A DNA stretch of 64,000 nucleotides from an uncultured Bacteroidota bacterium (GTDB taxonomy: Bacteria > Bacteroidota > Bacteroidia > Flavobacteriales > Flavobacteriaceae), in contig CABXKB010000001.1 of NCBI GenBank assembly GCA_902512755.1, forward strand, positions 80,356 to 144,355. The letters are read 5' to 3'. The position numbers and the translations under genes were made by a program. Shown here piece by piece: positions 1 through 64,000 of the stretch. Numbering within the stretch: the stretch's first letter is position 1; each line of letters opens with the position of its first letter. Below the pieces are notes generated by a model. It saw only the letters and a list, made by a program, of their open reading frames with translations, ran no database searches and was not told the DNA's origin.

Positions 1-164
1 AAAGCAGTCAACTTCCAAATCAAATAAATCATTACAATTCCAATAAAAATGTTTATAGCTACTGTCCCTCTAACTAGCTTATATAAATAGAAAAGAAGTA
101 AAGCTACAAGGAGAATGTCAATAACATCTATAAAAGAAAAATCAATAAAATCTGTAATATTCAA
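1..164 (-). CDS. cdaA: Diadenylate cyclase CdaA (DisA_N family), N-terminal fragment
   Basis: The complement of 164..1 is an open frame that leaves the window. Its 54 visible residues start with a TTG codon and form hydrophobic segments: a first helix with DVIDILLVALLLFYLYK, then LVRGTVAINIFIGIVMI. These match the N-terminal membrane region of CdaA-type enzymes, which make the second messenger c-di-AMP from two ATP at the inner membrane. The catalytic DGA/RHR region lies outside the window. The gene follows folP on the same strand after about 30 bp, a known arrangement in this phylum, so the two are probably co-transcribed. An ATT codon 7 codons upstream is the only other possible start after the preceding stop. 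The identification rests on the membrane region alone. Confidence 0.72.
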   Translation of the reverse strand, partial: MNITDFIDFSFIDVIDILLVALLLFYLYKLVRGTVAINIFIGIVMIYLIWKLTA

Positions 165-194
165 GTAAGTATGCTTTGTGTAAATTTATAAAAA

Positions 195-965
195 CTATTG
201 AAGCTCTAACCATAAGTCAATGCATTCTTTCGCTTCTTTAACATCGTGGACTCTTAATATTTTTGCTCCACGCTCTAAGCCCCATGCATGAAGGGCCGTT
301 GTTCCATTTAACGCTTGATCAGGTCCAAACCCAAAGGTTTTGTAAATCATAGATTTTCTAGAAACCCCAATAAGTATAGGACAGCTAAGACTTTTTAAGT
401 GATTTAAATTTTTAAATAATGTAAAATTGTGTTCTTTGCTTTTTCCAAATCCAAATCCAGGATCTAAGATTATGTCATTGATGCTAGATAAAGAAGCTTT
501 TTTTAACTGCTTGTTAAAAAAATAAGCAATCTCTTGAATTACATCATGATAATAAACTCCATCCTGCATGTCTTTGGGCGTTCCCTTCATGTGCATCATT
601 ACGTAAGGCACTTTGTGTGAACCGACTACAGAAAGAATTCTTGGATCTAATATACCTCCTGATATATCATTTATCATACTTACTCCCATGTCCAAACTTT
701 CTTCAGCCACAACACTGTTGTAGGTGTCTAATGAAAAGTAAGTTTTTGGAAATTCTTTTAATAATACCTTGAGATAAGGAAATAAAAGCTTTTTTTCTTG
801 ATCTGGATCAATTATTGAACTACCTGGTTTGCTACTTGCAACACCAATGTCAATAAAGGAAGCTCCTTCGTCAAGCATTTTCTGGGTTTGAGCTATAGCA
901 TTATTCAAACAATTATACTTCCCACCATCATAAAAAGAATTATTTGTAAGATTAAGAATTCCCAT
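195..965 (-). CDS. folP: Dihydropteroate synthase
   Basis: This folate enzyme joins para-aminobenzoate to hydroxymethyl-dihydropterin diphosphate. Visible family motifs, in order, are MGILNLT at the start of the barrel, DTYNSVVAEES and MINDISGG, DPGFGFGKSKEHN, IGVSRKS and the C-terminal RVHDV. The pterin loop reads LTNNSFYDGG instead of the usual TPDSFYDGG, so the conserved Asp is Asn. The first ATG (965) lies inside the conserved core. The same frame stays open upstream and encodes QIRIRGNLIDLTKPKI, the expected first beta strand, but it has no ATG, GTG or TTG. The true start is probably a rare codon such as ATC at 1025 or 1037. cdaA follows on the same strand and a DUF1599 gene is divergent. 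Confidence 0.93.
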   Translation of the reverse strand: MGILNLTNNSFYDGGKYNCLNNAIAQTQKMLDEGASFIDIGVASSKPGSSIIDPDQEKKLLFPYLKVLLKEFPKTYFSLDTYNSVVAEESLDMGVSMINDISGGILDPRILSVVGSHKVPYVMMHMKGTPKDMQDGVYYHDVIQEIAYFFNKQLKKASLSSINDIILDPGFGFGKSKEHNFTLFKNLNHLKSLSCPILIGVSRKSMIYKTFGFGPDQALNGTTALHAWGLERGAKILRVHDVKEAKECIDLWLELQ

Positions 966-1051
966 GATTTTGGGTTTTGTTAAATCAATTAGGTTACCCC
1001 GTATACGAATTTGTTGAGCTGTGATATTCTTTTTGATAACTTTTGAAGCGT

Positions 1052-1639
1052 ATGGCTAATGAATTAAAAATAAATTCGAAATTTATAACAAATTTATATG
1101 AAATGGAAGCTACCGAAAAAAAGTATCATGAAATTATCTTTCAATGTCGAGCTTTATTCGAAAAAAAAATGAGTGACTATGGATCTGCCTGGAGAATTCT
1201 CAGATTACCCTCTTTGACAGATCAAATTATGATTAAAGCTCAACGCATCAGAAGTTTACAAACGAATAAAATTATAAAAATAAATGAAGGTGAAGAGTCT
1301 GAATTCATTGGAATAATTAACTATAGCGTTATGGCACTAATACAAATTCAAAAGGGGATAGCTGAACAATCTGATCTAGATTTAGAAACTGCTTTAAAGC
1401 TTTATGATAGAAAATTAAAAACCACATTTGAATTAATGCTAAATAAGAATCATGACTATGGAGAGGCCTGGAGAGACATGCGGATAAGCTCACTTACTGA
1501 CTTGATTCTACAAAAACTACTTCGAGTAAAACAAATAGAAGATAATGAAGGAATAACCATTGTAAGCGAAGGGATTGAAGCAAACTATCATGACATTGTA
1601 AATTATGCCATTTTTGCATTGATTCATTTAAAAGTATAA
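1052..1639 (+). CDS. DUF1599 (nucleotide modification associated domain 1) protein with two tandem copies
   Basis: This 195-residue protein contains the same module twice. Copy one spans about residues 20-95 (CRALFEKKMSDYGSAWRILR ... LTDQIMIKAQRIRSL ... NYSVMALIQIQKG). Copy two spans about 118-195 (FELMLNKNHDYGEAWRDMR ... LTDLILQKLLRVKQIE ... NYAIFALIHL). The repeated DYG-AWR and LTD-I--K--R signatures identify DUF1599. The family is conserved in Bacteroidota next to folP and tpiA, but its biochemical role is not established. ATG at 1052 was chosen; a TTG at 1043 is the alternative. The stop codon overlaps the next ATG by one base (TAATG), so it is translationally coupled to the permease gene. 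Confidence 0.85.
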   Translation: MANELKINSKFITNLYEMEATEKKYHEIIFQCRALFEKKMSDYGSAWRILRLPSLTDQIMIKAQRIRSLQTNKIIKINEGEESEFIGIINYSVMALIQIQKGIAEQSDLDLETALKLYDRKLKTTFELMLNKNHDYGEAWRDMRISSLTDLILQKLLRVKQIEDNEGITIVSEGIEANYHDIVNYAIFALIHLKV

Positions 1640-2712
1640 TGCAATATGCAGTTAATAAAATCGTACAGGTTTTTTTAGCACTTTTTGGTGTTGCAACTCT
1701 AGTGTTTTTTCTATTTACTGTTCTCCCTGGTGATCCAGCTCAAATGATGTTAGATCAAAATGAAGACAGTAAACTTCTAGAGAAGTTAAAATCAAAATTT
1801 GGTTTTGATCTACCAATCTCTAAGCAGTATTTTTATTATCTAAATGACCTCTCTCCAATTTCTTATCATTCAAAAGATCCAAATGTCTTTGCGTATTATG
1901 ATAAATATATTTATGGTGGTTTGAAAATTTTTAGTAACCAGAACCATGTTTTATTATTGAAACTCCCATACTTACGCACTTCATATCAAAAAACAGGAAA
2001 GCCCATTTCTGAAATATTAAAAGAAACTTTGCCAAACACAGTAATACTTGCTTTTTCATCAATGATGATAGCTGTTCTGTTGGGTATTTCGTTGGGTATT
2101 TTATCAACTTTATATAAAGATCATTGGATAGATAGATTCCTTCTATTTTTTAGTACTATAGGGATGAGCGTACCTTCCTTTTTTAGTGCAATACTTTTTT
2201 CTTGGTTTTTTGGATATTTTCTTAACTCATATACTCAACTTAATATGACAGGAAGTTTCTATGAGTTAGATGATTTTGGAGACTCATATCATATTATTTG
2301 GAAAAATTTAATTTTACCTTCATTTGTTTTAGGGATTCGTCCGCTAGCAGTTATTATTCAATTAATTAGAAGTAATTTATTAGACGTTCTTTCTCAGGAT
2401 TACATTAGAACTGCTTACTCCAAGGGTCTTTCAAAATTTCAAGTAATTTTTAGACATGCTTTAAAAAATTCTTTAAACTCAGTAGTAACTGCTGTATCAG
2501 GCTGGTTTGCATCTCTTCTAGCTGGAGCGATTTTTGTTGAATATGTGTTTGGATGGAATGGTCTAGGAAAGGAAATAGTTGAGGCACTTAACCAATTCGA
2601 CATTCCAGTTGTAATGGGTTCTGTAATTGTTGTTGCCTTTCTCTTTATTATCATTAATATTGTTGTCGATTTAATATACATCTATTTAGACCCAAGAATA
2701 AAAACACTGTAA
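1639..2712 (+). CDS. ABC transporter permease, DppB/OppB type
   Basis: This inner-membrane permease belongs to the peptide/nickel ABC importer family. It has an N-terminal membrane helix (residues 8-28, ending in the typical LPGDPA motif), an extracytoplasmic segment to about residue 120, then five further hydrophobic helices. The ATPase-contacting EAA loop is readable near residue 255 as RTAYSKGLSKFQVIFRHALK. Its usual partners (an OppC-like permease, ATPases and a binding protein) are not nearby, so they must be encoded elsewhere; the substrate cannot be told. It is coupled to the DUF1599 gene by TAATG and followed by tpiA after 3 bp. Confidence 0.88.
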   Translation: MQYAVNKIVQVFLALFGVATLVFFLFTVLPGDPAQMMLDQNEDSKLLEKLKSKFGFDLPISKQYFYYLNDLSPISYHSKDPNVFAYYDKYIYGGLKIFSNQNHVLLLKLPYLRTSYQKTGKPISEILKETLPNTVILAFSSMMIAVLLGISLGILSTLYKDHWIDRFLLFFSTIGMSVPSFFSAILFSWFFGYFLNSYTQLNMTGSFYELDDFGDSYHIIWKNLILPSFVLGIRPLAVIIQLIRSNLLDVLSQDYIRTAYSKGLSKFQVIFRHALKNSLNSVVTAVSGWFASLLAGAIFVEYVFGWNGLGKEIVEALNQFDIPVVMGSVIVVAFLFIIINIVVDLIYIYLDPRIKTL

Positions 2713-2715
2713 ACA

Positions 2716-3465
2716 ATGAGAGATAAAATTGTAGCTGGAAATTGGAAAATGAACAATGATCAATACCAGACTAAAGAACTACTAAGTAATTTAAAGTCTT
2801 CTAAAATCCCAGATGATGTTCGTGTTATGGTAGCCCCTTCATTTACTCAGCTATCTCAAAGCAAAAATTTATTAAATAATACAAATATATCAGTTATTGC
2901 TCAAAACATGAATGCGGCTCATTCTGGTGCATATACTGGGGAGATTTCTGCCGATATGCTTAAAGGCATTGAGGTGAATACCGTAATTATTGGGCATTCT
3001 GAAAGACGATCAATATTTAATGAATCAGATGAAATTCTTAAAGAAAAAGTAAAGGCTGCTTTGGCTGCTGACATGGAAGTAATCTTTTGTTTTGGAGAAG
3101 AACTCCAAGAGCGAAAAACTAATAATCATTATAAAGTGGTAGCTAATCAACTCAAAGTTGCACTTTTTGAACTTCCAGAAATAGTATGGAAAAATCTTAT
3201 TTTAGCTTATGAGCCTGTTTGGGCAATTGGCACTGGAGAAACTGCAAGTCCCCAACAAGCACAGGAAATGCATGCATACATTCGTAAATTAATAGCACAG
3301 AATTACAATCAATCAACAGCTGAAAATTTAGCTATTCTTTATGGAGGTAGCGTAAAACCTAATAATGCTAAAGAAATATTTTCAGAACAAGATGTTGATG
3401 GTGGTTTGATAGGTGGGGCCTCTTTAAAGGCTAATGATTTTATTGAAATATTCAGTGCCTTTTAA
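2716..3465 (+). CDS. tpiA: Triosephosphate isomerase
   Basis: This glycolytic and gluconeogenic enzyme interconverts dihydroxyacetone phosphate and glyceraldehyde 3-phosphate. The 249-residue length is standard. Catalytic residues are all present: Lys11 in AGNWKMN, His94 in IIGHSERR, Glu166 in AYEPVWAIGTG, and the phosphate loop LYGGSVK. The start ATG sits 3 bp after the permease stop. The stop overlaps the prmA start (TAATG), so it lies in the middle of a plus-strand operon running from the DUF1599 gene to clpS. Confidence 0.98.
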   Translation: MRDKIVAGNWKMNNDQYQTKELLSNLKSSKIPDDVRVMVAPSFTQLSQSKNLLNNTNISVIAQNMNAAHSGAYTGEISADMLKGIEVNTVIIGHSERRSIFNESDEILKEKVKAALAADMEVIFCFGEELQERKTNNHYKVVANQLKVALFELPEIVWKNLILAYEPVWAIGTGETASPQQAQEMHAYIRKLIAQNYNQSTAENLAILYGGSVKPNNAKEIFSEQDVDGGLIGGASLKANDFIEIFSAF

Positions 3466-4301
3466 TGGCACATTCATATATAGTATATTACTTTACCATA
3501 TTACCTAAAATTCCTTGGAGCGATATATTACTTGCTCAACTAAATAGCCTTCCATTTGAAAGTTTTGAATTAACAGATGTTGGTTTTAATGCATTTGTTT
3601 CAGAGAAACAGCATAACAGTAATTTTTTAGCGTCAATCCCATTATTTAAAAATAATGATGTGAAAATTGATTTTAGATTAGATATAATTGAACCAGTTAA
3701 TTGGAATGCTAAATGGGAGAATAATTTTAAGCCAATTCATATTGGAGAGAACTGTGTTATACGTGCAGATTTCCATCCACAGTTAAATAAAAAGTACGAG
3801 TTGGTAATTAATCCAAAAATGAGTTTTGGAACTGGACATCATCAAACGACTTTTATGATGATGGAATTTGCATTAAATGAGATTGTAGAAGGAAAATCAG
3901 TATTGGACATGGGATGTGGTACTGGAGTGCTGGCAATTATTAATTCAAAAATGGGAGCAAAGAAAATAGATGCTATTGATAATGATCCTTGGTGTATAGA
4001 AAATTCTAAAGAAAATGCCCTTCAAAATCAATGTAAAAATATTAATGTAATTTTTGGATCTGAAATAATTAATAAAAAGTCTAGTTACGATTTAATTTTC
4101 GCGAATATAAATCGTAATGTTTTGTTGGAACAAATTCCAGCTTTTGCAGAAGCATTAAGTTTAAAAGGAACTATATTGCTTTCAGGTTTTTATAATAAGG
4201 ATACACCTATATTAAGAGAAAGGGCAGGTGAGTTTGATCTTAAAATTGTTGAAGAAAAACAAAAAGACAAATGGTCTGCCTTAAAGTTTAAATATGAGTA
4301 A
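3465..4301 (+). CDS. prmA: Ribosomal protein L11 methyltransferase
   Basis: This SAM-dependent enzyme trimethylates ribosomal protein L11. The N-terminal domain (about 1-90) recognises the substrate. The Rossmann methyltransferase domain carries motif I VLDMGCGTGVLAI (residues 146-158), the acidic motif AIDNDPW, and motif IV LIFANINRNVL. NPKMSFGTGHHQTT (about 117-129) is the hallmark PrmA region before motif I. At 278 residues it is slightly shorter than proteobacterial PrmA, as usual in Bacteroidota. It overlaps tpiA by 1 nt and clpS by 8 nt. Confidence 0.95.
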   Translation: MAHSYIVYYFTILPKIPWSDILLAQLNSLPFESFELTDVGFNAFVSEKQHNSNFLASIPLFKNNDVKIDFRLDIIEPVNWNAKWENNFKPIHIGENCVIRADFHPQLNKKYELVINPKMSFGTGHHQTTFMMMEFALNEIVEGKSVLDMGCGTGVLAIINSKMGAKKIDAIDNDPWCIENSKENALQNQCKNINVIFGSEIINKKSSYDLIFANINRNVLLEQIPAFAEALSLKGTILLSGFYNKDTPILRERAGEFDLKIVEEKQKDKWSALKFKYE

Positions 4302-4578
4302 AGAAAACCCCAAAATTGTTCCACAAGAGATTGAGAAGATTGAAACGCTAGAAAAAAAGGAACATGAAATCATTCTTTTCAACGATGATGTGAATACTTT
4401 TGATCATGTCATTGAATGTTTAGTGAAAATTTGTAATCATTCTTATATTCAGGCTGAGCAATGTGCATTTATAGTTCACTATTCAGGAAAATGCATTGTT
4501 AAAACAGGACCCTTAGAAGAACTTATTCCTATATGCAATGAGCTTTTGAAAGAAGGTCTGAGTGCTGAAGTAGTGTAA
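4294..4578 (+). CDS. clpS: ATP-dependent Clp protease adaptor ClpS
   Basis: This small cytosolic adaptor delivers N-degron substrates to ClpAP-type proteases. The 94-residue protein has a flexible N-terminus followed by the ClpS core: EHEIILFNDDVNTFDHVIE, which contains the NDD substrate-pocket region, then AFIVHYSGKCIVKTGPLEEL. The gene starts 8 nt inside the end of prmA, so it is translationally coupled. It is the last gene of the tpiA operon; a 57-bp AT-rich gap follows. Confidence 0.93.
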   Translation: MSKENPKIVPQEIEKIETLEKKEHEIILFNDDVNTFDHVIECLVKICNHSYIQAEQCAFIVHYSGKCIVKTGPLEELIPICNELLKEGLSAEVV

Positions 4579-4635
4579 CTAAATACTAATTTTTTTCTTT
4601 GACTTAAATCATCGATCTTTGCAAAAAAAGGTAAA

Positions 4636-5187
4636 ATGAAATTCAGAATTTTAATACTAATTACATTTATGGTTAAAATCTTCGGAGTACAAGGACAAAA
4701 TGACACCAATAAAACAATTTATCAATTTAAAGTTGCCAATCTCGAGGGGGATGAATTTGACTTTAATACTCTAAAGGGAAAAAAAATTATGATTGTAAAT
4801 ACTGCATCTAAATGTGGGTTGACTCCTCAATACAAGAAGTTGCAGGAATTGTATGAAAAATATGGAAATGAAAATTTTGAAATTGTTGGTTTTCCAGCAA
4901 ATAACTTTTTATTTCAAGAATCAGGAACTGATGAGGAAATTGCTGCATTCTGTGAAAAAAATTATGGGGTAACTTTTCCAATGATGAGTAAAATTTCGGT
5001 AAAAGGTAGTAGTATGCATCCTATTTACAAATTTTTAACTCAAGAAGCCAAAAATGGAGTAATAAGTTCCAGTGTTTCTTGGAATTTCCAAAAATATCTT
5101 ATTAATACTGATGGACAGTTAGCCAGAGTGGTATCTCCAAGGACACAACCAGATGATCCTAAAGTGATTTCATGGATTGAAAATTAA
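4636..5187 (+). CDS. Glutathione peroxidase family thiol peroxidase, exported
   Basis: This peroxide-reducing enzyme has the GPx fold. Residues 1-21 look like a signal peptide (MKFRILILITFMVKIFGVQG), so it probably acts outside the cytoplasm. The catalytic cysteine is in NTASKCGLTPQY, with Cys in place of selenocysteine. The usual glutamine loop reads VGFPANNFLFQESG and the Trp/Asn pair is in SWNFQKYLI. Cysteine GPx enzymes generally use thioredoxin-like reductants rather than glutathione; that is family knowledge. The gene directly abuts the downstream PLP enzyme (stop at 5187, ATG at 5188). Confidence 0.9.
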   Translation: MKFRILILITFMVKIFGVQGQNDTNKTIYQFKVANLEGDEFDFNTLKGKKIMIVNTASKCGLTPQYKKLQELYEKYGNENFEIVGFPANNFLFQESGTDEEIAAFCEKNYGVTFPMMSKISVKGSSMHPIYKFLTQEAKNGVISSSVSWNFQKYLINTDGQLARVVSPRTQPDDPKVISWIEN

Positions 5188-6336
5188 ATGAAAAACCCTC
5201 AAAATTTTAAAACACTTTGTGTACATGCGGGAGAGCTAAAGGATGAAAAATTTGGTGGAGCAATTTCCCCCTTATATATGTCATCTTCTTATGCCTTTAA
5301 TAATGTTGAAATAAATCAATATCCAAGATATTTTAACACCCCAAATCAAAGAGGAGTCTCAGAAAAAATAGCTGCTTTAGAAGGAGCGGATGCTGGCCTA
5401 ATATTTGGCTCGGGTATGGCTGCAATAAGCACTACATTACTATCTCATCTTAACAGTGGTGATCACGTGATCTTCCAAGATGATCTTTATGGCGGTACAA
5501 GAAATTTTATTCAATATGAATTCCCTAGGTATGGTATTGAATTCAGCTTTACTTCAGGAATTAAAACTGCTGATTTTGATCGTGAAATCAAGGATAATAC
5601 TAAAGGAATCTACATTGAAACCCCTAGTAATCCATCACTTAAAATTATAGATATTAAATCTGTTAGCAATCTTGCAAAAAAAGCAGGAATATGGACCATG
5701 ATTGACAATACTTTTGCAAGTCCAGTTAATCAAAATCCTATTTCTATGGGCATTGACATTGTAATTCACAGTGCTACAAAATATTTAGGTGGACATAGTG
5801 ATATTTGTGCAGGAGCTGTTCTTGGAACCAAAAGCACCATTGAAAAAGTGTTTAGTTCTGCAAAAAATCTAGGAGGAAGTTTGAGTGAATATACAGTTTG
5901 GCTCCTTGAAAGGAGTATAAAAACACTTTATATTCGTGTTCAAGCTCAAAACACAAATGCAAAGTTAATTGCAGATTTTTTAGAAAATGAAAGTTGGGTA
6001 GAAAGAGTTTATTATCCTGGACTTAAAAGTCATCCTAATCATAATATTGCTAAAATGCAAATGAAAGGTTTTGGAGGAATGTTGTCTTTTGATATAATTC
6101 CAGAAATAGATTCCAAAAAGTTTTTACTTGGTTTAGATTTAATTAAACCAACAATGAGCTTAGCTGGGATTGAGAGTTCTGCTCTAAGCCCCCAGCTTAC
6201 ATCTCATGCTTTATTAACAGAAAAAGAGCGTATCTCTCAAGGTATTAGCTCTCAAATGGTCAGATTTTCAGCAGGAATAGAATCCATTGAAGACTTGAAA
6301 AGCGATTTACTTCAATCATTAAAAAATCAAATCTAA
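5188..6336 (+). CDS. Cys/Met metabolism PLP-dependent lyase (cystathionine gamma-synthase/lyase family)
   Basis: This 382-residue enzyme of the trans-sulfuration family uses PLP. Visible motifs are FGSGMAAIS (phosphate-binding turn), DDLYGGT, YIETPSNPSL, DNTFASP, and the Schiff-base lysine in HSATKYLGGHSD. The C-terminal region has GIESSALSP and RFSAGIES. Members include cystathionine gamma-synthase, cystathionine beta- and gamma-lyase, methionine gamma-lyase and O-acylhomoserine sulfhydrylase; the sequence alone does not separate them. It is coupled by TAATG to bshB1, so a role in supplying or recycling cysteine for bacillithiol is an attractive inference. Confidence 0.9.
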   Translation: MKNPQNFKTLCVHAGELKDEKFGGAISPLYMSSSYAFNNVEINQYPRYFNTPNQRGVSEKIAALEGADAGLIFGSGMAAISTTLLSHLNSGDHVIFQDDLYGGTRNFIQYEFPRYGIEFSFTSGIKTADFDREIKDNTKGIYIETPSNPSLKIIDIKSVSNLAKKAGIWTMIDNTFASPVNQNPISMGIDIVIHSATKYLGGHSDICAGAVLGTKSTIEKVFSSAKNLGGSLSEYTVWLLERSIKTLYIRVQAQNTNAKLIADFLENESWVERVYYPGLKSHPNHNIAKMQMKGFGGMLSFDIIPEIDSKKFLLGLDLIKPTMSLAGIESSALSPQLTSHALLTEKERISQGISSQMVRFSAGIESIEDLKSDLLQSLKNQI

Positions 6337-7061
6337 TGAAAATTGATATTCTAGCTTTTGGATCTCACCCAGATGATGTTGAATTAGGAAGTGCAGGAAC
6401 GATAGCGAAATCTATATCCCAAGGCAAGTCAGTAATAATTATTGATCTTACTCAGGGTGAATTAGGAACCCGAGGGAATATAGATATAAGAAAAAGTGAG
6501 GCCTCTACTGCTGCTTCTATTTTAGGTGTTGTAAAACGTGAAAACTTAAAATTTAAAGATGGCTTTTTTGTGAATGACGAAAATCATCAGCGTTTAGTTA
6601 TAAAAAAAATTAGAGAGTATCGTCCAGAAATTGTTATATGTAATGCTATTGAAGATCGTCATATCGATCATTGTAAGGGAAATAGTTTGGTTAATGATGC
6701 TTGCTTCTTAAGTGGACTTACAAAAATAGAGACTAAAGACTCTAACGATAAACATCAAGATGCTTGGCGGCCAAAAATTGTTTTGGAATACATCCAATGG
6801 AATGATGTTAAGCCTGACATAATAATAGATGTTAGTGGCTACATAGATATAAAAATGAAAGCTGTTAATGCATACTCAAGCCAGTTTTTTGACCCAAATT
6901 CAGTTGAAGATAATACCCCTATAAGCAGCAAAAATTTTTATGATAGTGTTTCGTATCGAGCTAAAAATTTTGGCCGACTAATTGGAACTCAAGCAGGGGA
7001 GGGATTTACTTCTCGTCAACCAATTTCAATTGATAATTTAGATGCTTTAATCTACTTTTGA
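6336..7061 (+). CDS. bshB1: Bacillithiol biosynthesis deacetylase BshB1
   Basis: This LmbE-like zinc hydrolase removes the acetyl group from GlcNAc-malate to give GlcN-malate, the second step of bacillithiol synthesis. The zinc motif HPDD is at residues 16-19 (AFGSHPDDVELGSAGT) with the second part EDRHIDHCKG near residue 107. TQGELGTRG follows the first motif as in characterised BshB1. The 241-residue length fits. It overlaps the upstream PLP enzyme and the downstream oxidoreductase by one base each. BshA and BshC are not in the window. Confidence 0.92.
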   Translation: MKIDILAFGSHPDDVELGSAGTIAKSISQGKSVIIIDLTQGELGTRGNIDIRKSEASTAASILGVVKRENLKFKDGFFVNDENHQRLVIKKIREYRPEIVICNAIEDRHIDHCKGNSLVNDACFLSGLTKIETKDSNDKHQDAWRPKIVLEYIQWNDVKPDIIIDVSGYIDIKMKAVNAYSSQFFDPNSVEDNTPISSKNFYDSVSYRAKNFGRLIGTQAGEGFTSRQPISIDNLDALIYF

Positions 7062-8041
7062 TGTCTAATGTAATCAAATGGGGAATTTTAGGGCTTGGAA
7101 AAATTGCACATAAATTTGCTTCTGATTTAATTTTAGTTAAAGATTGTGAGCTTGTAGCAGTAGCATCATCAAACTATGATCGCGCTAAAGTCTTTGCAAA
7201 TAAATTTGGAGTAAAAACTTGTCATATAGGCTATGATGATCTTTATAAAGATAAATCAGTTGAAATTATTTATATAGCTTCTTTGAACCATAATCATTAC
7301 AGACATGCAATTGAATCAATGAAGCATGGAAAAGCTATTTTATGCGAGAAGCCATTAGCTATTAATCATCATCAAGTAGAAGAAATGATTAAATCTGCCA
7401 AAAAGCATAAGGTTTTTTTAATGGAAGCACTTTGGACTAGATTTAATCCAGCTTTCGAACAATTGCTTCGATGGATTGATCAGGGTGCAATAGGTAAGTT
7501 AAGGTACATAAATGCCACTTTTAGTTTTAATGGTTTGGATAAAGATATAGACTCTCGTCTCTTTAATCCTGAGAAAGGAGGAGGGAGCTTATTGGATATT
7601 GGAATTTATCCTTTATTTCTTGCCCTCATAATTATGGGTAATCCAAACACTATTAAAGCCTCAGCAGTTTTATCTGATACGGGGGTTGATGAGCAAATAG
7701 GAATGTTATTGACTTATGATCAGTCGCAAGCTATTTTATATTCGAGTTACACTCATCACGAGGATATGCGTGCAAGAATTTGTGGTGAACAAGGTGAATT
7801 ATACTTAAATTCACGTTGGCATGAGTCTCCCAAACTTAAACTTGTGAAAGATGGAAAATCAATTGATAAAACTTTTGATTTTATAGGTAAAGGATATAGT
7901 TATGAGATTCTAGAAGCAAATCGATGTCTACGAAATAAAGACACAGAATCTTCTAAATGGCCCTTGAAAAATAGTCTAGACTTAGTAAATCTAATGGATA
8001 AAGTCAGAATACAGACTGGAATTATATATCCCATGGATTAA
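7061..8041 (+). CDS. Gfo/Idh/MocA family NAD(P)-dependent oxidoreductase
   Basis: This 326-residue protein has an N-terminal Rossmann fold with WGILGLGKIAHKFASDL and a C-terminal alpha/beta substrate domain. The catalytic-type lysine lies in ILCEKPLAINHHQ, and MEALWTRFNPAF is typical of the trans-dihydrobenzenediol dehydrogenase-like branch. The substrate is probably a sugar or cyclitol derivative but cannot be named. ATG at 7061 overlaps the bshB1 stop (TGATG). It ends a plus-strand operon that starts at the GPx gene; a tRNA promoter follows. Confidence 0.88.
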   Translation: MSNVIKWGILGLGKIAHKFASDLILVKDCELVAVASSNYDRAKVFANKFGVKTCHIGYDDLYKDKSVEIIYIASLNHNHYRHAIESMKHGKAILCEKPLAINHHQVEEMIKSAKKHKVFLMEALWTRFNPAFEQLLRWIDQGAIGKLRYINATFSFNGLDKDIDSRLFNPEKGGGSLLDIGIYPLFLALIIMGNPNTIKASAVLSDTGVDEQIGMLLTYDQSQAILYSSYTHHEDMRARICGEQGELYLNSRWHESPKLKLVKDGKSIDKTFDFIGKGYSYEILEANRCLRNKDTESSKWPLKNSLDLVNLMDKVRIQTGIIYPMD

Positions 8042-8064
8042 GAAATAAGAGAAGCGTAAAACAC

Positions 8065-8094
8065 TTGTTTGCTATCAAAAAACATTTAAATTTG
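8065..8094 (+). promoter_or_regulatory. Bacteroidota-type promoter of tRNA-His
   Basis: TTG at 8065-8067 and TAAATTTG at 8087-8094 are separated by 19 bp, matching the -33 (TTTG/TTG) and -7 (TAnnTTTG) elements used by the primary sigma factor of this phylum. The tRNA begins 11 bp after the -7 element. Confidence 0.65.
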
Positions 8095-8104
8095 CAGATC
8101 TAAT

Positions 8105-8179
8105 GGTGGTTGTAGCTCAGTTGGTTAGAGCGCCTGATTGTGGTTCAGGAGGTCGTCGGTTCGAGACCGATCTTCCACC
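8105..8179 (+). tRNA. tRNA-His (GTG anticodon)
   Basis: The cloverleaf reads as G-1 at 8105, D arm GCTC/GAGC, anticodon stem CCTGA/TCAGG with anticodon GTG at 8140-8142, and T arm GTCGG/CCGAT. The additional 5' G and C at position 73 (8179) are the tRNA-His identity pair. The acceptor stem GTGGTTG/CTTCCAC leaves two adjacent T-T oppositions at pairs 5-68 and 6-67. CCA is not encoded. Confidence 0.93.
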
Positions 8180-8193
8180 CTCACTAAACAAAG

Positions 8194-8222
8194 GAGTTAA
8201 CCTAAAGTTAACTCTTTTTTTA
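8194..8222 (+). terminator. Intrinsic terminator after tRNA-His
   Basis: GAGTTAAC (8194-8201) pairs perfectly with GTTAACTC (8207-8214) around a 5-nt loop and is followed directly by a run of seven T. Confidence 0.85.
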
Positions 8223-8223
8223 T

Positions 8224-8298
8224 TGCCAGGAAATAGACAGTTAAAGATAACAAAAAGAGCCTAAATAGATGTTTTCTGCCAGTAAATAGACAGTTAAA
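8224..8298 (+). repeat. Pair of 22-bp direct repeats downstream of tRNA-His
   Basis: Two copies at 8224-8245 and 8277-8298 read TGCCAG, then G or T, then AAATAGACAG and TTAAA. They differ at one position and are 53 bp apart start to start. They lie just outside the tRNA terminator, at the left edge of the accessory stretch. The 8299-8410 interval between them and the next repeat holds no gene I can see. Confidence 0.6.
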
Positions 8299-8410
8299 TC
8301 CCCAAAAAATTCCAATCTAAAACTTTCAAATAAGACCCCCATCCCTAAAAATAAATCCACTTTTATTTTGAGACTAGTGCTGATATAATCGTATATAATC
8401 TAAACCATCT

Positions 8411-8464
8411 GCATATCCTCTTCATTAAGTTCAGGAAGAAAAACACGGAGTAGAGATATTGTAG
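8411..8464 (+). repeat. Dispersed repeat, copy A
   Basis: This 54-bp unit begins GCATATCCTCTTCATTAAGT, continues through the core AACACGGAGTAGAGATATTG, and matches copy B at 9253-9306 with two differences. A degenerate copy C lies at 10122-10174 and an inverted copy D at 11541-11590. Copy A lies just past the 3' end of the minus-strand DUF218 gene. Confidence 0.85.
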
Positions 8465-8476
8465 TTTTTAGGTATA

Positions 8477-9211
8477 TTAAATTCTATAATATAATCGTCC
8501 TAAAACTTCTCTTAATGCTATTTCGGTTTTTCTTAAACCCCCTGAACTTGCTATAAAATCTATAAAGTTCCAACTTAATTTTGGCGGGGTTTTAAAATCA
8601 ACTTTGTAAGGAATTACAATATGCCCTTGTTTTTCAAATAGTGATTTTGCTCTACTCATATGAAACGCAGAAGTAACGAGAATAATAGTTCTTTTATTTC
8701 CAATTAAATCTGTTACTGCATATGATTCATCAGATGTATTTAATACTTCTTTTGTAATTAAAATATCCTCTTTTTTAACGCCGAACCTTATAGCATATTC
8801 CTTTAAAATATCGCCTTCAGATGTTTTTGTCTTGTTGTATGGAGATTTTCCTCCTGTGAAAATAATTATATTTGATTTATTAAAATTATAAAGTTCAATA
8901 CCTTTAAAAAATCTGTCAGTATCCCCCCATTCTATCTTATAATCATTCTCAAATTCATTTATTCTCATTATCCCACTTAATACGACAATTGCATCAGCTT
9001 TATTTTGATTTTCAAACTTTCCGAATTCATACTCACCCTCAACTTGTTTCATTATGAGATTTGAAAAAATAGGTGTTGATACAACATAAAATAAAAAAAG
9101 AGAGTAATAAGTTAATTTCTTGAAACCCTTGAAAGTGCTGAAAAGAATTATTAAAATAAATACCATTATAGGCATTACAAAAAGGGGAAGTATTTTGTGA
9201 AGAAATATCAT
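8477..9211 (-). CDS. DUF218 (YdcF/SanA/ElyC family) membrane-anchored protein
   Basis: This 244-residue protein has two N-terminal membrane helices (about residues 8-28 and 33-53) and then the DUF218 domain: DAIVVLSG near residue 74, TGGKSPYNKTKTSEGDIL, LNTSDESYAV and VTSAFHMSRAKSLF. Family members such as SanA and ElyC affect envelope integrity, and ElyC has been tied to peptidoglycan/enterobacterial common antigen lipid-carrier metabolism; the exact activity here is unknown. The gene lies alone on the minus strand between repeat copies A and B, in the accessory stretch after tRNA-His. Confidence 0.85.
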   Translation of the reverse strand: MIFLHKILPLFVMPIMVFILIILFSTFKGFKKLTYYSLFLFYVVSTPIFSNLIMKQVEGEYEFGKFENQNKADAIVVLSGIMRINEFENDYKIEWGDTDRFFKGIELYNFNKSNIIIFTGGKSPYNKTKTSEGDILKEYAIRFGVKKEDILITKEVLNTSDESYAVTDLIGNKRTIILVTSAFHMSRAKSLFEKQGHIVIPYKVDFKTPPKLSWNFIDFIASSGGLRKTEIALREVLGRLYYRI

Positions 9212-9252
9212 AACGTTTTTTGACCTAAATTAAATAAATAATTATATCAATA

Positions 9253-9306
9253 GCATATCCCCTTCATTAAGTTAAGGAAGAAAAACACGGAGTAGAGATA
9301 TTGTAG
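9253..9306 (+). repeat. Dispersed repeat, copy B
   Basis: The second near-identical 54-bp copy has the same core AACACGGAGTAGAGATATTG as copy A. The similarity to copies C and D continues a little further, through GTAGAGTTTTTTATATTAG to 9321, which resembles a -7 element 28 bp before the ATG of the next gene. Confidence 0.85.
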
Positions 9307-9348
9307 AGTTTTTTATATTAGCAACTTATTAATCATAAATCAATTAAA

Positions 9349-10080
9349 ATGAAAAAATTATTTTTATTAAGCATTTTACTGCTAATTACAAATCTTGCTG
9401 GAGCTCAGGTCATACAAGCTAGAGTTTTAGATATTGAACCTATGAATTTAGAAAAAATGAAATCAGCAGTTGCTGAAAAAACTAAATTATATAATTCAAA
9501 AGAGGGTTCTACAAGGTTTTCAACATTTGAAATTCTATCTGGGCCAAATGCAAATAATTTATGGAGAGTACAACACGGAGAAGAAATTGGTGATTTTGAT
9601 TCATCTGTAAGTAAAGAAGAATTAGATTATTGGTGGAAAACAACTGGAAAGTTACACACACCTCTTGCAAATCGCTTTTGGTATTTAAATAAAGACGCAA
9701 CATATATCCCCGATGGTTATAAAAGACTGAATCATAGAAGAGTAATTATTTATAAGTTAATCCCAGGTAAAGAAAAAGATTTTTGGAGGTACAGAACCAG
9801 ATTATCAGTTGCAATGAAACAAGCTGGATGGAAAAACAGAGTAGGTGTTATGTCGTGTATGTCGGGATGCAATGGTAGTTGGGTGATGGTTAGATATCAT
9901 CATAAAGACTTAGCTTCAATGCAAGATGAAAATTCTAATATGTTTTCAAATGTCGTGGATAAATACAATGAGCTCTATGGTAAAGAGTCCTATGATGACG
10001 ATTACTTGAATATCCAATTATCAGTGTCTGAAAATATTTCACACTTTCAAAAGCTATTACCAGAGTTAAGCTCAAGATAA
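9349..10080 (+). CDS. Exported protein of unknown function with two related halves
   Basis: Residues 1-19 form a signal peptide (MKKLFLLSILLLITNLAGAQ), so the product is exported. The mature part shows two halves of similar plan, about residues 20-120 and 125-235. Each begins with a beta-strand-like segment (VIQARVLDIEP; HRRVIIYKLIPG), then a charged helix, and a Trp-containing strand (NNLWRVQHG; GSWVMVRYHH). This resembles tandem dimeric alpha/beta barrel (ABM-like) domains, but that is inference. GVMSCMSGCNGSW contains a Cys pair. I do not recognise the family. Upstream (ATAAATCAATTAAAATG) and downstream flanks match those of the next gene, although the proteins are unrelated. Confidence 0.7.
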   Translation: MKKLFLLSILLLITNLAGAQVIQARVLDIEPMNLEKMKSAVAEKTKLYNSKEGSTRFSTFEILSGPNANNLWRVQHGEEIGDFDSSVSKEELDYWWKTTGKLHTPLANRFWYLNKDATYIPDGYKRLNHRRVIIYKLIPGKEKDFWRYRTRLSVAMKQAGWKNRVGVMSCMSGCNGSWVMVRYHHKDLASMQDENSNMFSNVVDKYNELYGKESYDDDYLNIQLSVSENISHFQKLLPELSSR

Positions 10081-10093
10081 ATAATTATTATAA

Positions 10094-10117
10094 GCCCTCC
10101 CAAGCGGAGGGTTTTTT
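10094..10117 (+). terminator. Intrinsic terminator
   Basis: CCCTCC (10095-10100) pairs with GGAGGG (10106-10111) and is followed by six T. The hairpin and the ATTACAGTTCAG that follows recur after the next gene at 11019-11056. Confidence 0.85.
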
Positions 10118-10121
10118 ATTA

Positions 10122-10174
10122 CAGTTCAGTAAGAAAAAAAAGGAGTAGAAATATTACAGAGTTCCTTATATTTG
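10122..10174 (+). repeat. Dispersed repeat, degenerate copy C
   Basis: CAGTTCAGTAAGAA, GGAGTAGAAATATTACAGAG and TCCTTATATTTG align with copies A and B with scattered substitutions over about 50 bp. It lies between the terminator of one gene and the start of the next. Confidence 0.65.
10167..10174 (+). promoter_or_regulatory. -7 element of the TPR lipoprotein gene
   Basis: TATATTTG matches the Bacteroidota -7 consensus TAnnTTTG exactly and lies at the 3' end of repeat copy C, 24 bp before the ATG. No clear -33 TTG is visible at the expected distance. Confidence 0.4.
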
Positions 10175-10198
10175 AACACTAAACATAAATCAATTAAA

Positions 10199-10999
10199 AT
10201 GAAAAAAATTCTTCTAATCTTATTTACAGGTCTAATGATATCGGCATGTAATAATCCTCAAAAAACATCATCTAAGTTTTCAGCGCCAGGACCAGGAAAA
10301 TACATTGAATGGTTTGGTAATAATGAAATGGCAAATGAATTTGCTATGATTGGAATGAGACACTTTATGAATGCTGAACAAGAAAAAGCTTATGCTTTTT
10401 TCGAAACAGCTCTTTCTTACGATTCTTCAATGTTTGCTCCACATGTTTGCCTAGCGGAAATGTCTTTAGACGGTTCTGAAAAACAAGAATACCATATATC
10501 GCAAGCGAAAAAGAATGTTGCAGAAAATAATGAGACATCTAAGGTTTTTGTTTCAATTTTAGACCAGAAGCCTGATGGTTACTGGGGCTATTTTGATTCC
10601 TCAAATGCGCATGAACTTTGGAAAAAAATGCATGAGCTTGAACCAAAAGGAAACTTCATAAAACAATTCTATGCGTGGACTATGAAAGATAAAGAACAAA
10701 GTATCGCAACTATTAATAAGTTTATAGCTAACGCAAAAACAAATAATGAGTCTTATGAAAATCTACTTAACCTTTTGGGGTACAAATTGATGTCAAAAGG
10801 TGATATGGAAGGTGCTGAAAAAGTATTTTTAGACTATATTAAAGCCTACCCTGACGGATATAATGCATATGACTCAATGGGAGAATACTATTTAAAAAAT
10901 GAAATGAATGAACCTGCAAAAGAGATGTACATGAAAGCTCTTGAAAAATATCAGTTTGCAAATAATGCGCGCAACGTAATTTCAAAAATGAGGGAATAA
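10199..10999 (+). CDS. Tetratricopeptide-repeat lipoprotein of unknown function
   Basis: The 266-residue product starts with a lipoprotein signal (MKKILLILFTGLMISAC, lipid-bearing Cys17). TPR-like helix pairs are visible at about residues 48-85 (AEQEKAYAFFETALSYDSSMFAPHV) and 190-260 (LLGYKLMSKGDMEGAEKVFL; GEYYLKNEMNEPAKEMYMKA). The protein is probably anchored in the envelope and mediates protein contacts; no enzymatic motif was found. ATG 10199 gives the proper signal peptide; a TTG at 10172 would add nine residues and overlap the -7 element. It stands alone between two terminators. Confidence 0.8.
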   Translation: MKKILLILFTGLMISACNNPQKTSSKFSAPGPGKYIEWFGNNEMANEFAMIGMRHFMNAEQEKAYAFFETALSYDSSMFAPHVCLAEMSLDGSEKQEYHISQAKKNVAENNETSKVFVSILDQKPDGYWGYFDSSNAHELWKKMHELEPKGNFIKQFYAWTMKDKEQSIATINKFIANAKTNNESYENLLNLLGYKLMSKGDMEGAEKVFLDYIKAYPDGYNAYDSMGEYYLKNEMNEPAKEMYMKALEKYQFANNARNVISKMRE

Positions 11000-11018
11000 T
11001 AAGAACAAATAATTATAT

Positions 11019-11046
11019 AAACCCTCCACTTGGGAGGGTTTTTTAT
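11019..11046 (+). terminator. Intrinsic terminator after the TPR lipoprotein gene
   Basis: AACCCTCC (11020-11027) pairs with GGAGGGTT (11033-11040), with a T run behind. Its sequence and 3' flank repeat those of the terminator at 10094. Confidence 0.85.
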
Positions 11047-11259
11047 TACAGTTCAGAAACTTCTAATTTTCTTAAATAAGTCAACCCTATATTCTTTGAG
11101 TTAGAGCACCTTTAACTCATTGATTTTATAGACTTTAACACCTGTTGCTATACCCACTTTTGTTAGGGGTTGTTTTCAGCCCTACAAGTATAACCCTCTG
11201 TCTCTTGATGTCTTAAAAAAACTAAGAATATGCCGATGATTTAGTAGTAACTTAATCTT

Positions 11260-11427
11260 TTACGGTCTTGTATTGATAAATTCAGTTACGGTGCTTCCTT
11301 CTTTATAGGTCCCTTGTGAAGGAAAAAGATCACCTCCCTCTGGTGGATTAGACCTAACATCTACAACAAACTTTTTAGTGCAGCTAGAGAGTGAAATAAT
11401 GAAAATTAAAAGAAATAGTTTTTTGAT
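11260..11427 (-). pseudogene. Remnant of a lipoprotein gene with an InlB-type repeat
   Basis: The minus-strand frame ending at the TAA at 11260-11262 encodes IKKLFLLIFIISLSSCTKK, a clear lipoprotein signal with lipobox LSSC, and then FVVDVRSNPPEGGDLFPSQG and TYKEGSTVTEFINTRP. The mature part resembles the PEGG-x-V-P--GTY-EGS-VT repeats of flavobacterial surface lipoproteins, but it stops after about 40 residues. No ATG, GTG or TTG stands in front of the signal; the expected position is ATC at 11425-11427. Both ends therefore look lost. The rest of 11047-11685 holds only repeat copy D and a TGAGTTA/TAACTCA inverted repeat at 11097-11119. Confidence 0.6.
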
Positions 11428-11540
11428 AGTATTGGTAAATAGTTGAGTAAATGTATGAATTTTGCAGATATTGTAAATTCCAACAGTATCTAAAAGAGGT
11501 GTAAAATGTGTTACATTGAAGCGTTGATTCTACTAATGTT

Positions 11541-11590
11541 ATAAAACTCTACAATATCTCTACTCCGTGTTTCTTCCTGAACTTAATGAA
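11541..11590 (-). repeat. Dispersed repeat, inverted copy D
   Basis: Read on the minus strand it gives TTCATTAAGTTCAGGAAG, then AACACGGAGTAGAGATATTG and TAGAGTTTTAT. It lacks two A of the A run in copies A and B and is otherwise nearly identical. It points toward the lipoprotein remnant at 11260-11427. Confidence 0.8.
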
Positions 11591-11685
11591 AAGAGTTTGC
11601 GATAATTTAAATGCAGTAAATATGCAGTAAGCTATTACTTGTTGAATTCATATTTTACTATACTTTTAATTTTTAAAAAACATAA

Positions 11686-12417
11686 ATGAAATCCTTTTAC
11701 TTTATCGCTGTAATTTTTCTGTTATATATTAATATTTCGAAAGCTCAATGGCAGTATCGAACTGATGACAAACAGAATGAGATTATATCCGTCAATGATA
11801 AAAACAATAATTCATCCTTTTTGATAGAAAGAAAAAAAAATGGTAAAATTAATTTTTACATAAAAGGTGTTGGTGAAAGTGAATGTAAAATACAATCCAT
11901 TGAGTTTAGATTTGATGGAATAAAAGATGTCTTGTTATTCAAGGTTGAAAAATCAGAAGAGAAAAAATTAAAAATTTTATATGACGACATAAATGGTTTA
12001 GGTTATTTAAAGTCTTTTTCAAAATTGGTAAAGGAAAGGAATTTCATATATTCTCAATTTATCAATGTTTGTGGTATTAGCATTAATAAAAGATATAGTC
12101 TTAAAGGCTCTTCAAATGCCATAAATAAAATAAATTTGATACCATTTCTAAATAAAACAATTAAAATTACAGAAGCCAAAATGGCTAAAATTAAATTTAT
12201 TGAAAAGTCAATACCAAGATTAGAAACAAAAAATTTTCCTACTCATAGATTAAGAGATATAAATCCATTGGATATTACCGAGGTTTATTGGAAATCATAT
12301 CAAAATGACAAATATCATATTAAAATAAAACTTAAACTTAATGGTGAAAAAAGCAGAGAGCTATTTGGAAAATTCAAATTGTTTAAGCAAATTGATAAGA
12401 TTAAATCAAGGTATTAA
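11686..12417 (+). CDS. Exported protein of unknown function
   Basis: The 243-residue product has a signal peptide of about 20 residues (MKSFYFIAVIFLLYINISKA). The mature protein is rich in Lys and Ile with alternating strand-like segments and no motif I recognise. Lysine-rich segments near the C-terminus (HIKIKLKLNGEKSRELFGKF) give a positive charge. Base composition is even more AT-rich than the core genes around it. It lies alone in the accessory stretch. Its start is supported by the signal peptide; family and role are unknown. Confidence 0.6.
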   Translation: MKSFYFIAVIFLLYINISKAQWQYRTDDKQNEIISVNDKNNNSSFLIERKKNGKINFYIKGVGESECKIQSIEFRFDGIKDVLLFKVEKSEEKKLKILYDDINGLGYLKSFSKLVKERNFIYSQFINVCGISINKRYSLKGSSNAINKINLIPFLNKTIKITEAKMAKIKFIEKSIPRLETKNFPTHRLRDINPLDITEVYWKSYQNDKYHIKIKLKLNGEKSRELFGKFKLFKQIDKIKSRY

Positions 12418-12435
12418 TCAAGAGGACAATTAAGG

Positions 12436-12593
12436 ATGAATAAAAACACTTTTTTTAAAACATTATTATTCATTAATTTTTTATAGTCTCACCAGAATTT
12501 AACGTTTATAAAATAATTAAAATTCTAACACTCCTATTTCTTCAAATTATATTAATTCCCTTATTATCATTTTCCCAAGAACTTTTTTACTAG
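12436..12593 (+). pseudogene. Remnants of one or two signal-peptide-coding gene starts
   Basis: An ATG at 12436 preceded by AAGG encodes only MNKNTFFKTLLFINFL before TAG. In another frame, 12504-12593 encodes YKIIKILTLLFLQIILIPLL and SFSQELFY before TAG, a typical exported-protein leader with SFSQ cleavage site but no start codon and no mature domain. This looks like debris of deleted secreted-protein genes. Chance AT-rich frames are possible, so confidence is low. Confidence 0.35.
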
Positions 12594-12926
12594 TTCATAA
12601 TTTTAGATCGAAGGGAGGTTAAAAACAAAAACAGTGTAAATATTTAAAAATTATCTAAATAGGTTGCTTCATAGATATAGTTAATTTTTGATTTTCTTTT
12701 TGTAATTTCTTATTTCCCGGTTGAGTACAGCTTTATAATATAACTATTAAGATAATTTTTTTTATTATAATTAACTTATAATCAATATGTTAACATACAC
12801 TAATAAGTGAATTAACTTATTTATAAACATAAGTATATTATTAAATAATAAGTTTTTAAAATTTTTAATATTATTCTTATTTAGATTTAATAAAAACAAT
12901 TAAATTTGAATTTAAAATAAATATCT
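12594..12926. other. Gene-free, extremely AT-rich interval
   Basis: No coding frame is visible. The stretch 12760-12926 is almost pure A and T. A TAAATTTG at 12901-12908 matches the -7 promoter consensus and lies 18 bp before the ATG of the following gene, so the right end probably holds its promoter. Nothing else was recognised. Confidence 0.5.
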
Positions 12927-13274
12927 ATGGGAGAAGATGTTATACGAAAAAATAAATTTGGACAATTATCATATTGCAAAGATTGCGGTTTATTTCATTT
13001 AACATTTTCAAATATATTAATCGAATTGTCAGAAATAGAGTTAAGGGCATTTCATATAGTTGTTAAAGAAATAGATATTGAGTATTGGAATAATAATTCA
13101 ATTAATCAAAATTGCATAAGAATCTTCCCAATAAATACTAGTCAAAAAAATTTAGTTTTAGTTTTTGATTATCATGAGCTTGAAGCTCTAAGAGAGTTGG
13201 TAATGGTATCTAACATTAAAAGAAAAGAGTTTATTTCTTTCTCTGACATAGATTATGACATTAATTTGAATTAA
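12927..13274 (+). CDS. Small conserved-type protein, DUF6686-like (tentative)
   Basis: The 115-residue cytoplasmic protein has a CKDC motif near residue 17 (SYCKDCGLFHLTFSNILIEL) followed by SEIELRAFHIVVKEIDIEYW. The layout (CxxCxxFHLxFxN and a Ser-x-x-Glu helix) recalls a small Bacteroidota family of unknown function, probably DUF6686; I cannot confirm that. The second half (NLVLVFDYHELEALRELV) looks like an alpha/beta fold. The gene stands alone, with a -7 element just upstream and no partner. ATG 12927 is the first start. Confidence 0.6.
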   Translation: MGEDVIRKNKFGQLSYCKDCGLFHLTFSNILIELSEIELRAFHIVVKEIDIEYWNNNSINQNCIRIFPINTSQKNLVLVFDYHELEALRELVMVSNIKRKEFISFSDIDYDINLN

Positions 13275-13405
13275 ATAACTCCCTTAACGTTTTTAAAGAT
13301 ATGAAAGCTTTATAGGGTCTTTCTCTATTTATGTAAAAAAGAATATTTTGTTTAAATCACTACTTTCTTTGATATTTATTCTCTCTAAAACTTCCTTATT
13401 TACAG

Positions 13406-13429
13406 AAACGTAATTTTTTTTACGTTTTT
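13406..13429 (+). terminator. AT-rich hairpin with T tract
   Basis: AAACGTAA (13406-13413) pairs with TTACGTTT (13420-13427) around a T loop and continues into T-rich sequence. It could end transcription from the gene at 12927. The stem has little GC, so this is weak. Confidence 0.4.
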
Positions 13430-13533
13430 ATTATATTATTGATCTAAAGTGTAAATTTTATATTTACTTTTAATTTGCTGTTTTAAAAGAAACTTTTTTT
13501 ATAGCATTTCATAAATCAATTTGTTTTTTAAGC

Positions 13534-13553
13534 CGCCTATTAGGCGATTTTTT
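13534..13553 (+). terminator. Short GC hairpin followed by seven T
   Basis: CGCCT (13534-13538) pairs with AGGCG (13542-13546) around ATT and is followed by ATTTTTTT. It reads as a plus-strand terminator 10-30 bp before the end of the convergent DUF4249 gene, closing the accessory stretch. Confidence 0.6.
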
Positions 13554-13565
13554 TGTAAAATCGAT

Positions 13566-14384
13566 TTATTTAACTGTATAAAGTATTTCAGAAACTTCTG
13601 AGACTCGAAAATATCCTAATGGACTATTCTCTGGAAAGGAGAGGTTTACTATATTTCCATTTAGATTAGAATCAATCGTTTGAAAAGGACCACCTTGTTC
13701 TGTATTTTGAGAAATGAGAAGGTACCAAAATTGGTAGGCTGTTTTAGATAAGCTATATTGTCTTATTCTTACACTATCATTTTTTTCTAAACTAGAGTTT
13801 AATAATACTCCATAATATTCTGATCCATTTGAAAAATCATCACGATAAACGTTGTATTCTGGTGAAAAACGATCACTTGTAAATTCAAAATAACTATAAT
13901 TATCTTCTTCTTCTTCCACATCAATACTGTATGCTTCTATTTGGGTATTAATATTTCCAAAAAACGCAATACTATCTTGTTTAATTTTATAAATTGATGC
14001 AACAGGATTTAATACCTCAGTACCAGAATAAACTTGATCTTCAAAAAGAATTTCTAGAGTAAATTCACTGCCCAAATTAAATGGTATAGTATCTAGAGGG
14101 TTATATATTCCACTATTTTCCATTTCCATAAATTTATAAATTTTGTCATCTTCATCTCTTATATGTACTTGTGCACCATTTGCTGGAATTCTTAGGTTTT
14201 GAAAAAAAGGAGTGGTTTTGGAAAGTTTAATAAGTTGCTCAGTTTGACCATTTTCTTTTATCCAATTCAAATATCCCTCAATCACCAAACGATCATCTGA
14301 ATAATTTAAATCTAAATCAATTACCTTTTCACATGCAATAAATATGGATATCAATATTATAAAAAGGGTGTTTTTTCTATACAT
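13566..14384 (-). CDS. DUF4249 domain lipoprotein, partner of the adjacent TonB-dependent receptor
   Basis: The 272-residue product starts with a lipoprotein signal (NTLFIILISIFIACEK, Cys18). The following EKVIDLDLNYSDDRLVIEGY is the typical opening of DUF4249, a family found next to TonB-dependent receptors in Bacteroidota. The rest is beta-rich with LGSEFTLEILFEDQVYSGTE and a C-terminal GYFRVSEVSE. It is presumably a surface or periplasmic accessory subunit of the transporter encoded 2 bp upstream; the ligand is unknown. It is the last gene of the minus-strand run that begins at 19303. Confidence 0.85.
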   Translation of the reverse strand: MYRKNTLFIILISIFIACEKVIDLDLNYSDDRLVIEGYLNWIKENGQTEQLIKLSKTTPFFQNLRIPANGAQVHIRDEDDKIYKFMEMENSGIYNPLDTIPFNLGSEFTLEILFEDQVYSGTEVLNPVASIYKIKQDSIAFFGNINTQIEAYSIDVEEEEDNYSYFEFTSDRFSPEYNVYRDDFSNGSEYYGVLLNSSLEKNDSVRIRQYSLSKTAYQFWYLLISQNTEQGGPFQTIDSNLNGNIVNLSFPENSPLGYFRVSEVSEILYTVK

Positions 14385-14386
14385 AA

Positions 14387-16795
14387 TTAAAATTTAAAAT
14401 TATAAGTTACAGAAGGAATAATTCCAAATATGGATAAACGAATGGCTTCAGTTTGTCTGGTTTCCCAATTTCTTTGGAAACGAATATTTGCTGCATTTTG
14501 CCTATTGTAAGCATTAAATATGCTAAAAACCCATTGGCCAGAAAATGCTTTTTCTTTTCGATTATGGTTATAAATGGCTGAAAGGTCTAGACGATGGTAA
14601 TTTGGTAGTCTACTGCTATTTCTATTTTCGTAATTCGGTATTGAAAAGATCATAAACTCGTATTGTGCTTCAGGGTAGGTGACGGGTTGTCCTGTTTGGA
14701 ATAAAAAATTAGCATTAAAATCCCATTTCTTATTAAGTTTAAAATTTGAAGTAATTGATATATCATGAGTTTTATCAAAAGGGGTAAAGTACCAATTCCC
14801 CATATTTATACCAACTTCTGAGGAAGATCTACCTGGCGTTCTTTGTTCAGATCTAGATAAAGTGTAAGAAACCCATCCTGTCAATTTTCCTTCGTTTTTT
14901 CTAATCAAAAGCTCTAACCCTTTAGCTTTTGCTTCACCATTCAATAAAACTTGTTCTATGGCATTATTTGCAATTAATTCAGCTCCATCAATGTAGTCCA
15001 ATCTATTTTGAATTGATTTATGAAAAACTTCAAATTCAAGATTATATTTATTAGAGTTAAATGTTTTAAAATAGCCTATTGCAAATTGATCTAGTATTTG
15101 TGGATCTATAAACTTTCCACTCGGTGCCCAGATATCGATTGGTGTAGGGGAGTTAGTATTAGAAATCAAATGCAGGTATTGAACCATACGATTGTAACTC
15201 GCCTTGAAAGACTGGTAGGGTTTGTTTTGATATGCCAAAGCGACACGAGGTTCAAAGTAGAAAAAGTTTTTTAATACAGTACCTTTTTCATAGTCTATTT
15301 CACCTGTAGGTTCTGCCCCTTGATAAAGTTTTAATGCCGAGTTATATAATATTGGATTGTCATTGGCATAGGTGTTTAGCTTTTGTCCCAGACGAATAAA
15401 ATTACTTAGTCTTCCTCCTAACTGAAGACTTGTCTTAGAACTCAATTGATAATTAATACCAGTATAAAGAGAGCTTTCTAGGGCGTATTTATCAGTCAAT
15501 TTATTTGTTTGAATTTGAGATTCCTCTTTTGTTGGTTCAATTAAACCTGGATCAAACTTATAGTAGATACTATTTAGCCCGTATTCCAATTTTATTTTTT
15601 CGGATAAATAGTGCTTAAAATCGTATTTCAAATTAAAATTTACGATACTTGAATTCCATTCAAAATCAGCAAAGCTAAAATCTAGTCTGTAATCGTAATC
15701 TGAATATATAAGAGATAAATTTGAAAACAATTGATTTGAGAATAGATGATTCCAGCGAAAATTTGCGACAGAATTACCATAGGCATTATTGAATAAGTTT
15801 GAGATATCAAATACATCTCTTCCAAAATACCCTGAAAGAAAAAGATTATTTGTATTATTAAGTGTATAGCTAAGTTTGGTGTTTAAATCATAGAAATATG
15901 CCTTGTTGTCTTTTACACTTTCTATTAATGGTAAAAACAGATGCACATAGCTGCTTCTTCCGCCTATAAGAAATGATCCTTTTTCTTTCTTTAGAGGCCC
16001 TTCAAGCAACAAACGGCTAGAAATTAAACCTACCCCACCTTGAGCACTAAAATCATTGCTATTTCCATCTTTTTGATAAATATTTAATACAGAGGAGACC
16101 CGACCACCATAATTAGCAGGAATGCCTCCTTTATAAAGTTTAATGTCTTTTATTGCATCAGGATTGAATACAGAGAAAAATCCAAAAAGATGTGAAGAAT
16201 TAAAAATAATAGCCTCATCAAGTAAGATTAAGTTTTGATCAGCTGCACCTCCTCTAACATTAAATCCAGATGCCCCCTCACCACCATTTGTAACTCCTGG
16301 AAGAAGAGTAATTGACTTGATTATATCAACCTCTCCAAGAGCTGCTGGTATTTTTTTAATGGTTTTAATAGCCAATGAATTCACACTCATTTGAGGACTT
16401 TTAAGGTTCAGTCGTTCAATATTATCATTTACTATGACCTCATCTAATTGATCAACCTCTGGAATAAGTTTTATGTTGTATGTTAGATCTTCAGTCAAAC
16501 TTATTTTCTCCAACAAACTTTTAAACCCTAAATAGCTAATTAATAGTTTTTGTTCACCTTTTGGAATACTAATAGAATAAAATCCATATTCGTTTGTTGA
16601 AGCGCCAAGGTTCAAATCGGGTAACAAAACGTTGACGCCAATCAGAGTTTCGTTATTTTCAATATCTGAGATATATCCACTAAGGGTGATCTTTTCTTGG
16701 CTATATATAATTGAGGTTTTAAAACAAACAACTGTCAATAATAAGTAAGTATAAAGCCCCCAATTATTAAATGGTTTGATTAGTTTCAGATTCAT
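14387..16795 (-). CDS. TonB-dependent receptor with carboxypeptidase-regulatory-like N-terminal domain
   Basis: This 802-residue outer-membrane transporter has a signal peptide (to about residue 33), a CarboxypepD_reg-like domain (about 35-115, ITLSGYISDIENNETLIGVN ... NEYGFYSISIPKGEQ), and a plug domain with GGEGASGFNVRGGAADQNLI and DEAIIFNSSHLFGFFSVFNP. The 22-strand-type barrel ends in the expected aromatic terminus SVTYNFKF. It takes up an unknown ligand using TonB energy. The ATG at 16795 is preferred; an in-frame TTG at 16813 adds six residues. The DUF4249 lipoprotein gene follows 2 bp downstream, and an outer-membrane protein and an M28 peptidase are encoded upstream. Confidence 0.93.
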   Translation of the reverse strand: MNLKLIKPFNNWGLYTYLLLTVVCFKTSIIYSQEKITLSGYISDIENNETLIGVNVLLPDLNLGASTNEYGFYSISIPKGEQKLLISYLGFKSLLEKISLTEDLTYNIKLIPEVDQLDEVIVNDNIERLNLKSPQMSVNSLAIKTIKKIPAALGEVDIIKSITLLPGVTNGGEGASGFNVRGGAADQNLILLDEAIIFNSSHLFGFFSVFNPDAIKDIKLYKGGIPANYGGRVSSVLNIYQKDGNSNDFSAQGGVGLISSRLLLEGPLKKEKGSFLIGGRSSYVHLFLPLIESVKDNKAYFYDLNTKLSYTLNNTNNLFLSGYFGRDVFDISNLFNNAYGNSVANFRWNHLFSNQLFSNLSLIYSDYDYRLDFSFADFEWNSSIVNFNLKYDFKHYLSEKIKLEYGLNSIYYKFDPGLIEPTKEESQIQTNKLTDKYALESSLYTGINYQLSSKTSLQLGGRLSNFIRLGQKLNTYANDNPILYNSALKLYQGAEPTGEIDYEKGTVLKNFFYFEPRVALAYQNKPYQSFKASYNRMVQYLHLISNTNSPTPIDIWAPSGKFIDPQILDQFAIGYFKTFNSNKYNLEFEVFHKSIQNRLDYIDGAELIANNAIEQVLLNGEAKAKGLELLIRKNEGKLTGWVSYTLSRSEQRTPGRSSSEVGINMGNWYFTPFDKTHDISITSNFKLNKKWDFNANFLFQTGQPVTYPEAQYEFMIFSIPNYENRNSSRLPNYHRLDLSAIYNHNRKEKAFSGQWVFSIFNAYNRQNAANIRFQRNWETRQTEAIRLSIFGIIPSVTYNFKF

Positions 16796-16854
16796 AGATT
16801 TTTTTAAATACAAATATTCATTTGGCTTTTACTTAATTATAAAAAATTAGATTA

Positions 16855-17496
16855 TTAGAATGCAAGACCAAAACCAACATTTCCAATTAGAATACCGCCT
16901 TGGATAAGACCAGGAATTGGAGGCCTTTCTTCTGAAAAACTTTGAGTAATTCCATTAGAAGTTGACGTAAAATTTATAGTATCAGGTAAATTACCTAATC
17001 CAAATCCTACTTCAAAGCGAAAGTAAAACTTACCTCCGGTTTTTACGCCTAATTTTATATTGGTCGTTTTAAAATTTAAATCTGTTGAACCTGAACCAGC
17101 TTCAGTAATTCCACCATTTTTAAAGGCTAGATTAAAAAAAGTGAGATCAGCATCAAATTTGGCTTGACCTAAAGAAATGAAAAAGCCGTTTCCTTTTTGA
17201 TTAAAATAGAAATTAGCGCCGTACTCAAAGTAAGAGAATAACTCTACCTCATCGGGCGGAATTTTTAGCCTACTATAGTCAAGATAGGTTGAAACACGAT
17301 TCCCCAACATAGGAAGTAAAACTTCTCCATTAAGCCCTATAACATTTGGAATCCCAATCTTAAAACCAATATTTATACGTTTTATTCTTGTGCTGTCTAA
17401 GATTTTATTTTCAGTTTCAACTAATTGAGAATGACAAATAGTTGAATTAAAAAAAAAGAACATTAGTAAAATTCCATAAATTGAAATGGTCTTCAT
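16855..17496 (-). CDS. Outer-membrane beta-barrel-like protein of unknown function
   Basis: The 213-residue product has a signal peptide of about 23 residues (ILLMFFFFNSTICHSQ). Amphipathic strands alternate with glycine and aromatic residues (INIGFKIGIPNVIGLNGEVL, YGANFYFNQKGNGFFISLGQ, FYFRFEVGFGLGNLPDTINF). The chain ends IGNVGFGLAF, with a terminal Phe as usual for outer-membrane barrels. No family name can be given. It lies 14 bp after the M28 peptidase gene and 41 bp before the receptor gene, so it probably belongs to the same envelope system. Confidence 0.65.
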   Translation of the reverse strand: MKTISIYGILLMFFFFNSTICHSQLVETENKILDSTRIKRINIGFKIGIPNVIGLNGEVLLPMLGNRVSTYLDYSRLKIPPDEVELFSYFEYGANFYFNQKGNGFFISLGQAKFDADLTFFNLAFKNGGITEAGSGSTDLNFKTTNIKLGVKTGGKFYFRFEVGFGLGNLPDTINFTSTSNGITQSFSEERPPIPGLIQGGILIGNVGFGLAF

Positions 17497-17510
17497 ATTG
17501 TTGGTTTAGT

Positions 17511-18488
17511 TTAATTTAATTTAATTCTATTTTTTCTATTTGCTAATTCCCAAGCAGTGTAGAAAATTAGCTTTGTTCTTTTTTCTAAAATCGAATAATT
17601 TATTTTATCTGGAGTATCAGTTGGCTTATGATAGTCCTCATGAGTTCCACTAAAGTAAAAAATAACAGGTATATTTTTTTTAGCAAAATTATAATGATCA
17701 CTTCGGTAGTAAAATCGATTAGGATCTTTTTCATTATTATATGTGTAATCCAATTCTAATTGAATGTATTTGTCATTTGTAACTTCAGAAATATCATGAA
17801 GTTCTTGACTTAATTTGTCAGCTCCAATGAGATAAATATAATTAGGATCAGCTGTTTCCCGTTTTGGATTAATTCGACCAATCATATCAATATTTAAATT
17901 GGCAACAGTATTTTCAATTGGATATAGGGGGTTTTCAGTATAGTACTTTGACCCTAAAAGCCCTTTTTCCTCTCCTGTCACATGAAGAAAAACTAAGCTC
18001 CTTTTTGGTCCATTTCCTTCATTTTCAGCCTTCTTAAATGCTTCAGCTATTTCTAGCAAGGCTACATTCCCAGTTCCATCATCATCTGCACCATTATTTA
18101 TTTCACCATTATTATCAATTCCTATATGATCAAGATGTGCAGAGATCACTATGTGTTGATCGGGGTATTTTGATCCCTTTATTATTGCAGCTACGTTTTC
18201 AGTTTCAACTTTTTTTCCTTTAATGTTCAATGTCATTGGCTGCAAGTAATTTTGAGTTCTATCAGCCCTATTAATACCAGCTGTTATGTAAAAATTTTGC
18301 AAAAAATCAACAGCTCTTTTTTGACCTATAGTTCCTGTTTCTCTTCCTTGAAAATAATCTGAAGAATAAACATATAAATTCTCCATTAGTTCTTTTGCAG
18401 TTATAGTGTTGGCATAGTCAGAAACAATATTACTTTCTTGTGAAATACTGATTTTAGCTATAAATAAAAGTATTATCGTTAAACGCAT
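17511..18488 (-). CDS. M28 family zinc metallopeptidase, exported
   Basis: This 325-residue aminopeptidase-type enzyme has a signal peptide (MRLTIILLFIAKISIS). The co-catalytic zinc ligands are readable in order: His in VISAHLDHIG, the bridging Asp in NGADDDGTGN, Glu-Glu in HVTGEEKGLLGS, Asp in NIDMIGR, and His in GTHEDYHKPTDTPDKI. It is expected to trim N-terminal amino acids in the periplasm or outside the cell. It follows the DUF3050 gene by 17 bp and precedes an outer-membrane protein and a TonB receptor pair, suggesting cleavage of a peptide that is then imported. Confidence 0.92.
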   Translation of the reverse strand: MRLTIILLFIAKISISQESNIVSDYANTITAKELMENLYVYSSDYFQGRETGTIGQKRAVDFLQNFYITAGINRADRTQNYLQPMTLNIKGKKVETENVAAIIKGSKYPDQHIVISAHLDHIGIDNNGEINNGADDDGTGNVALLEIAEAFKKAENEGNGPKRSLVFLHVTGEEKGLLGSKYYTENPLYPIENTVANLNIDMIGRINPKRETADPNYIYLIGADKLSQELHDISEVTNDKYIQLELDYTYNNEKDPNRFYYRSDHYNFAKKNIPVIFYFSGTHEDYHKPTDTPDKINYSILEKRTKLIFYTAWELANRKNRIKLN

Positions 18489-18505
18489 CTTAAAATTTAA
18501 TTAGA

Positions 18506-19303
18506 CTATTTTATTGAAATTAATGATTGTTTATTTTCTAAATAAGCTAGTATACCATCCCATAGCTTTATTCTTAATTCTAGAGCTTGTTTTGAATAGA
18601 TTAAAACCTCATCCCATTTTTTATAATCTTGAGCACAAAGATGCTGAATCATCTCTATTGACATCGGTCCATGCTCCCCAGAATCTACTTCTATATGACG
18701 TTCAAAATAATAGATTAGATCTTCTAGATCTTCTCCTTGAGAAATCTTCAAGTTTTTAATAATTTCAATAAACATATGAGGTATTAAATCTTCTCTTCCA
18801 AAAGTAAAAACAGCAGCAATTAAATGAGTTTTATTAGAGTAAACAACCTCAAAGGTGAATTCTAAAAAGTTTTTAATATGTAGGGGAAGGGGAGCTTTAT
18901 TTAAAATATTTGAAATACTTTCTCCAGTATTAATGGCCTCAATGATCTCATCAATATTTTTTGTACTTGCTCCAAGGGAATTCATCGCTTCAAGATACAT
19001 TTCAAAATGACTCATGGGAATGCCCTTTCTATTTAGATCTGACTCTTCTCCCCAAACAATTTCATTTATAAGTCGTGAAGCTTTTGGATAACCAGAGGGG
19101 CGCCAAGGAATCTCATTACAACTCAATAGATTTTGCAATTGTTTAAGTAAAGACATGAAGTCCCAAACAGCAAACACATGGTTTTCCATAAAGGATTGAA
19201 TGTCTTTTATAGAATTTATAGATTTATAAACAGGGTGGTGTTTAAGTTTCTCCCTAAGCGGAAGGAGTTCTTGCTCTAGTCTTTCAATCATCTTCAAAAG
19301 CAT
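18506..19303 (-). CDS. DUF3050 family protein (heme-oxygenase-like fold)
   Basis: The 265-residue helical protein matches DUF3050: NHVFAVWDFMSLLKQLQ near residue 41, IPWRPSGYPKASRLINEIVW, and FERHIEVDSGEHGPMSIEM near residue 208. The family has a heme-oxygenase-like fold. The acidic and His residues in MENHVFAVWDF and FERHIEVDSGEHG are placed like metal ligands of heme-oxygenase-like diiron enzymes, so an oxidase function is possible but is my inference. ATG 19303 was used; ATG 19291 is also in frame. It is the first gene of the minus-strand run and is divergent from the LysE-type exporter gene. Confidence 0.82.
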   Translation of the reverse strand: MLLKMIERLEQELLPLREKLKHHPVYKSINSIKDIQSFMENHVFAVWDFMSLLKQLQNLLSCNEIPWRPSGYPKASRLINEIVWGEESDLNRKGIPMSHFEMYLEAMNSLGASTKNIDEIIEAINTGESISNILNKAPLPLHIKNFLEFTFEVVYSNKTHLIAAVFTFGREDLIPHMFIEIIKNLKISQGEDLEDLIYYFERHIEVDSGEHGPMSIEMIQHLCAQDYKKWDEVLIYSKQALELRIKLWDGILAYLENKQSLISIK

Positions 19304-19341
19304 TATATTGGGGTGTAAATATATTGATAAATTTGCCTTTT

Positions 19342-19953
19342 ATGGAGCAAAACACAATTTTCCTCTTTCTTATTACTTCAGTAACTTTAACACTTTTCCC
19401 TGGACCAGATATAATGTATGTTATTTCCACTAGTCTAGCGAAAGGCTGGAGAAAAGGAATCCTTTTAAGCCTAGGGCTTTGTTCAGGTTTAGTTGTACAC
19501 ACTCTAATTGTTGTTTTAGGGCTTGGAAATATAATGCAAGCTTTTCCGCAAGCAATTCGAGTTATTGAATTATTTGGAGCCTCCTACTTGTTATTTATAG
19601 CTTATCGTCTTTTAAAAAACAGTAATCAAATTGAAGGCACCTCTTCTAAAAAAGAGATTTCAGAACGTCTTTTTTTTACAGGACTTTTAATGAACTTGAG
19701 TAACCCCAAGGTGACTCTTTTTTTTATTAGTTTTTTTCCAGGATTTATTTTTTCAGAATTTCTTTCTTATGAGTTTCAATTTTTAATTTTAGGTGCAATC
19801 TTTTTTATTCAAGCACTTATAATATTTATATTAACCACTATTGTTGCATATCGACTAGGTCAAAATTTCAAATTTTACAATAAACAATTGTTATGGAATA
19901 AAATTCAAGCAACTGTTTTATTCATTATTTCGATTATTTTAATATATCCTTAA
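19342..19953 (+). CDS. LysE/RhtB family amino acid exporter
   Basis: This 203-residue inner-membrane protein has about six hydrophobic helices. The N-terminal signature LTLFPGPDIMYVISTSLAKG is the LysE family hallmark, and GLLMNLSNPKVTLFFISFFP follows at about residue 111. Family members export amino acids or derivatives such as homoserine lactone or threonine; the substrate is not predictable. The ATG at 19342 is chosen over an in-frame TTG at 19324. Nothing obvious follows in the 365 bp downstream except a degenerate coding remnant. Confidence 0.9.
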   Translation: MEQNTIFLFLITSVTLTLFPGPDIMYVISTSLAKGWRKGILLSLGLCSGLVVHTLIVVLGLGNIMQAFPQAIRVIELFGASYLLFIAYRLLKNSNQIEGTSSKKEISERLFFTGLLMNLSNPKVTLFFISFFPGFIFSEFLSYEFQFLILGAIFFIQALIIFILTTIVAYRLGQNFKFYNKQLLWNKIQATVLFIISIILIYP

Positions 19954-20014
19954 ATTAATTAATACTGTCAAGCTTATTTAATGCCCTAGAGATGCTTTGC
20001 AGTCATTCAAACCA

Positions 20015-20285
20015 ATGATTTCAACAAACGATAAGATTGCCTATTATCAGGTTTTATTAAAAGTTGGTATGACAAGGTAAATACCGCTTTTATCTTGGAT
20101 GTTACAGTTTTGATGGTACTATAAGAGGTGAAGGGGGGGGGGGTCCAATGGCACAAGATAAATTAATTGGTAATATGCCCACTGAAAAATTAATTTCTTA
20201 TTTCACTAATTGCAAAAAACTTCCAGAATCAATTGATGTATTAGCCTTCGAGAGTGCTTATAATTTTTCTCATAATTTATTATGA
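20015..20285 (+). pseudogene. Frame-disrupted coding remnant containing an 11-G tract
   Basis: Two plus-strand frames join end to end. 20015-20080 encodes MISTNDKIAYYQVLLKVGMT and stops, and 20073-20285, in another frame, encodes QGKYRFYLGCYSFDGTIRGE, four Gly and then PMAQDKLIGNMPTEKLISYF and more to a TGA. The second frame passes in phase through eleven consecutive G at 20133-20143. The composition looks protein-coding (few stops, charged/hydrophobic alternation), but I do not recognise the protein. It fills most of the otherwise empty gap 19954-20318. Confidence 0.35.
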
Positions 20286-20318
20286 AAAATTAAAAACTCG
20301 ATGAAGAAATTATTCTAA

Positions 20319-21740
20319 TTAAGAACTATTAAAACGCTTAATCAATCTTTTTTCCCAATATAAATATTCATTAAGATCTTGATTATTTATTTTAAAAAAC
20401 GGATATAATTCAGAATAACCCTTTTCTTTACTTAAAAGTGAATTTATAACTTCTGCAAATCCACAAAACTTTGGATAGCTTTTTGAACCAAAACCAAGAA
20501 CGGTATAATTTATCGATTTTAATTGTTTATATTTTTGAAATTGTAATTCAAACCGATTGGCATTAGATGGAGCTTCACCGTCTCCATAGGTTGATGTCAT
20601 TACAATAATTTTTTCTGCATTAGGGAAAATTTTATAATTATTTAAGCTACAAAAAGCCACCTTATTATTTTCTTTCTTTAGTTTTTTTAATAATCTTTTT
20701 ACGAACTGGTAAGTATTGCCTGTTTCTGAGCCATATAGTATAATAACTTTAGCTTCATTTAAATTATTTTTAGAAAATTTAAGTAATGCCCAACTAGTTC
20801 TTGATGTAATGAAAAGCCCTGAAAAAATAAAAAATAAAAGCGATATTGCGGTAATTGTTAATAGAAAAGCGATGAACATATTACTTTCTCCTGTGTGAAT
20901 CCAATATGCCCAAGCTTTAATCAAATAAGGGACAGAATGAATATCTTCAGTTAATATGCTATTATCTCCCCGCTGAAAAATAATAGTACGATTTAATAAT
21001 TGAATTTTAAATGTATCATTTATTGAAGAAGAAAATGGATATATGACATTTTGGACTTTATTAAGGAATAAATCATCTAGGTCAATATATCTTTCACCTG
21101 CTTTATACTCATGCTTAATAGATTTATTGTAATCAAAGACATATAGCCTTTCTGTGGTCAGGTAAAACCCACTAATTGCAGTAATAAAAACAGGGATTAA
21201 AAACCATCTTCCAAGTTCGACATGAAGCTTTCGAAAAAATTGACTTTCTTTAAAAGGGCCAAATATTTTAGTTAAACCACCAATTTTCTTAAGCAATAAT
21301 ATAAATCCAGTGAGTGCAAGTAATACTGTTAAAAAAGAAATAAAACCCATTAGAAATCGCCCACTCTTTTTTAAAAATAAAGAACGATGCAAGTTCTTCA
21401 TGAAGTTAGATAAGCTTGATCTTGGTTTAACATTGTCTATTTTCTCTCCCGTTTCTGGATTAACATATACTGTTTCAAATCCTTTGGAAGTAACTCCTTG
21501 CACCACAACAAAGTTTTTTTCAGTTACTGATATTTTATAGACTTCTTCAAAGTTGTTTTGAAGAGCATGCATGGTGTTTTTGAGACTGATTTTATCAAGA
21601 CCAGAAATAGCTTCTTGCTTAGACTGGTCAACAAATGCTTCAATGCCCAGATAGGTTCCTGTGACTGATGCGATAATTAAAAAAATAGAAACACTTATCG
21701 CTAACAAGAAGTGAGTGCTTCTCCATATTCCTTTTATCAT
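20319..21740 (-). CDS. PepSY-associated membrane protein fused to a flavodoxin domain
   Basis: This 473-residue inner-membrane protein begins with a PepSY-type TM region (helices about 9-31, 131-150, 180-200, 290-310). Its conserved His residues in NLHRSLF, RKLHVELGRW and YWIHTGE are probable heme ligands. Residues from about 332 form a flavodoxin domain: ILYGSETGNTYQFVKRL and MTSTYGDGEAPSNANRF, then LGFGSKSYPKFCGFAEVI. Many relatives continue with an FAD/NAD(P) reductase domain; this one stops after the flavodoxin. It probably passes electrons across the membrane to reduce iron or a siderophore (inference from family and operon). Its ATG overlaps the DUF2271 gene stop by 4 nt. Confidence 0.88.
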   Translation of the reverse strand: MIKGIWRSTHFLLAISVSIFLIIASVTGTYLGIEAFVDQSKQEAISGLDKISLKNTMHALQNNFEEVYKISVTEKNFVVVQGVTSKGFETVYVNPETGEKIDNVKPRSSLSNFMKNLHRSLFLKKSGRFLMGFISFLTVLLALTGFILLLKKIGGLTKIFGPFKESQFFRKLHVELGRWFLIPVFITAISGFYLTTERLYVFDYNKSIKHEYKAGERYIDLDDLFLNKVQNVIYPFSSSINDTFKIQLLNRTIIFQRGDNSILTEDIHSVPYLIKAWAYWIHTGESNMFIAFLLTITAISLLFFIFSGLFITSRTSWALLKFSKNNLNEAKVIILYGSETGNTYQFVKRLLKKLKKENNKVAFCSLNNYKIFPNAEKIIVMTSTYGDGEAPSNANRFELQFQKYKQLKSINYTVLGFGSKSYPKFCGFAEVINSLLSKEKGYSELYPFFKINNQDLNEYLYWEKRLIKRFNSS

Positions 21741-22237
21741 TTTTCTGGAAATATGAATTTGATGTTTAGAATAAAACCATTTCCTTCATATGATTTCTTC
21801 AAACTTTCTTCATTTAATGCGACATTAATATCGTCAGGATAATATCCTTTATCTTCAACTGCAGTTTCGAATCGAAGATAATTAGCATTATCATAAAGTA
21901 ATTTGGGAATTTCAAGTTGTAGAATTCTCGTTTCTCCTCCAGATATTGTTGGGCCAGACACTCCTTCAATTAAAGGATAAAAGTCATCATCCAAGAATAA
22001 ATTGTTTGCCTTAAGATGTTTCCAAAAAGACTTCATCTCTGAGAACCAAGTTTTATCAGATCCTAAAACATAAATTGTTTTTAAATATATTTCTTCATTA
22101 TCTATTATTGAAATCGAAAAATACGCACCTTCACCTCGATAGTCAGTCATTTCAACCATACACTTCAAAGAAATCATTTCTTCGCTTTTTGGATAGCACA
22201 AGAAAACTACTAGAAAAATATAAAATAAAATTTTCAT
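21737..22237 (-). CDS. DUF2271 family exported protein
   Basis: The 166-residue product has a signal peptide (MKILFYIFLVVFLCYP). The mature part shows the DUF2271 layout: AYFSISIIDNEEIYLKTIYV, then WFSEMKSFWKHLK, and EGVSGPTISGGETRILQLEI. DUF2271 proteins are periplasmic, of unknown activity, and commonly sit next to PepSY-TM reductase genes, as here where the reading frames overlap by 4 nt. It therefore probably assists the same reductase. The family assignment rests on pattern, not on a profile search. Confidence 0.72.
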   Translation of the reverse strand: MKILFYIFLVVFLCYPKSEEMISLKCMVEMTDYRGEGAYFSISIIDNEEIYLKTIYVLGSDKTWFSEMKSFWKHLKANNLFLDDDFYPLIEGVSGPTISGGETRILQLEIPKLLYDNANYLRFETAVEDKGYYPDDINVALNEESLKKSYEGNGFILNIKFIFPEK

Positions 22238-22385
22238 TAATTCAAAAATATCAAGTTTTGATTAATTCTGTTTTTTTCTTCATCAAATTTATACCCATTA
22301 AGAATAAAAAATAAATCATTAAATTCTTTACGATTAAACAATAAGTATAATGTTTATATCTCAATGATTTATTACAAGTATTCAT

Positions 22386-24809
22386 TTAAAATTTGATTTG
22401 TGTACTTAAATAAATATTTCTGTTTGGTGAGGTTATTATACCTGGGCCAGGATATCCCGTTGCTCTACGGGTAAAATAAGCTTCGTTTAAAAAATTATTT
22501 ATTCCAAATTCTAATTTAATTTTATTTAACGTATAGGATCCAGAAAAATCTAATAGTTTGTAACTAGGAATAAGACCAATAACTCCACTCAAATTTCCTT
22601 TAATTGCATTTGATGAATCTGTGTATTGATTTGAAACAAAACTATATTGAAGATTAAGTGCTAAATTTTTGTATCCAAACTGAAGACCTGTTTTAATGTT
22701 ATTTTCCGGTACAAATTCAACATTCTTACCAATTATTCCTGGAGTAGAAGATTCAGTATATTTTGATTTGATAAATGAATAATTTAAAAAGCTTTTTAAT
22801 GAATATATTGTATTATCAAAATTCAGTAACTCTGAAATATTTAAATCTATTAATGATTCTAAGCCATTCAGTCTTGCATTCCCCACATTTCCACGTTCGC
22901 TTTTAACACTTCCGTCTTGAAAAACTTTTTGAATAAAACCAATTCTATCTTGATATGCTATGTGGAAAAAATTTATATCAAATGAAATTATTTTATTTAT
23001 TTTTCCTCTAATTCCTAAATCAAGAGTATAACCTTTTTCATCTGTGATATTTGGGTTAATTGCAAAAGCTGGATTAATAATGCTTATATCGGTGAAAGTA
23101 ACTGATCGGTAGTTTTGGGAACCATTCCCATAAATTTCAAGAGAATTAGGTGTTTTATAACTCAACCCAATTCCAAGTAGAATGAAAGATCTTTGACGTT
23201 CCTCTTCTGAATTTAGGGTTTCATTGAAAATAACATTTCCAGCTGCATCAGTGTTAATTTTTTGATAACTTCCCATAGTTGAGGTAAGAATATTTTCATA
23301 TCTGATTCCAGGTGTAATTGAAAAGTCATCGTTCAAATAAAAAATATTTTCCGAAAACAGTGCAATATTTTTATTGGGATAAATATAATTTGATTGTTTA
23401 CTATATCTAGGGTATTGTTCTTTATAGAATGAAAAATCAGGATCTGATAATGCTGATCCTGGTCCTTGAGCGGATGTATTTCGAGCCCTGTAATATTTTC
23501 CTCCTAAAAGTAAAACTGATTGATTATTTCCAAGGGTATAGTTTTGCAGCCACTTTAATTCAACTCCATAATTGTTAAAATCGCCTTTAATTAGGTCTCT
23601 TTCCTGATTAGGATCTATTTGACTTACACGATTTGATCGAAACCCCACGGAGTTACGTTGAGCATTTAAACCAAAAACATTTAGACTTAAATTTGAATTT
23701 TCTGAGAAACCATGTTCAAATTTTAAATTGTATAAAAACCAATATAGCCCAAACCAATTCCTTTTTCTATTGCTTTGATAAGGATTTTCTTGAAAAAGAT
23801 CATCAGTAAGTCCTCCTGCCTGTTGAGCTAAATAATCGAGATAAGTTACTTCTGCACTAACCTTTGTATCCTTAGAGATATCATGACTTAATTTAAAAAA
23901 GAAATTAGAAGAATTAAATTTTGAGTTGGGTCTAAATCCATTACCTTTTTTTAAATTAAAAAAACTAGCATATCGCCATTTTCCGAGTCGGCCATTCATT
24001 TGAGTAAAATTTGTGTAAAGGCCGTTCGAACCAAGTGTATTTCTTGTTAATAAACTAATTGGACGGTAAGTTGTTGTTTCTTTAAGTTTAAAATTTAACA
24101 ATCCTCCAAATTGTGTTCCATATTGTAAAGAAGCTGCTCCTCGGATAACCTGTATTTCTTCTAAAGCCTCTGCTGGCGGCGTATAATAACTTTCTGGATA
24201 ACCTAATACATCTGCGCTTATGTCATAATTGTTTTGACGAGTATTGAAATTAGAAGTTCGATTTGGATCTAATCCTCTGCCTCCAATATGCAATTGAAGT
24301 CCAGCATCATCATTTTGATATATATTCAATCCAGAAATTTGATTGAATATCTGTCTAGCGTTGTTTGATGCAAGATTTGCCATTGATTGTTCTACAAGAA
24401 TGACTTCAGTTTTCTTGCCAGCATAGATCGCTGTTTTTTCAAAGTCTTTCATTCTTTTTAGTGCAAAAATATCTTTCTTTTTTGCATTTAAAATAATCTC
24501 ATTTAATTTTTCTAAACGTCGTGGAATAATAATATTCATGGTGCTTTTATCATTAAAATCAATTTCTTTTTCAATAATTGAATAATCGTTTGAAATAAAA
24601 ACATAAGTAGCTTTAGAAGTTTTACTTTTAATTACAAACTTTTCACCTTCTTCAATTTCATTAATAAAGCCCTCATTTTTATTATATACTTTAATAAAAG
24701 CTTTCAAGTCATCCTTTTCTTCAAGTTTAATGATACATTCGACACTGAATTGAGCATAGCTATTGAAGCTAATGATTAAAAATAATAGACTATAAACCGT
24801 ATATTTCAT
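22386..24809 (-). CDS. TonB-dependent receptor (FecA/siderophore-type)
   Basis: This 807-residue outer-membrane transporter has a signal peptide (MKYTVYSLLFLIISFNSYAQ), a short carboxypeptidase-regulatory-like segment, and a plug with LASNNARQIFNQISGLNIYQ, HIGGRGLDPNRTSNFNTRQN and EEIQVIRGAASLQYGTQFGG. The barrel contains NSLEIYGNGSQNYRSVTFTD and a final GYPGPGIITSPNRNIYLSTQ IKF end. The pattern matches Fe3+-dicitrate/siderophore receptors. The start lies 20 nt inside the HTTM gene, showing tight coupling. With imelysin-type and PepSY proteins in the operon, iron or another metal complex is the likely ligand. Confidence 0.93.
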   Translation of the reverse strand: MKYTVYSLLFLIISFNSYAQFSVECIIKLEEKDDLKAFIKVYNKNEGFINEIEEGEKFVIKSKTSKATYVFISNDYSIIEKEIDFNDKSTMNIIIPRRLEKLNEIILNAKKKDIFALKRMKDFEKTAIYAGKKTEVILVEQSMANLASNNARQIFNQISGLNIYQNDDAGLQLHIGGRGLDPNRTSNFNTRQNNYDISADVLGYPESYYTPPAEALEEIQVIRGAASLQYGTQFGGLLNFKLKETTTYRPISLLTRNTLGSNGLYTNFTQMNGRLGKWRYASFFNLKKGNGFRPNSKFNSSNFFFKLSHDISKDTKVSAEVTYLDYLAQQAGGLTDDLFQENPYQSNRKRNWFGLYWFLYNLKFEHGFSENSNLSLNVFGLNAQRNSVGFRSNRVSQIDPNQERDLIKGDFNNYGVELKWLQNYTLGNNQSVLLLGGKYYRARNTSAQGPGSALSDPDFSFYKEQYPRYSKQSNYIYPNKNIALFSENIFYLNDDFSITPGIRYENILTSTMGSYQKINTDAAGNVIFNETLNSEEERQRSFILLGIGLSYKTPNSLEIYGNGSQNYRSVTFTDISIINPAFAINPNITDEKGYTLDLGIRGKINKIISFDINFFHIAYQDRIGFIQKVFQDGSVKSERGNVGNARLNGLESLIDLNISELLNFDNTIYSLKSFLNYSFIKSKYTESSTPGIIGKNVEFVPENNIKTGLQFGYKNLALNLQYSFVSNQYTDSSNAIKGNLSGVIGLIPSYKLLDFSGSYTLNKIKLEFGINNFLNEAYFTRRATGYPGPGIITSPNRNIYLSTQIKF

Positions 24810-26160
24810 CTTTCAATGGTAATATCCATTTTTTATTTTCAAAGGATTCGATTTGTTTATTAAGATCAATATTAGGATCAATAAATCGTTGACTTGGACG
24901 CCCATTCAAGGCAACAAAACTATCCGCGAATATTTGAATATTTTCATGACCTTGGTTTTCAAAATGATGAGCCAAATAATGAGCATATTCTAATATGAAG
25001 TCAGGCTGAAAGCTCATTTGTTTTTCCTGGAATGAACTCAAAAAATCTGAATTATCAACATAGAATACTTTTTGCGTGACACTGTCTTTAACTTTGAAAG
25101 TAGTATATCCTTTCTTTTCCATAAGCATAACTCTCCAAGAAAAACGATACCCTTGTTCGTTCCAGAACAATTCTCCAGGATAAGCTAAATGTCTAAAAGG
25201 AAAAAGAAGTTGAAAAATAAAAAAGCATATAAAAACAGGAAGAACTAGACCATGATTTTTATGTTTAGAATAAATAGATTTATTATTTACTATCTCACTT
25301 TTATTAATAATATCTCCAATGTTTTTAATAATATTTCTTAGTTGAGAAATCCATTTTTGATGTATTGATTCGTCAAAAAAGATCAATGCGCAAAAAATCA
25401 TTATAAAAGGGAACATTCCAATAGGTGGGAAAAAGATTTTTGTCAACATATGAAAAATAATAACAAATAGAAAAGCAATTTTTCTAGTTTTCTTTGAAAG
25501 CAGAAAAAATGGTATAAACACATCATATAACATCCCGAACCAACTGGCTGCATGATGGATAAAATTTAATTGTAATATCTCGCCTATAATTGGAATGTCA
25601 TATTTAGAGGTAAGCCAAATAGATAGTGGCTGGGCTTCTATTAGCCAATCAGAATTGATTTTTGCAATTCCAGCGTAAAAATACACAATACACAAGAATA
25701 ATTTTAATGCATCAATGTTCCATGCAGGGACTTCATTAACTTTTATATTTTTATCAGCATCTAAAGAGAAGTAACTTGCTGCTGGAAGAAAACATAACAT
25801 AAATGCAACACAGCTTATAAAATAATAATGATTTAAATAGGTAGTTTTATCAATTAACTCGATGTATGTGAATATTAAAAAAAAACTTATGATAGAAAGT
25901 CGATAGCGATAACCAAGTATGATTCCTATGCTTGATATAATGCAAATAGAATAAAGGAGATAATTAAAAACTCCTAAATCATTGACCCAGAAAAAACCGA
26001 AGTATTTAAAATGAAATTTAGGAGTGATATAAAGTGTTTCTATCCAATCATTCGCCCAAAAACGAACTAAAGCAATTAGCATCAAAAGGCCAAATAGAAT
26101 GCGAAAAACAGCTAATGGGGCAGGATGTAAGGTGGCTTCTTTGAAATATTTTCTAAGCAT
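24790..26160 (-). CDS. HTTM protein, vitamin K-dependent gamma-carboxylase homologue
   Basis: This 456-residue polytopic membrane protein has the HTTM core with about seven to eight hydrophobic segments up to residue 260 and one more near 305, then a soluble C-terminal domain. It keeps the key positions of gamma-glutamyl carboxylase: LNHYYF (His111, compare human His160), YFYAGIAKINSDWL (Lys167, compare the catalytic-base Lys218), and FHMLTKIFFPPIGMFPFIM (His237). FRHLAYPGELFWNEQGYRFS is the conserved lumenal-domain opening. The animal enzyme carboxylates Glu to Gla using vitamin K hydroquinone and CO2; menaquinol could serve here. It lies between an imelysin lipoprotein gene (42 bp upstream) and a TonB receptor (20-nt overlap). 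Confidence 0.88.
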   Translation of the reverse strand: MLRKYFKEATLHPAPLAVFRILFGLLMLIALVRFWANDWIETLYITPKFHFKYFGFFWVNDLGVFNYLLYSICIISSIGIILGYRYRLSIISFFLIFTYIELIDKTTYLNHYYFISCVAFMLCFLPAASYFSLDADKNIKVNEVPAWNIDALKLFLCIVYFYAGIAKINSDWLIEAQPLSIWLTSKYDIPIIGEILQLNFIHHAASWFGMLYDVFIPFFLLSKKTRKIAFLFVIIFHMLTKIFFPPIGMFPFIMIFCALIFFDESIHQKWISQLRNIIKNIGDIINKSEIVNNKSIYSKHKNHGLVLPVFICFFIFQLLFPFRHLAYPGELFWNEQGYRFSWRVMLMEKKGYTTFKVKDSVTQKVFYVDNSDFLSSFQEKQMSFQPDFILEYAHYLAHHFENQGHENIQIFADSFVALNGRPSQRFIDPNIDLNKQIESFENKKWILPLKDEIYGL

Positions 26161-26202
26161 TGTTCTAATAGCTCTTAATCCAAAATAATATATTTAATTT
26201 AA

Positions 26203-27393
26203 TTAATCTCCATCAGCATCTGCATAGTCAACGCTGATATTAAGTTTTTGCAACATGTCAACTTTAAGCATAACAACAGTTTTTTGAATTGCATCATAGG
26301 TGGCTAACATCTGATTGTTATTCTCTTCAATTTGTAATTTAAAATTGTCATTAAGTTCTAATATTTTATCTTTTGCTATTTTTAATTGATTATTTATTCG
26401 TTCACTTAGCTTGTCATCAATATCTGTTTCTAAATAATCTAAATATTGTTTTAAACTTAAGCCAATCTCTTCAGGATCATCATAATGTTTGCCATTAAAA
26501 AATTGTTCTATTGCTTTACCGGCTTCTAGCGATAGTAGTTTAGAATAGTTTTCACCATAATAGGATTCAATTCTATCTGGAAGCGGTTTTCCAGAGAAAA
26601 CACCTGCAGGTATGCCAAATTTATTTGCACGATACCCTTTTTCAAAATAAAATATAAAGTCATTTATAATTAGATTAATACTTGAAGTTGCTGTATTATC
26701 AGTAGATTCTATAAATGATTCCCGGTAAGATCCTTCCCACTGGGTTTTTACCTGATTTGTTAATTCAACCATTTGGGAGATAATATCATTTAGATAAGTG
26801 CCGTAGTTAAGGCTGCTATCAGAATATTTTGCAGTGATCTTATTTTCGTTTTCATCAATACCAAATAATAGATAGTCCAAAGCTGAAAAACCTTGAGAGG
26901 AAAAATTAGAGCTTTTATCTAGATCATAATTTTTATTAGAAATATTGTTTTCAATCCTATCAATATTAACAGGATAAAGATTCATTCTGTTTTTAAAATA
27001 AATTTCTTCAGCAATTCCAATGTCAAACATTTCTATGTATTGCCATTTTAAGTAACTAATTAACCAAATTTCTTTTAAACTGTTTAAGTTATCAATTGTA
27101 GGAGTATTTGCAAACGTTTTAGAGACTTCTTGAAATTCTGTAAGTGAATTTTGAAAATTGGTTATTGACGGTATAATTATTTTATCAGCCCAATTAGTTA
27201 ACATCTCTTTATGGTCGAAAGAAATAGTTGTAGTAGTATTTTGAGAATTGCTATTGTTTGAGTCATTTTCTGATTCTGTTGCTTCGTTAGAAGATGTTAC
27301 AACTTCAGTTTCTATAGTTTCTTCTATATCATTAGAGCAATGATTTAATAATAACATTAATAAAACCGGAAAAAGTAATATATGTTTTTTCAT
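26203..27393 (-). CDS. Imelysin-like (peptidase M75 family) lipoprotein
   Basis: The 396-residue product begins with a lipoprotein-type signal (MKKHILLFPVLLMLLLNHCS, Cys19). A linker with seven Glu within residues 24-42 and a Ser/Asn/Thr-rich stretch follows, then an all-helical imelysin domain (about 65-396: MLTNWADKIIIPSITNFQNS, LKEIWLISYLKWQYIEMFDI). The family motif GxHxxE appears as GFSALDYLLFG (168-178), lacking His and Glu, so protease activity is unlikely. Imelysin proteins are linked to iron uptake. ATG 27393 is the natural start; an upstream in-frame start would precede the signal and run through the 27405-27432 hairpin. It lies between DUF4856 and HTTM genes. Confidence 0.88.
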   Translation of the reverse strand: MKKHILLFPVLLMLLLNHCSNDIEETIETEVVTSSNEATESENDSNNSNSQNTTTTISFDHKEMLTNWADKIIIPSITNFQNSLTEFQEVSKTFANTPTIDNLNSLKEIWLISYLKWQYIEMFDIGIAEEIYFKNRMNLYPVNIDRIENNISNKNYDLDKSSNFSSQGFSALDYLLFGIDENENKITAKYSDSSLNYGTYLNDIISQMVELTNQVKTQWEGSYRESFIESTDNTATSSINLIINDFIFYFEKGYRANKFGIPAGVFSGKPLPDRIESYYGENYSKLLSLEAGKAIEQFFNGKHYDDPEEIGLSLKQYLDYLETDIDDKLSERINNQLKIAKDKILELNDNFKLQIEENNNQMLATYDAIQKTVVMLKVDMLQKLNISVDYADADGD

Positions 27394-27396
27394 AAT

Positions 27397-27432
27397 AAAA
27401 AAGAGCAAGTGTTTTTTTAAAAAAACACTTGC
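27397..27432 (-). terminator. Perfect 28-nt palindrome with T tract between DUF4856 and imelysin genes
   Basis: 27405-27432 is a perfect palindrome: GCAAGTG, seven T, seven A, CACTTGC. On the minus strand it is followed by TCTTTTTTATT. It has terminator form but lies inside the operon, so it may attenuate transcription and make the first gene more abundant than the rest. Confidence 0.7.
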
Positions 27433-27497
27433 ATCTAAGGAGCTATTAAACTTCAATTATTAACAAGTTTATAGGTTTATGGTTATAGCTCTTTCTT

Positions 27498-28751
27498 TTA
27501 GGGCAATGTTAATCCAGTAGCTGAAGCAACTTCAGCAGCCATGACAGTTAGTTCATCAGCTGTTCTTCCCCAGAATCCTCCATCACCAGCAGAAAGCCTA
27601 CCAAGAAGATCATTTACCTCTTCGTTGGTCATGTAGGGATTCCCTGATGAGTCTTTTGTAAACTGAAGACCTATTATGAAACCATAAGCTTCAGATAAAG
27701 CATGTAAAGCATCTGCCCAATCTCCATTTGTAATATCTTCAGCTCCATCAACTAAATAAGATTGTGCTTTATAGCCAACCACTTTAGATATTTCTGCTGA
27801 AATTATACCTGCTTGTTTGTCACGTTCTGTATAATCTTTATTTACAATAGCAGCTCTACCAGCAATAAAGGCCTTATAAATCTTATCGCTAATACCCTCT
27901 TCGTTAGATTGAGAGTTTATTTTATTTAAATAGTAATTTAAGTTTGCAGTGTCTCTTCCTGAGGCTGGATCGCCTAGACCCGACTTAAATTGACTATCTA
28001 AGCCATATAAATATCCAAAACCTTCATCCCAGTAGTGTTCCATCTTGGTAATTGAATTTTCAGTTTCACCTGGATATGTGTAGCCATAAATTCCAGCATC
28101 GTTATCTTCTCGAGCACCGTCAAGTTTTGAAAATGATAAATAGTTGTTAACTATTTGATCTACTTGAAGTGCTCCAATCAATCCCTTCGAAAATACCTGA
28201 TTTAATTCGAAGCCTTTAGCTGTAACCTTCACAGTTCGAGAACCATCCGCTTCTGTATAAGATCCTGCAATACCGGAAGCGGCAGTTGTTTCAGCAATTA
28301 CAGCTGGAGCAACAACTGTTGTAAAATCATTGATCCATCCATCAAAGAGTGGTTTTACTGTTGCAGAAGCCACAGGGGATGCAGCTGTTTTTCCACGCAC
28401 ATTTTTCCCACTAGCATCAAGGGTAGGGTCTGTGAAGCCTGTTCCAGAGGCAAACATAGTGTCAATTTGATCTTTAGTATAATCAGTATTATTCATAGCT
28501 GACTTTAGTTCAGTAGCCATTCCAACTCTTGCTGTTTGACCAGTATAGAAAACTGTCGAAACTCCACCTCTAGTAAATGAATACTCTTCAGGTAGTATAT
28601 AAACATTTTCTACAACTGTAACAGTTTCAACTTCTGTAACAGTAACTGTTTCAGTCACTATTTTTTCTACTTCTACAATTTCGGTAATTGTCTCTGTCTC
28701 AGTACAACCTATTGCAAAAAGCATTATAAGTGTTAAATACATTTTTTTCAT
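27498..28751 (-). CDS. DUF4856 family lipoprotein (imelysin-associated)
   Basis: The 417-residue product has a clear lipoprotein signal (MKKMYLTLIMLFAIGCTE, Cys16). The first 32 residues of the mature chain are an unusual Thr/Val/Glu low-complexity stretch with nine Glu (residues 18-48). The folded part contains YSFTRGGVSTVFYTGQTARV, MEHYWDEGFGYLYG and ALSEAYGFIIGLQF, matching DUF4856, a helical family related to imelysin and found beside it in Bacteroidota. It is probably a periplasmic or surface metal-binding lipoprotein (inference). It is the first gene of the operon behind a well-formed promoter. Confidence 0.85.
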   Translation of the reverse strand: MKKMYLTLIMLFAIGCTETETITEIVEVEKIVTETVTVTEVETVTVVENVYILPEEYSFTRGGVSTVFYTGQTARVGMATELKSAMNNTDYTKDQIDTMFASGTGFTDPTLDASGKNVRGKTAASPVASATVKPLFDGWINDFTTVVAPAVIAETTAASGIAGSYTEADGSRTVKVTAKGFELNQVFSKGLIGALQVDQIVNNYLSFSKLDGAREDNDAGIYGYTYPGETENSITKMEHYWDEGFGYLYGLDSQFKSGLGDPASGRDTANLNYYLNKINSQSNEEGISDKIYKAFIAGRAAIVNKDYTERDKQAGIISAEISKVVGYKAQSYLVDGAEDITNGDWADALHALSEAYGFIIGLQFTKDSSGNPYMTNEEVNDLLGRLSAGDGGFWGRTADELTVMAAEVASATGLTLP

Positions 28752-28762
28752 AATTAATTTTA

Positions 28763-28841
28763 TTAAGATTAAGTCTAAATAGATTCGGCAAATATACTTC
28801 CCATATGTTTATTATCAAAATTTATTTAGATTAATTATAAA
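28763..28841 (-). promoter_or_regulatory. Two operator-like imperfect palindromes flanking the DUF4856 operon promoter
   Basis: 28763-28779 reads TTAAGA-TTAAG-TCTAAA and 28825-28841 reads TTTAGA-TTAAT-TATAAA. Both fit an approximate palindrome TTTAGA-N5-TCTAAA. One lies just downstream of the expected transcription start and one just upstream of the -33 element, a layout suited to repression, for example by a DtxR-type metal regulator. Only these two sites were compared, so the motif is a hypothesis. Confidence 0.35.
28789..28818 (-). promoter_or_regulatory. Promoter of the DUF4856-imelysin-HTTM-TonB receptor operon
   Basis: On the minus strand TTG (28818-28816) and TATATTTG (28796-28789) are separated by 19 bp, the same geometry as the tRNA-His promoter. 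The first ATG of the operon is 38 bp further on. Confidence 0.65.
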
Positions 28842-28857
28842 TAGAAGAAGAAATAAG

Positions 28858-28885
28858 AAAAAACTGGTGCTTAAGAAAGCACCAG
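28858..28885 (-). terminator. Intrinsic terminator upstream of the DUF4856 operon promoter
   Basis: CTGGTGCTT (28864-28872) and AAGCACCAG (28877-28885) form a perfect 9-bp stem with a 4-nt loop. On the minus strand a run of six T follows. It therefore ends a minus-strand transcript coming from 28900-29200. Confidence 0.8.
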
Positions 28886-28915
28886 CCGCCAATAAGTTAA
28901 ATATCTATTTTAGAC

Positions 28916-29164
28916 TTAATGGCTTAATATTGAATTTTGATTCCATGAGAAACAGAAAATTTCTTTAGAAGCAAAGCTTGGATTAGAGTAATTGTTAGAT
29001 TTGACGAATGGGGAATTAAAGTAAAATGAGAATTTGGCAAGGGTCCTTTTATAAAAAATCTTATCACATAAATTATCAAACTGTAAAGTTTTAAGATCCT
29101 TAATGCAGGTATATTTATTTTGAAGGTTTTCAAAATTTATGCGCGATGTAATTTCTATGATCAT
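28916..29164 (-). CDS. Small open frame in front of a terminator, uncertain
   Basis: An 82-residue frame starts MIIEITSRINFENLQNKYTC and ends FCFSWNQNSILSH. It shows no family motif. It is listed only because the strong minus-strand terminator at 28858 implies a transcript here. A second minus frame at 28924-29133 overlaps it and ends in SVSHGIKIQY, reminiscent of an outer-membrane protein end, so this could instead be a decayed gene or a small RNA. The rest of 28886-29292 shows nothing recognisable. Confidence 0.2.
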   Translation of the reverse strand: MIIEITSRINFENLQNKYTCIKDLKTLQFDNLCDKIFYKRTLAKFSFYFNSPFVKSNNYSNPSFASKEIFCFSWNQNSILSH

Positions 29165-29292
29165 TATATTATGATTTAAATTTAACAAGTAATTGGCTTA
29201 GAATAAATATAAATTAGCTTGAAAGTTTTAGTTAGTTTATGAAATAAAAATTTACTTTTTTTAATAATAATGATTTTAGGCTTTAAAATTCT

Positions 29293-29300
29293 TATATTTG
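29293..29300 (+). promoter_or_regulatory. -7 element of guaB
   Basis: TATATTTG matches the TAnnTTTG consensus and is followed by CAT as in the tgt promoter. It lies 28 bp before the guaB ATG. No TTG is visible at the -33 distance. Confidence 0.45.
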
Positions 29301-29328
29301 CATGCAATTAATTATAAATTAATTGTTT

Positions 29329-30798
29329 ATGACTTCCAATAAGTTTTTAGGACAAGGTTTGACCTATGATGATGTTCTTTTAGTACCAGCATTTTCTGAA
29401 ACACTACCTAGAGAGGTTTCCTTAAAATCTCGCTTTAGTAAAAATATCCCATTAAATATACCTGTAATATCTGCTGCAATGGACACTGTCACTGAAAGTA
29501 AAATGGCAATTGCTATGGCACGTGAGGGCGGAATCGGAGTATTGCATAAAAACATGACTATTGAAGAACAAGCGATAAAAGTTCGAGCAGTTAAGCGCTC
29601 TGAATCGGGAATGATTATTGATCCAGTCACCTTGCCTGAAACAGCTCTTGTTTCAGATGCTAACCTAAATATGAATCAATACAAAATTGGAGGGATTCCG
29701 ATTATAGACTCTCATAACAAACTTATTGGTATTGTCACTAACCGTGATCTGCGTTTTGAAAAAAACAATAAGCGACCAATAAAAGAAGTCATGACGAGTT
29801 CAAATTTGATCACTGTAGATGAGGGAACCTCCTTACAAGATGCTGAACAAATTTTGCAAAAACATAAAATTGAAAAATTGCCAGTGGTTGCTAAGGACGA
29901 CACACTAGTCGGTTTGATTACATTTCGTGATATTACAAAACATTCCACCAAGCCTAATGCTAATAAAGATCGATTTGGTCGCCTTCGAGTTGCGGCAGCA
30001 GTAGGCATTACCTCAGACGTTCTTGATCGAATTAAGGCTCTTGATCAGTCAGGGGTTGACGCTATTGTTATTGACACAGCACATGGTCACAGTAAGGGGG
30101 TAGGGGAAATTGTAAAAAAAGTCAAAAATCATTTCAAGAATTTAGATATAGTAGTTGGTAATATTGCTACTGGTGATGCCGCAAAGTATCTTGTTGATAT
30201 TGGCGCAGATGGAGTGAAAGTTGGCATCGGTCCTGGCTCTATTTGTACAACAAGAGTTATTGCAGGTGTTGGTTACCCTCAGCTTTCAGCTATTATTGAA
30301 GTTTCTAAAGCATTAAAAGGCGCTGACGTTCCTATTATTGCTGATGGTGGAATTCGCTTTACAGGAGATATACCAAAAGCTATTGCTGCTGGAGCTGATT
30401 CTGTTATGCTTGGATCTTTATTGGCAGGAACTCGAGAATCTCCGGGTGAAACGGTTATATATGAAGGGAGGAAATATAAAACCTATCGAGGAATGGGGTC
30501 TGTAGAAGCTATGAAAATGGGTAGTAAAGATCGTTACTTTCAAGATGTTGAAGATGATTTAAAAAAACTTGTTCCTGAAGGAATCGTAGGAAGAGTTCCA
30601 TTTAAAGGCGACTTAAATGAAAGCATCCATCAATTTGTTGGAGGTCTTCGCGCAGGCATGGGTTATTGTGGAGCTAAGGATATTAAAACATTAAAGTGTA
30701 ACGGACAATTTATTACTATAACATCTGCAGGTATGCGTGAATCCCATCCACACAACATCAGTGTGACTAAAGAAGCACCGAATTATAGCCCAAGTTAA
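29329..30798 (+). CDS. guaB: Inosine-5'-monophosphate dehydrogenase
   Basis: This enzyme oxidises IMP to XMP with NAD, the committed step of GMP synthesis. The 489-residue chain has the barrel N-terminus ([14 protein letters not shown]), a pair of CBS domains at about residues 95-210 ([40 protein letters not shown]), the catalytic cysteine loop [15 protein letters not shown] (near residue 306), and [18 protein letters not shown] and [11 protein letters not shown] 29329 is preferred over a TTG two codons upstream. It converges with the T9SS-domain gene, only 1 bp apart. Confidence 0.98.
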
Positions 30799-30799
30799 T

Positions 30800-31129
30800 T
30801 TATGATGCTACGACTTTAAAGGTATTCACCTTTTTCGCTGTGACTACGCGAACTATATACATATTTCCAGATTCTAAAATATATGGAAGTTGAAAAGCAC
30901 CTAACTCTTGAACTTTTATATCTGTGATTTTATTTCCAATAATTGAATAAACTTCGATTACTCCCGGACCATTAAAACCTTTTAAATATAAGTTGCCGTT
31001 ATTGTATAATACGTTTTTTAATTCTTGCGTTGTTGTATTAGAAATTGTATTATTGGGGGGTAAAAATTTTGTTGCGAATGCAATATTAAAAGTAAGAAGT
31101 AGAATAAAAAATGGTAGTTTTTTAACCAA
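30800..31129 (-). CDS. Stand-alone type IX secretion C-terminal domain protein
   Basis: This 109-residue product consists of a signal peptide (MVKKLPFFILLLTFNIAFAT), a short linker with PPNNTISNTTTQ, and then little more than a type A sorting domain: NGNLYLKGFNGPGVIEVYSI, IGNKITDIKVQELGAFQLPY, and YIVRVVTAKKVNTFKVVAS. Such domains normally close much larger cargo proteins and direct them through the type IX secretion system. A protein made only of this domain is unusual; the stand-alone CTD protein PorA of Porphyromonas gingivalis is a precedent with a proposed signalling role. The gene converges on guaB. Confidence 0.78.
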   Translation of the reverse strand: MVKKLPFFILLLTFNIAFATKFLPPNNTISNTTTQELKNVLYNNGNLYLKGFNGPGVIEVYSIIGNKITDIKVQELGAFQLPYILESGNMYIVRVVTAKKVNTFKVVAS

Positions 31130-31321
31130 CAGCTTTAAATTTAACGCAATTTAAGGATATTTTGTGAGTTATTAAAATTTTTTCAACAATTTAAAATACA
31201 TATAATCAATAATATAGGAATCTTATTAAGAAAAAAATTTAAAATTGTTAATAAACAAACAATAAATACTAGATTTTACGTTAAACCAAATTTAAGTACT
31301 ATAGTATTATACATTGTTATA

Positions 31322-32137
31322 ATGATCTTAAATAACTCTTGTGATAAATGGATTCCAGATAATCAAGAAGTTTTAGCTCGTGTTGGAACACAGTATCTAT
31401 ATAGAGATGATCTCAGTCAAATTATAGGTTCTTATAATAATCAATCCGATAGTATTATTAAAACAAGGAATTTTATTGATTTTTGGGCTCTTAAACAAAT
31501 ACTATTTCAAAAAGCTCAAGTTAATCTTTCAAATCAGGAGATTGATGGTTTGAACCAATTAATTGACGATTATCGTTTAGATATTTATGGGAATGCATAC
31601 CGTCAAACTGTTGCAAGTAAAAGTGTCGACACACTTTTTTCTTTTAGTGAAATAGATTCTTTTTTAAATATAAATAAAGCAGTTTTTAAACTAAAGGCTC
31701 CTTTATTTCAGGTTAGATATATTCATTTACCACATGACAATGTTGATCAAACTGAGATTCAGTTAAGTTTTCAACGCTATAACAAATTGGATAAATTATT
31801 TTTAGATTCTTTATCTTTTCAATACTCTAGTTACATTCTTTCAGATAGTCTTTGGATTAGTCGAAATAATCTTAAATCTAGAATCCCTTTTTTAAATCAA
31901 AACAATTTTGATAATTACATAAATAAATCAAAATTCTTTAAAATTGAAGACACATTGGGGGTATATTTGTTCCTAGTTAAAGAAATTTTAAATAAAGGAG
32001 AAATAGCTCCTCCAGAAGTTTCAATTCCTACTGTAAAAAACATTATATTAAATCAAAGAAAATTAAAATTTACAAAAGAACTTGAAAAAGATATTTTACA
32101 AGATGCAATCAAATCTAAAACTTATGAGATGTATTAA
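31322..32137 (+). CDS. SurA-associated lipoprotein (parvulin-like, degenerate)
   Basis: This helical protein, 271 residues from ATG 31322, shows NQEVLARVGTQYLYRDDLSQ near the N-terminus, the opening of SurA-type chaperone/PPIase proteins. The middle part contains FQVRYIHLPHDN in the position of a PPIC domain without its usual core. Flavobacteria commonly carry such a gene in front of surA. From ATG 31322 only six residues precede the Cys of LNNSC. In the open frame upstream, NLSTIVLYIVIMI would give a proper lipoprotein signal, but it has no ATG, GTG or TTG. The true start may be a rare codon. It overlaps surA by 14 nt. Confidence 0.75.
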   Translation: MILNNSCDKWIPDNQEVLARVGTQYLYRDDLSQIIGSYNNQSDSIIKTRNFIDFWALKQILFQKAQVNLSNQEIDGLNQLIDDYRLDIYGNAYRQTVASKSVDTLFSFSEIDSFLNINKAVFKLKAPLFQVRYIHLPHDNVDQTEIQLSFQRYNKLDKLFLDSLSFQYSSYILSDSLWISRNNLKSRIPFLNQNNFDNYINKSKFFKIEDTLGVYLFLVKEILNKGEIAPPEVSIPTVKNIILNQRKLKFTKELEKDILQDAIKSKTYEMY

Positions 32138-33485
32138 CTTTTTTAGTTTATTTATTTTATTTATTTGCCCATTGATTGCTCAAAATGACATCTCAAATAG
32201 AATAAAAGTTGATGGTGTTCTAGCAGTTATAGGTGATTACGTTATTCTGGATTCTGATATTGACAAAACTTTAGTTGAAATGAAATCTCAAGGAATTTCA
32301 ACTAATGGTATTTCACGCTGCCAATTATTAGGAAAACTTATGGAAGATAAACTTTATGCACATCACGCCATTCAAGATAGTTTAGAAATTAGTGTGGAGG
32401 AAATATATAGTTCTGTAGATCAGATTATAGATAATTTTACACAGCAATTGGGATCTATTGAAAAAGTCCTTGAATTTTATAATAAAGAAGATGAATCAAC
32501 TTTTCGTCAAGAGATTTTTGAACTTAATAAAGTTCAAAAGCTATCATCAATGATGCAAGCCCAAATTGTAGAGGATGTTGAAGTTACTCCAGAAGAAGTC
32601 AGAATATTTTTCGAATCTATTCCAAAAAATGAATTACCCACGTTTGGCACTGAGTTAGAAATCTCGCAAATTGTTATAGAGCCTGAAGTTGGAATACAAG
32701 AAAAAGAAAGAGTAATTAATCAGTTAAAGGTTTTCAGAGAAGATGTATTAGAAAGAGGATCAAGCTTTGCCTCCAAGGCTATATTATATTCACAAGACCC
32801 AGGCTCTAGATCAACAGGAGGTAAATATACTCTAAATCGAAAGCGGCCTCGAATGGTTAAAGAGTTTCGAGACGAAGCTTTTAGTTTAGAGGAAGGAGAA
32901 ATTTCTAAACCGTTTAAAACTGATTTTGGCTGGCATATTTTAATGGTTGATAAAATTCGAGGGCAGGAAGTTGATGTAAGGCACATCTTATTAACACCAA
33001 AAATTGAATTATCTCAGCTTAAAGAAGCAAAAACTAAGCTAGACACTCTAAGGAATCGTCTGATAAATGACGAGATTAGTTTTAAGGATGCAGCATTAGA
33101 ACTCTCTGATGAAAAAGAAACTAAATATAATGGTGGGGTTCTTATTAATCCTCAGACAGGTGATACACGATTTGAATTAACTAATTTGGATCCAGTACTT
33201 TATAGTCAAATTCGAAACTTAAGGGACGGTGAAATTTCACTGCCAATAATTGAAGAAGAACGTTCGGGTCTTAAAAAGTATAAAATTCTGAAAGTCAGTA
33301 ATCGTTTTGATGAGCATATAGCCGATTACTATCTAGATTACTCTCGTATTAAATCTTTAGCCCTTAAAGAAAAGCAACTTAATTTAATAAAAGACTGGAT
33401 GTCGGATAAGATTGAAAGTACATATGTAAATGTAAATAGCGAAAATCGTTTATGCGAATTCAAAAATAATTGGATCAAGAAGTAA
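32124..33485 (+). CDS. surA: SurA-like periplasmic peptidyl-prolyl isomerase/chaperone
   Basis: This 453-residue exported protein helps outer-membrane proteins to fold. It has a signal peptide (MRCINFFSLFILFICPLIAQ), a SurA N-terminal domain (VDGVLAVIGDYVILDSDIDK, with GKLMEDKLYAHHA), and two parvulin (PPIC) domains. The first runs from about residue 175 (TELEISQIVIEP ... GGKYTLNRKRPRM ... FGWHILMVDKI). The second starts at VDVRHILLTPKIE and includes YNGGVLINPQTGD. ATG 32124 gives the best signal peptide; ATG 32103 and TTG 32082 are also in frame. It is coupled to the lipoprotein gene in front. Confidence 0.9.
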   Translation: MRCINFFSLFILFICPLIAQNDISNRIKVDGVLAVIGDYVILDSDIDKTLVEMKSQGISTNGISRCQLLGKLMEDKLYAHHAIQDSLEISVEEIYSSVDQIIDNFTQQLGSIEKVLEFYNKEDESTFRQEIFELNKVQKLSSMMQAQIVEDVEVTPEEVRIFFESIPKNELPTFGTELEISQIVIEPEVGIQEKERVINQLKVFREDVLERGSSFASKAILYSQDPGSRSTGGKYTLNRKRPRMVKEFRDEAFSLEEGEISKPFKTDFGWHILMVDKIRGQEVDVRHILLTPKIELSQLKEAKTKLDTLRNRLINDEISFKDAALELSDEKETKYNGGVLINPQTGDTRFELTNLDPVLYSQIRNLRDGEISLPIIEEERSGLKKYKILKVSNRFDEHIADYYLDYSRIKSLALKEKQLNLIKDWMSDKIESTYVNVNSENRLCEFKNNWIKK

Positions 33486-33486
33486 A

Positions 33487-33930
33487 CTACTTAAAATATT
33501 TTAGAGGCACCCAAAGCATTCCAAAACACTCACCTTTCTCTTTATTAATGTTTTTATGATGAATTTTATGTGCTCTACGAATACCTTTTGTATATCGGTT
33601 ATTAGCATTTTTAAGCAACTTAAATCGTTGATGAATGAAAACATCATGCACCAAAAAATAAGTTAAACCATACAATGATATCCCTAACGCTATAGGTAAT
33701 CCAAACCAAAAATTTAATTCTCCCCATAGCACAACAAATCCAGAACTTACTAGTGCATAAAAAATAAAAAACAAATCATTACGCTCAAACCACGATTTGT
33801 GATCTTTAACATGGTGGTCTTTGTGTAAAGACCATAAGAAACCGTGCATAATATATTTGTGAGAAAACCATGCCATAAATTCCATTAATACGAAGGTTAA
33901 TATAACTGTAAAAATCCAGAGTGTTATCAT
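33487..33930 (-). CDS. crtZ: Beta-carotene hydroxylase, fatty acid hydroxylase superfamily
   Basis: This 147-residue membrane enzyme hydroxylates beta-carotene to zeaxanthin. The diiron histidine clusters are present: HKYIMHG and LHKDHH near residues 24-40, HDVFIHQRF near 94, and RRAHKIHH near 118. Four hydrophobic segments fit the CrtZ topology. It follows crtB by 5 bp and converges with surA by 1 bp. It is the last gene of the merR-crtB-crtZ set. Confidence 0.93.
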   Translation of the reverse strand: MITLWIFTVILTFVLMEFMAWFSHKYIMHGFLWSLHKDHHVKDHKSWFERNDLFFIFYALVSSGFVVLWGELNFWFGLPIALGISLYGLTYFLVHDVFIHQRFKLLKNANNRYTKGIRRAHKIHHKNINKEKGECFGMLWVPLKYFK

Positions 33931-33935
33931 TTTCC

Positions 33936-34775
33936 TTATATAAGATTTAATCTATACTTTAAGTAACTACGAGCAAAAACAGTAATTTTTTGATAATTTG
34001 GTACTCGTATTCTAGTGTTTTTAATATTTATTGAAGGAGTACGCTTTAGCTTTAGTAATAGTTTGCTGTAATATTTATATGCAGTGTATACTCCAAAACG
34101 AGCTTCATTAGGTAGTTTAAAAATCCCTGTCAATGCATAGTCAAAATCTTTTTCAATATCTTTGATTATTAACAGCTTAGAATCTTCATCAAATTTCTTA
34201 AAATTTACATTTGGAAAATAAGTTCGATCTAATTCTTGAAAATCATTTTTTAAATCTCTAAGAAAATTCACTTTCTGAAAAGCAGAACCTAAAGCCATTG
34301 CTGTTGGCTTGAGTTCTTCATATTTTGAGAAATTACCTTTAACAAAAACCTTTAAGCACATAAGTCCTACAACGTCTGCAGATCCATATATGTATTCCTT
34401 GAAGTCTTCTTCTGTTTCATAAACTTTTTTTTCTAAATCCCACCTCATGCTTTTTAAGAATGATGCGATTAGCTTATGATCAATTGAAAACTCATCAACA
34501 GTTTTTTGAAATGAATTAAGAATAGGATTTAAACTAATCTTATTTTTTAAGCTATAATATAAATCTTCTTCAAATCTATTTAGAAGTTCTTTTTTTGGAT
34601 ATTCATGAAAACTGTCTACTATTTCGTCAGCAAAACGAACAAAACCGTAGATATTATATATATGATTTCTAATGCTTGAATGAAGCATTTTAGTAGCCAA
34701 AGAAAAAGAAGTGCTATAAGATTGAGTAACTGATCTACTGCAGTCTTCTGAAACAGAATCAAATAATTTTTTCAT
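33936..34775 (-). CDS. crtB: Phytoene synthase
   Basis: This 279-residue prenyl-transferase condenses two geranylgeranyl diphosphates to phytoene. Both aspartate-rich motifs are present: FVRFADEIVD near residue 49 and NFLRDLKNDFQELDRTYFP near residue 172, with GSADVVGLMCL between them. The ATG at 34775 is preferred; an in-frame ATG or ATT-rich leader at 34790 would add five residues. It lies 62 bp after the MerR-type regulator gene. The phytoene desaturase gene crtI, usually beside crtB in flavobacteria, is missing here. Confidence 0.93.
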   Translation of the reverse strand: MKKLFDSVSEDCSRSVTQSYSTSFSLATKMLHSSIRNHIYNIYGFVRFADEIVDSFHEYPKKELLNRFEEDLYYSLKNKISLNPILNSFQKTVDEFSIDHKLIASFLKSMRWDLEKKVYETEEDFKEYIYGSADVVGLMCLKVFVKGNFSKYEELKPTAMALGSAFQKVNFLRDLKNDFQELDRTYFPNVNFKKFDEDSKLLIIKDIEKDFDYALTGIFKLPNEARFGVYTAYKYYSKLLLKLKRTPSINIKNTRIRVPNYQKITVFARSYLKYRLNLI

Positions 34776-34837
34776 GGCCTTTATTATCAATTAGGCGGTT
34801 AAAATTATTTATAAATATAAGTAAAACCTAGAAAATA

Positions 34838-35776
34838 CTAGGCAAAAACATTTTTGGGAAAATATTTTGAAATAAAAGATTCTAAAGATCTATACAATTC
34901 AATTTGGTTAGGCAAATTAGTTATATTAATAGCTGTTTGTTGCGGGCCAAATAATAAAAGTTTTGATTTTCGATCATCCAAAACCTTTCTATAAAAATCT
35001 TCTAAATAAAACATAATTTCCTCTTTGTTTGGTTCCACCGTTAAATAGGTGACAAAATTAAATTTGGTATCGTAACTATATAATGTTTCTAGACTTGAAA
35101 TCTGTATAGATTGTCCTAAGAAAATTGTTCGATGCCCTTTAGACAAAATCAAAAAGTTTAAATATAAAATTCCTAATTCGTGAATTTCATTTTCTGGGAG
35201 AAATAATACAAATGTAGGATTGTTACTGTTTACGTAATTATTATGCTGAAGGGTTTCAGTTTGAAGATGTATTTTTTGTTTTATTAAACTAGTTAAGAAG
35301 TGCTCATGAGTAGTTGAAATTGCTCCTGTTTGCCAGAGTATACCTAATTCACGCATTAGAGGCATGAAAATTTGAATAAATACATATTTAAAATTGTGAT
35401 GTTGAAGAATTTCTTCATAATTAGCATCAAACAATTCACAATCAAAATTGATCATAGCTAATTTAAATGCATTTATAGATACTTGCTCAGTGTTTGATTT
35501 TAATGCGACATTTCTTACTAATTCAGGAATATCATCTATATCTAGGTTTGCGATTTTAGAAATTTTGAAACCATGATTATAGAGTAATGTTATATTAAGA
35601 AGTTTTTTAAGACTTTCGAGACTGTAACGCCGAATGTTAGTATCAGTTCTTTCAGGCTTTAAAAGGTTATATCGTTTTTCCCAAATCCTAAGCGTATGAG
35701 CCTTTATTCCTGATAAATTTTCGAGATTTTTAATACTGAAAGTGCTTTTTACCCTATTCATATGTTCAATTTTCAT
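34838..35776 (-). CDS. MerR-family regulator with B12-binding domain (CarH/LitR-like)
   Basis: The 312-residue regulator has an N-terminal MerR helix-turn-helix (residues 13-75; FSIKNLENLSGIKAHTLRIW, then RYNLLKPERTDTNIRRY). A four-helix B12-capping region follows with WQTGAISTTHEHF (Trp148, Glu158-His159), and then a cobalamin-binding Rossmann domain with ENEIHELG (His199 in the ExHxxG motif). CarH proteins bind adenosylcobalamin as a light sensor and repress carotenoid genes in the dark. Position directly upstream of crtB and crtZ supports that role. The downstream DxHxxG-like variant with Glu is normal for CarH. Confidence 0.88.
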   Translation of the reverse strand: MKIEHMNRVKSTFSIKNLENLSGIKAHTLRIWEKRYNLLKPERTDTNIRRYSLESLKKLLNITLLYNHGFKISKIANLDIDDIPELVRNVALKSNTEQVSINAFKLAMINFDCELFDANYEEILQHHNFKYVFIQIFMPLMRELGILWQTGAISTTHEHFLTSLIKQKIHLQTETLQHNNYVNSNNPTFVLFLPENEIHELGILYLNFLILSKGHRTIFLGQSIQISSLETLYSYDTKFNFVTYLTVEPNKEEIMFYLEDFYRKVLDDRKSKLLLFGPQQTAINITNLPNQIELYRSLESFISKYFPKNVFA

Positions 35777-35790
35777 TATAAAAGCTTAAA

Positions 35791-35798
35791 CAAACATA
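35791..35798 (-). promoter_or_regulatory. -7 element of the merR-crtB-crtZ operon
   Basis: The minus strand reads TATGTTTG, matching TAnnTTTG, 14 bp before the ATG at 35776. No TTG is seen at the -33 distance, which falls in the 3' end of tRNA-Leu. A CarH-type operator could overlap. Confidence 0.4.
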
Positions 35799-35819
35799 CG
35801 AAAAAATATTAAATAAATG

Positions 35820-35903
35820 TGCGCACGAGAAGACTCGAACTTCCACGGGATAAATCCCACTAGCCCCTCAAGCTAGCGCGTCTACCAATTTCGCCACGTG
35901 CGC
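35820..35903 (-). tRNA. tRNA-Leu (GAG anticodon)
   Basis: The 84-nt minus-strand cloverleaf has acceptor GCGCACG/CGTGCGC, anticodon stem CTAGC/GCTAG with loop TTGAGGG (GAG at 35869-35867), a long variable arm as required for leucine, and A as discriminator. CCA is not encoded. Confidence 0.95.
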
Positions 35904-35914
35904 AAAACGAAAAG

Positions 35915-35987
35915 TGACTTGGCTGGGGCTCGAACCCAGGACCCTCTCCTTAAAAGGGAGATGCTCTACCAACTGAGCTACCGAATC
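35915..35987 (-). tRNA. tRNA-Lys (TTT anticodon)
   Basis: The 73-nt minus-strand cloverleaf has anticodon stem TCTCC/GGAGA with loop CTTTTAA (TTT at 35954-35952) and T arm CTGGG/CCCAG. The acceptor GATTCGG/CCAAGTC has one C-A opposition at pair 5-68. CCA is not encoded. It lies 11 bp from tRNA-Leu, so both are probably one transcript. Confidence 0.94.
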
Positions 35988-36042
35988 TTTTTGAGGGTGC
36001 AAATATAATTATCAAATATGTATTTTTACTCCTGATTTGATA

Positions 36043-36050
36043 TAAATTTG
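36043..36050 (+). promoter_or_regulatory. -7 element of aroK
   Basis: TAAATTTG matches TAnnTTTG and ends 19 bp before the ATG at 36070. No clear -33 TTG is seen. Confidence 0.4.
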
Positions 36051-36069
36051 CTTTGGTATTTAAACTCCA

Positions 36070-36600
36070 ATGAAAACAAAAAAAATTATCTTGCTAGGCT
36101 ATATGGGTAGTGGAAAAACAGCTGTTGGAAGCCTGCTCAACAAGATGTTGAAGTTGCCATTTTGGGACTTGGATTTTTATTTGGAGCAGAAATTTAATAA
36201 ACCAATAGCTTCTATTTTTAAATTAAAAGGCGAACTCGATTTTAGAGAAGAGGAGCGAAAAGCTTTAGAAGAACTTCTTAATTCAGATAAGCAGATGATT
36301 ATTTCTTTAGGGGGTGGTACTCCATGTTATTATGATACTATGGAATATTTAATTTCTTTAGACCAAGTAAAAACATTTTATCTATATGCAGATGTTAAAA
36401 CAATTAGCAAACGACTTGAATTAGAAAAACATACCAGGCCTTTAATATCACATTTGAATAACCTTAATAATATTCAAGAGTTTGTAGGCAAACATTTGTT
36501 TGAGCGAACCGTATTTTATGCAAAAGCAGATTTTAAAATAGTAACTGAAAAAAAGTCCATTGAAAATGTTGCTGAAGAATTAGAAAATCTTTTAACTTAA
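36070..36600 (+). CDS. aroK: Shikimate kinase
   Basis: This cytosolic enzyme of aromatic amino acid synthesis phosphorylates shikimate at the 3-hydroxyl. The Walker A motif GYMGSGKTAVG is at residues 10-20, followed by DLDFYLEQ (substrate Asp), FREEERKAL, and the substrate-binding LGGGTPCY near residue 81. The lid arginine is in LEKHTRPLI. The 176-residue length is normal. It converges on the phosphoribosyltransferase gene, overlapping by 9 nt. Confidence 0.95.
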   Translation: MKTKKIILLGYMGSGKTAVGSLLNKMLKLPFWDLDFYLEQKFNKPIASIFKLKGELDFREEERKALEELLNSDKQMIISLGGGTPCYYDTMEYLISLDQVKTFYLYADVKTISKRLELEKHTRPLISHLNNLNNIQEFVGKHLFERTVFYAKADFKIVTEKKSIENVAEELENLLT

Positions 36601-37095
36601 ATATATTCCAGAATTTTCGCCCTTAAGATTAACTGTTATGTGTTCGTTAACAGATGTTGAAAGTGAAATCCCTTTAAAATCTGCTTTAATTGGAAAATTT
36701 TTGTGATTTCTATTTACCATGACAACTGTTTTGATTCGCTTTACTGGAATTTGAAGAAAATATGAAACGGCATGGATCAGAGTACTGCCTGTGTTAAGTA
36801 CATCATCAACAATTACTATAGATAGATGTTTAAATTTTTCTAAAGGAATATTGCTTTGAATATTGCTATAAGGTGTTTTTTTATTAATAGATAGATTTAC
36901 ATAGTTCAATTTTATATTACTAATTGAACCTATTGCCTGACCAAGCATTTCGCTAAAAAGCCCGCCCCGTTTTCCTATCCCTACAATGACTAAATATTCT
37001 TCATCAAGATTAGTTTCATAAACTTGATACGCGATTCTTTTAATAGAAGAAAGAATATCTTTAGAATCTTTTATTTTATTTCCTTTTTTAGTCAT
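36592..37095 (-). CDS. Phosphoribosyltransferase (PyrR-like, type I PRTase fold)
   Basis: The 167-residue protein has the PRPP-binding signature IVIVDDVLNTGSTLIHAV (about residues 86-103), GIGKRGGLFSEMLGQAIG near residue 40 for pyrophosphate binding, and a hood-like N-terminal helix. PyrR-type and xanthine/hypoxanthine PRTases share these features; the base cannot be named. It is followed on the minus strand (in front of it) by the S4 protein gene, 15 bp away, so the two probably form an operon. Confidence 0.88.
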   Translation of the reverse strand: MTKKGNKIKDSKDILSSIKRIAYQVYETNLDEEYLVIVGIGKRGGLFSEMLGQAIGSISNIKLNYVNLSINKKTPYSNIQSNIPLEKFKHLSIVIVDDVLNTGSTLIHAVSYFLQIPVKRIKTVVMVNRNHKNFPIKADFKGISLSTSVNEHITVNLKGENSGIYLS

Positions 37096-37110
37096 TTACA
37101 AATGTATAGA

Positions 37111-37491
37111 TTAATCATCAAACTCTTCATCTAGAAGAATTTCGTCAATTTCTCTACGTTGTTTTTTTGTAGGTCTTCCTGTTCTTTCGCCTCTAATAAC
37201 TTTGGCAGTTAATCCTTTTAGCTCTTTTTGTTTTAATAATCTAATGTCTGTAGTTTCTGAGTAATAAAGTCCAACTAGTTTAGCGCCTAAACGATTTTTG
37301 GGTAGATCAAGCACTTGGTAGCTTCGCCATAATTGCTCTTGCCTTACTTGAAATATATCAAGAGGTAATAATTCTTTTGAGGGTTTTACGGTTTGATTAT
37401 TAATTTTAATTTTCCCACTCTTGCATGCATTAGCTGCTATGTTTCTTGACTTAAAAATTCGAATACACCATAAAAAATGATCAATACGCAT
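37111..37491 (-). CDS. hslR: S4-domain RNA-binding protein, Hsp15 (HslR) type
   Basis: The 126-residue basic protein has an N-terminal S4 domain (MRIDHFLWCIRIFKSRNIAA, ACKSGKIKINNQTVKPSKEL) and a charged C-terminus with GERTGRPTKKQRREIDEI. This matches Hsp15, which in E. coli binds 50S subunits carrying stalled nascent chains and helps to recycle them. It is the first gene of a minus-strand pair with a phosphoribosyltransferase and is divergent from the FKBP lipoprotein gene. Confidence 0.9.
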   Translation of the reverse strand: MRIDHFLWCIRIFKSRNIAANACKSGKIKINNQTVKPSKELLPLDIFQVRQEQLWRSYQVLDLPKNRLGAKLVGLYYSETTDIRLLKQKELKGLTAKVIRGERTGRPTKKQRREIDEILLDEEFDD

Positions 37492-37565
37492 GACTAAAAC
37501 TTATAAATATTAACAACAAAAATAAAGTAAAATTGTATCTTTCAGCCCTTTTAAAAACAGTATTC

Positions 37566-38330
37566 TTGAAAAAACGTTTTATACATATTTTATTATTTAC
37601 CTTTATCATTTATTCATGTGATAAAGAAGAGGAGGAAGTTGAATTGCCTCGTGATGTTGGAGAACAAGCGGTTATTGATGAGCAAAGTTTGGAAGATTTT
37701 TTATCTACTCATTTTTATAATTATGAAGACTTTCAAAATATAGGTTATCAAACCAAAATTACATTTGATACAATAATTGGTGAAAACTTAGAAAAAACAC
37801 CTTTAATTAACCAAGTAAAAAAATCTTCAATAAGTGTTAAAACTTCTGACGGATCTTTTGTAAACCATTCAATTTATACTTTAGTAGCTCGAGAGGGAAC
37901 AGGGGAATCCCCTTCCTCTGTAGATTCAACATATTTAACATATGAAGGATTATTGTTAAATAAATTTAGCTTTGACAGGTCATCCACTCCTGTTTGGTTT
38001 GATCTTACATCTGTAGTCCGTGGATTTAGAGAAGGAGTACCAGCTTTAAAGCCAGGTGAGTTCTCTGTAGATCAAAATAATGTTCCCGTTTTTTCTAACT
38101 ATGGCCAAGGCGCTATATTTATGCCATCAGGACTTGGATATTTCGGGAATACTTCAAGTTCTATTCCCGCGTATTCTCCACTGATCTTTATAATTGATTT
38201 ATATCTTGTAAAACAGACTGATCATGATGGTGATGGAATATTATCTGCTCTTGAATTTGATTCTGATGGAGATGGTATTGCCGATGATACGGATGGTGAT
38301 GGTTTAGCAGATTACTTAGATGCAGACTAA
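37566..38330 (+). CDS. FKBP-type peptidyl-prolyl isomerase lipoprotein with calcium-binding-type tail
   Basis: Starting at TTG 37566 the product has a lipoprotein signal (MKKRFIHILLFTFIIYSC). A region of about 100 residues precedes an FKBP domain (VDSTYLTYEGLLLNKFSFDR, SVVRGFREGVPALKPGEF, AIFMPSGLGYFG, YSPLIFIIDLYLV). The C-terminus carries DxDGDG repeats (DHDGDGILSALEFDSDGDGI, then DDTDGDGLADYLDAD) like thrombospondin-3 or EF-hand calcium loops. Another TTG at 37533 is in frame, but a TATCTTTC -7-like element at 37535-37542 favours the later one. It probably folds proteins at the outer membrane. Confidence 0.85.
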   Translation: MKKRFIHILLFTFIIYSCDKEEEEVELPRDVGEQAVIDEQSLEDFLSTHFYNYEDFQNIGYQTKITFDTIIGENLEKTPLINQVKKSSISVKTSDGSFVNHSIYTLVAREGTGESPSSVDSTYLTYEGLLLNKFSFDRSSTPVWFDLTSVVRGFREGVPALKPGEFSVDQNNVPVFSNYGQGAIFMPSGLGYFGNTSSSIPAYSPLIFIIDLYLVKQTDHDGDGILSALEFDSDGDGIADDTDGDGLADYLDAD

Positions 38331-38395
38331 CTTTATTTATGGAATTGAATATAGAAAAAAGATTCAGGGAAGCATAGCTTCCAAAAAAATAAAAA

Positions 38396-39349
38396 TTAAA
38401 TACGGTTTTTAACGGCCAATGCTTTTTTAACAATAGCATTTTTATCTAATCCATATTTAGACATAAGTTGTGTTGGTGTTCCAGATTCTCCAAAGGTGTC
38501 TTGAGTCGCTACAAATTCCATTGGACATGGGTTGTGTTTTGCTAATAGCCCTGCAATACTTTCACCCATACCGCCCAAATAGTTGTGTTCTTCAGCACTT
38601 ACTAAACAACCAGTTTTGAGAACCGACTTTATAATAAGATCTTCATCTAAGGGTTTTATTGTGTGAATGTTAATGACTTCTGCTTGAAGTCCTTGGGATT
38701 TTAAATCTTTTGCAGCTTCTAAGGCCTCCCATACCAAGTGCCCTGTGGCAACAATAGTTAAATCCTTTCCTTTTTGAAGTAGAATGCCTTTTCCGATTTG
38801 AAAACCTAGATTTTCTGTAGTAAAATTTGCTACTGCGGGACGACCAAAACGCAAATAAACTGGCCCATCAAAATCAGCAATAGCAATTGTAGCTGCCTTC
38901 GTTTGATTAAAATCGCATGTGTTGATCACTGTCATTCCTGGCAACATTTTCATAAGGCCAATATCCTCAAGGATTTGATGAGTAGCACCATCTTCTCCTA
39001 GAGTTAACCCAGCATGGGAAGCACATATTTTTACATTTTTACCAGAATATACTATCGACTGACGAATTTGGTCATATACTCGACCAGTAGAAAAGTTTGC
39101 AAAAGTGCCAGTAAAGGGAATTTTTCCTCCAATTGTAAGGCCTGCAGCTATTCCCATCATATTAGCTTCTGCAATTCCGACTTGGAAGAATCGTTCAGGG
39201 TTTTCATCTATAAAAGTTTGCATTTTCAAAGAACCTATAAGATCTGCACAGAGTGCAACGACATTTGGATTTGATCTTCCAAGCTCAGTTAATCCTACTC
39301 CAAAACCTGATCTAGTATCTTTATTTCCTTGATTTATATAATCTATCAT
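38396..39349 (-). CDS. Transketolase, C-terminal subunit
   Basis: The 317-residue protein is the pyrimidine-binding plus C-terminal half of transketolase: TRSGFGVGLTELGRSNPNVV, QVGIAEANMMGIAAGLTIGG (the catalytic Glu region), GLTLGEDGATHQILEDIGLM, and VNIHTIKPLDEDLIIKSV. With the N-terminal subunit encoded 11 bp upstream it makes a two-chain thiamine-diphosphate enzyme of the pentose phosphate pathway. Split transketolases are normal in many bacteria, so this is not a broken gene. Assignment to transketolase rather than a DXP synthase-like protein rests on the paired order. Confidence 0.93.
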   Translation of the reverse strand: MIDYINQGNKDTRSGFGVGLTELGRSNPNVVALCADLIGSLKMQTFIDENPERFFQVGIAEANMMGIAAGLTIGGKIPFTGTFANFSTGRVYDQIRQSIVYSGKNVKICASHAGLTLGEDGATHQILEDIGLMKMLPGMTVINTCDFNQTKAATIAIADFDGPVYLRFGRPAVANFTTENLGFQIGKGILLQKGKDLTIVATGHLVWEALEAAKDLKSQGLQAEVINIHTIKPLDEDLIIKSVLKTGCLVSAEEHNYLGGMGESIAGLLAKHNPCPMEFVATQDTFGESGTPTQLMSKYGLDKNAIVKKALAVKNRI

Positions 39350-39360
39350 TTTTTTCAGTT

Positions 39361-40206
39361 TTAGTAATCCCCAAGAGTTTCAATGTTTTGAGAAAGTGCG
39401 TTTTCTAATTGTTTGTCGTTAGGGGCTTTTCCATGCCACGCGTGAGTATGCATCATAAAATCAACACCATTTCCCATCTCTGTTTCCATTAAGATAGCAA
39501 CTGGTTTCCCACTTCCTAGTTTTGATTTTGCTACTTTAAAAGTTTTGAGTAAATGTGGAATAGAATTTCCTTTTTTGAGTTCAATTACTTTCCATCCAAA
39601 GGCTTCAAATTTGTTTTTCAAACTCCCCATTGGAAGAACATCTTCTGTTCTTCCGTCAATTTGTTTCCCATTAAGGTCAACTGTTGCAATAATATTATCA
39701 ACTTTTTTGCCAGCTGCAAACATTAATGCTTCCCAGTTTTGCCCTTCTTGTAATTCTCCATCACCAATAAGTGTGTAAACTGTCTTTGGGTCATTATTTA
39801 TTTTTTTAGTTAAAGCAGCTCCTATTGAAACTGACAATCCTTGTCCGAGTGAACCAGAGGCTACTCGAATACCTGGAAGATTTTCATGTGTTGTTGGGTG
39901 CCCTTGAAGTCTAGAATCAATTAAACGAAAGCTATTAAGTTCACTAACAGGAAAAAAACCTCTTCGAGAGAGAACACTATAAAATACAGGCGAAATATGT
40001 CCGTTGGATAAAAAGAATAAATCTTCATTTTCTCCATCCATGGAGAAGGGTAAAGTAACCTTCATTTGTTTAAAAAATAATGCAACAAAAAATTCAGCAC
40101 AGCCTAAAGAGCCTCCGGGATGTCCAGAGTTTACCTTATGAACCATACGCAGTATATCGCGTCTTACTTGAGTAGTTGTTTTTTCTAAAGATTGAATATT
40201 TGTCAT
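39361..40206 (-). CDS. Transketolase, N-terminal subunit
   Basis: The 281-residue chain is the thiamine-diphosphate-binding half: VNSGHPGGSLGCAEFFVAL (His near residue 29), SNGHISPVFYSVL, GSLGQGLSVSIGAALTKK, and the diphosphate/Mg motif IGDGELQEGQNWEALMFA with LNGKQIDG. ATG 40206 (MTNIQSLEKTT) is the natural start; ATG 40254 would add a poorly conserved leader. It is divergent from tgt. Confidence 0.93.
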   Translation of the reverse strand: MTNIQSLEKTTTQVRRDILRMVHKVNSGHPGGSLGCAEFFVALFFKQMKVTLPFSMDGENEDLFFLSNGHISPVFYSVLSRRGFFPVSELNSFRLIDSRLQGHPTTHENLPGIRVASGSLGQGLSVSIGAALTKKINNDPKTVYTLIGDGELQEGQNWEALMFAAGKKVDNIIATVDLNGKQIDGRTEDVLPMGSLKNKFEAFGWKVIELKKGNSIPHLLKTFKVAKSKLGSGKPVAILMETEMGNGVDFMMHTHAWHGKAPNDKQLENALSQNIETLGDY

Positions 40207-40335
40207 TAGGATATTATTTGATTTTAAAAGTAGCTTAAGTTGTATCATTATCAAAGAGATTTACATGAGTTTTATTTGCTTTTTATACCAAGTAATTAAC
40301 AACATTAATCTTCTCGAATTTACTATTCAGAGTCC

Positions 40336-40343
40336 TATATTTG
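40336..40343 (+). promoter_or_regulatory. -7 element of tgt, very close to the start codon
   Basis: TATATTTG matches TAnnTTTG exactly and only five bases separate it from the ATG at 40349. Transcription starting at the usual distance would begin at or next to the ATG, giving a leaderless or nearly leaderless message. Confidence 0.45.
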
Positions 40344-40348
40344 CATTG

Positions 40349-41479
40349 ATGAAATTCAATCTTTTGACTACCGATTCACATACAAGTGCCCGTGCTGGAA
40401 CCTTAATTTCAGATCATGGAGTAATTGAAACTCCAATATTCATGCCTGTAGGCACTGCTGCCTCGGTTAAAGGGGTTCATCAACGTGAATTAAATAAAGA
40501 TATTAATCCTGACATAATATTGGGCAATACATATCACTTGTATTTACGTCCTGGAACATCCGTTATTGAACAAGCTGGAGGATTACATCGTTTCATGGGT
40601 TGGAAAAGGCCTATCCTTACTGATTCTGGAGGTTATCAGGTATATTCACTTTCTGCTAATAGAAAGATTAAAGAAGAGGGTGTCAAATTTAAATCTCATA
40701 TCGATGGTTCTTATCATTTCTTTACCCCAGAGAAAGCTATTGAAATTCAACGCTCCATAGGTGCTGATATCATTATGGCTTTTGATGAATGTACTCCTTA
40801 TCCCTGCGACTATAATTATGCCAAAAATTCTATGGAACGTACTCATCGATGGCTTACTCGCTGCATTGAGACTGATAAAAAATTACCTCAACTTTATGAT
40901 TACAAACAAATTCTCTTTCCAATAGTACAGGGCAGTGTTTATAATGATTTACGTAGAGCTTCGGCTCATTTTATAGCTGAAAAAGATGCTCCTGGAAATG
41001 CCATTGGAGGTTTATCTGTTGGTGAGCCTCATGATGAAATGTACTCTATGACCGATGAAGTATGTGGTATTTTGCCTCAAAATAAGCCACGCTACTTAAT
41101 GGGTGTAGGAACTCCAATTAATCTTCTTGAAAATATTGCTTTAGGTGTAGATATGTTTGACTGTGTATTGCCAACACGTAATGCTAGAAATGGAATGCTA
41201 TTTACCGCATTTGGTACTATAAATATTAAAAATAAAAAATGGAAAAACGATTTTTCTCTTCTTGATCCAGCAGGTTACTGCTTCGCTGATTTGGAATATT
41301 CTAAAGCTTATGTAAGACATTTGTTTTCTGTTAACGAGATCTTAGGAAAACAAATTGCAACCTTACACAACTTGAGTTTTTATATCTGGTTGGTTCGTCA
41401 AGCAAGAAAACATATCTTAGAGGGAGACTTTAAGGCCTGGAAAGAACAAATGGTTGTTCAAATGGAAGGACGTTTATAA
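40349..41479 (+). CDS. tgt: tRNA-guanine transglycosylase (queuine tRNA-ribosyltransferase)
   Basis: This enzyme exchanges guanine-34 for preQ1 in GUN-anticodon tRNAs (His, Asp, Asn, Tyr). The 376-residue barrel has SARAGTLISDHGVIETPIFM, the catalytic Asp region LTDSGGYQVYSL, GGLSVGEPHDEMY, and the nucleophile in MFDCVLPTRNARNG. The zinc site is altered. Where most bacterial enzymes have CxCxxC, this one reads DPAGYCFADLEYSKAYVRH (near residue 310), keeping one Cys and the His. ATG 40349 starts the conserved region; upstream frame extensions look unrelated. It is followed by the LptG-type gene after 3 bp. Confidence 0.95.
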   Translation: MKFNLLTTDSHTSARAGTLISDHGVIETPIFMPVGTAASVKGVHQRELNKDINPDIILGNTYHLYLRPGTSVIEQAGGLHRFMGWKRPILTDSGGYQVYSLSANRKIKEEGVKFKSHIDGSYHFFTPEKAIEIQRSIGADIIMAFDECTPYPCDYNYAKNSMERTHRWLTRCIETDKKLPQLYDYKQILFPIVQGSVYNDLRRASAHFIAEKDAPGNAIGGLSVGEPHDEMYSMTDEVCGILPQNKPRYLMGVGTPINLLENIALGVDMFDCVLPTRNARNGMLFTAFGTINIKNKKWKNDFSLLDPAGYCFADLEYSKAYVRHLFSVNEILGKQIATLHNLSFYIWLVRQARKHILEGDFKAWKEQMVVQMEGRL

Positions 41480-41482
41480 AAA

Positions 41483-42556
41483 ATGAAACTACTTGATCTC
41501 TATATTATTAAACGTTATCTCGGTACTTTTATCGTGATGATTCTACTTTTTATACCTATTGGTATTATGGTAGATGTTGCAGAAAAAATCGACAAATTTA
41601 AGGAAAAAGAAGTTCCAATAACTAGTATATTAGAGTATTACATTGATTTTACTTGGTATTTTGCTAACTTATTGTTTCCTATTTTTCTATTTTTATCTGT
41701 AATCTGGTTTACATCTAAACTGGCAAATAATACTGAAGTAATCGCCATTTTAAGTTCGGGGATATCTTTTTTTCGTTATTTAAGACCTTTTTTGCTCAGT
41801 GCTACTTTTATTGCTTTTATTTCATTTTTTGCTGGAATGTTTATAGTTCCAAAGTCAAATCAAGGCTTTAATGATTTTAGATATAAATACCTTGTAAAAA
41901 AAGAGGCAAGAAAAACTGATGTCGTTTTTCAGCAAATTAATGATAATGAATATATTTATGTCAATAATTATGATCCTATAAGGAAGCAAGCTTCCAATTT
42001 CACTTTAGAACATTTTGAGGGAAATACATTAAAATTTAAGATTAAAGCAAGAAGGATACGTTGGATAGAAAAAGATAGTATTTTTAGGTTGATAAATTAC
42101 AAAAAGAGAAGTTTTTTTGGTGATGAAGAGCTTCATGAAGTTAAATCACGAAAAGATACAATTTTTGATTTTTCAATTACTGATTTAGCTCCTGTAAACT
42201 ATATTGCTGAAACCTTAAATTTCTTAGAACTTGATGATTTTATTAATAAAGAAAGAGAGCGAGGATCTACTTTAATCAACAATCATTTGCTTGTAAGACA
42301 TAAGCGCTGGAGCATTCCAATTTCTGCATTTATACTTACACTTATTGCAGTAGCAGTATCTTCATTTAAGCGACGTGGCGGTATGGGAGTAAATCTTGCA
42401 TTTGGAATAACCTTAGGCTTCCTCTTCATTTTTTTTGATAAAATTTTTGGTGTTATGGTTAATAAATCTACATTTCCACCATCTTTAGCCGCCTGGCTTC
42501 CCTTATTTATTTTTAGCATTTTGGCTTTCTTTTTACTTCGTCATGCAAAGAGATAG
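41483..42556 (+). CDS. LptF/LptG family permease (YjgP/YjgQ)
   Basis: This 357-residue inner-membrane permease belongs to the lipopolysaccharide export system LptBFG-CA. It has three N-terminal helices (KLLDLYIIKRYLGTFIVMIL to about residue 110), a periplasmic beta-jellyroll (about 135-260), and three C-terminal helices including HKRWSIPISAFILTLIAVAV. YIIKRYLGTF and LANNTEVIAILSSGIS (the coupling region) are family hallmarks. Flavobacteria often have LptF and LptG at separate loci; which one this is cannot be told. It overlaps the next gene by 14 nt. Confidence 0.9.
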   Translation: MKLLDLYIIKRYLGTFIVMILLFIPIGIMVDVAEKIDKFKEKEVPITSILEYYIDFTWYFANLLFPIFLFLSVIWFTSKLANNTEVIAILSSGISFFRYLRPFLLSATFIAFISFFAGMFIVPKSNQGFNDFRYKYLVKKEARKTDVVFQQINDNEYIYVNNYDPIRKQASNFTLEHFEGNTLKFKIKARRIRWIEKDSIFRLINYKKRSFFGDEELHEVKSRKDTIFDFSITDLAPVNYIAETLNFLELDDFINKERERGSTLINNHLLVRHKRWSIPISAFILTLIAVAVSSFKRRGGMGVNLAFGITLGFLFIFFDKIFGVMVNKSTFPPSLAAWLPLFIFSILAFFLLRHAKR

Positions 42557-43445
42557 AAGTAAAAATTTATTACTTTTTCACTTCATTGTTCTTCTCTTTG
42601 GCTTCACTTCAGTATTAGGCGCCCTAATTTCAATTTCGGCATTACCATTAGTAATTTACAGGATGGGTTTAGCCGCAATTGGCTTAGCTATATATTTTTT
42701 GTTGTTTCACCCTAATTATTTTTTTTTATCTAAAATGCTTTGGGGTAAAGTAGTTTTAGGAGGTATAATTATTGGAGTTCATTGGGTAACTTTTTTCTTT
42801 GCAATCAAAATAGCAGGTGTATCTCTTGCTCTAAGCATGATGGCAACAGGCGCTTTAATAACTGCAATTTTAGACCCATTAATTAATCGTAGAAAACTCT
42901 TAGGTTATGAATTAATATTTGGGGGTTTAACCACAATTGGAATTGGTTTAATTTATCAAGCAGAATTCGAACACATTGAAGGCATTTCAATAGCGCTATT
43001 ATCAGCATTTCTTTCTTCGTTGTTTACTATTATTAATAGTGAAATGGTTATAAAAGCAAGACCAATAACCTTATCTTTCTACGAATTAGTTATTGGATTT
43101 ATAATAGGTATACTTATATTTTTTTTTTCTGACGCACTCACTATTCAATCTTTTAAATTAAAAGAATGGGATATAGTCTGGATTATTATCTTGGCCTTTT
43201 TATGTACTTCCTACGCTTTTAATGTTTCCATAAAAGTAATGCGTCATCTTTCATCTTTTACTATTATGATGGTAATTAGTCTTGAACCGATATATGGTAT
43301 AATATTATCCTTATTGATTTGGAATGAAAAAGAGTACTTAAGTGTAAATTTTTATGTTGGATTTTTGATTGTAATCTTTTCAATTTTGATGAATGGAATA
43401 TATAAACTTAGTAAAGAAACACAGAAAAATAAATCTAAATTGTAA
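42543..43445 (+). CDS. DMT superfamily transporter (EamA domains)
   Basis: This 300-residue inner-membrane protein has ten hydrophobic helices in two EamA repeats. Typical segments are LVIYRMGLAAIGLAIYFLLF, VHWVTFFFAIKIAGVSLALS and, in the second half, LCTSYAFNVSIKVMRHLSSF and VISLEPIYGIILSLLIWNEK. Members move metabolites or amino acids; the substrate is unknown. It starts 14 nt inside the LptF/G gene, so it is translationally coupled, and accA follows 32 bp later. Confidence 0.9.
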   Translation: MQRDRSKNLLLFHFIVLLFGFTSVLGALISISALPLVIYRMGLAAIGLAIYFLLFHPNYFFLSKMLWGKVVLGGIIIGVHWVTFFFAIKIAGVSLALSMMATGALITAILDPLINRRKLLGYELIFGGLTTIGIGLIYQAEFEHIEGISIALLSAFLSSLFTIINSEMVIKARPITLSFYELVIGFIIGILIFFFSDALTIQSFKLKEWDIVWIIILAFLCTSYAFNVSIKVMRHLSSFTIMMVISLEPIYGIILSLLIWNEKEYLSVNFYVGFLIVIFSILMNGIYKLSKETQKNKSKL

Positions 43446-43453
43446 AGAATTTT

Positions 43454-43461
43454 TAAATTTG
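43454..43461 (+). promoter_or_regulatory. -7 element of accA
   Basis: TAAATTTG matches TAnnTTTG and lies 16 bp before the accA ATG. No -33 TTG at the usual spacing was found. Confidence 0.35.
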
Positions 43462-43477
43462 TTTTTAACATTTTTAT

Positions 43478-44431
43478 ATGGAATATTTAGAATTTGAATT
43501 ACCTATAAAAGAATTGCACGATCAGCTTAAAAAGTGTACTTCAATTGGATCTACAAATGAGATTGATGTTTCTGACACCAGTATACAAATTGAAGAAAAG
43601 TTAATTAAAGCCAAAAAAGAAATTTATGGTAATTTATCTGCTTGGCAGCGAGTTCAGCTCTCACGACATCCCTCAAGACCATATACGTTGGATTACATTA
43701 AATCCATAACAGAGGGGTCTTTTTTAGAATTACATGGTGATAGAAGTGTATTAGACGATAAGGCTATGATTGGTGGTTTAGGGAAGATTAATGACCAATC
43801 ATTTATGTTTGTTGGAACTCAAAAAGGATTCAATACCAAAACTCGACAATATCGAAATTTTGGTATGTCGAATCCAGAAGGTTATAGAAAAGCTTTACGT
43901 TTAATGAAATCTGCTGATAAATTTAATATTCCTATAGTCTCATTTATTGACACTCCTGGAGCATTCCCTGGCTTAGAAGCCGAGGAAAGAGGACAGGGTG
44001 AGGCAATTGCACGAAATATATTTGAAATGATGTCTTTTTCGGTCCCCATTATTGTTGTAATTATTGGCGAAGGAGCTTCTGGAGGCGCATTAGGAATAGG
44101 TGTTGGAGATCAAATTTTTATGTTAGAAAACACTTGGTATTCGGTTATTTCTCCAGAATCATGTTCTTCTATACTATGGAGGAGTTGGGAGCATAAAGAG
44201 ATTGCTGCAGAAGCACTTAAACTTACACCTAAAGATATGCTTAAAAATAAGTTAATTGATAAAATTATAAAGGAACCTTTAGGAGGAGCGCATTTTGATA
44301 GAGAGGCAACATATTCAAATGTTAAAAAAGAAATCTTAAATGCTTTTAAATATTTGCAAAAATTAGATCCAAGAGTAAGAATCGAACAACGTCGTGAAAA
44401 ATTTATTGCGATGGGAAGGGTTTCAGAATAA
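43478..44431 (+). CDS. accA: Acetyl-CoA carboxylase carboxyltransferase subunit alpha
   Basis: This subunit of the malonyl-CoA-forming carboxyltransferase has 317 residues, the usual length. Motifs: [69 protein letters not shown], and the oxyanion-hole glycines in [16 protein letters not shown]. It works with AccD in the cytoplasm for fatty acid synthesis. accD is not in the window. dnaB follows after about 105 bp. Confidence 0.97.
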
Positions 44432-44536
44432 ATCTTGAGTTTTTAACAATAATCATTGACTTATGAACATCCTAATCTTTAAAGATAGCAGATATTCAAT
44501 TTCTTGAAGCTTAGTTAAAGTTTGTACTTTAGTTTC

Positions 44537-46072
44537 ATGGAAGAGAAAAAGTCATTAGAATTAAAAAAAGTACAATCATCTGCAGTAATTAATTTACAAC
44601 AGGGAAAAATACCTCCGCAGGCATTAGAGCTTGAAGAGGCAGTGCTTGGCGCAATGTTGATAGACAAAAAAGGAGTTGATGAGGTAATAGATATTTTGCA
44701 ACCCGATGCATTTTATAAAACAAAACATCAATATATTTTTAATGCTATATACCAACTATTTCATGACTCTCAACCTATTGACTTATTGACAGTTTCGTCC
44801 GCATTGCGAAAAGATGGAAAGCTGGAATCTATAGGAGGAGAGTTTTATCTAGTACAACTTTCTCAAAGAGTCGCCTCTTCAGCCCATATTGAGTTTCATG
44901 CACGTATTATTTTACAAAAATTTATTCAACGAAGTCTAATACGTATTTCTAATGAGATTATAGAAACTGCATATAAAGATTCAACTGATGTATTTGATTT
45001 ACTCGACGAGGCAGAATCTAAACTATATGATGTAACTCAAGGAAATATTAAAAAATCTTCCGAGTCTGCCCAAAACTTAGTGATAGAAGCAAAAGCTAGG
45101 ATAGAAGAAATATCAAAACGTGAAGGACTTAGCGGAGTTAGTACAGGTTTTCAAAAACTTGACAAACTCACCTCGGGCTGGCAGTCAAGTGATTTGATTA
45201 TTATTGCTGCACGCCCTGGAATGGGTAAAACGGCACTTACACTTTCTATGGCACGAAATATAGCTGTAACTAAAGAAATACCTGTAGCTTTTTTTTCTTT
45301 AGAAATGTCTTCTGTTCAGCTTATTACGCGTTTAATTTCTGCAGAAACTGGTCTTTCATCTGAAAAATTGAGAACGGGAAAGCTTGCAGATCACGAGTGG
45401 CAACAATTAAATGTAAAGGTTACTGACTTGGAAAAGGCCCCTTTATTTATTGATGACACACCTTCATTGTCAATTTTTGATTTAAGAGCAAAAGCGCGAC
45501 GTTTGTCCTCTCAAAATGGAATCAAGTTAATTATAGTTGATTACCTTCAGTTAATGACTGCTGGTTCAACTAATAAAGTAGGAAATCGAGAGCAAGAGAT
45601 TTCAGCAATTTCACGAAACTTAAAAGCTCTTGCAAAAGAATTAGACATTCCAGTTATTGCGCTTTCGCAACTTTCCCGAGCTGTTGAAACAAGAGGAGGA
45701 ACAAAGAGACCAATGCTCTCAGATCTAAGAGAATCAGGAGCAATTGAACAAGATGCTGATATTGTTTCTTTTATTTACCGTCCTGAATATTACAATATAG
45801 ACGAGTGGGATGATGATGAACACTCGCCATCACAGGGTCAAGCAGAGTTTATTGTAGCTAAACATCGAAATGGTGGTTTAGACAATATCCGTTTAAAGTT
45901 TATAAGTCATCTTGGAAAATTTGAAGACATGGACAGTTTTGACTCTCCTTTTGAATTTGAGTCTAAAATGAATCCCAATAGCAACGAAGTCCCGAATAGT
46001 AATCTTCCTAATCCTGATGACGTTTTTGGATTATTAGATGACGGTGAACCAGATAACGGATCTCCCTTTTAA
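44537..46072 (+). CDS. dnaB: Replicative DNA helicase
   Basis: This 511-residue hexameric helicase unwinds DNA at the replication fork. The N-terminal domain (about 25-130) includes PQALELEEAVLGAMLIDKKG. The RecA-like motor has Walker A ARPGMGKTALT (near residue 226), Walker B LIIVDYLQLMT, and SRNLKALAKELDIPVIALSQ followed by RPMLSDLRESGAIEQDAD. The ATG at 44537 is preferred over a TTG five codons earlier. An acidic, Asn/Pro-rich tail ends the protein. It converges on a GNAT gene 6 bp away. Confidence 0.97.
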   Translation: MEEKKSLELKKVQSSAVINLQQGKIPPQALELEEAVLGAMLIDKKGVDEVIDILQPDAFYKTKHQYIFNAIYQLFHDSQPIDLLTVSSALRKDGKLESIGGEFYLVQLSQRVASSAHIEFHARIILQKFIQRSLIRISNEIIETAYKDSTDVFDLLDEAESKLYDVTQGNIKKSSESAQNLVIEAKARIEEISKREGLSGVSTGFQKLDKLTSGWQSSDLIIIAARPGMGKTALTLSMARNIAVTKEIPVAFFSLEMSSVQLITRLISAETGLSSEKLRTGKLADHEWQQLNVKVTDLEKAPLFIDDTPSLSIFDLRAKARRLSSQNGIKLIIVDYLQLMTAGSTNKVGNREQEISAISRNLKALAKELDIPVIALSQLSRAVETRGGTKRPMLSDLRESGAIEQDADIVSFIYRPEYYNIDEWDDDEHSPSQGQAEFIVAKHRNGGLDNIRLKFISHLGKFEDMDSFDSPFEFESKMNPNSNEVPNSNLPNPDDVFGLLDDGEPDNGSPF

Positions 46073-46078
46073 CTTTAG

Positions 46079-46600
46079 TCAAAAATCAAATTTCATTAGA
46101 AAATCTGTTTGTAGATCACTGCCTAGTAAAAACTTGTGTTTATCAAATATTTTTAACTGTAGTTTTTTGTAGAATTTAATTGCAGACTTATTATGTTCCC
46201 AAACTCCAAGCCAAAGTTTTTTATACCCTTTTGACTTCCCAATAGTTACTGCTTTTTCAAATAACTGTTTACCAAAACCTTTTCCTTGAAACGATTTTAA
46301 AAGATAAAAACGTTCGATTTCATATCCTTTTTTTTCTAGTACATCTTCTTTTTGTGCGTTTTTAAAATTTAATTTTAAATAGCCCGCTATGTTCTTATCG
46401 ATGTAGGCAAAGTAAAATTCAGTATAAGGATTATTCAATTCATTTTTTAATTGAATTGAACTCATATTTACTTTTAAATATTGATTAATGTCGTCATCCG
46501 TATTTTGATTTAAGAAGGTTTCTTTAAATGTTTTAACTGATAATCTTTGTAACTGATCTAAATCATTTAATTTAACTGGAATAATTTCTAGAAGAAACAT
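46079..46600 (-). CDS. GNAT family N-acetyltransferase
   Basis: The 173-residue enzyme has the GNAT acetyl-CoA site with FYLLKSFQGKGFGKQLFEKA (the Q/R-x-x-G-x-G/A loop reads QGKGFG) near residue 100, and KLWLGVWEHNKSAIKFYKKL, the C-terminal motif. Substrates in this family range from polyamines to ribosomal proteins; none can be assigned. It directly abuts the HAD gene (46600/46601) and lies in a minus-strand set with it and prfB. Confidence 0.9.
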   Translation of the reverse strand: MFLLEIIPVKLNDLDQLQRLSVKTFKETFLNQNTDDDINQYLKVNMSSIQLKNELNNPYTEFYFAYIDKNIAGYLKLNFKNAQKEDVLEKKGYEIERFYLLKSFQGKGFGKQLFEKAVTIGKSKGYKKLWLGVWEHNKSAIKFYKKLQLKIFDKHKFLLGSDLQTDFLMKFDF

Positions 46601-47215
46601 TTATATCAAAATTTCTTTTGATTGTAAATCTTTTACCAATTGCTCAGGATTGTGAAATTGAATAGTTTGAATTCCTAATAAATCAGCTGCAGCAATATTT
46701 CTTTGATTATCATCGATAAAAAGTGATTCAGAGGCCTTTAGGTTATATCGTTTTAAAATAGTTTGATAAATTTCAGGGAAAGGCTTTCTTGTTTTTTCTG
46801 TTCCTGAAACAACGATTCCCTCAAACCAATGAAGAAAATCAAAACGTTTCAAAGCGATAGGGAATGTTTCTGCGCTCCAATTTGTTAGGGCAAAAACTCT
46901 ATAATTAGAATTTTCTAAGAGTTTTTTCAATATGGAAACCGAACCCTCTATTGCACCTCCTAACATTTCCTCCCAACGACCATAATACATTTTTATTAAT
47001 GCTTCATGTTCTGGAAATAAAATGACTCGATCTTCTGTAGCTTTAACAAGGGAGTATCCAGCGTCTTGATTTTCATTCCAATCAAATGTACATATTTCAT
47101 CAAAAAAAGCTTGCATTTTTTTTCGATCACCTCCAAATTCTTTTAGATAGACATATTCAGGGCTCCAGTCAATAAGAACGCCTCCTAAATCAAAAATAAT
47201 ATTAATTACTTTCAT
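46601..47215 (-). CDS. HAD-superfamily phosphatase (YihX-like)
   Basis: The 204-residue hydrolase has HAD motif I INIIFDLGGVLIDWSPEY (nucleophile Asp), motif II VFALTNWSAETFP, and motif III/IV KTRKPFPEIYQTILKRY with ESLFIDDNQRNIAAADLLGI. Relatives dephosphorylate sugar phosphates such as glucose 1-phosphate or act on haloacids. The gene starts 4 bp after prfB and runs into the GNAT gene, so the three are probably one transcript. Confidence 0.9.
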   Translation of the reverse strand: MKVINIIFDLGGVLIDWSPEYVYLKEFGGDRKKMQAFFDEICTFDWNENQDAGYSLVKATEDRVILFPEHEALIKMYYGRWEEMLGGAIEGSVSILKKLLENSNYRVFALTNWSAETFPIALKRFDFLHWFEGIVVSGTEKTRKPFPEIYQTILKRYNLKASESLFIDDNQRNIAAADLLGIQTIQFHNPEQLVKDLQSKEILI

Positions 47216-47219
47216 TCTG

Positions 47220-48318
47220 TCAATTTTTATTTATATGTTTTGAATTCATTAGATAGGCTTTTAAAAAAGAATTAATTTGACCATTCATAACGGCATCTAT
47301 ATCTGTGACTTCATGTTGAGAACGTACATCTTTAACTAATTTATAAGGGTGCATGACATAGTTCCGAATTTGTGAGCCCCATTCAATTTTCTTTTTTGCT
47401 GCTTCGATTTCATCTCTTGCAGCCATTTTCTTTTGTAATTCAATTTCATACAATTGAGAACGTAATAATTGCATTGCCTTGTTCTTATTTTCTAATTGAG
47501 AACGTGTCTCGGAGTTTTCGATTATAATTCCTGAAGGAAGATGACGTAATCTAACAGCTGTTTCTACCTTATTAACATTCTGTCCTCCAGCACCACTGGA
47601 TCTCATTGTTTCCCATGTATAGTCAGATGAGCTGATTTCTATTTCTATGCTTTCTTCAACAAGAGGATAGACATAAACAGAAGCAAATGAGGTGTGTCGT
47701 TTGGCATTGCTGTCATATGGTGAAATACGAACTAGACGGTGCACCCCATTCTCTCCTTTTAACCAACCAAATGCATAATCACCATTTAACTCAAATGTTA
47801 CTGTTTTAATTCCAACTACATCCCCAGATTGATGATTAATTTCACGAATCTTAAATCCTTGTTTTTCTCCCCACATAAGATACATTCGCATTAGCATTTC
47901 TGCCCAGTCGCAACTTTCTGTTCCTCCCGCACCGGCTGTGATTTGTATAACAGCGCTAAGATCGTCACCTTCTTCGGATAGCATATTACGAAATTCTAAA
48001 TCTTCGAAGAGCTCAAGTATTTGTTCATAAACGATGATAACCTCTTGACTTTGAGCATCTCCACTCTTTTCAAATTCCATCAAGACTTCTAGCTCCTCAA
48101 CTTTTTGATTGATAAAATCATAATCTGTTACCCATTTTTTGAGATTCCTCAATTGTTTCATATGATATTCAGCAACTGAAGCATTATTCCAAAAGTCTGG
48201 AGCAAGTGTTTTTTCTTCTTGATTTTGAATTTCAACCTGTTTAGTGTCTAAGTCAAAGATAACGTCTTAAGGCACCAAGTCGTTCTATTATGTTTTTGAA
48301 TTGCTCGTTGGAGATCAT
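47220..48318 (-). CDS. prfB: Peptide chain release factor 2, with programmed +1 frameshift
   Basis: Two frames make one 365-residue protein. The first, from ATG 48318, encodes MISNEQFKNIIERLGALRRY and Leu, then TGA (48255-48253). A +1 slip at TATCTTTGAC continues with DLDTKQVEIQNQEEKTLAPD from 48254 into the main frame. This is the classic RF2 autoregulatory site, read through when RF2 is scarce. RF2 releases chains at UGA and UAA. The GGQ loop is SSGAGGQNVNKVE. The stop-codon recognition tripeptide, usually SPF, reads SPY in RLVRISPYDSNAKRHTSF. The ATG at 48161 is not the real start. Confidence 0.96.
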
Positions 48319-48407
48319 GGCTAAATTTATTCAAAAATAATAGATTTAAAGTTTTAATAACGATAATGTTGTAAAACATCATTCTTTTTCTAAATCTTTC
48401 ATTAATA

Positions 48408-48429
48408 ACATTTAAGTTTTCTTAAATGT
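48408..48429. repeat. Perfect 9-bp inverted repeat between prfB and a metalloprotease gene
   Basis: ACATTTAAG (48408-48416) and CTTAAATGT (48421-48429) flank TTTT. It lies in the divergent intergenic region, 46 bp before the ATG at 48475. It could be an operator or a weak hairpin; there is no T tract. Confidence 0.4.
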
Positions 48430-48474
48430 AACATCTAATATGTTTTTAGTAGATTTATAATAATAAACTAATGA

Positions 48475-50898
48475 ATGAAACAAATTATAATCTTTCTAAT
48501 TGCTTTCTTTCTTATTAAGGGTGAAGTATTCCCTCAAAACATAAACAAAGCCCAGCTTTATTCAACATACGAAAGTATTAAAAATTATAATGGTTTTTTT
48601 AATTTTAAATATGAAGAAGCAAAAGATGCAATTTATTTGACGGTAAATAAGTTAAATGAAGAATTTCTTTACGTTAGCAGTCTAAGTTCAGGCATAGGTA
48701 ATAATGACATTGGTTTAGACCGAGGTCAATTAGGGGATGAACGTGTTGTTTATTTTGCTAAGTCGGGTAATAAATTGATGTTGATTCAACCAAACTTACG
48801 CTATCGATCCACTTCAAAAAATATTTTAGAACAACGTTCAATTAAAGAAGCATTTGCAAAATCTGTTCTTTTTGGCTTCCCCATTTTAGAGAGTTCCTCT
48901 TCCGGCTATATTATTGATTTAACTCCTTTTTTGTTACAAGACACTCATGGTGTTGCTAAGCGTCTACAGACCCTTGATGAAGGAAATTATCAAATTGATC
49001 ACAGTCGTTCTGCTGTAAATTTGCTTCGAACTAAAGCTTTTCCAAAAAACATTGATTTCGACATGATGTTGACTTATACTGGATCTGCATCAGGAAGTTT
49101 AGTTCCCACAGTGACTCCTACGCCAGATTTTATAACAATTCATCAACACCATTCTTTTGTAGAGCTCCCTGACTCTAAATATAAACCACGTGATTTTGAT
49201 CCTCGTTCAGGAGCAAATGCTTTTACATTTTACGATTATACATCCCCTATTAATGAACCCACCAAAAAACAATATATTTACCGACACCGACTCGAAAAGA
49301 AAGATCCTACGGCTTCAATAAGTGAAGCCGTAGAACCAATAATATATTATTTAGACAATGGCACACCAGAACCAGTTCGTTCTGCGCTTTTAGATGGTGG
49401 GCAGTGGTGGAATCAAGCATTTGAAAGTATTGGATTTAAAGATGCTTTTCAAGTGAAAATATTACCCGATGATATAGATCCTCTAGACGTTCGTTATAAT
49501 GTAATTCAATGGGTGCACCGTTCAACTAGAGGGTGGAGTTATGGATCCAGCGTTACAGATCCAAGAACTGGAGAAATAATTAAAGGACACGTCAGCCTAG
49601 GAAGTCTAAGAATTCGCCAAGATTTTATGATTGCATTAGGGCTTTTAGAAGCTCCTTTTTTTTCAGGTGAAAAAAAAGAAAAAGAAGCAATTGATATGGC
49701 TTTATCAAGAATTAGGCAATTATCTGCTCACGAAATTGGCCATACTCTTGGTTTTGCTCACAATTTTACAGCCAGCACTAAATCCAGAAGCTCAGTTATG
49801 GATTATCCACACCCAAATATTGATTTGAAGGATGGAAAAATATCGATTAAAAATGCTTATGAAGTTGGAATTGGTGATTGGGATAAAGTAAGTATTGCAT
49901 ATTCATACTTTGACTTTCCTGATAATATCAACGAAAAAGAATCTCTTCAAAATATACTTGACAAAAGTGCTAAAGAAGGACATCGTTTCATTTCAGATTT
50001 TGACGCTCGGCCAATAGGGGGAGCCCATCCCAAGGCACATCTTTGGGACAACGGCTCTGAACCAACAAGTGAATTAATTCGATTATTAAAAATTCGTGAG
50101 CATGCACTAGGTCAATTATCATTAAATCATATTAAAGTTGGTGACCCTTATACTAACCTTGAGGATCTCTTTGTTCCAATGTATTTAATTCATAGATATC
50201 AATTAGAGGCTACGGTAAAATTAATTGCAGGTGTTGATTATGACTATGCTGTTAAAGGATTACAAACTTATGAGGTAAAATCCGTGGAGCCAATTAAGCA
50301 AAGGAATGCTTTAATGGCATATTTAAATGCCATATCACCTGAAGCACTTTCAGTTCCAGAAGAATTAAGAAAACTTTTACCTCCTCGTTCATTTTCTAAT
50401 CCCAGAACACGAGAAAATTTCCTTTCTCAAACAGGTGTAACTTTTGATTACCTAGGAATTGCCAATAGCTTAAGTGACGGCTTAATTGGTATGTTGCTTG
50501 ATCCTAATAGAGCAAATCGTCTAGTCACTCAATCTGGTTTTAATGCAGATCAACTTTCTTTAAAGGAGACATTGAAGAGCTTAATTAACAATCATTTTAA
50601 AGTTAAGTTTCGTAATCGTCATCATGAGCAACTTAATAATATTGTAAAGGCTAACGTTTTAAAACATATCATGTTTTTGGGTCAGCAACCGCACGCGAAC
50701 TCTATTGTCAAGGCTATAGTATATGAACAATTGGTTGAATTAGATCGTTGGTTAGCAGGTCAAGAGGAAGCTGATTTCTCTGAAGTATATCGGATTCAGA
50801 TTGACAGTTATTTTGATAAGCCAAGGGATTTTATTCCACCTGCAACTAGTCGTCTTCCCGATGGATCACCCATAGGATTATTTTCATGTGATTTTTAA
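48475..50898 (+). CDS. Exported zinc metalloprotease (DUF5117/DUF4953 family)
   Basis: The 807-residue product has a signal peptide (MKQIIIFLIAFFLIKGEVFP). A DUF5117-type region (about 75-270, with DRGQLGDERVVYFAKSGNKL and FDPRSGANAFTFYDYTSPI) precedes the metzincin-like catalytic core SAHEIGHTLGFAHNFTAS near residue 418. The zinc motif is HExGHxLGxxHN, with the Met-turn-like SVMDYPHP behind. The C-terminal part is DUF4953-like. It probably acts in the periplasm or outside the cell; the substrate is unknown. The threonine aldolase remnant follows after 2 bp. Confidence 0.9.
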   Translation: MKQIIIFLIAFFLIKGEVFPQNINKAQLYSTYESIKNYNGFFNFKYEEAKDAIYLTVNKLNEEFLYVSSLSSGIGNNDIGLDRGQLGDERVVYFAKSGNKLMLIQPNLRYRSTSKNILEQRSIKEAFAKSVLFGFPILESSSSGYIIDLTPFLLQDTHGVAKRLQTLDEGNYQIDHSRSAVNLLRTKAFPKNIDFDMMLTYTGSASGSLVPTVTPTPDFITIHQHHSFVELPDSKYKPRDFDPRSGANAFTFYDYTSPINEPTKKQYIYRHRLEKKDPTASISEAVEPIIYYLDNGTPEPVRSALLDGGQWWNQAFESIGFKDAFQVKILPDDIDPLDVRYNVIQWVHRSTRGWSYGSSVTDPRTGEIIKGHVSLGSLRIRQDFMIALGLLEAPFFSGEKKEKEAIDMALSRIRQLSAHEIGHTLGFAHNFTASTKSRSSVMDYPHPNIDLKDGKISIKNAYEVGIGDWDKVSIAYSYFDFPDNINEKESLQNILDKSAKEGHRFISDFDARPIGGAHPKAHLWDNGSEPTSELIRLLKIREHALGQLSLNHIKVGDPYTNLEDLFVPMYLIHRYQLEATVKLIAGVDYDYAVKGLQTYEVKSVEPIKQRNALMAYLNAISPEALSVPEELRKLLPPRSFSNPRTRENFLSQTGVTFDYLGIANSLSDGLIGMLLDPNRANRLVTQSGFNADQLSLKETLKSLINNHFKVKFRNRHHEQLNNIVKANVLKHIMFLGQQPHANSIVKAIVYEQLVELDRWLAGQEEADFSEVYRIQIDSYFDKPRDFIPPATSRLPDGSPIGLFSCDF

Positions 50899-50900
50899 TT

Positions 50901-51933
50901 ATGATAGTTAATCTAATTAGTGATACTGTTACAAAACCTTCAAAAGGGATGTTAGAAGCCATGTTTAATGCTTCTGTAGGTGATGATGTTTTTAAAGAAG
51001 ATCCATCTGTAAATACTTTTGAAAACCAAGTTGCTTCTCTATTTGGTAAAGAATCAGCTTTGTTTTTCCCATCAGGCACAATGGCTAACCAAACAGCTAT
51101 CAAACTTCATACACATCCAGGAGATCAATTGATTTGTGACCATTATGCTCATATTTACAATTATGAAGGTGGAGGAGTTAGTTTTAATTCTGGTGTTTCT
51201 TGTAAAATGATTCAAGGAGATAGAGGAAAAATTTCAGCTGAACAAATCAAGCCTTGTATCAATTCACCTGATTTTTTATCACAGTCCAAGAACGAGTTTA
51301 GTTTGTTTAGAGAACACAACTAATAAGGGCGGAGGAGCAGTATATGATCTAAATGAAATAAAGAAGATTAGTGAATTATGTAAACATGAAGGTTTGGCTC
51401 TTCATCTAGACGGGGCTAGACTTTGGAATGCATTAGAATTTACCAAAGATAATCCCAAAATATATGGATCACTTTTTGAAACTATTTCACTTTGTTTTAG
51501 TAAAGGACTCGGTTGCCCTGTAGGTTCTGTTTTAGTGGGGTCTAATTCAGCCATCAAAGAGGCAATTAGAATTCGGAAGATTCTTGGAGGCGGGATGAGG
51601 CAGGCAGGTTATCTTGCAGCAGCAGGGAGTTATGCTCTTAATTATCATCGAAAGGATTTAACTGAAGATCATAGAAGGGCAAAAGAAATTTCGGAATGCT
51701 TATTTAAACTTGATTTTATTAATAAGGTTCAGCCTGTCGAAACAAACATTATTATTTTCTCACTTAATCCCAAAGAAAATGAAACTAAATTCATTAAATA
51801 TCTTAGAGATAATCAAATTCTCATAATGGGACTTGGTAAAGGTAAACTCAGAATAGTTACTCATAGAAATTACACAGAAGAGCAACATGAATATTTGTTA
51901 ACAATTTTAACAAAAATGAAGACTTATGCATAA
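50901..51933 (+). pseudogene. ltaE: Low-specificity threonine aldolase, broken by a one-base frameshift
   Basis: The first frame (50901-51323) encodes NLISDTVTKPSKGMLEAMFN, KESALFFPSGTMANQTAIKL and YNYEGGGVSFNSGVS, then goes out of phase. Removing one T from the six-T run at 51272-51277 restores SPDFYHSPRTSLVCLENTTN followed by KGGGAVYDLNEIKK, HLDGARLWNA, the PLP lysine in CFSKGLGCPVGSVL, and the normal C-terminus to 51933. The intact enzyme would split threonine to glycine and acetaldehyde. The rest shows no decay, so this is either a recent mutation, a slippage-tolerant gene, or a sequencing error. It overlaps the S9 gene by 8 nt. Confidence 0.88.
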
Positions 51934-54058
51934 GGCTATTTTATTCATATGTATGATTTTTGTTTTTTCAACTTGTAAAAATAAAATCGAAATGAATTTT
52001 GACAACACAATAACCGCACCCATTGCCGATATAAGCCCCTACCAATTAAAAAAACACGGCGATATTCGTATTGACAACTACTACTGGATGAAAGAAAGAG
52101 AAAATTCAGAAGTGATTGATTATTTGGAACGTGAAAATCATTATTACAATAAAATGACTGATAACTCTAAGTCTTTCCGTGAAGACCTTTTTAAAGAACT
52201 AAAGGAAAGAATTAAGGATGAAGATGAATCAGTCCCTTATTTTTTTAATGGCTATTGGTATATAACGCGTTTTGAAGAAGGACAGCAATATCCTATATAT
52301 ACTAGAAAAAAAGACTCTTTGACAGCTTTGGAAGAAATCATTTTTGATTGTAACAAAATGGCTAAAGGACATAATTATTTTCATTTGACTGGGATGAACG
52401 TAAGCCCTGACAACAGTAAAGTCATTTATGGCATAGATACTGAATCTAGAAGAAAATACACATTATATGTAAAAAATTTAATTACGGGTAAAGTACTTGA
52501 TGCAAATATTAAAAACACTTCTGGAGTATCAGCTTGGTCTGCAGACAACAAAAACTTTTTTTATGTGTATAAAAATCCAACAACTCTTAGATCTGAAAAA
52601 ATATTTCTGCATGACGTTAATTCACCTAATTCTAAAGACTCTTTAATCTTCCATGAAATTGATGAAACTTTTTCTGTTTCTGTAAGAGAATCAAAATCAT
52701 TAGAATACATTTTTATTGGCTCTTATAGTACTTTAACTTCTGAAATTCGATTTATAAAAGCTGATAAACCTTTAGCAGATTTTCAATTAATTCAAAAACG
52801 AACAAAAGGTTTAGAATATTCCATCGAACAATTTGAAGATCATTTTTATATTTTTAATAATAAAGATGGTGCGTTTAACTATAAAATTTCCAAAACACCA
52901 ATTTCGAAACCTTCATTTAATAATTGGTTTGATCTAGTTGAGCATAGAGAAACTGTTTTAATTGAAGATTTTGAGATTTTCCAAGACTATTGGGTAGTTA
53001 CCGAAAGAGAGAAAGGCTTATCCAAGCTTAGAGTTCAAAGCTGGGATGGCTCTGAAAATTATTATATCCCAGCGGAAGGAGAAACTTATGATATGTATAC
53101 TGGATTTAATCCGAGTTTTAATACGACTAAACTTCGTTATGGCTATACTTCTTTGAAAACGCCAAGTAGTATTTATGAATTTGACATGGATTCTAAAAAC
53201 AAAGAGTTGCTTAAACAGAGAGAAGTAGTTGATGATAATTTTGAAATTGAAAACTATATTGAAAAACGAGTTTTTGCTAATAGTAGAGATGGGGTTTGTA
53301 TTCCCATTTCATTGATCTATCATAAAAACACGGAACTTAATAACGAAACACCCTTACTTTTATATGCATATGGATCATATGGCTCTACAATTGATCCTGG
53401 ATTTTCGAGCAGTCGATTAAGCTTATTAGATCGTGGTTTTATATTTGCAATTGCTCACGTTCGTGGAGGAGAATATTTAGGTCGTCAGTGGTATGAAAGT
53501 GGAAAATTGTTAGCTAAAAAAAACACTTTTAATGACTTTATTGATGCCTCTAATTATTTAATAAATGAGGGTTATACCAATAATAAACATCTTCATGCAC
53601 TCGGAGGTTCTGCAGGAGGTTTATTAATGGGTGTAATATTGAATGAAGCTCCAGATCTTTATAGAAGCGTAATTGCTGCAGTTCCCTTTGTAGATGTCGT
53701 AACTACGATGTTAGACGAAAATATTCCATTAACTACTGGGGAGTATGACGAATGGGGGAATCCGAACGATGAAATTTATTATAATTATATGCTCTCATAT
53801 TCTCCATATGATAATATTAAAATACAAAATTATCCAAATTTGATGGTTACAGCTGGTTATCATGACTCTCAGGTACAATATTGGGAACCTGCTAAATGGG
53901 TAGCTAAGTTGCGTAAATATAAGACAGACAATAATGTTTTATTTTTAATAACTAATATGGATTCAGGGCACAGTGGAGCTTCTGGAAGATATAATGCACT
54001 AGCTGAAATCGCTAAAGAATACGCTTTTATATTACAATTAGAGGGCAAGGTGGACTAA
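51926..54058 (+). CDS. S9 family prolyl oligopeptidase/oligopeptidase B, lipoprotein
   Basis: The 710-residue serine peptidase begins with a lipoprotein-like signal (MHKAILFICMIFVFSTCKNK, Cys17). It continues with the N-terminal S9A region (DIRIDNYYWMKERENSEVID), a seven-bladed propeller, and an alpha/beta hydrolase domain with Ser in LGGSAGGLLMG (near 561), Asp in TAGYHDSQVQYWEP (near 645) and His in DSGHSGASGRY (near 681). Oligopeptidase B cleaves after basic residues and POP after proline; the sequence resembles PtrB more. It starts 8 nt inside the threonine aldolase frame. Confidence 0.92.
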   Translation: MHKAILFICMIFVFSTCKNKIEMNFDNTITAPIADISPYQLKKHGDIRIDNYYWMKERENSEVIDYLERENHYYNKMTDNSKSFREDLFKELKERIKDEDESVPYFFNGYWYITRFEEGQQYPIYTRKKDSLTALEEIIFDCNKMAKGHNYFHLTGMNVSPDNSKVIYGIDTESRRKYTLYVKNLITGKVLDANIKNTSGVSAWSADNKNFFYVYKNPTTLRSEKIFLHDVNSPNSKDSLIFHEIDETFSVSVRESKSLEYIFIGSYSTLTSEIRFIKADKPLADFQLIQKRTKGLEYSIEQFEDHFYIFNNKDGAFNYKISKTPISKPSFNNWFDLVEHRETVLIEDFEIFQDYWVVTEREKGLSKLRVQSWDGSENYYIPAEGETYDMYTGFNPSFNTTKLRYGYTSLKTPSSIYEFDMDSKNKELLKQREVVDDNFEIENYIEKRVFANSRDGVCIPISLIYHKNTELNNETPLLLYAYGSYGSTIDPGFSSSRLSLLDRGFIFAIAHVRGGEYLGRQWYESGKLLAKKNTFNDFIDASNYLINEGYTNNKHLHALGGSAGGLLMGVILNEAPDLYRSVIAAVPFVDVVTTMLDENIPLTTGEYDEWGNPNDEIYYNYMLSYSPYDNIKIQNYPNLMVTAGYHDSQVQYWEPAKWVAKLRKYKTDNNVLFLITNMDSGHSGASGRYNALAEIAKEYAFILQLEGKVD

Positions 54059-54069
54059 TTTTTTTTCCT

Positions 54070-54077
54070 TAAATTTG
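54070..54077 (+). promoter_or_regulatory. -7 element of the sulfonolipid gene pair
   Basis: TAAATTTG matches TAnnTTTG, 25 bp before the ATG at 54103. It suggests that the two following genes are transcribed independently of the peptidase gene. No -33 TTG at the usual spacing. Confidence 0.35.
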
Positions 54078-54102
54078 GAAAACTTTTTTAAGTAGAATAA
54101 TA

Positions 54103-55155
54103 ATGGATGACAATGTGAATGCCTATCATAATATTTTAGAATTGATAGGGGACACACCTTTAATTAAGCTCAATAAAATTGTTGAGGGATTTAAAGGTGA
54201 TTATTATGCCAAATTTGAGGCTTTTAATCCTGGACATTCAAACAAAGATCGAATTGCATATTACATTATTGAAGAGGCAGAGCGCAAAGGGCTTTTAAAA
54301 CGAGGTGATACTATAATTGAAACAACATCAGGAAATACAGGTTTTAGCCTAGCTATGGTTTCCATTATCAAAGGTTATGATTGTATTCTAGCAGTAAGCT
54401 CAAAATCTTCAAAAGATAAAATAAATATGTTAAGCGCTATGGGAGCTAAAGTTCATGTTTGTCCAGCAAATGTTGCGACAGATGATCCCCGTTCGTATTA
54501 TGAAGTTGCTAAACGCTTGCATAGTGAAATTAAAGAGTCCATTTATATTAACCAGTATTTTAATAAATTAAATTTAGAAGCACATTATCGTTCAACAGGA
54601 CCTGAGATTTGGAAACAAACGGAGGGTAAAATCACTCACCTAATTGCTAGTAGTGGAACTGGAGGCACTATTTCTGGTTCTGCTAAGTATTTAAAAGAAC
54701 AAAATCCTGACATTCAAATAATTGGAGTAGATGCATATGGCTCTGTTTTAAAAAAATATCATGAGACACAAGAGTTAGATCTTAATGAAATTTATCCTTA
54801 TCGCATTGAAGGTTTAGGGAAAAATTTAATACCAACAGCCACCGATTTTGATTTGATTGATCGGTTTGTTAAAGTTACAGATGAGGAAAGCGCTCATACT
54901 GCTAGAAATATAACTCGGTCAGAGGGAATGTTTGTTGGATATACTTCTGGTGCTACCATGCAGGCTGTTAATCAATTGGTAGAAGAAGATTATTTTAATG
55001 AAAACAGTAAAGTTGTAGTAATTTTTCCTGATCATGGATCGCGATACATCAGTAAAATTTATAGTGAAAACTGGATGGAGAAACAGGGATTTTTTGACTC
55101 TGATCACGAATCACAACAAAATATTGAATATATAAATGAAACGGCTAATAAATGA
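54103..55155 (+). CDS. PLP-dependent cysteine-synthase-family enzyme, probable cysteate synthase
   Basis: The 350-residue fold-type II PLP enzyme has the family opening [20 protein letters not shown], Schiff-base Lys near residue 47 in [19 protein letters not shown], the substrate loop [11 protein letters not shown], and the PLP phosphate loop [16 protein letters not shown]. The lysine context GHSNKDR differs from the PGxSVKDR of ordinary cysteine synthases. Its ATGA overlap with an alpha-oxoamine synthase gene fits the capnine pathway. There, a cysteate synthase makes L-cysteate from a serine derivative and sulfite, and the partner acylates it. The alternative is a cystathionine beta-synthase or plain cysteine synthase. 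Confidence 0.82.
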
Positions 55156-56405
55156 GAGATTTATTTGACAGAATACATGAAAATAAAGGGCCTCTTGGAA
55201 AATGGGCTTCTCAAGCAGAAGGATATTTTGTTTTCCCTAAATTGGAAGGACCTATTTCCAATCGAATGAAATTCAAGGGAAAGGAAGTTATTACATGGAG
55301 TGTAAACGACTATTTAGGACTGGCAAACTTGCCTGAAATTCGAAAAGCAGATGCTGATGCAGCAGCTGAATTTGGATCAGCATACCCAATGGGAGCTCGA
55401 ATGATGTCTGGACACACCGAACTTCATGAACAACTCGAAACTGAATTGGCTGAATTTGTTGATAAAGAAGCAGCCTATTTACTCAATTTTGGTTACCAGG
55501 GGATATTATCCACTGTTGATACATTAGTTTCAAAAGACGATGTTATTGTTTATGATGTAGACGCTCATGCCTGTGTTGTGGATGGTGTTCGTTTACATAT
55601 TGGAAAGCGCTTCACATATAAGCATAATGATGTAGAAAGTTTAGAAAAAAATCTGCAAAGGGCTACTAGAGTAGCCAAACAAACAGGAGGTGGAATTTTA
55701 GTAATCTCTGAAGGTGTTTTTGGAATGCGAGGTGAACAGGGTAAATTGAAGGAGATTGCTTCTTTAAAATCAAAATATAAATTTCGATTTCTGGTAGATG
55801 ATGCTCACGGATTTGGAACTTTAGGTAAAAATGGCAAAGGAGCTGGAAATGAACAAGGTATTCAAGATCAAATAGATGTTTATTTTGCAACATTTGCAAA
55901 ATCGATGGCATCAACCGGTGCTTTTGTTGCAGCTGATAAAGAAATTATTGATTATTTAAAATATAATATGCGTTCTCAGATGTTTGCTAAGTCATTACAA
56001 ATGCAACTAGTAAAAGGAGCATTAAAGCGTTTAGACTTGTTAAGAACAAAACCTGAACTCAAATCTAAACTTTGGGAAAATGTTAATGCCTTGCAAAATG
56101 GTCTAAAAGAAAGTGGTTTTGACATAGGGAATACCCAAAGTTGTGTTACGCCTGTTTATCTTAAAGGAAGCATTCCTGAAGCGATGGCTTTAGTTCAAGA
56201 CCTAAGAGAGAACTATGGAATTTTCTGCTCTATTGTGGTTTATCCTGTAATACCCAAAGGCTTGATTCTATTGCGCTTAATCCCTACAGCTACTCATACT
56301 TTAGAAGATGTTGAAATCACTTTAAAAGCATTTTCTAGAATTCGTGAAAAGCTTGAGAACGGAACTTACAAAAGGTTATCGGAGGGTGTATTGGCATCTT
56401 CTTAA
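55152..56405 (+). CDS. Alpha-oxoamine synthase, probable cysteate fatty-acyltransferase of sulfonolipid synthesis
   Basis: The 417-residue fold-type I PLP enzyme resembles serine palmitoyltransferase, KBL and AONS. It has [52 protein letters not shown], the cofactor Asp/His in [11 protein letters not shown], and PLP lysine near residue 247 in [13 protein letters not shown]. In Bacteroidota this subgroup condenses cysteate with fatty acyl-ACP to 3-dehydrocapnine, or serine to sphingolipid precursors. The 4-nt overlap with a probable cysteate synthase gene favours the sulfonolipid role. The reductase that completes capnine is not in the window. Confidence 0.85.
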
Positions 56406-56436
56406 AGTTCAATTACTCCTATTGGTTTTAAACTTA

Positions 56437-57555
56437 TTATGTATTAAGCATAACTGGCATAACAAGCATTGTAATATACTCTCCCTCTTCTTTATTTCCA
56501 AGAGGAGTTATAAGCCCTGCTCGGTTAGGGAGAGACATAGAAAGTTTAACATCATTACACTCTAAGCCATTTAGCATTTCAATCAAAAAGCGAGAATTAA
56601 ATCCAATTTTGATGTCCTCTCCTTGATATTCACAGTCAATACGCTCCTCAGCACTGTTACTATAGTCAAAATCTTCAGCTGAAATTTGAAGAGCCGTCCC
56701 AGCAATATTTAATCGTATTTGGTATGTTGTTTTATTAGAAAAAATACTCACCCTTTTTACTGAGTTTAAAAAGTTTACTCGGTTAATTTGCATTTGATTA
56801 GGATTTTCTTTTGGAATAACTGCTTCATAATTAGGATATTTCCCATCAATTAGTCTACATGTTAGTGTAGATTCTCCAAATCTAAATTGAGCGTTTGTTT
56901 CATTATATTCTATTGAAATTTCATCATCTAAGCTCTGCAAAATTACTTTTAATAACTGTAAAGGCTTTTTTGGCATTATGAATTCAGCAGTTTCTGAAGC
57001 TTTGATATCAGTTCTTGTATACTTTACCAACTTATGAGCATCAGTAGCTACAAAAGTCAAAGATTCTGTAGAAAATTGAAAAAACACTCCACTCATAACC
57101 GGCCTTAGGTCGTCATTTCCACTAGCAAAGAGGGTGCTATTGATCGCAGTATATAATGTTTTACTTGTAATTTGAATTGTTTTAGCATCACTTACTTGAG
57201 CTGCTTTTGGAAATTCATCTCCTTCGACATAAGCAACTGCATATTTACCATTATTGGCAATAATTTCAACTGTATTTTTTTCAGTTTTTAAAAAAGTCAA
57301 TGGTTGTTCTGGAAAAGTTTTCAAAGTATCTAGAAGTAATCGAGCCGGTAAAGTCAACATGCTATTGCTTTCTGATTCAACTTTTATACATGAAGAAAAA
57401 GTAGTTTCTAAGTCGGAGGCTGTAATAGTTAAATTATTTTTATTGACTTCAAATAAAAAATTATCGAGTATAGGTAGGGTATTTGTATTATTAATAACAC
57501 CTCCTAATTTTTGGAGTTCCTTAAGAAGTGAGGCACTGGAAACGATAAATTTCAT
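56437..57555 (-). CDS. dnaN: DNA polymerase III subunit beta (sliding clamp)
   Basis: The 372-residue protein forms the ring clamp that tethers the replicative polymerase. Typical clamp features are the N-terminal MKFIVSSASLLKELQKLGGV, ITASDLETTF, VAYVEGDEFPKA, RPVMSGVFFQF and LTFVATDAHKLVKYT in domain 2, and the C-terminal EYITMLVMPVMLNT. Three clamp domains of about 120 residues fit the length. It converges with the acyltransferase gene and follows a TATATTTG -7 element on the minus strand at 57628-57621. Confidence 0.97.
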   Translation of the reverse strand: MKFIVSSASLLKELQKLGGVINNTNTLPILDNFLFEVNKNNLTITASDLETTFSSCIKVESESNSMLTLPARLLLDTLKTFPEQPLTFLKTEKNTVEIIANNGKYAVAYVEGDEFPKAAQVSDAKTIQITSKTLYTAINSTLFASGNDDLRPVMSGVFFQFSTESLTFVATDAHKLVKYTRTDIKASETAEFIMPKKPLQLLKVILQSLDDEISIEYNETNAQFRFGESTLTCRLIDGKYPNYEAVIPKENPNQMQINRVNFLNSVKRVSIFSNKTTYQIRLNIAGTALQISAEDFDYSNSAEERIDCEYQGEDIKIGFNSRFLIEMLNGLECNDVKLSMSLPNRAGLITPLGNKEEGEYITMLVMPVMLNT

Positions 57556-57667
57556 CTATAGGCTTTTAAAAATAATTCAATTATAAGATCTCAAGCAACT
57601 TTACATATAAACGCTTACTTCAAATATATTTGAAAAGGATTGAAACTTAAAAGAAACTTATCAACAG

Positions 57668-59320
57668 TTAGTCATGTAAATGTTTACTTCTTAATGTTTG
57701 ACTAATCCAAACTATACTTATTATAACACCAATATTTCCTATCAGTATGAGCCATTTCCAAAATACAGCATTTTGCTCAATTTTCGTTGTATTTAATAAA
57801 GCAAATTTCCAAGATTTTTCTCTTATTGCAAGACGATTTTTGTTTTCTGTCAAAAAGTGTATACTATTCATTAACAACCCACGATTAGCATAAAAATTAT
57901 TTGTCCATTTGTCATAACCCAAGGCTAAAGGATTTCCTTTATCAATTTGATTTTCAGCTAAATTCCCATCTGAAAATAAAATTATATTTGTTTTTCCCGC
58001 TTCTAGATGTTCTTCAATTTCAAAAGGCTTGATGCGATTATGAAAAAGAGAGTTTTGTTCACCTTGAATAAGGTAGCCGATAGCTTTAGAAGCTTCATTA
58101 AAATCATTTGGTTTTATTTTTTCAGTAGCTTGTTCTAGTTTTATTATTGTGGGTGTTATTGGAGTTTTTGTAAAATTAGAACTTCCTAGTAATAAAGTTT
58201 TAGAAAGAGAGTTTGACAGAGTGTCAATAGAACTAGCAAATTGAATCAATACTGTGCCAACATCTTTTCCAATGACTGTTAACTCGGGATCTGTAAGAGG
58301 GTAATAGACCCAAGGGTAGGGTATGTACTGAGTATTATTTTGATTATTATTAGCTAGAACAATTGGAGCACAATAAAGGTCTTGAATTAGAGATTTTTTA
58401 AGTCTTAAACCCTTGTGAAAGAAATAGTCGTTTAAATTAAGCTCTTGTGGAAAACTATAAGTCACTCCTGATTTATTGAAAAGACTATCACGATCAATTT
58501 CCATACCGTTTACCAACCATAACAGTTTTCCCCCACTAAGCCCATATTGATCTAGGATATATTTTTCACTTTGTGAAAAAGCCTTTTTTGGATTAGATAT
58601 TATTAATGCATCAAAGCGATTTAAATTTTTTAAACTTTCCTTAGAACTTATTTCAGGATTTTCGAGGTCAAATGCAGCTAAATTATAATATGGCTTTAAG
58701 TTTTGCAGTAGATCTGCAATCTTAAGACTTTCAGATGTATTGTGAGAACTTAGTACTGCGAGATTTTTTTTTTCGTTAAGCCTCACCTTGTGTATTCCAT
58801 CCATTATGTGATATTCTAATTGCTGTAAGGATCGAATTATATTTTCATTTTCTGTGTTTCCTAATTGTTTTTGCAATAGCGCAACACGTTCTGATTTTTC
58901 CCCATAATTAATTATTAACCAGGGGAAAATGTAAGTTTCTGTTCGGTTTCCATTTATATTTTCGAGTACAATTTCAGGTTGCATCCCATATTGTTGCATT
59001 TCATTAACCACATTGTTTGGTTTTCCATAATCGAAGGGATTATTATAGTGTATAATAATATTATCGTTGTGATATTTTAATTGCGAAAGTACAGCGTCTA
59101 ATTCATTTCTAAAGTGTAAATAAGGACCAGGCAAGTCACCTGAGAGAAAAACATCAATTCGTAATGGTTTCTTTATAGACTCTATTTGCATTAAAGTGTT
59201 TTCAGAAAAACTATATCGCTTATCGGCTGTTAGATCTAATTGTAAAAAGAATTTGCGACTTAATACCATTAAAATGATAATAATTAAAAGCAGTAAAAAT
59301 GGATTTTTTAAATGCTGCAT
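57668..59320 (-). CDS. gldG: Gliding motility-associated ABC transporter protein GldG
   Basis: The 550-residue protein has an N-terminal membrane helix (FLLLLIIIILMVLSRKF), a large extracytoplasmic ABC-transporter-auxiliary domain (LDLTADKRYSFSENTLMQIE, RIDVFLSGDLPGPYLHFRNE, then the DUF4350-like IILFSDGNLAENQIDKGNPL), and a C-terminal helix (WKWLILIGNIGVIISIVWIS). With GldF and an ATPase GldA it makes an ABC transporter needed for gliding in Flavobacterium johnsoniae, though many gliders and non-gliders also carry gldFG. Its ATG is coupled to the gldF stop (59320). Confidence 0.93.
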   Translation of the reverse strand: MQHLKNPFLLLLIIIILMVLSRKFFLQLDLTADKRYSFSENTLMQIESIKKPLRIDVFLSGDLPGPYLHFRNELDAVLSQLKYHNDNIIIHYNNPFDYGKPNNVVNEMQQYGMQPEIVLENINGNRTETYIFPWLIINYGEKSERVALLQKQLGNTENENIIRSLQQLEYHIMDGIHKVRLNEKKNLAVLSSHNTSESLKIADLLQNLKPYYNLAAFDLENPEISSKESLKNLNRFDALIISNPKKAFSQSEKYILDQYGLSGGKLLWLVNGMEIDRDSLFNKSGVTYSFPQELNLNDYFFHKGLRLKKSLIQDLYCAPIVLANNNQNNTQYIPYPWVYYPLTDPELTVIGKDVGTVLIQFASSIDTLSNSLSKTLLLGSSNFTKTPITPTIIKLEQATEKIKPNDFNEASKAIGYLIQGEQNSLFHNRIKPFEIEEHLEAGKTNIILFSDGNLAENQIDKGNPLALGYDKWTNNFYANRGLLMNSIHFLTENKNRLAIREKSWKFALLNTTKIEQNAVFWKWLILIGNIGVIISIVWISQTLRSKHLHD

Positions 59321-60060
59321 TAAGCTTTTTCTTTTTTTAGAAGTTCAACGCCTAAAGTAAAAAAAACAATAGTTAGTCCTATGAAATAAATTATGTCTTC
59401 TAATTTAAGAACTCCTCGACTTAAACTTAAATAATGTTTTTGAATGCCAATATCAGAAATGAATTTATAAAACCAAGGATTTGAGAACGAATCTGCCATA
59501 AAATCCCAAAGAAAAAATTGACTAAAACAAGCTATACTTGCAAATAGAAAAGATGATGTCTGATTTTGAAAAAAGATAGAACTAAAAATGCTAATACTTA
59601 AAAAAACAGAACACAAAAGAATCAATGCAAGATAAGATGAAAATAAACTTCCCCAATCCATTTGGGATTTTGTATCTAAAAGTGCTAGAACAGCAATAAT
59701 GTTAATGGTAGTAAATAAAAGTGTGATAATAAGAATCAAGGCAATTCCCAAGAATTTTCCACCAAAAATTTCCATAGATCGCAAAGGTTTAGTAATTAAA
59801 AGTTCTAAAGTGCCTGTTGAATTTTCTTCTGAAAAACTCCTCATACTTAGTGCAGGAATCAGAAAAAGAAAAAGCAAGGGGCTAATTTCAAAAAAAGGAC
59901 TTAAATCACCAAAACCAGAAGAAAATAATTGATAGGGAGTGTCAAAAAACCAAAGCAGGAGTGTATTAATTGCGAGATAGCTTCCAATTACTAAATAACC
60001 AATTATGTTACTAAAATAAAAGCGTAATTCTCTTTTAGCTATGGTCCACATTTTATTCAA
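59320..60060 (-). CDS. gldF: Gliding motility-associated ABC transporter permease GldF
   Basis: The 246-residue permease has six hydrophobic segments of the ABC-2 type. Typical features are MWTIAKRELRFYFSNIIGYL at the N-terminus, SMRSFSEENSTGTLELLITK (the conserved cytoplasmic loop) and PLRSMEIFGGKFLGIALILI. It pairs with GldG downstream (1-nt overlap) and overlaps the SAM hydrolase gene upstream by 8 nt, so the three are co-transcribed. gldA is not in the window. Confidence 0.93.
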   Translation of the reverse strand: MNKMWTIAKRELRFYFSNIIGYLVIGSYLAINTLLLWFFDTPYQLFSSGFGDLSPFFEISPLLFLFLIPALSMRSFSEENSTGTLELLITKPLRSMEIFGGKFLGIALILIITLLFTTINIIAVLALLDTKSQMDWGSLFSSYLALILLCSVFLSISIFSSIFFQNQTSSFLFASIACFSQFFLWDFMADSFSNPWFYKFISDIGIQKHYLSLSRGVLKLEDIIYFIGLTIVFFTLGVELLKKEKA

Positions 60061-60883
60061 ATTTTACAGTTACAGGATCACGATAATCTAATCCAAAAAG
60101 TGAGCTAGCACCACCTACAGTTTGAGGGTTGCTTTTATAAACAGCTAACTCTAAGTGGTTTGCAGAGTTGAATAATGCTAGTTTTTTTCCATCTTCATTT
60201 CGTTTATTTTTAGGTAAACTGAAGTCTATTGCTTCACTATAACCTTTATAAATCTTTTTAAATTTTACTGTTCGAGCAAAGATTGTAAAATTCCTAGCTT
60301 TTCCTATTTCATTAAAAAACGTCTTTTTAATATTGGTTATCAAATTTCCATAATTATCGATGTAAATAACACTTCCTAGTATTTGATTCCCTTCGGCGTT
60401 GATTACAGGGTTAATATTAGTAAGTTCTTTAATTTGAGTAATTGGCTTACCAATTATCTCTAAAGTACCTTTTCGAGCAATATGAGAAGCAACGTTAATA
60501 AAAATATCTAATACTGGAAAAGAACTAACTATAGCTTTATGAATATTAATTTCAACAATTTTTGTCGCTTTTAGATCATCTAAGATCATAGATAGAATGC
60601 CATTATCAGCACCAATAAAAAAATGATCTTCAAATTCAATTGCAAGATGAATATTCTCTGGTGTCCATTCTGATTCAACTCCAATGATGTGAATGCTTCC
60701 CTTTGGAAAAGCACGAAAAGCATTTTTTAAAATATAGGCAGTCTCCGATGGGTTATAGGGACTTATTTGATGTGAAATATCAATTATTGATAGATCTGGA
60801 ATTTGTTGTAAGAGTGCAGCCTTTATAACGGATACAGAATAGTCTTTATGTCCAAAATCTGTAGTTAATGTTACAATGGCCAT
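60053..60883 (-). CDS. SAM hydroxide adenosyltransferase (DUF62 family)
   Basis: The 276-residue enzyme belongs to the fluorinase/chlorinase superfamily. Hydroxide adenosyltransferases of this family hydrolyse SAM to adenosine and methionine. Motifs: VTLTTDFGHKDYSVSVIKAA at the N-terminus, DISHQISPYNPSETAYIL (Asp and His of the active-site region), FFIGADNGILSMIL, and in the C-terminal domain VIYIDNYGNLITNIKK. Relatives are widely linked with gldF/gldG in flavobacteria; the physiological reason is unclear. It starts the minus-strand operon, divergent from phoH. Confidence 0.9.
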   Translation of the reverse strand: MAIVTLTTDFGHKDYSVSVIKAALLQQIPDLSIIDISHQISPYNPSETAYILKNAFRAFPKGSIHIIGVESEWTPENIHLAIEFEDHFFIGADNGILSMILDDLKATKIVEINIHKAIVSSFPVLDIFINVASHIARKGTLEIIGKPITQIKELTNINPVINAEGNQILGSVIYIDNYGNLITNIKKTFFNEIGKARNFTIFARTVKFKKIYKGYSEAIDFSLPKNKRNEDGKKLALFNSANHLELAVYKSNPQTVGGASSLFGLDYRDPVTVKFE

Positions 60884-60981
60884 AAAGTTTTTTTTAAAAA
60901 ATTATTTAAGTTAAATTCTTTATTTTTATAAGCATAATTAATGATGCTTTACAAAAATAAACCATTTTAAACTTGTAGCCT

Positions 60982-61935
60982 TTGAATGAAATAAAAATTG
61001 ATTTAAACGAAGTAAATTCTCAAGAATTTTTTGGAAATCAAAATTCAAACATAGCGATGCTCCGAACTTACTTTCCTAAAATTAAAATTATCGCTAGAGG
61101 CAACACTTTAAAAGCTTATGGAGAAGAGAGTGTTCTTGAAGAATTTTCTAAGAGAACAGAAATGCTTATTTCCCATTTTGGAAAATATAATATTCTTAAT
61201 GATGAAATTATTGAACGAATCATTTTAGCTAGAGATCAAGATAAAGAGACTTTGAGTAGAGGAACTGAAACCTTTATTTTGCATGGAGTAGGGGGAAGAA
61301 TAATTAAAGCTAAGACCCTTAATCAAAAGCGTTTAGTTGAGTTTATGGATAAAAAAGACATGGTATTTGCAATTGGTCCTGCAGGTACAGGGAAAACATA
61401 CACTGGCGTTGCTCTAGCAGTTAAAGCACTCAAAGAAAAACAAGTTAGAAGGATTATTCTAACTCGACCAGCCGTAGAAGCTGGAGAAAATCTGGGTTTC
61501 CTTCCTGGAGATCTTAATGAAAAGCTTGACCCATACATGCAGCCTCTTTATGATGCTCTGAGAGATATGATGCCAAAGGAGACCCTGCAGAATTATATTG
61601 AAAAGGGAACAATTCAAATTGCGCCTCTTGCATTTATGCGAGGGCGAACACTTGATAATGCTTTTGTTATTCTAGATGAGGCTCAAAATTCTACCCATTC
61701 TCAAATGAAGATGTTTTTAACTCGTATGGGAAAAAATGCAAAATTTATGATTACAGGTGACCCCGGTCAGATAGATCTTCCAAGAAGAATGATCTCTGGA
61801 TTAAAAGAGGCTCTTTTAATTTTAAAAAACACAAATTCAATTGGCATGGTTTATTTAGATGATAAAGACGTCATTAGACACTCTTTAGTTAAAAAGGTAA
61901 TTGATGCATATAAAAAAATTGAGCATAACAACTAA
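60982..61935 (+). CDS. PhoH family ATPase
   Basis: The 317-residue protein has a KH-like N-terminal region and a helicase-like ATPase core: Walker [21 protein letters not shown] (from about residue 132), [19 protein letters not shown], Walker [14 protein letters not shown], and [12 protein letters not shown]. PhoH proteins are linked to RNA metabolism and phosphate stress; the precise role is open. The start is TTG at 60982; an ATG overlapping it is out of frame and the next in-frame Met is well inside the conserved part. purC follows 2 bp later. Confidence 0.93.
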
Positions 61936-61937
61936 AT

Positions 61938-62888
61938 ATGATAAAAACATTAATGCAAACCGATCTTCAATTGATTAATATTCAATCTAAATATGTGGGT
62001 AAAGTACGTGAAGTATATCGTCTTGATGATGATTTATTAATAATGATTGCTACAGATCGTCTTTCAGCTTTTGATGTGGTTTTGCCTAAAGGAATTCCAT
62101 ACAAAGGTCAGATCCTAAATCAATTAGCGACCAAAATGCTTCGGGCAACAGAGGATATTGTTCCAAATTGGCTTCTTTCAAGTCCAGACCCTAATGTATC
62201 AGTTGGAAAATCATGTGAACCTTTTAAAATTGAAATGGTAATACGTGGTTATTTAGCTGGACATGCGGCTCGAAAATATAAAAGCGGCTCAAGGATAATT
62301 TGTGGAGTTTCTTTATCAGATGGAATTAAAGAGAATGACAAACTTCCAGCTCCAATTATAACGCCTGCTACTAAAGTTGAGGATGGACATGATGAAGATA
62401 TATCAAGAGAGGAAATTATCAATAAAGGAATAGTGAATGAAGAAGATTACAGGACTTTAGAGCGTTATACATATAAACTATATGAACGTGGTACAGAAAT
62501 TGCAAAAAAACAAGGTTTAATCCTTGTAGACACTAAATATGAGTTTGGAAAAACAGTTGATGGAGAAATTGTTTTAATCGATGAAATTCATACACCTGAT
62601 TCTTCTCGCTATTTCTATAAATCTGGTTATTATGAAAGACAACAAAAAGGGGTAACTCAAAAGCAACTTTCCAAAGAGTTTGTAAGACAATGGTTAATCA
62701 GTGAAGGCTTTCAAGGGTTAAACGGCCAGAAACTTCCCAAAATTGGTGATGACCTCATTCTATCTATTTCAGAGCGTTACATTGAATTATACGAGAAAAT
62801 TACAGGTGAAAAATTCATAAAAGCACCAATTGATAACGTTCCAGAACGAATTCAAAAGAATATTCAGTTTTATTTAAAGAAAAGTTAA
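61938..62888 (+). CDS. purC: Phosphoribosylaminoimidazole-succinocarboxamide synthase
   Basis: This purine enzyme ligates aspartate to CAIR using ATP. Features: [56 protein letters not shown], and the catalytic loop [20 protein letters not shown] with [12 protein letters not shown]. The 316-residue length fits the long form found in Bacteroidota. It follows phoH by 2 bp and its end overlaps the convergent miaA stop by 4 nt. Confidence 0.97.
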
Positions 62889-63790
62889 TTACATCTTAAT
62901 AATCTGTAAACTTTTTCAGAAGTTGTGGTAGGTTGAAGAGAAATTGTATTATCATATCTTTTAAGCCAAGTGATTTGTCGTTTAGCATATCTTCGAGTGT
63001 TTTTTTTAATTTCAGAAACAGCTTTTTCTAAACTTATATTTCCGTCAAAATAAGGAAATAATTCTTTGTAACCAACAGTTTTAAGGGGAGACAAATCCCG
63101 ATATTCTAATAATTTTTTTGCTTCAACTTCTAAGCCTGATAGTAACATGGAATCTACACGTTTACTTATTTTATCGTATAATAAAGTTCGAGGACAGTTT
63201 AAAACAATCATTTTAGATACAAAATTCCGTTTAGTTATTCTCTTTCCTAAAAATGATGAATAAGGTTTGTTTGAAACGATAGAGATCTCTATAGCTCTAA
63301 GTAGCCGCATGGGATTATTTATATCTACTCTGCTATAGTATTTAGGGTCTTTTTTTAAAAGCAATTGCTGTAATGATTTTAAGCCATGAGATTGGTAAAA
63401 TAAATTAATTTGATCTCTAACTTTGGGAGGAACTTTTGGAAATTTATCAAGACCAAACATAACAGCATCTGCATACATACCTGATCCGCCAACCATAATT
63501 ATGGTATTTTTTGTTTTTAAAATATTTTCTATTTTTTTAATAGCATCTTTTTCAAAATCCCCTACGGTATAGGTGTTTTGAATTGATTTATGTTGAATAA
63601 AGTGGTGTTTTACCTCATTAAGTTCACTTTCAGATGGCACGGCAGTTCCAATTTGCATTTCTTTATAAAATTGCCTTGAGTCACATGATATAATTTCAGT
63701 TTCGAATCTTTTGGCCAAATCTATACTTAGTTTTGTTTTTCCTATACCAGTAGGTCCAGCAATATAAATAAGGGTTTTATTTGACATCAT
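62885..63790 (-). CDS. miaA: tRNA dimethylallyltransferase
   Basis: This enzyme adds a dimethylallyl group to A37 of tRNAs that read UNN codons. The P-loop [20 protein letters not shown] is at residues 10-29, followed by [20 protein letters not shown] (DSxQxY motif), [25 protein letters not shown], and [14 protein letters not shown]. Length 301. ATG ATG at 63790/63787 gives two possible starts; both overlap the end of the preceding channel gene by 11-14 nt. Confidence 0.96.
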
Positions 63791-64000
63791 TTAAAGATTT
63801 TCCACATTGATGGCAATAAATAGCGTTCTGTTTGTGTTCACTTAACATACAGTAAGGACAAGCTTGAGTATTTGTATCAATTTTAGATTTTTTTGAAATC
63901 TCGGCAGTCACTATTCCAGTTGGAACTGCAATTATGCCATATCCTAAAATCATGATTAAAGAAGCTAAAAATTGTCCCAAAGGACTTTGTGGAGCAATAT
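63777..64000 (-). CDS. Ion channel (voltage-gated K+ channel-like) C-terminus with zinc ribbon, partial
   Basis: The frame continues beyond the window. The visible 73 residues begin IAPQSPLGQFLASLIMILGY and GIIAVPTGIVTAEISK, which is the end of a channel pore loop and the last transmembrane helix of bacterial ion transporters. CPYCMLSEHKQNAIYCHQC then forms a small zinc ribbon (two CxxC pairs) at the cytoplasmic end. Ion selectivity cannot be read because the selectivity filter lies outside the window. It overlaps miaA by 14 nt. Confidence 0.75.
   Translation of the reverse strand, partial: IAPQSPLGQFLASLIMILGYGIIAVPTGIVTAEISKKSKIDTNTQACPYCMLSEHKQNAIYCHQCGKSLNDVK

Follow-up and report, generated by a model that had tools for sequence, protein, structure and literature searches.

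The vitamin K-dependent gamma-carboxylase of animals, GGCX, is best known from the human enzyme, which activates clotting factors. A homologue from Leptospira has, to our knowledge, neither the catalytic Lys nor carboxylase activity. What it shares with the protein discussed here is that both are bacterial members of the family (available part of PMC4555120). The imelysin/EfeUOB-type operons, PA4370-PA4373 and their relatives, have other features in common with our locus, namely imelysin lipoproteins, Fur regulation and a predicted role in iron uptake (PMC3143127). In the portions of that paper available, imelysins are tied to EfeB peroxidases and carry a GxHxxE motif, whereas here the partners are a DUF4856 protein, a carboxylase homologue and a TonB receptor, and the motif is mostly GxPAxD; the terms "HTTM", "carboxylase" and "TonB" are absent from its main text. 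Also among the closest described systems is the row RAYM_09779-09794 of Riemerella anatipestifer, which brings together a TonB receptor, an annotated vitamin K-dependent gamma-carboxylase, an imelysin lipoprotein and a hypothetical protein. In the accessible text of PMC5609570, the locus tag of this carboxylase appears once, in a table on Fur and iron, with no role proposed. Among the literature matches listed, no paper proposed a role for the carboxylase in a DUF4856-imelysin-TonB receptor row.

The window, a 64,000-nucleotide stretch of DNA from an uncultured member of the Flavobacteriaceae, carries such a row on its minus strand. The third gene (24790..26160) encodes a 456-residue homologue of the vitamin K-dependent gamma-carboxylase, hereafter VKGC. 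Residues 12-264 match the HTTM family (PF05090, 243.6 bits) and residues 305-452 the VKGC lumenal domain (PF22777, 208.3 bits), both far over the Pfam cut-offs, and human GGCX chains in the PDB align to residues 12-450 with an E-value of about 2e-44. The AlphaFold model (pLDDT 84.2) points the same way: GGCX accounts for all 16 Foldseek matches at E<=0.001, with a lowest E-value of 1.5e-21 and TM-scores by query of 0.67-0.82. A sequence-only reading of this DNA had claimed that the HTTM protein keeps His111, Lys167 and an FH...IGMF motif at positions equivalent to catalytic residues of GGCX, and alignment with the human enzyme confirms these equivalents. His111 (codon 25828..25830, minus strand) corresponds to H160, Lys167 (codon 25660..25662, minus strand) to the catalytic base K218, and FHMLTKIFFPPIGMFPF aligns with the FH...IGMF stretch. 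N110, H111, K167, W172, F236 and F250 are present in all 107 unsplit operon VKGCs, and F244 is Phe in 106 of them, with one unread X. A missing catalytic Lys in close homologues, which the sequence-only reading had named as a sign against its proposal, was looked for, and the Lys is kept in every one of the 107. An earlier mixed set, which included VKGCs outside the row, likewise has N110, H111 and K167 in 67/67.

The invariant VKGC residues pair with the Glu pocket and the vitamin K pocket described for GGCX (available part of PMC12589487). Among the 107 operon VKGCs, the Glu-pocket equivalents of N159 and Y395 are Asn throughout and either Tyr (84) or Phe (23), while the vitamin K pocket residues F286, F294, F299 and W223 are matched by Phe in 107, 106 (plus one X) and 107 and by Trp in 107. 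M401 of the GGCX pocket is Val in all of them. The propeptide exosite and Arch domain are poorly kept, with Ala in place of K217 in 105/107 and Tyr at the position of Y425 in 55/107, and the alignment stops at GGCX residue 506. Judged from these comparisons, VKGC is a full-length GGCX-type relative with its active site and vitamin K pocket intact. It thus has in common with animal GGCX the HTTM and lumenal domains, the fold, the catalytic Lys and His, the Glu-pocket Asn and the vitamin K pocket Phe residues; it is unlike GGCX in lacking a match past residue 506, in the change of K217 to Ala and the unconserved Y425, in having no link to VKOR, and in its place in a probable iron-uptake row.

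The row DUF4856-imelysin-VKGC-TonB receptor recurs across the phylum Bacteroidota. VKGC lies between the imelysin and TonB receptor genes in 115 of the 126 loci that have both, or 110 of 120 once duplicates (L105, L106, L108, L110, L125 and L127) are dropped; the 126-locus set is confined to loci with a TonB receptor on the retrieved stretch. A further set of 80 loci holds the best 80 of at least 584 and is biased to relatives of the window. Since VKGC is missing in 11 of the 126 rows, the row can do without it. In the window, VKGC and the TonB-dependent receptor gene (22386..24809, minus strand) have 20 nt in common at the VKGC stop; the FecA-type similarity of the receptor is weak, far below the cut-off of that model. 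Two minus-strand neighbours further downstream, a DUF2271 periplasmic protein (21737..22237) and a PepSY-TM and flavodoxin membrane protein that is a possible flavin reductase (20319..21740), were identified from the open reading frames and Pfam; their membership of the operon is unsure. As fixed partners both were rejected, with a sequence match in 0/60 loci from other genomes.

The VKGC query matches 84 of 296 genomes surveyed. A search of four genomes returned no match, and the control genomes gave none either, with a query that matches those 84 genomes elsewhere. From the places found in the survey, 60 VKGC regions were hand-picked and fetched; 40 show the row. In the other 20 VKGC lies outside it, and some of these come from genomes in which the row is present as well; the family can therefore function apart from the row partners. 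On this basis it could be argued that the target of VKGC is encoded elsewhere in the genome and that the operon supplies iron-dependent expression only. We regard this as extremely improbable, however, as VKGC sits between imelysin and TonB receptor across the phylum and its slot shows a clean swap, described below.

The sequence-only reading had also linked the row to metal uptake through the TonB receptor, and this link has gained ground. Using the Fur-box consensus in the available part of PMC5609570, a palindrome with one mismatch to ATTTAGAnnnnnTCTAAAT is found at 28762..28780, 10 nt upstream of the DUF4856 start, and a second, also with one mismatch, at 28824..28842. Across the family, 70 of 109 upstream regions of 150 bp contain a match with at most one mismatch and 105 of 109 with at most two, whereas among 4360 dinucleotide shuffles the figures are 0 and 1.3%. 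An initial scan with up to three mismatches had hit 49/49 upstream regions but also 44% of simple shuffles, and was replaced by the stricter one for being too lax. At locus L128 a solute-binding protein gene and a permease gene adjoin the row; of the 126 operon loci, 20 have a gene similar to the former and 21 one similar to the latter. Pfam names the solute-binding protein, the permease and the ABC ATPase for one example each, and the transporter is likely of ferric type. The homologous Riemerella genes stand in the Fur and iron table of PMC5609570. Taken together, the Fur-box matches and the likely ferric ABC transporter adjoining 20/126 loci suggest that the row is probably an iron-repressed iron-uptake operon.

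The two genes upstream of VKGC encode lipoproteins. The first gene of the row (27498..28751, minus strand) is a DUF4856 lipoprotein (PF16148, E 7.9e-88) with its Cys at residue 16; its AlphaFold model has a mean pLDDT of 89.6. An imelysin-like fold was considered as a candidate for this protein, and Foldseek with the model gave no PDB match. The second (26203..27393, minus strand) is an imelysin-like lipoprotein (PF09375, 99.2 bits against a cut-off of 23.5), read here from an ATG at 27393 to a stop ending at 26203, while the list of open reading frames begins it earlier, at a TTG. Its motif in the window is GFSALD, mostly GxPAxD in relatives, and the window protein ends in DADGD; the GxHxxE motif of the ICMP/IrpA subfamilies is absent, and it comes nearer to the GxxxxE variant in the available part of PMC3143127. 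The tails begin CTETET and CSNDIEE. As the sequence-only reading had counted, nine Glu follow the DUF4856 Cys, at residues 18, 20, 24, 27, 29, 34, 40, 42 and 48 of a stalk spanning residues 17-48 (28608..28703), and seven follow that of the imelysin, at residues 24, 25, 28, 30, 37, 40 and 42 of an acidic stretch spanning residues 20-42 (27268..27336).

From these tails the same reading had proposed that Glu residues after the Cys are carboxylated to form a metal-binding brush on the cell surface. The DUF4856 stalk does persist among near relatives: of the best 120 homologues, the 47 whose lipobox the pattern recognised carry on average 9.9 Glu ahead of the domain (the other 73 were left uncounted). 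It is also kept in L082-L088, where 7/7 bear VKGC. Yet it is lineage-specific and unconserved in the family: within the clade of the window it falls from nine Glu to three between L091 and L092, and the related loci L092 and L093 have only 3-4 stalk Glu, with VKGC retained in both. Counting only tails with a recognised lipobox (101/108 DUF4856 and 96/110 imelysin proteins from loci with VKGC), the median Glu content of the 30 residues after the Cys is 2 for DUF4856 (n=101) and 1 for imelysin (n=96), often beside runs of Asp. Both tails could be read in 87 VKGC loci; the window is the only one of these with at least seven Glu per 30 residues in both, and 40/87 have at most two in each. A survey of Glu-rich linkers against the HTTM gene, suggested earlier and run in both directions, found that Glu content fails to separate operons with VKGC from those without: at least three Glu in 30 residues occur in 46/101 versus 2/10 DUF4856 proteins (Fisher 0.18) and in 26/96 versus 2/9 imelysins (Fisher 1.0).

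A contrast does appear closer to the Cys. At least two acidic residues at +2 to +6 are found with VKGC in 91/101 DUF4856 proteins versus 5/10 without it (Fisher 0.004) and in 58/96 versus 0/9 imelysins (Fisher 0.0005), although the independent pairs behind these figures number 2 on supported branches and 4 on all, too few to go beyond shared ancestry. In DUF4856 these residues are mostly Asp (193, versus 63 Glu), and they resemble the surface-export signal of Bacteroidota lipoproteins, in which acidic residues stand right after the lipidated Cys, as K-(D/E)2 or as SDDDD/SDDFE (available part of PMC5080379). Carboxylation of the Glu tails is thus unsupported and in our judgement very unlikely; serving as an export signal or as a stalk is the likelier role of the Glu or Asp stretch behind the Cys.

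Nor does a substrate emerge from the rest of the row. No Glu column of DUF4856, imelysin or TonB receptor is kept with VKGC and lost without it; conserved Glu are also kept in operons lacking VKGC, and so no Glu is marked as substrate. No Gla-domain-like cluster of Glu was seen in the conserved columns. Certain non-Glu columns do differ, namely R80, L229, D230 and Y326 of DUF4856 and N146, Y425 and G525 of the receptor (open-frame numbering); at each of these positions, however, the usual residue is still found in two or more rows without VKGC, so shared ancestry suffices to explain them.

Absence of VKGC goes with the presence of another enzyme. The PF04116 family of membrane oxygenases is associated with hydroxylation of lipids and small molecules. 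A member, non-homologous to VKGC, is present at 170 bits or more in 8 of 9 VKGC-less versus 0 of 60 VKGC-bearing DUF4856 genomes, or in 7 of 8 without L071 (G259), which is probably a foreign contig. The sole VKGC-less DUF4856 genome without a strong match, G083, is 65% complete. In one Polaribacter the oxygenase fills the VKGC slot itself, an exchange seen at L128. Weaker matches also occur: the VKGC-bearing genome G271 has one of 79 bits from another subfamily, and G296, G297 and G299 each hold several weak paralogues. The subfamily also occurs without DUF4856 in G229, where a contig end cuts beside the gene, and in G025, in another context. This exclusive replacement, along with the absence of a Glu column that follows VKGC and the unconserved propeptide exosite, could mean that neither enzyme has a protein as its target. 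Both would instead work on a small molecule or a lipid of the membrane, be it a chelator that is imported, a quinone or a lipid, and would be two interchangeable routes, each dependent on oxygen, by which an iron carrier is released or processed. We consider this unlikely given that the Glu-pocket residues (N159 and H160 of GGCX) are invariant and that the lumenal domain, which in GGCX holds the protein substrate, is kept.

A gene for a DCC1-like redox protein accompanies VKGC in 28/110 loci versus 0/10 without it, often following the TonB receptor. In the order sample, each of the 11 f11 genomes with VKGC has it no more than 3 kb from that gene, and it also abuts separate VKGCs in L050 and L053. 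Together with the invariant vitamin K pocket, this would also fit a quinol-O2 redox module, with the carboxylation half of VKGC unused and the enzyme acting as an epoxidase, coupled to the DCC1-like protein, to give electrons or remove oxygen in the handling of ferric iron. Such a module would not need N110 and H111, which in GGCX serve Glu binding and carboxylation, to be invariant, and VKOR is mostly missing from VKGC-bearing genomes; we find it distinctly unlikely. As a partner of VKGC, VKOR was rejected, being present in 7/39 genomes with VKGC versus 10/17 without it among 56 hand-picked genomes, a set outside which the window's own incomplete genome falls.

Our preferred reading, to which we give about an even chance, is that VKGC, third in a predicted iron-uptake row, carboxylates acidic residues of an operon partner in the periplasm. 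Its putative role would likely be the oxygen-dependent maturation of that partner: a protein encoded by a neighbouring gene is likely modified, though probably not at its Glu-rich tails. By analogy with GGCX, whose active site faces the ER lumen, the active site of VKGC would face the periplasm, with menaquinol, O2 and CO2 as presumed co-substrates. DUF4856, imelysin or both could be modified during export, most likely at conserved Glu of the folded domains, which would yield carboxyglutamate metal ligands from which iron may be handed over to the TonB receptor. In some lineages the di-iron PF04116 oxygenase might do the equivalent job. The active sites of PF04116 enzymes are generally placed on the cytoplasmic side, a poor match for such a job in the periplasm. 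More tentatively, and with considerable doubt, a wider scheme of carboxyglutamate iron uptake in Bacteroidota can be imagined. A menaquinol-driven GGCX-type enzyme would equip iron-binding lipoproteins at the surface with ligands made of Gla (or carboxy-Asp), recycling of the quinone epoxide would fall to a DCC1-like protein and not to VKOR, and in some lineages a swap to the unrelated di-iron PF04116 enzyme would provide an equivalent oxygen-derived metal ligand.

For one large group of bacterial VKGC relatives, the genomic neighbourhood, the make-up of the active site and the predicted mode of regulation are now pinned down. Species lacking VKGC amount to natural knock-outs, and the fact that an unrelated oxygenase has taken over the VKGC slot offers a tangible lead on the chemistry. 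The full row is present in Bizionia argentinensis JUB59 (L138), for which a gene deletion has been reported (available part of PMC9478572), and this makes the VKGC question directly testable. Detection of Gla would connect post-translational carboxylation of Glu with the way bacteria acquire iron.

In transcription order, the row of genes in the window, all on the minus strand, is made up of a DUF4856 lipoprotein (28751-27498), an imelysin-like lipoprotein (27393-26203), an HTTM protein homologous to the human vitamin K-dependent gamma-glutamyl carboxylase GGCX (VKGC, 26160-24790), and a TonB-dependent receptor (24809-22386) whose gene has a 20-nt overlap with the HTTM stop. They are followed by genes for DUF2271 (22237-21737) and for a membrane protein of the PepSY-flavodoxin type (21740-20319). 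This pair (20319-22237) is a possible flavin-driven ferric reductase, and sequence comparison found it in 0 of 60 loci from other genomes. The DUF4856 protein gives a confident AlphaFold model (pLDDT 89.6), for which Foldseek returned no PDB match at E ≤ 0.001. At the C-terminus of the imelysin-like protein (26203-26220), DxDGD or a similar motif forms the very last residues, as it does in relatives. Imelysins end in DGD in 109 of 110 cases with VKGC and in 10 of 10 without it, an ending that resembles a metal-binding tail whose carboxylate is free.

A minority of genomes, spread across the phylum, have the row: DUF4856 is present in 58 of the 395 genomes drawn from the phylum, and DUF4856, imelysin, and VKGC stand together in 44 of the 49 distinct DUF4856 places inspected there (L162-L211, with genome G357 entered twice). 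One of these 44 could be recognized only on a longer stretch of sequence; the remaining 5 places have DUF4856 without imelysin. Comparison loci also included 60 VKGC regions from the window's order (40 with the row and 20 without), 20 further regions around DUF4856 or VKGC genes, and 80 named loci from a DUF4856 alignment, which are the best 80 of at least 584. Imelysin and the TonB receptor occur together in 126 loci, with VKGC between them in 115. Bizionia argentinensis JUB59 is among the species that carry the row (L138).

The sequence-only reading took the HTTM protein to be a carboxylase homologue with its catalytic residues in place, and this is borne out. The protein combines an HTTM domain with a VKGC lumenal domain, and its residues 12-450 align with human GGCX at an E value of about 2e-44. 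The AlphaFold model (pLDDT 84.2) has 16 matches at E ≤ 0.001, all 16 of which are GGCX entries with TM-scores by query of 0.67-0.82. A recent structural study of GGCX (PMC12589487) identifies N159, H160, K218, W223, F286, F294, F299, and Y395 as the base or as residues of the Glu and vitamin K pockets, and ties K217 to substrate binding. Among 107 unsplit operon VKGCs, the equivalents of N159, H160, K218, W223, F286, and F299 are invariant, 106 have Phe at the F294 position (the remaining residue is unread), and the equivalent of Y395 is Tyr in 84 and Phe in 23. In contrast to GGCX, the K217 position is Ala in 105 of 107 operon VKGCs, no more than 55 of the 107 keep Tyr at the propeptide contact Y425, the M401 position is Val in 107 of 107, and the window protein does not align beyond GGCX residue 506. 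Invariant pocket residues alongside these changes suggest an enzyme in which catalysis looks intact and substrate recognition differs from that of GGCX. A second group of VKGCs, found outside the row (L022-L031, L044, and L078), has the catalytic Lys and His intact; judging by sequence, it lies beside a riboflavin kinase-like gene (12 loci) and often near a seryl-tRNA synthetase-like gene (10 loci).

It had also been proposed that the Glu-rich lipoprotein tails, directly after the lipidated Cys, are the carboxylase substrate. The Glu counts given for both tails in the window are right, and the wider family argues against a general role. Within 30 residues of the Cys, the median number of Glu in VKGC operons is 2 for DUF4856 (n = 101) and 1 for imelysin (n = 96), compared with 1 (n = 10) and 1 (n = 9) in operons lacking VKGC, and of the 87 VKGC loci in which both tails could be read, the window alone has at least 7 Glu in both. 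Tails frequently start with CSSDDD or similar, resembling the Bacteroidota surface-export signal described in PMC5080379. DUF4856 in the window's clade has a TETVTE/EVPVEV stalk, in which Glu falls from 9 to 3 among relatives that retain VKGC (L091 compared with L092). Together, these observations make the tails an unlikely general substrate, while Gla may be formed on them in the window's own clade. Between positions +2 and +6, imelysins have at least two acidic residues in 58 of 96 rows with VKGC versus 0 of 9 without it, a difference that comes from few independent cases and that ancestry could account for.

In 11 loci (10 without duplicates), imelysin runs to the TonB receptor with no VKGC. 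The VKGC lumenal domain was not found elsewhere in the 4 such genomes searched, and VKGC is absent from 9 DUF4856 genomes in a sample of 296 from the window's order. Every conserved Glu is also retained in rows without VKGC, which is evidence against the simple idea that a conserved Glu in a partner protein marks the VKGC target. In L128, a Polaribacter locus, the VKGC slot (10323-11312 of that locus) is filled by a 330-aa PF04116 fatty acid hydroxylase-type protein, relatives of which adjoin the row in L063-L067, L069, L070, L125, and L157, and adjoin DUF4856 in L068 and L071. Several of the row-adjoining PF04116 genes lie beside a small membrane gene that is weakly DoxX-like, below the Pfam cut-off; in L063-L067, L128, and L157 the PF04116 membrane oxygenase stands in place of VKGC, often with this small gene. 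None of these relatives occurs in VKGC-bearing loci among L002-L161, or in the phylum-draw stretches, 30 of which are only about 4 kb. Genome-wide, the subfamily is found at ≥170 bits in 10 of the 296 genomes, and in 8 of 9 DUF4856 genomes without VKGC versus 0 of 60 with it (Fisher 1.1e-9, not corrected for ancestry). The row of Tenacibaculum MAR_2009_124 (L118) has neither gene, and a PF04116 gene with 59% identity lies elsewhere in that genome. The tree requires 4 changes between VKGC and PF04116, and supported branches force 2, which makes two or more exchanges probable. Such an exchange is consistent with a further possibility, that the substrate of both VKGC and the oxygenase may be a small molecule or lipid rather than a protein. 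At 33487-34790, elsewhere in the window, a phytoene synthase-like gene adjoins the gene of a short, hydroxylase-like membrane protein that resembles beta-carotene hydroxylase; going by their sequences, these are probably carotenoid genes.

VKOR does not accompany VKGC, being present in 7 of 39 genomes with VKGC versus 10 of 17 without. A gene for a DCC1-like thiol-disulfide oxidoreductase (PF04134) is found in 28 of 110 VKGC loci, mostly straight after the TonB receptor (for example, L111:14278-14700), and in 0 of 10 loci without VKGC, 3 of which end too soon past the receptor to tell. It lies within 3 kb of VKGC in 11 of 11 VKGC-bearing genomes of f11, one lineage in the order sample, and abuts two VKGCs outside the operon. 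Of 10 VKGC-less genomes searched, 3 lack the gene and 7 have it away from the row; in the window's genome it is on another contig. Our guess is that the DCC1-like protein is a recycling factor other than VKOR.

The R. anatipestifer Fur box is matched with at most one mismatch upstream of 70 of 109 rows and in 0 of 4360 dinucleotide shuffles, and with at most two in 105 of 109 and 1.3% of the 4360 shuffles; the window has two matches upstream of its row. In R. anatipestifer itself, genes with the same annotations are listed in the Fur/iron table of PMC5609570. The L128 row is adjoined by solute-binding protein, permease, and ATPase genes that look like a ferric-type transporter, and the solute-binding protein and the permease have relatives in 20 and 21 of the 126 operon loci, respectively. 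On these grounds, iron uptake is the best-supported putative role of the row. Another palindrome that resembles a Fur box, one mismatch away, lies at 12642-12660, where the nearest listed ORFs (at least 120 aa) end at 12417 (+) and 13566 (-), so that it fronts no listed start.

The VKGC family, imelysin operons, and Fur control are already known, and in the open-licence literature we found no paper that proposes what the row does or mentions its exchange of VKGC for PF04116. In the mechanism we propose, iron starvation would relieve Fur repression, and the two lipoproteins and the receptor would traverse the periplasm. There, one of the three is the likely target of the carboxylase, which would use menaquinol, O2, and CO2. 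The completed surface complex would then gather iron for the receptor.
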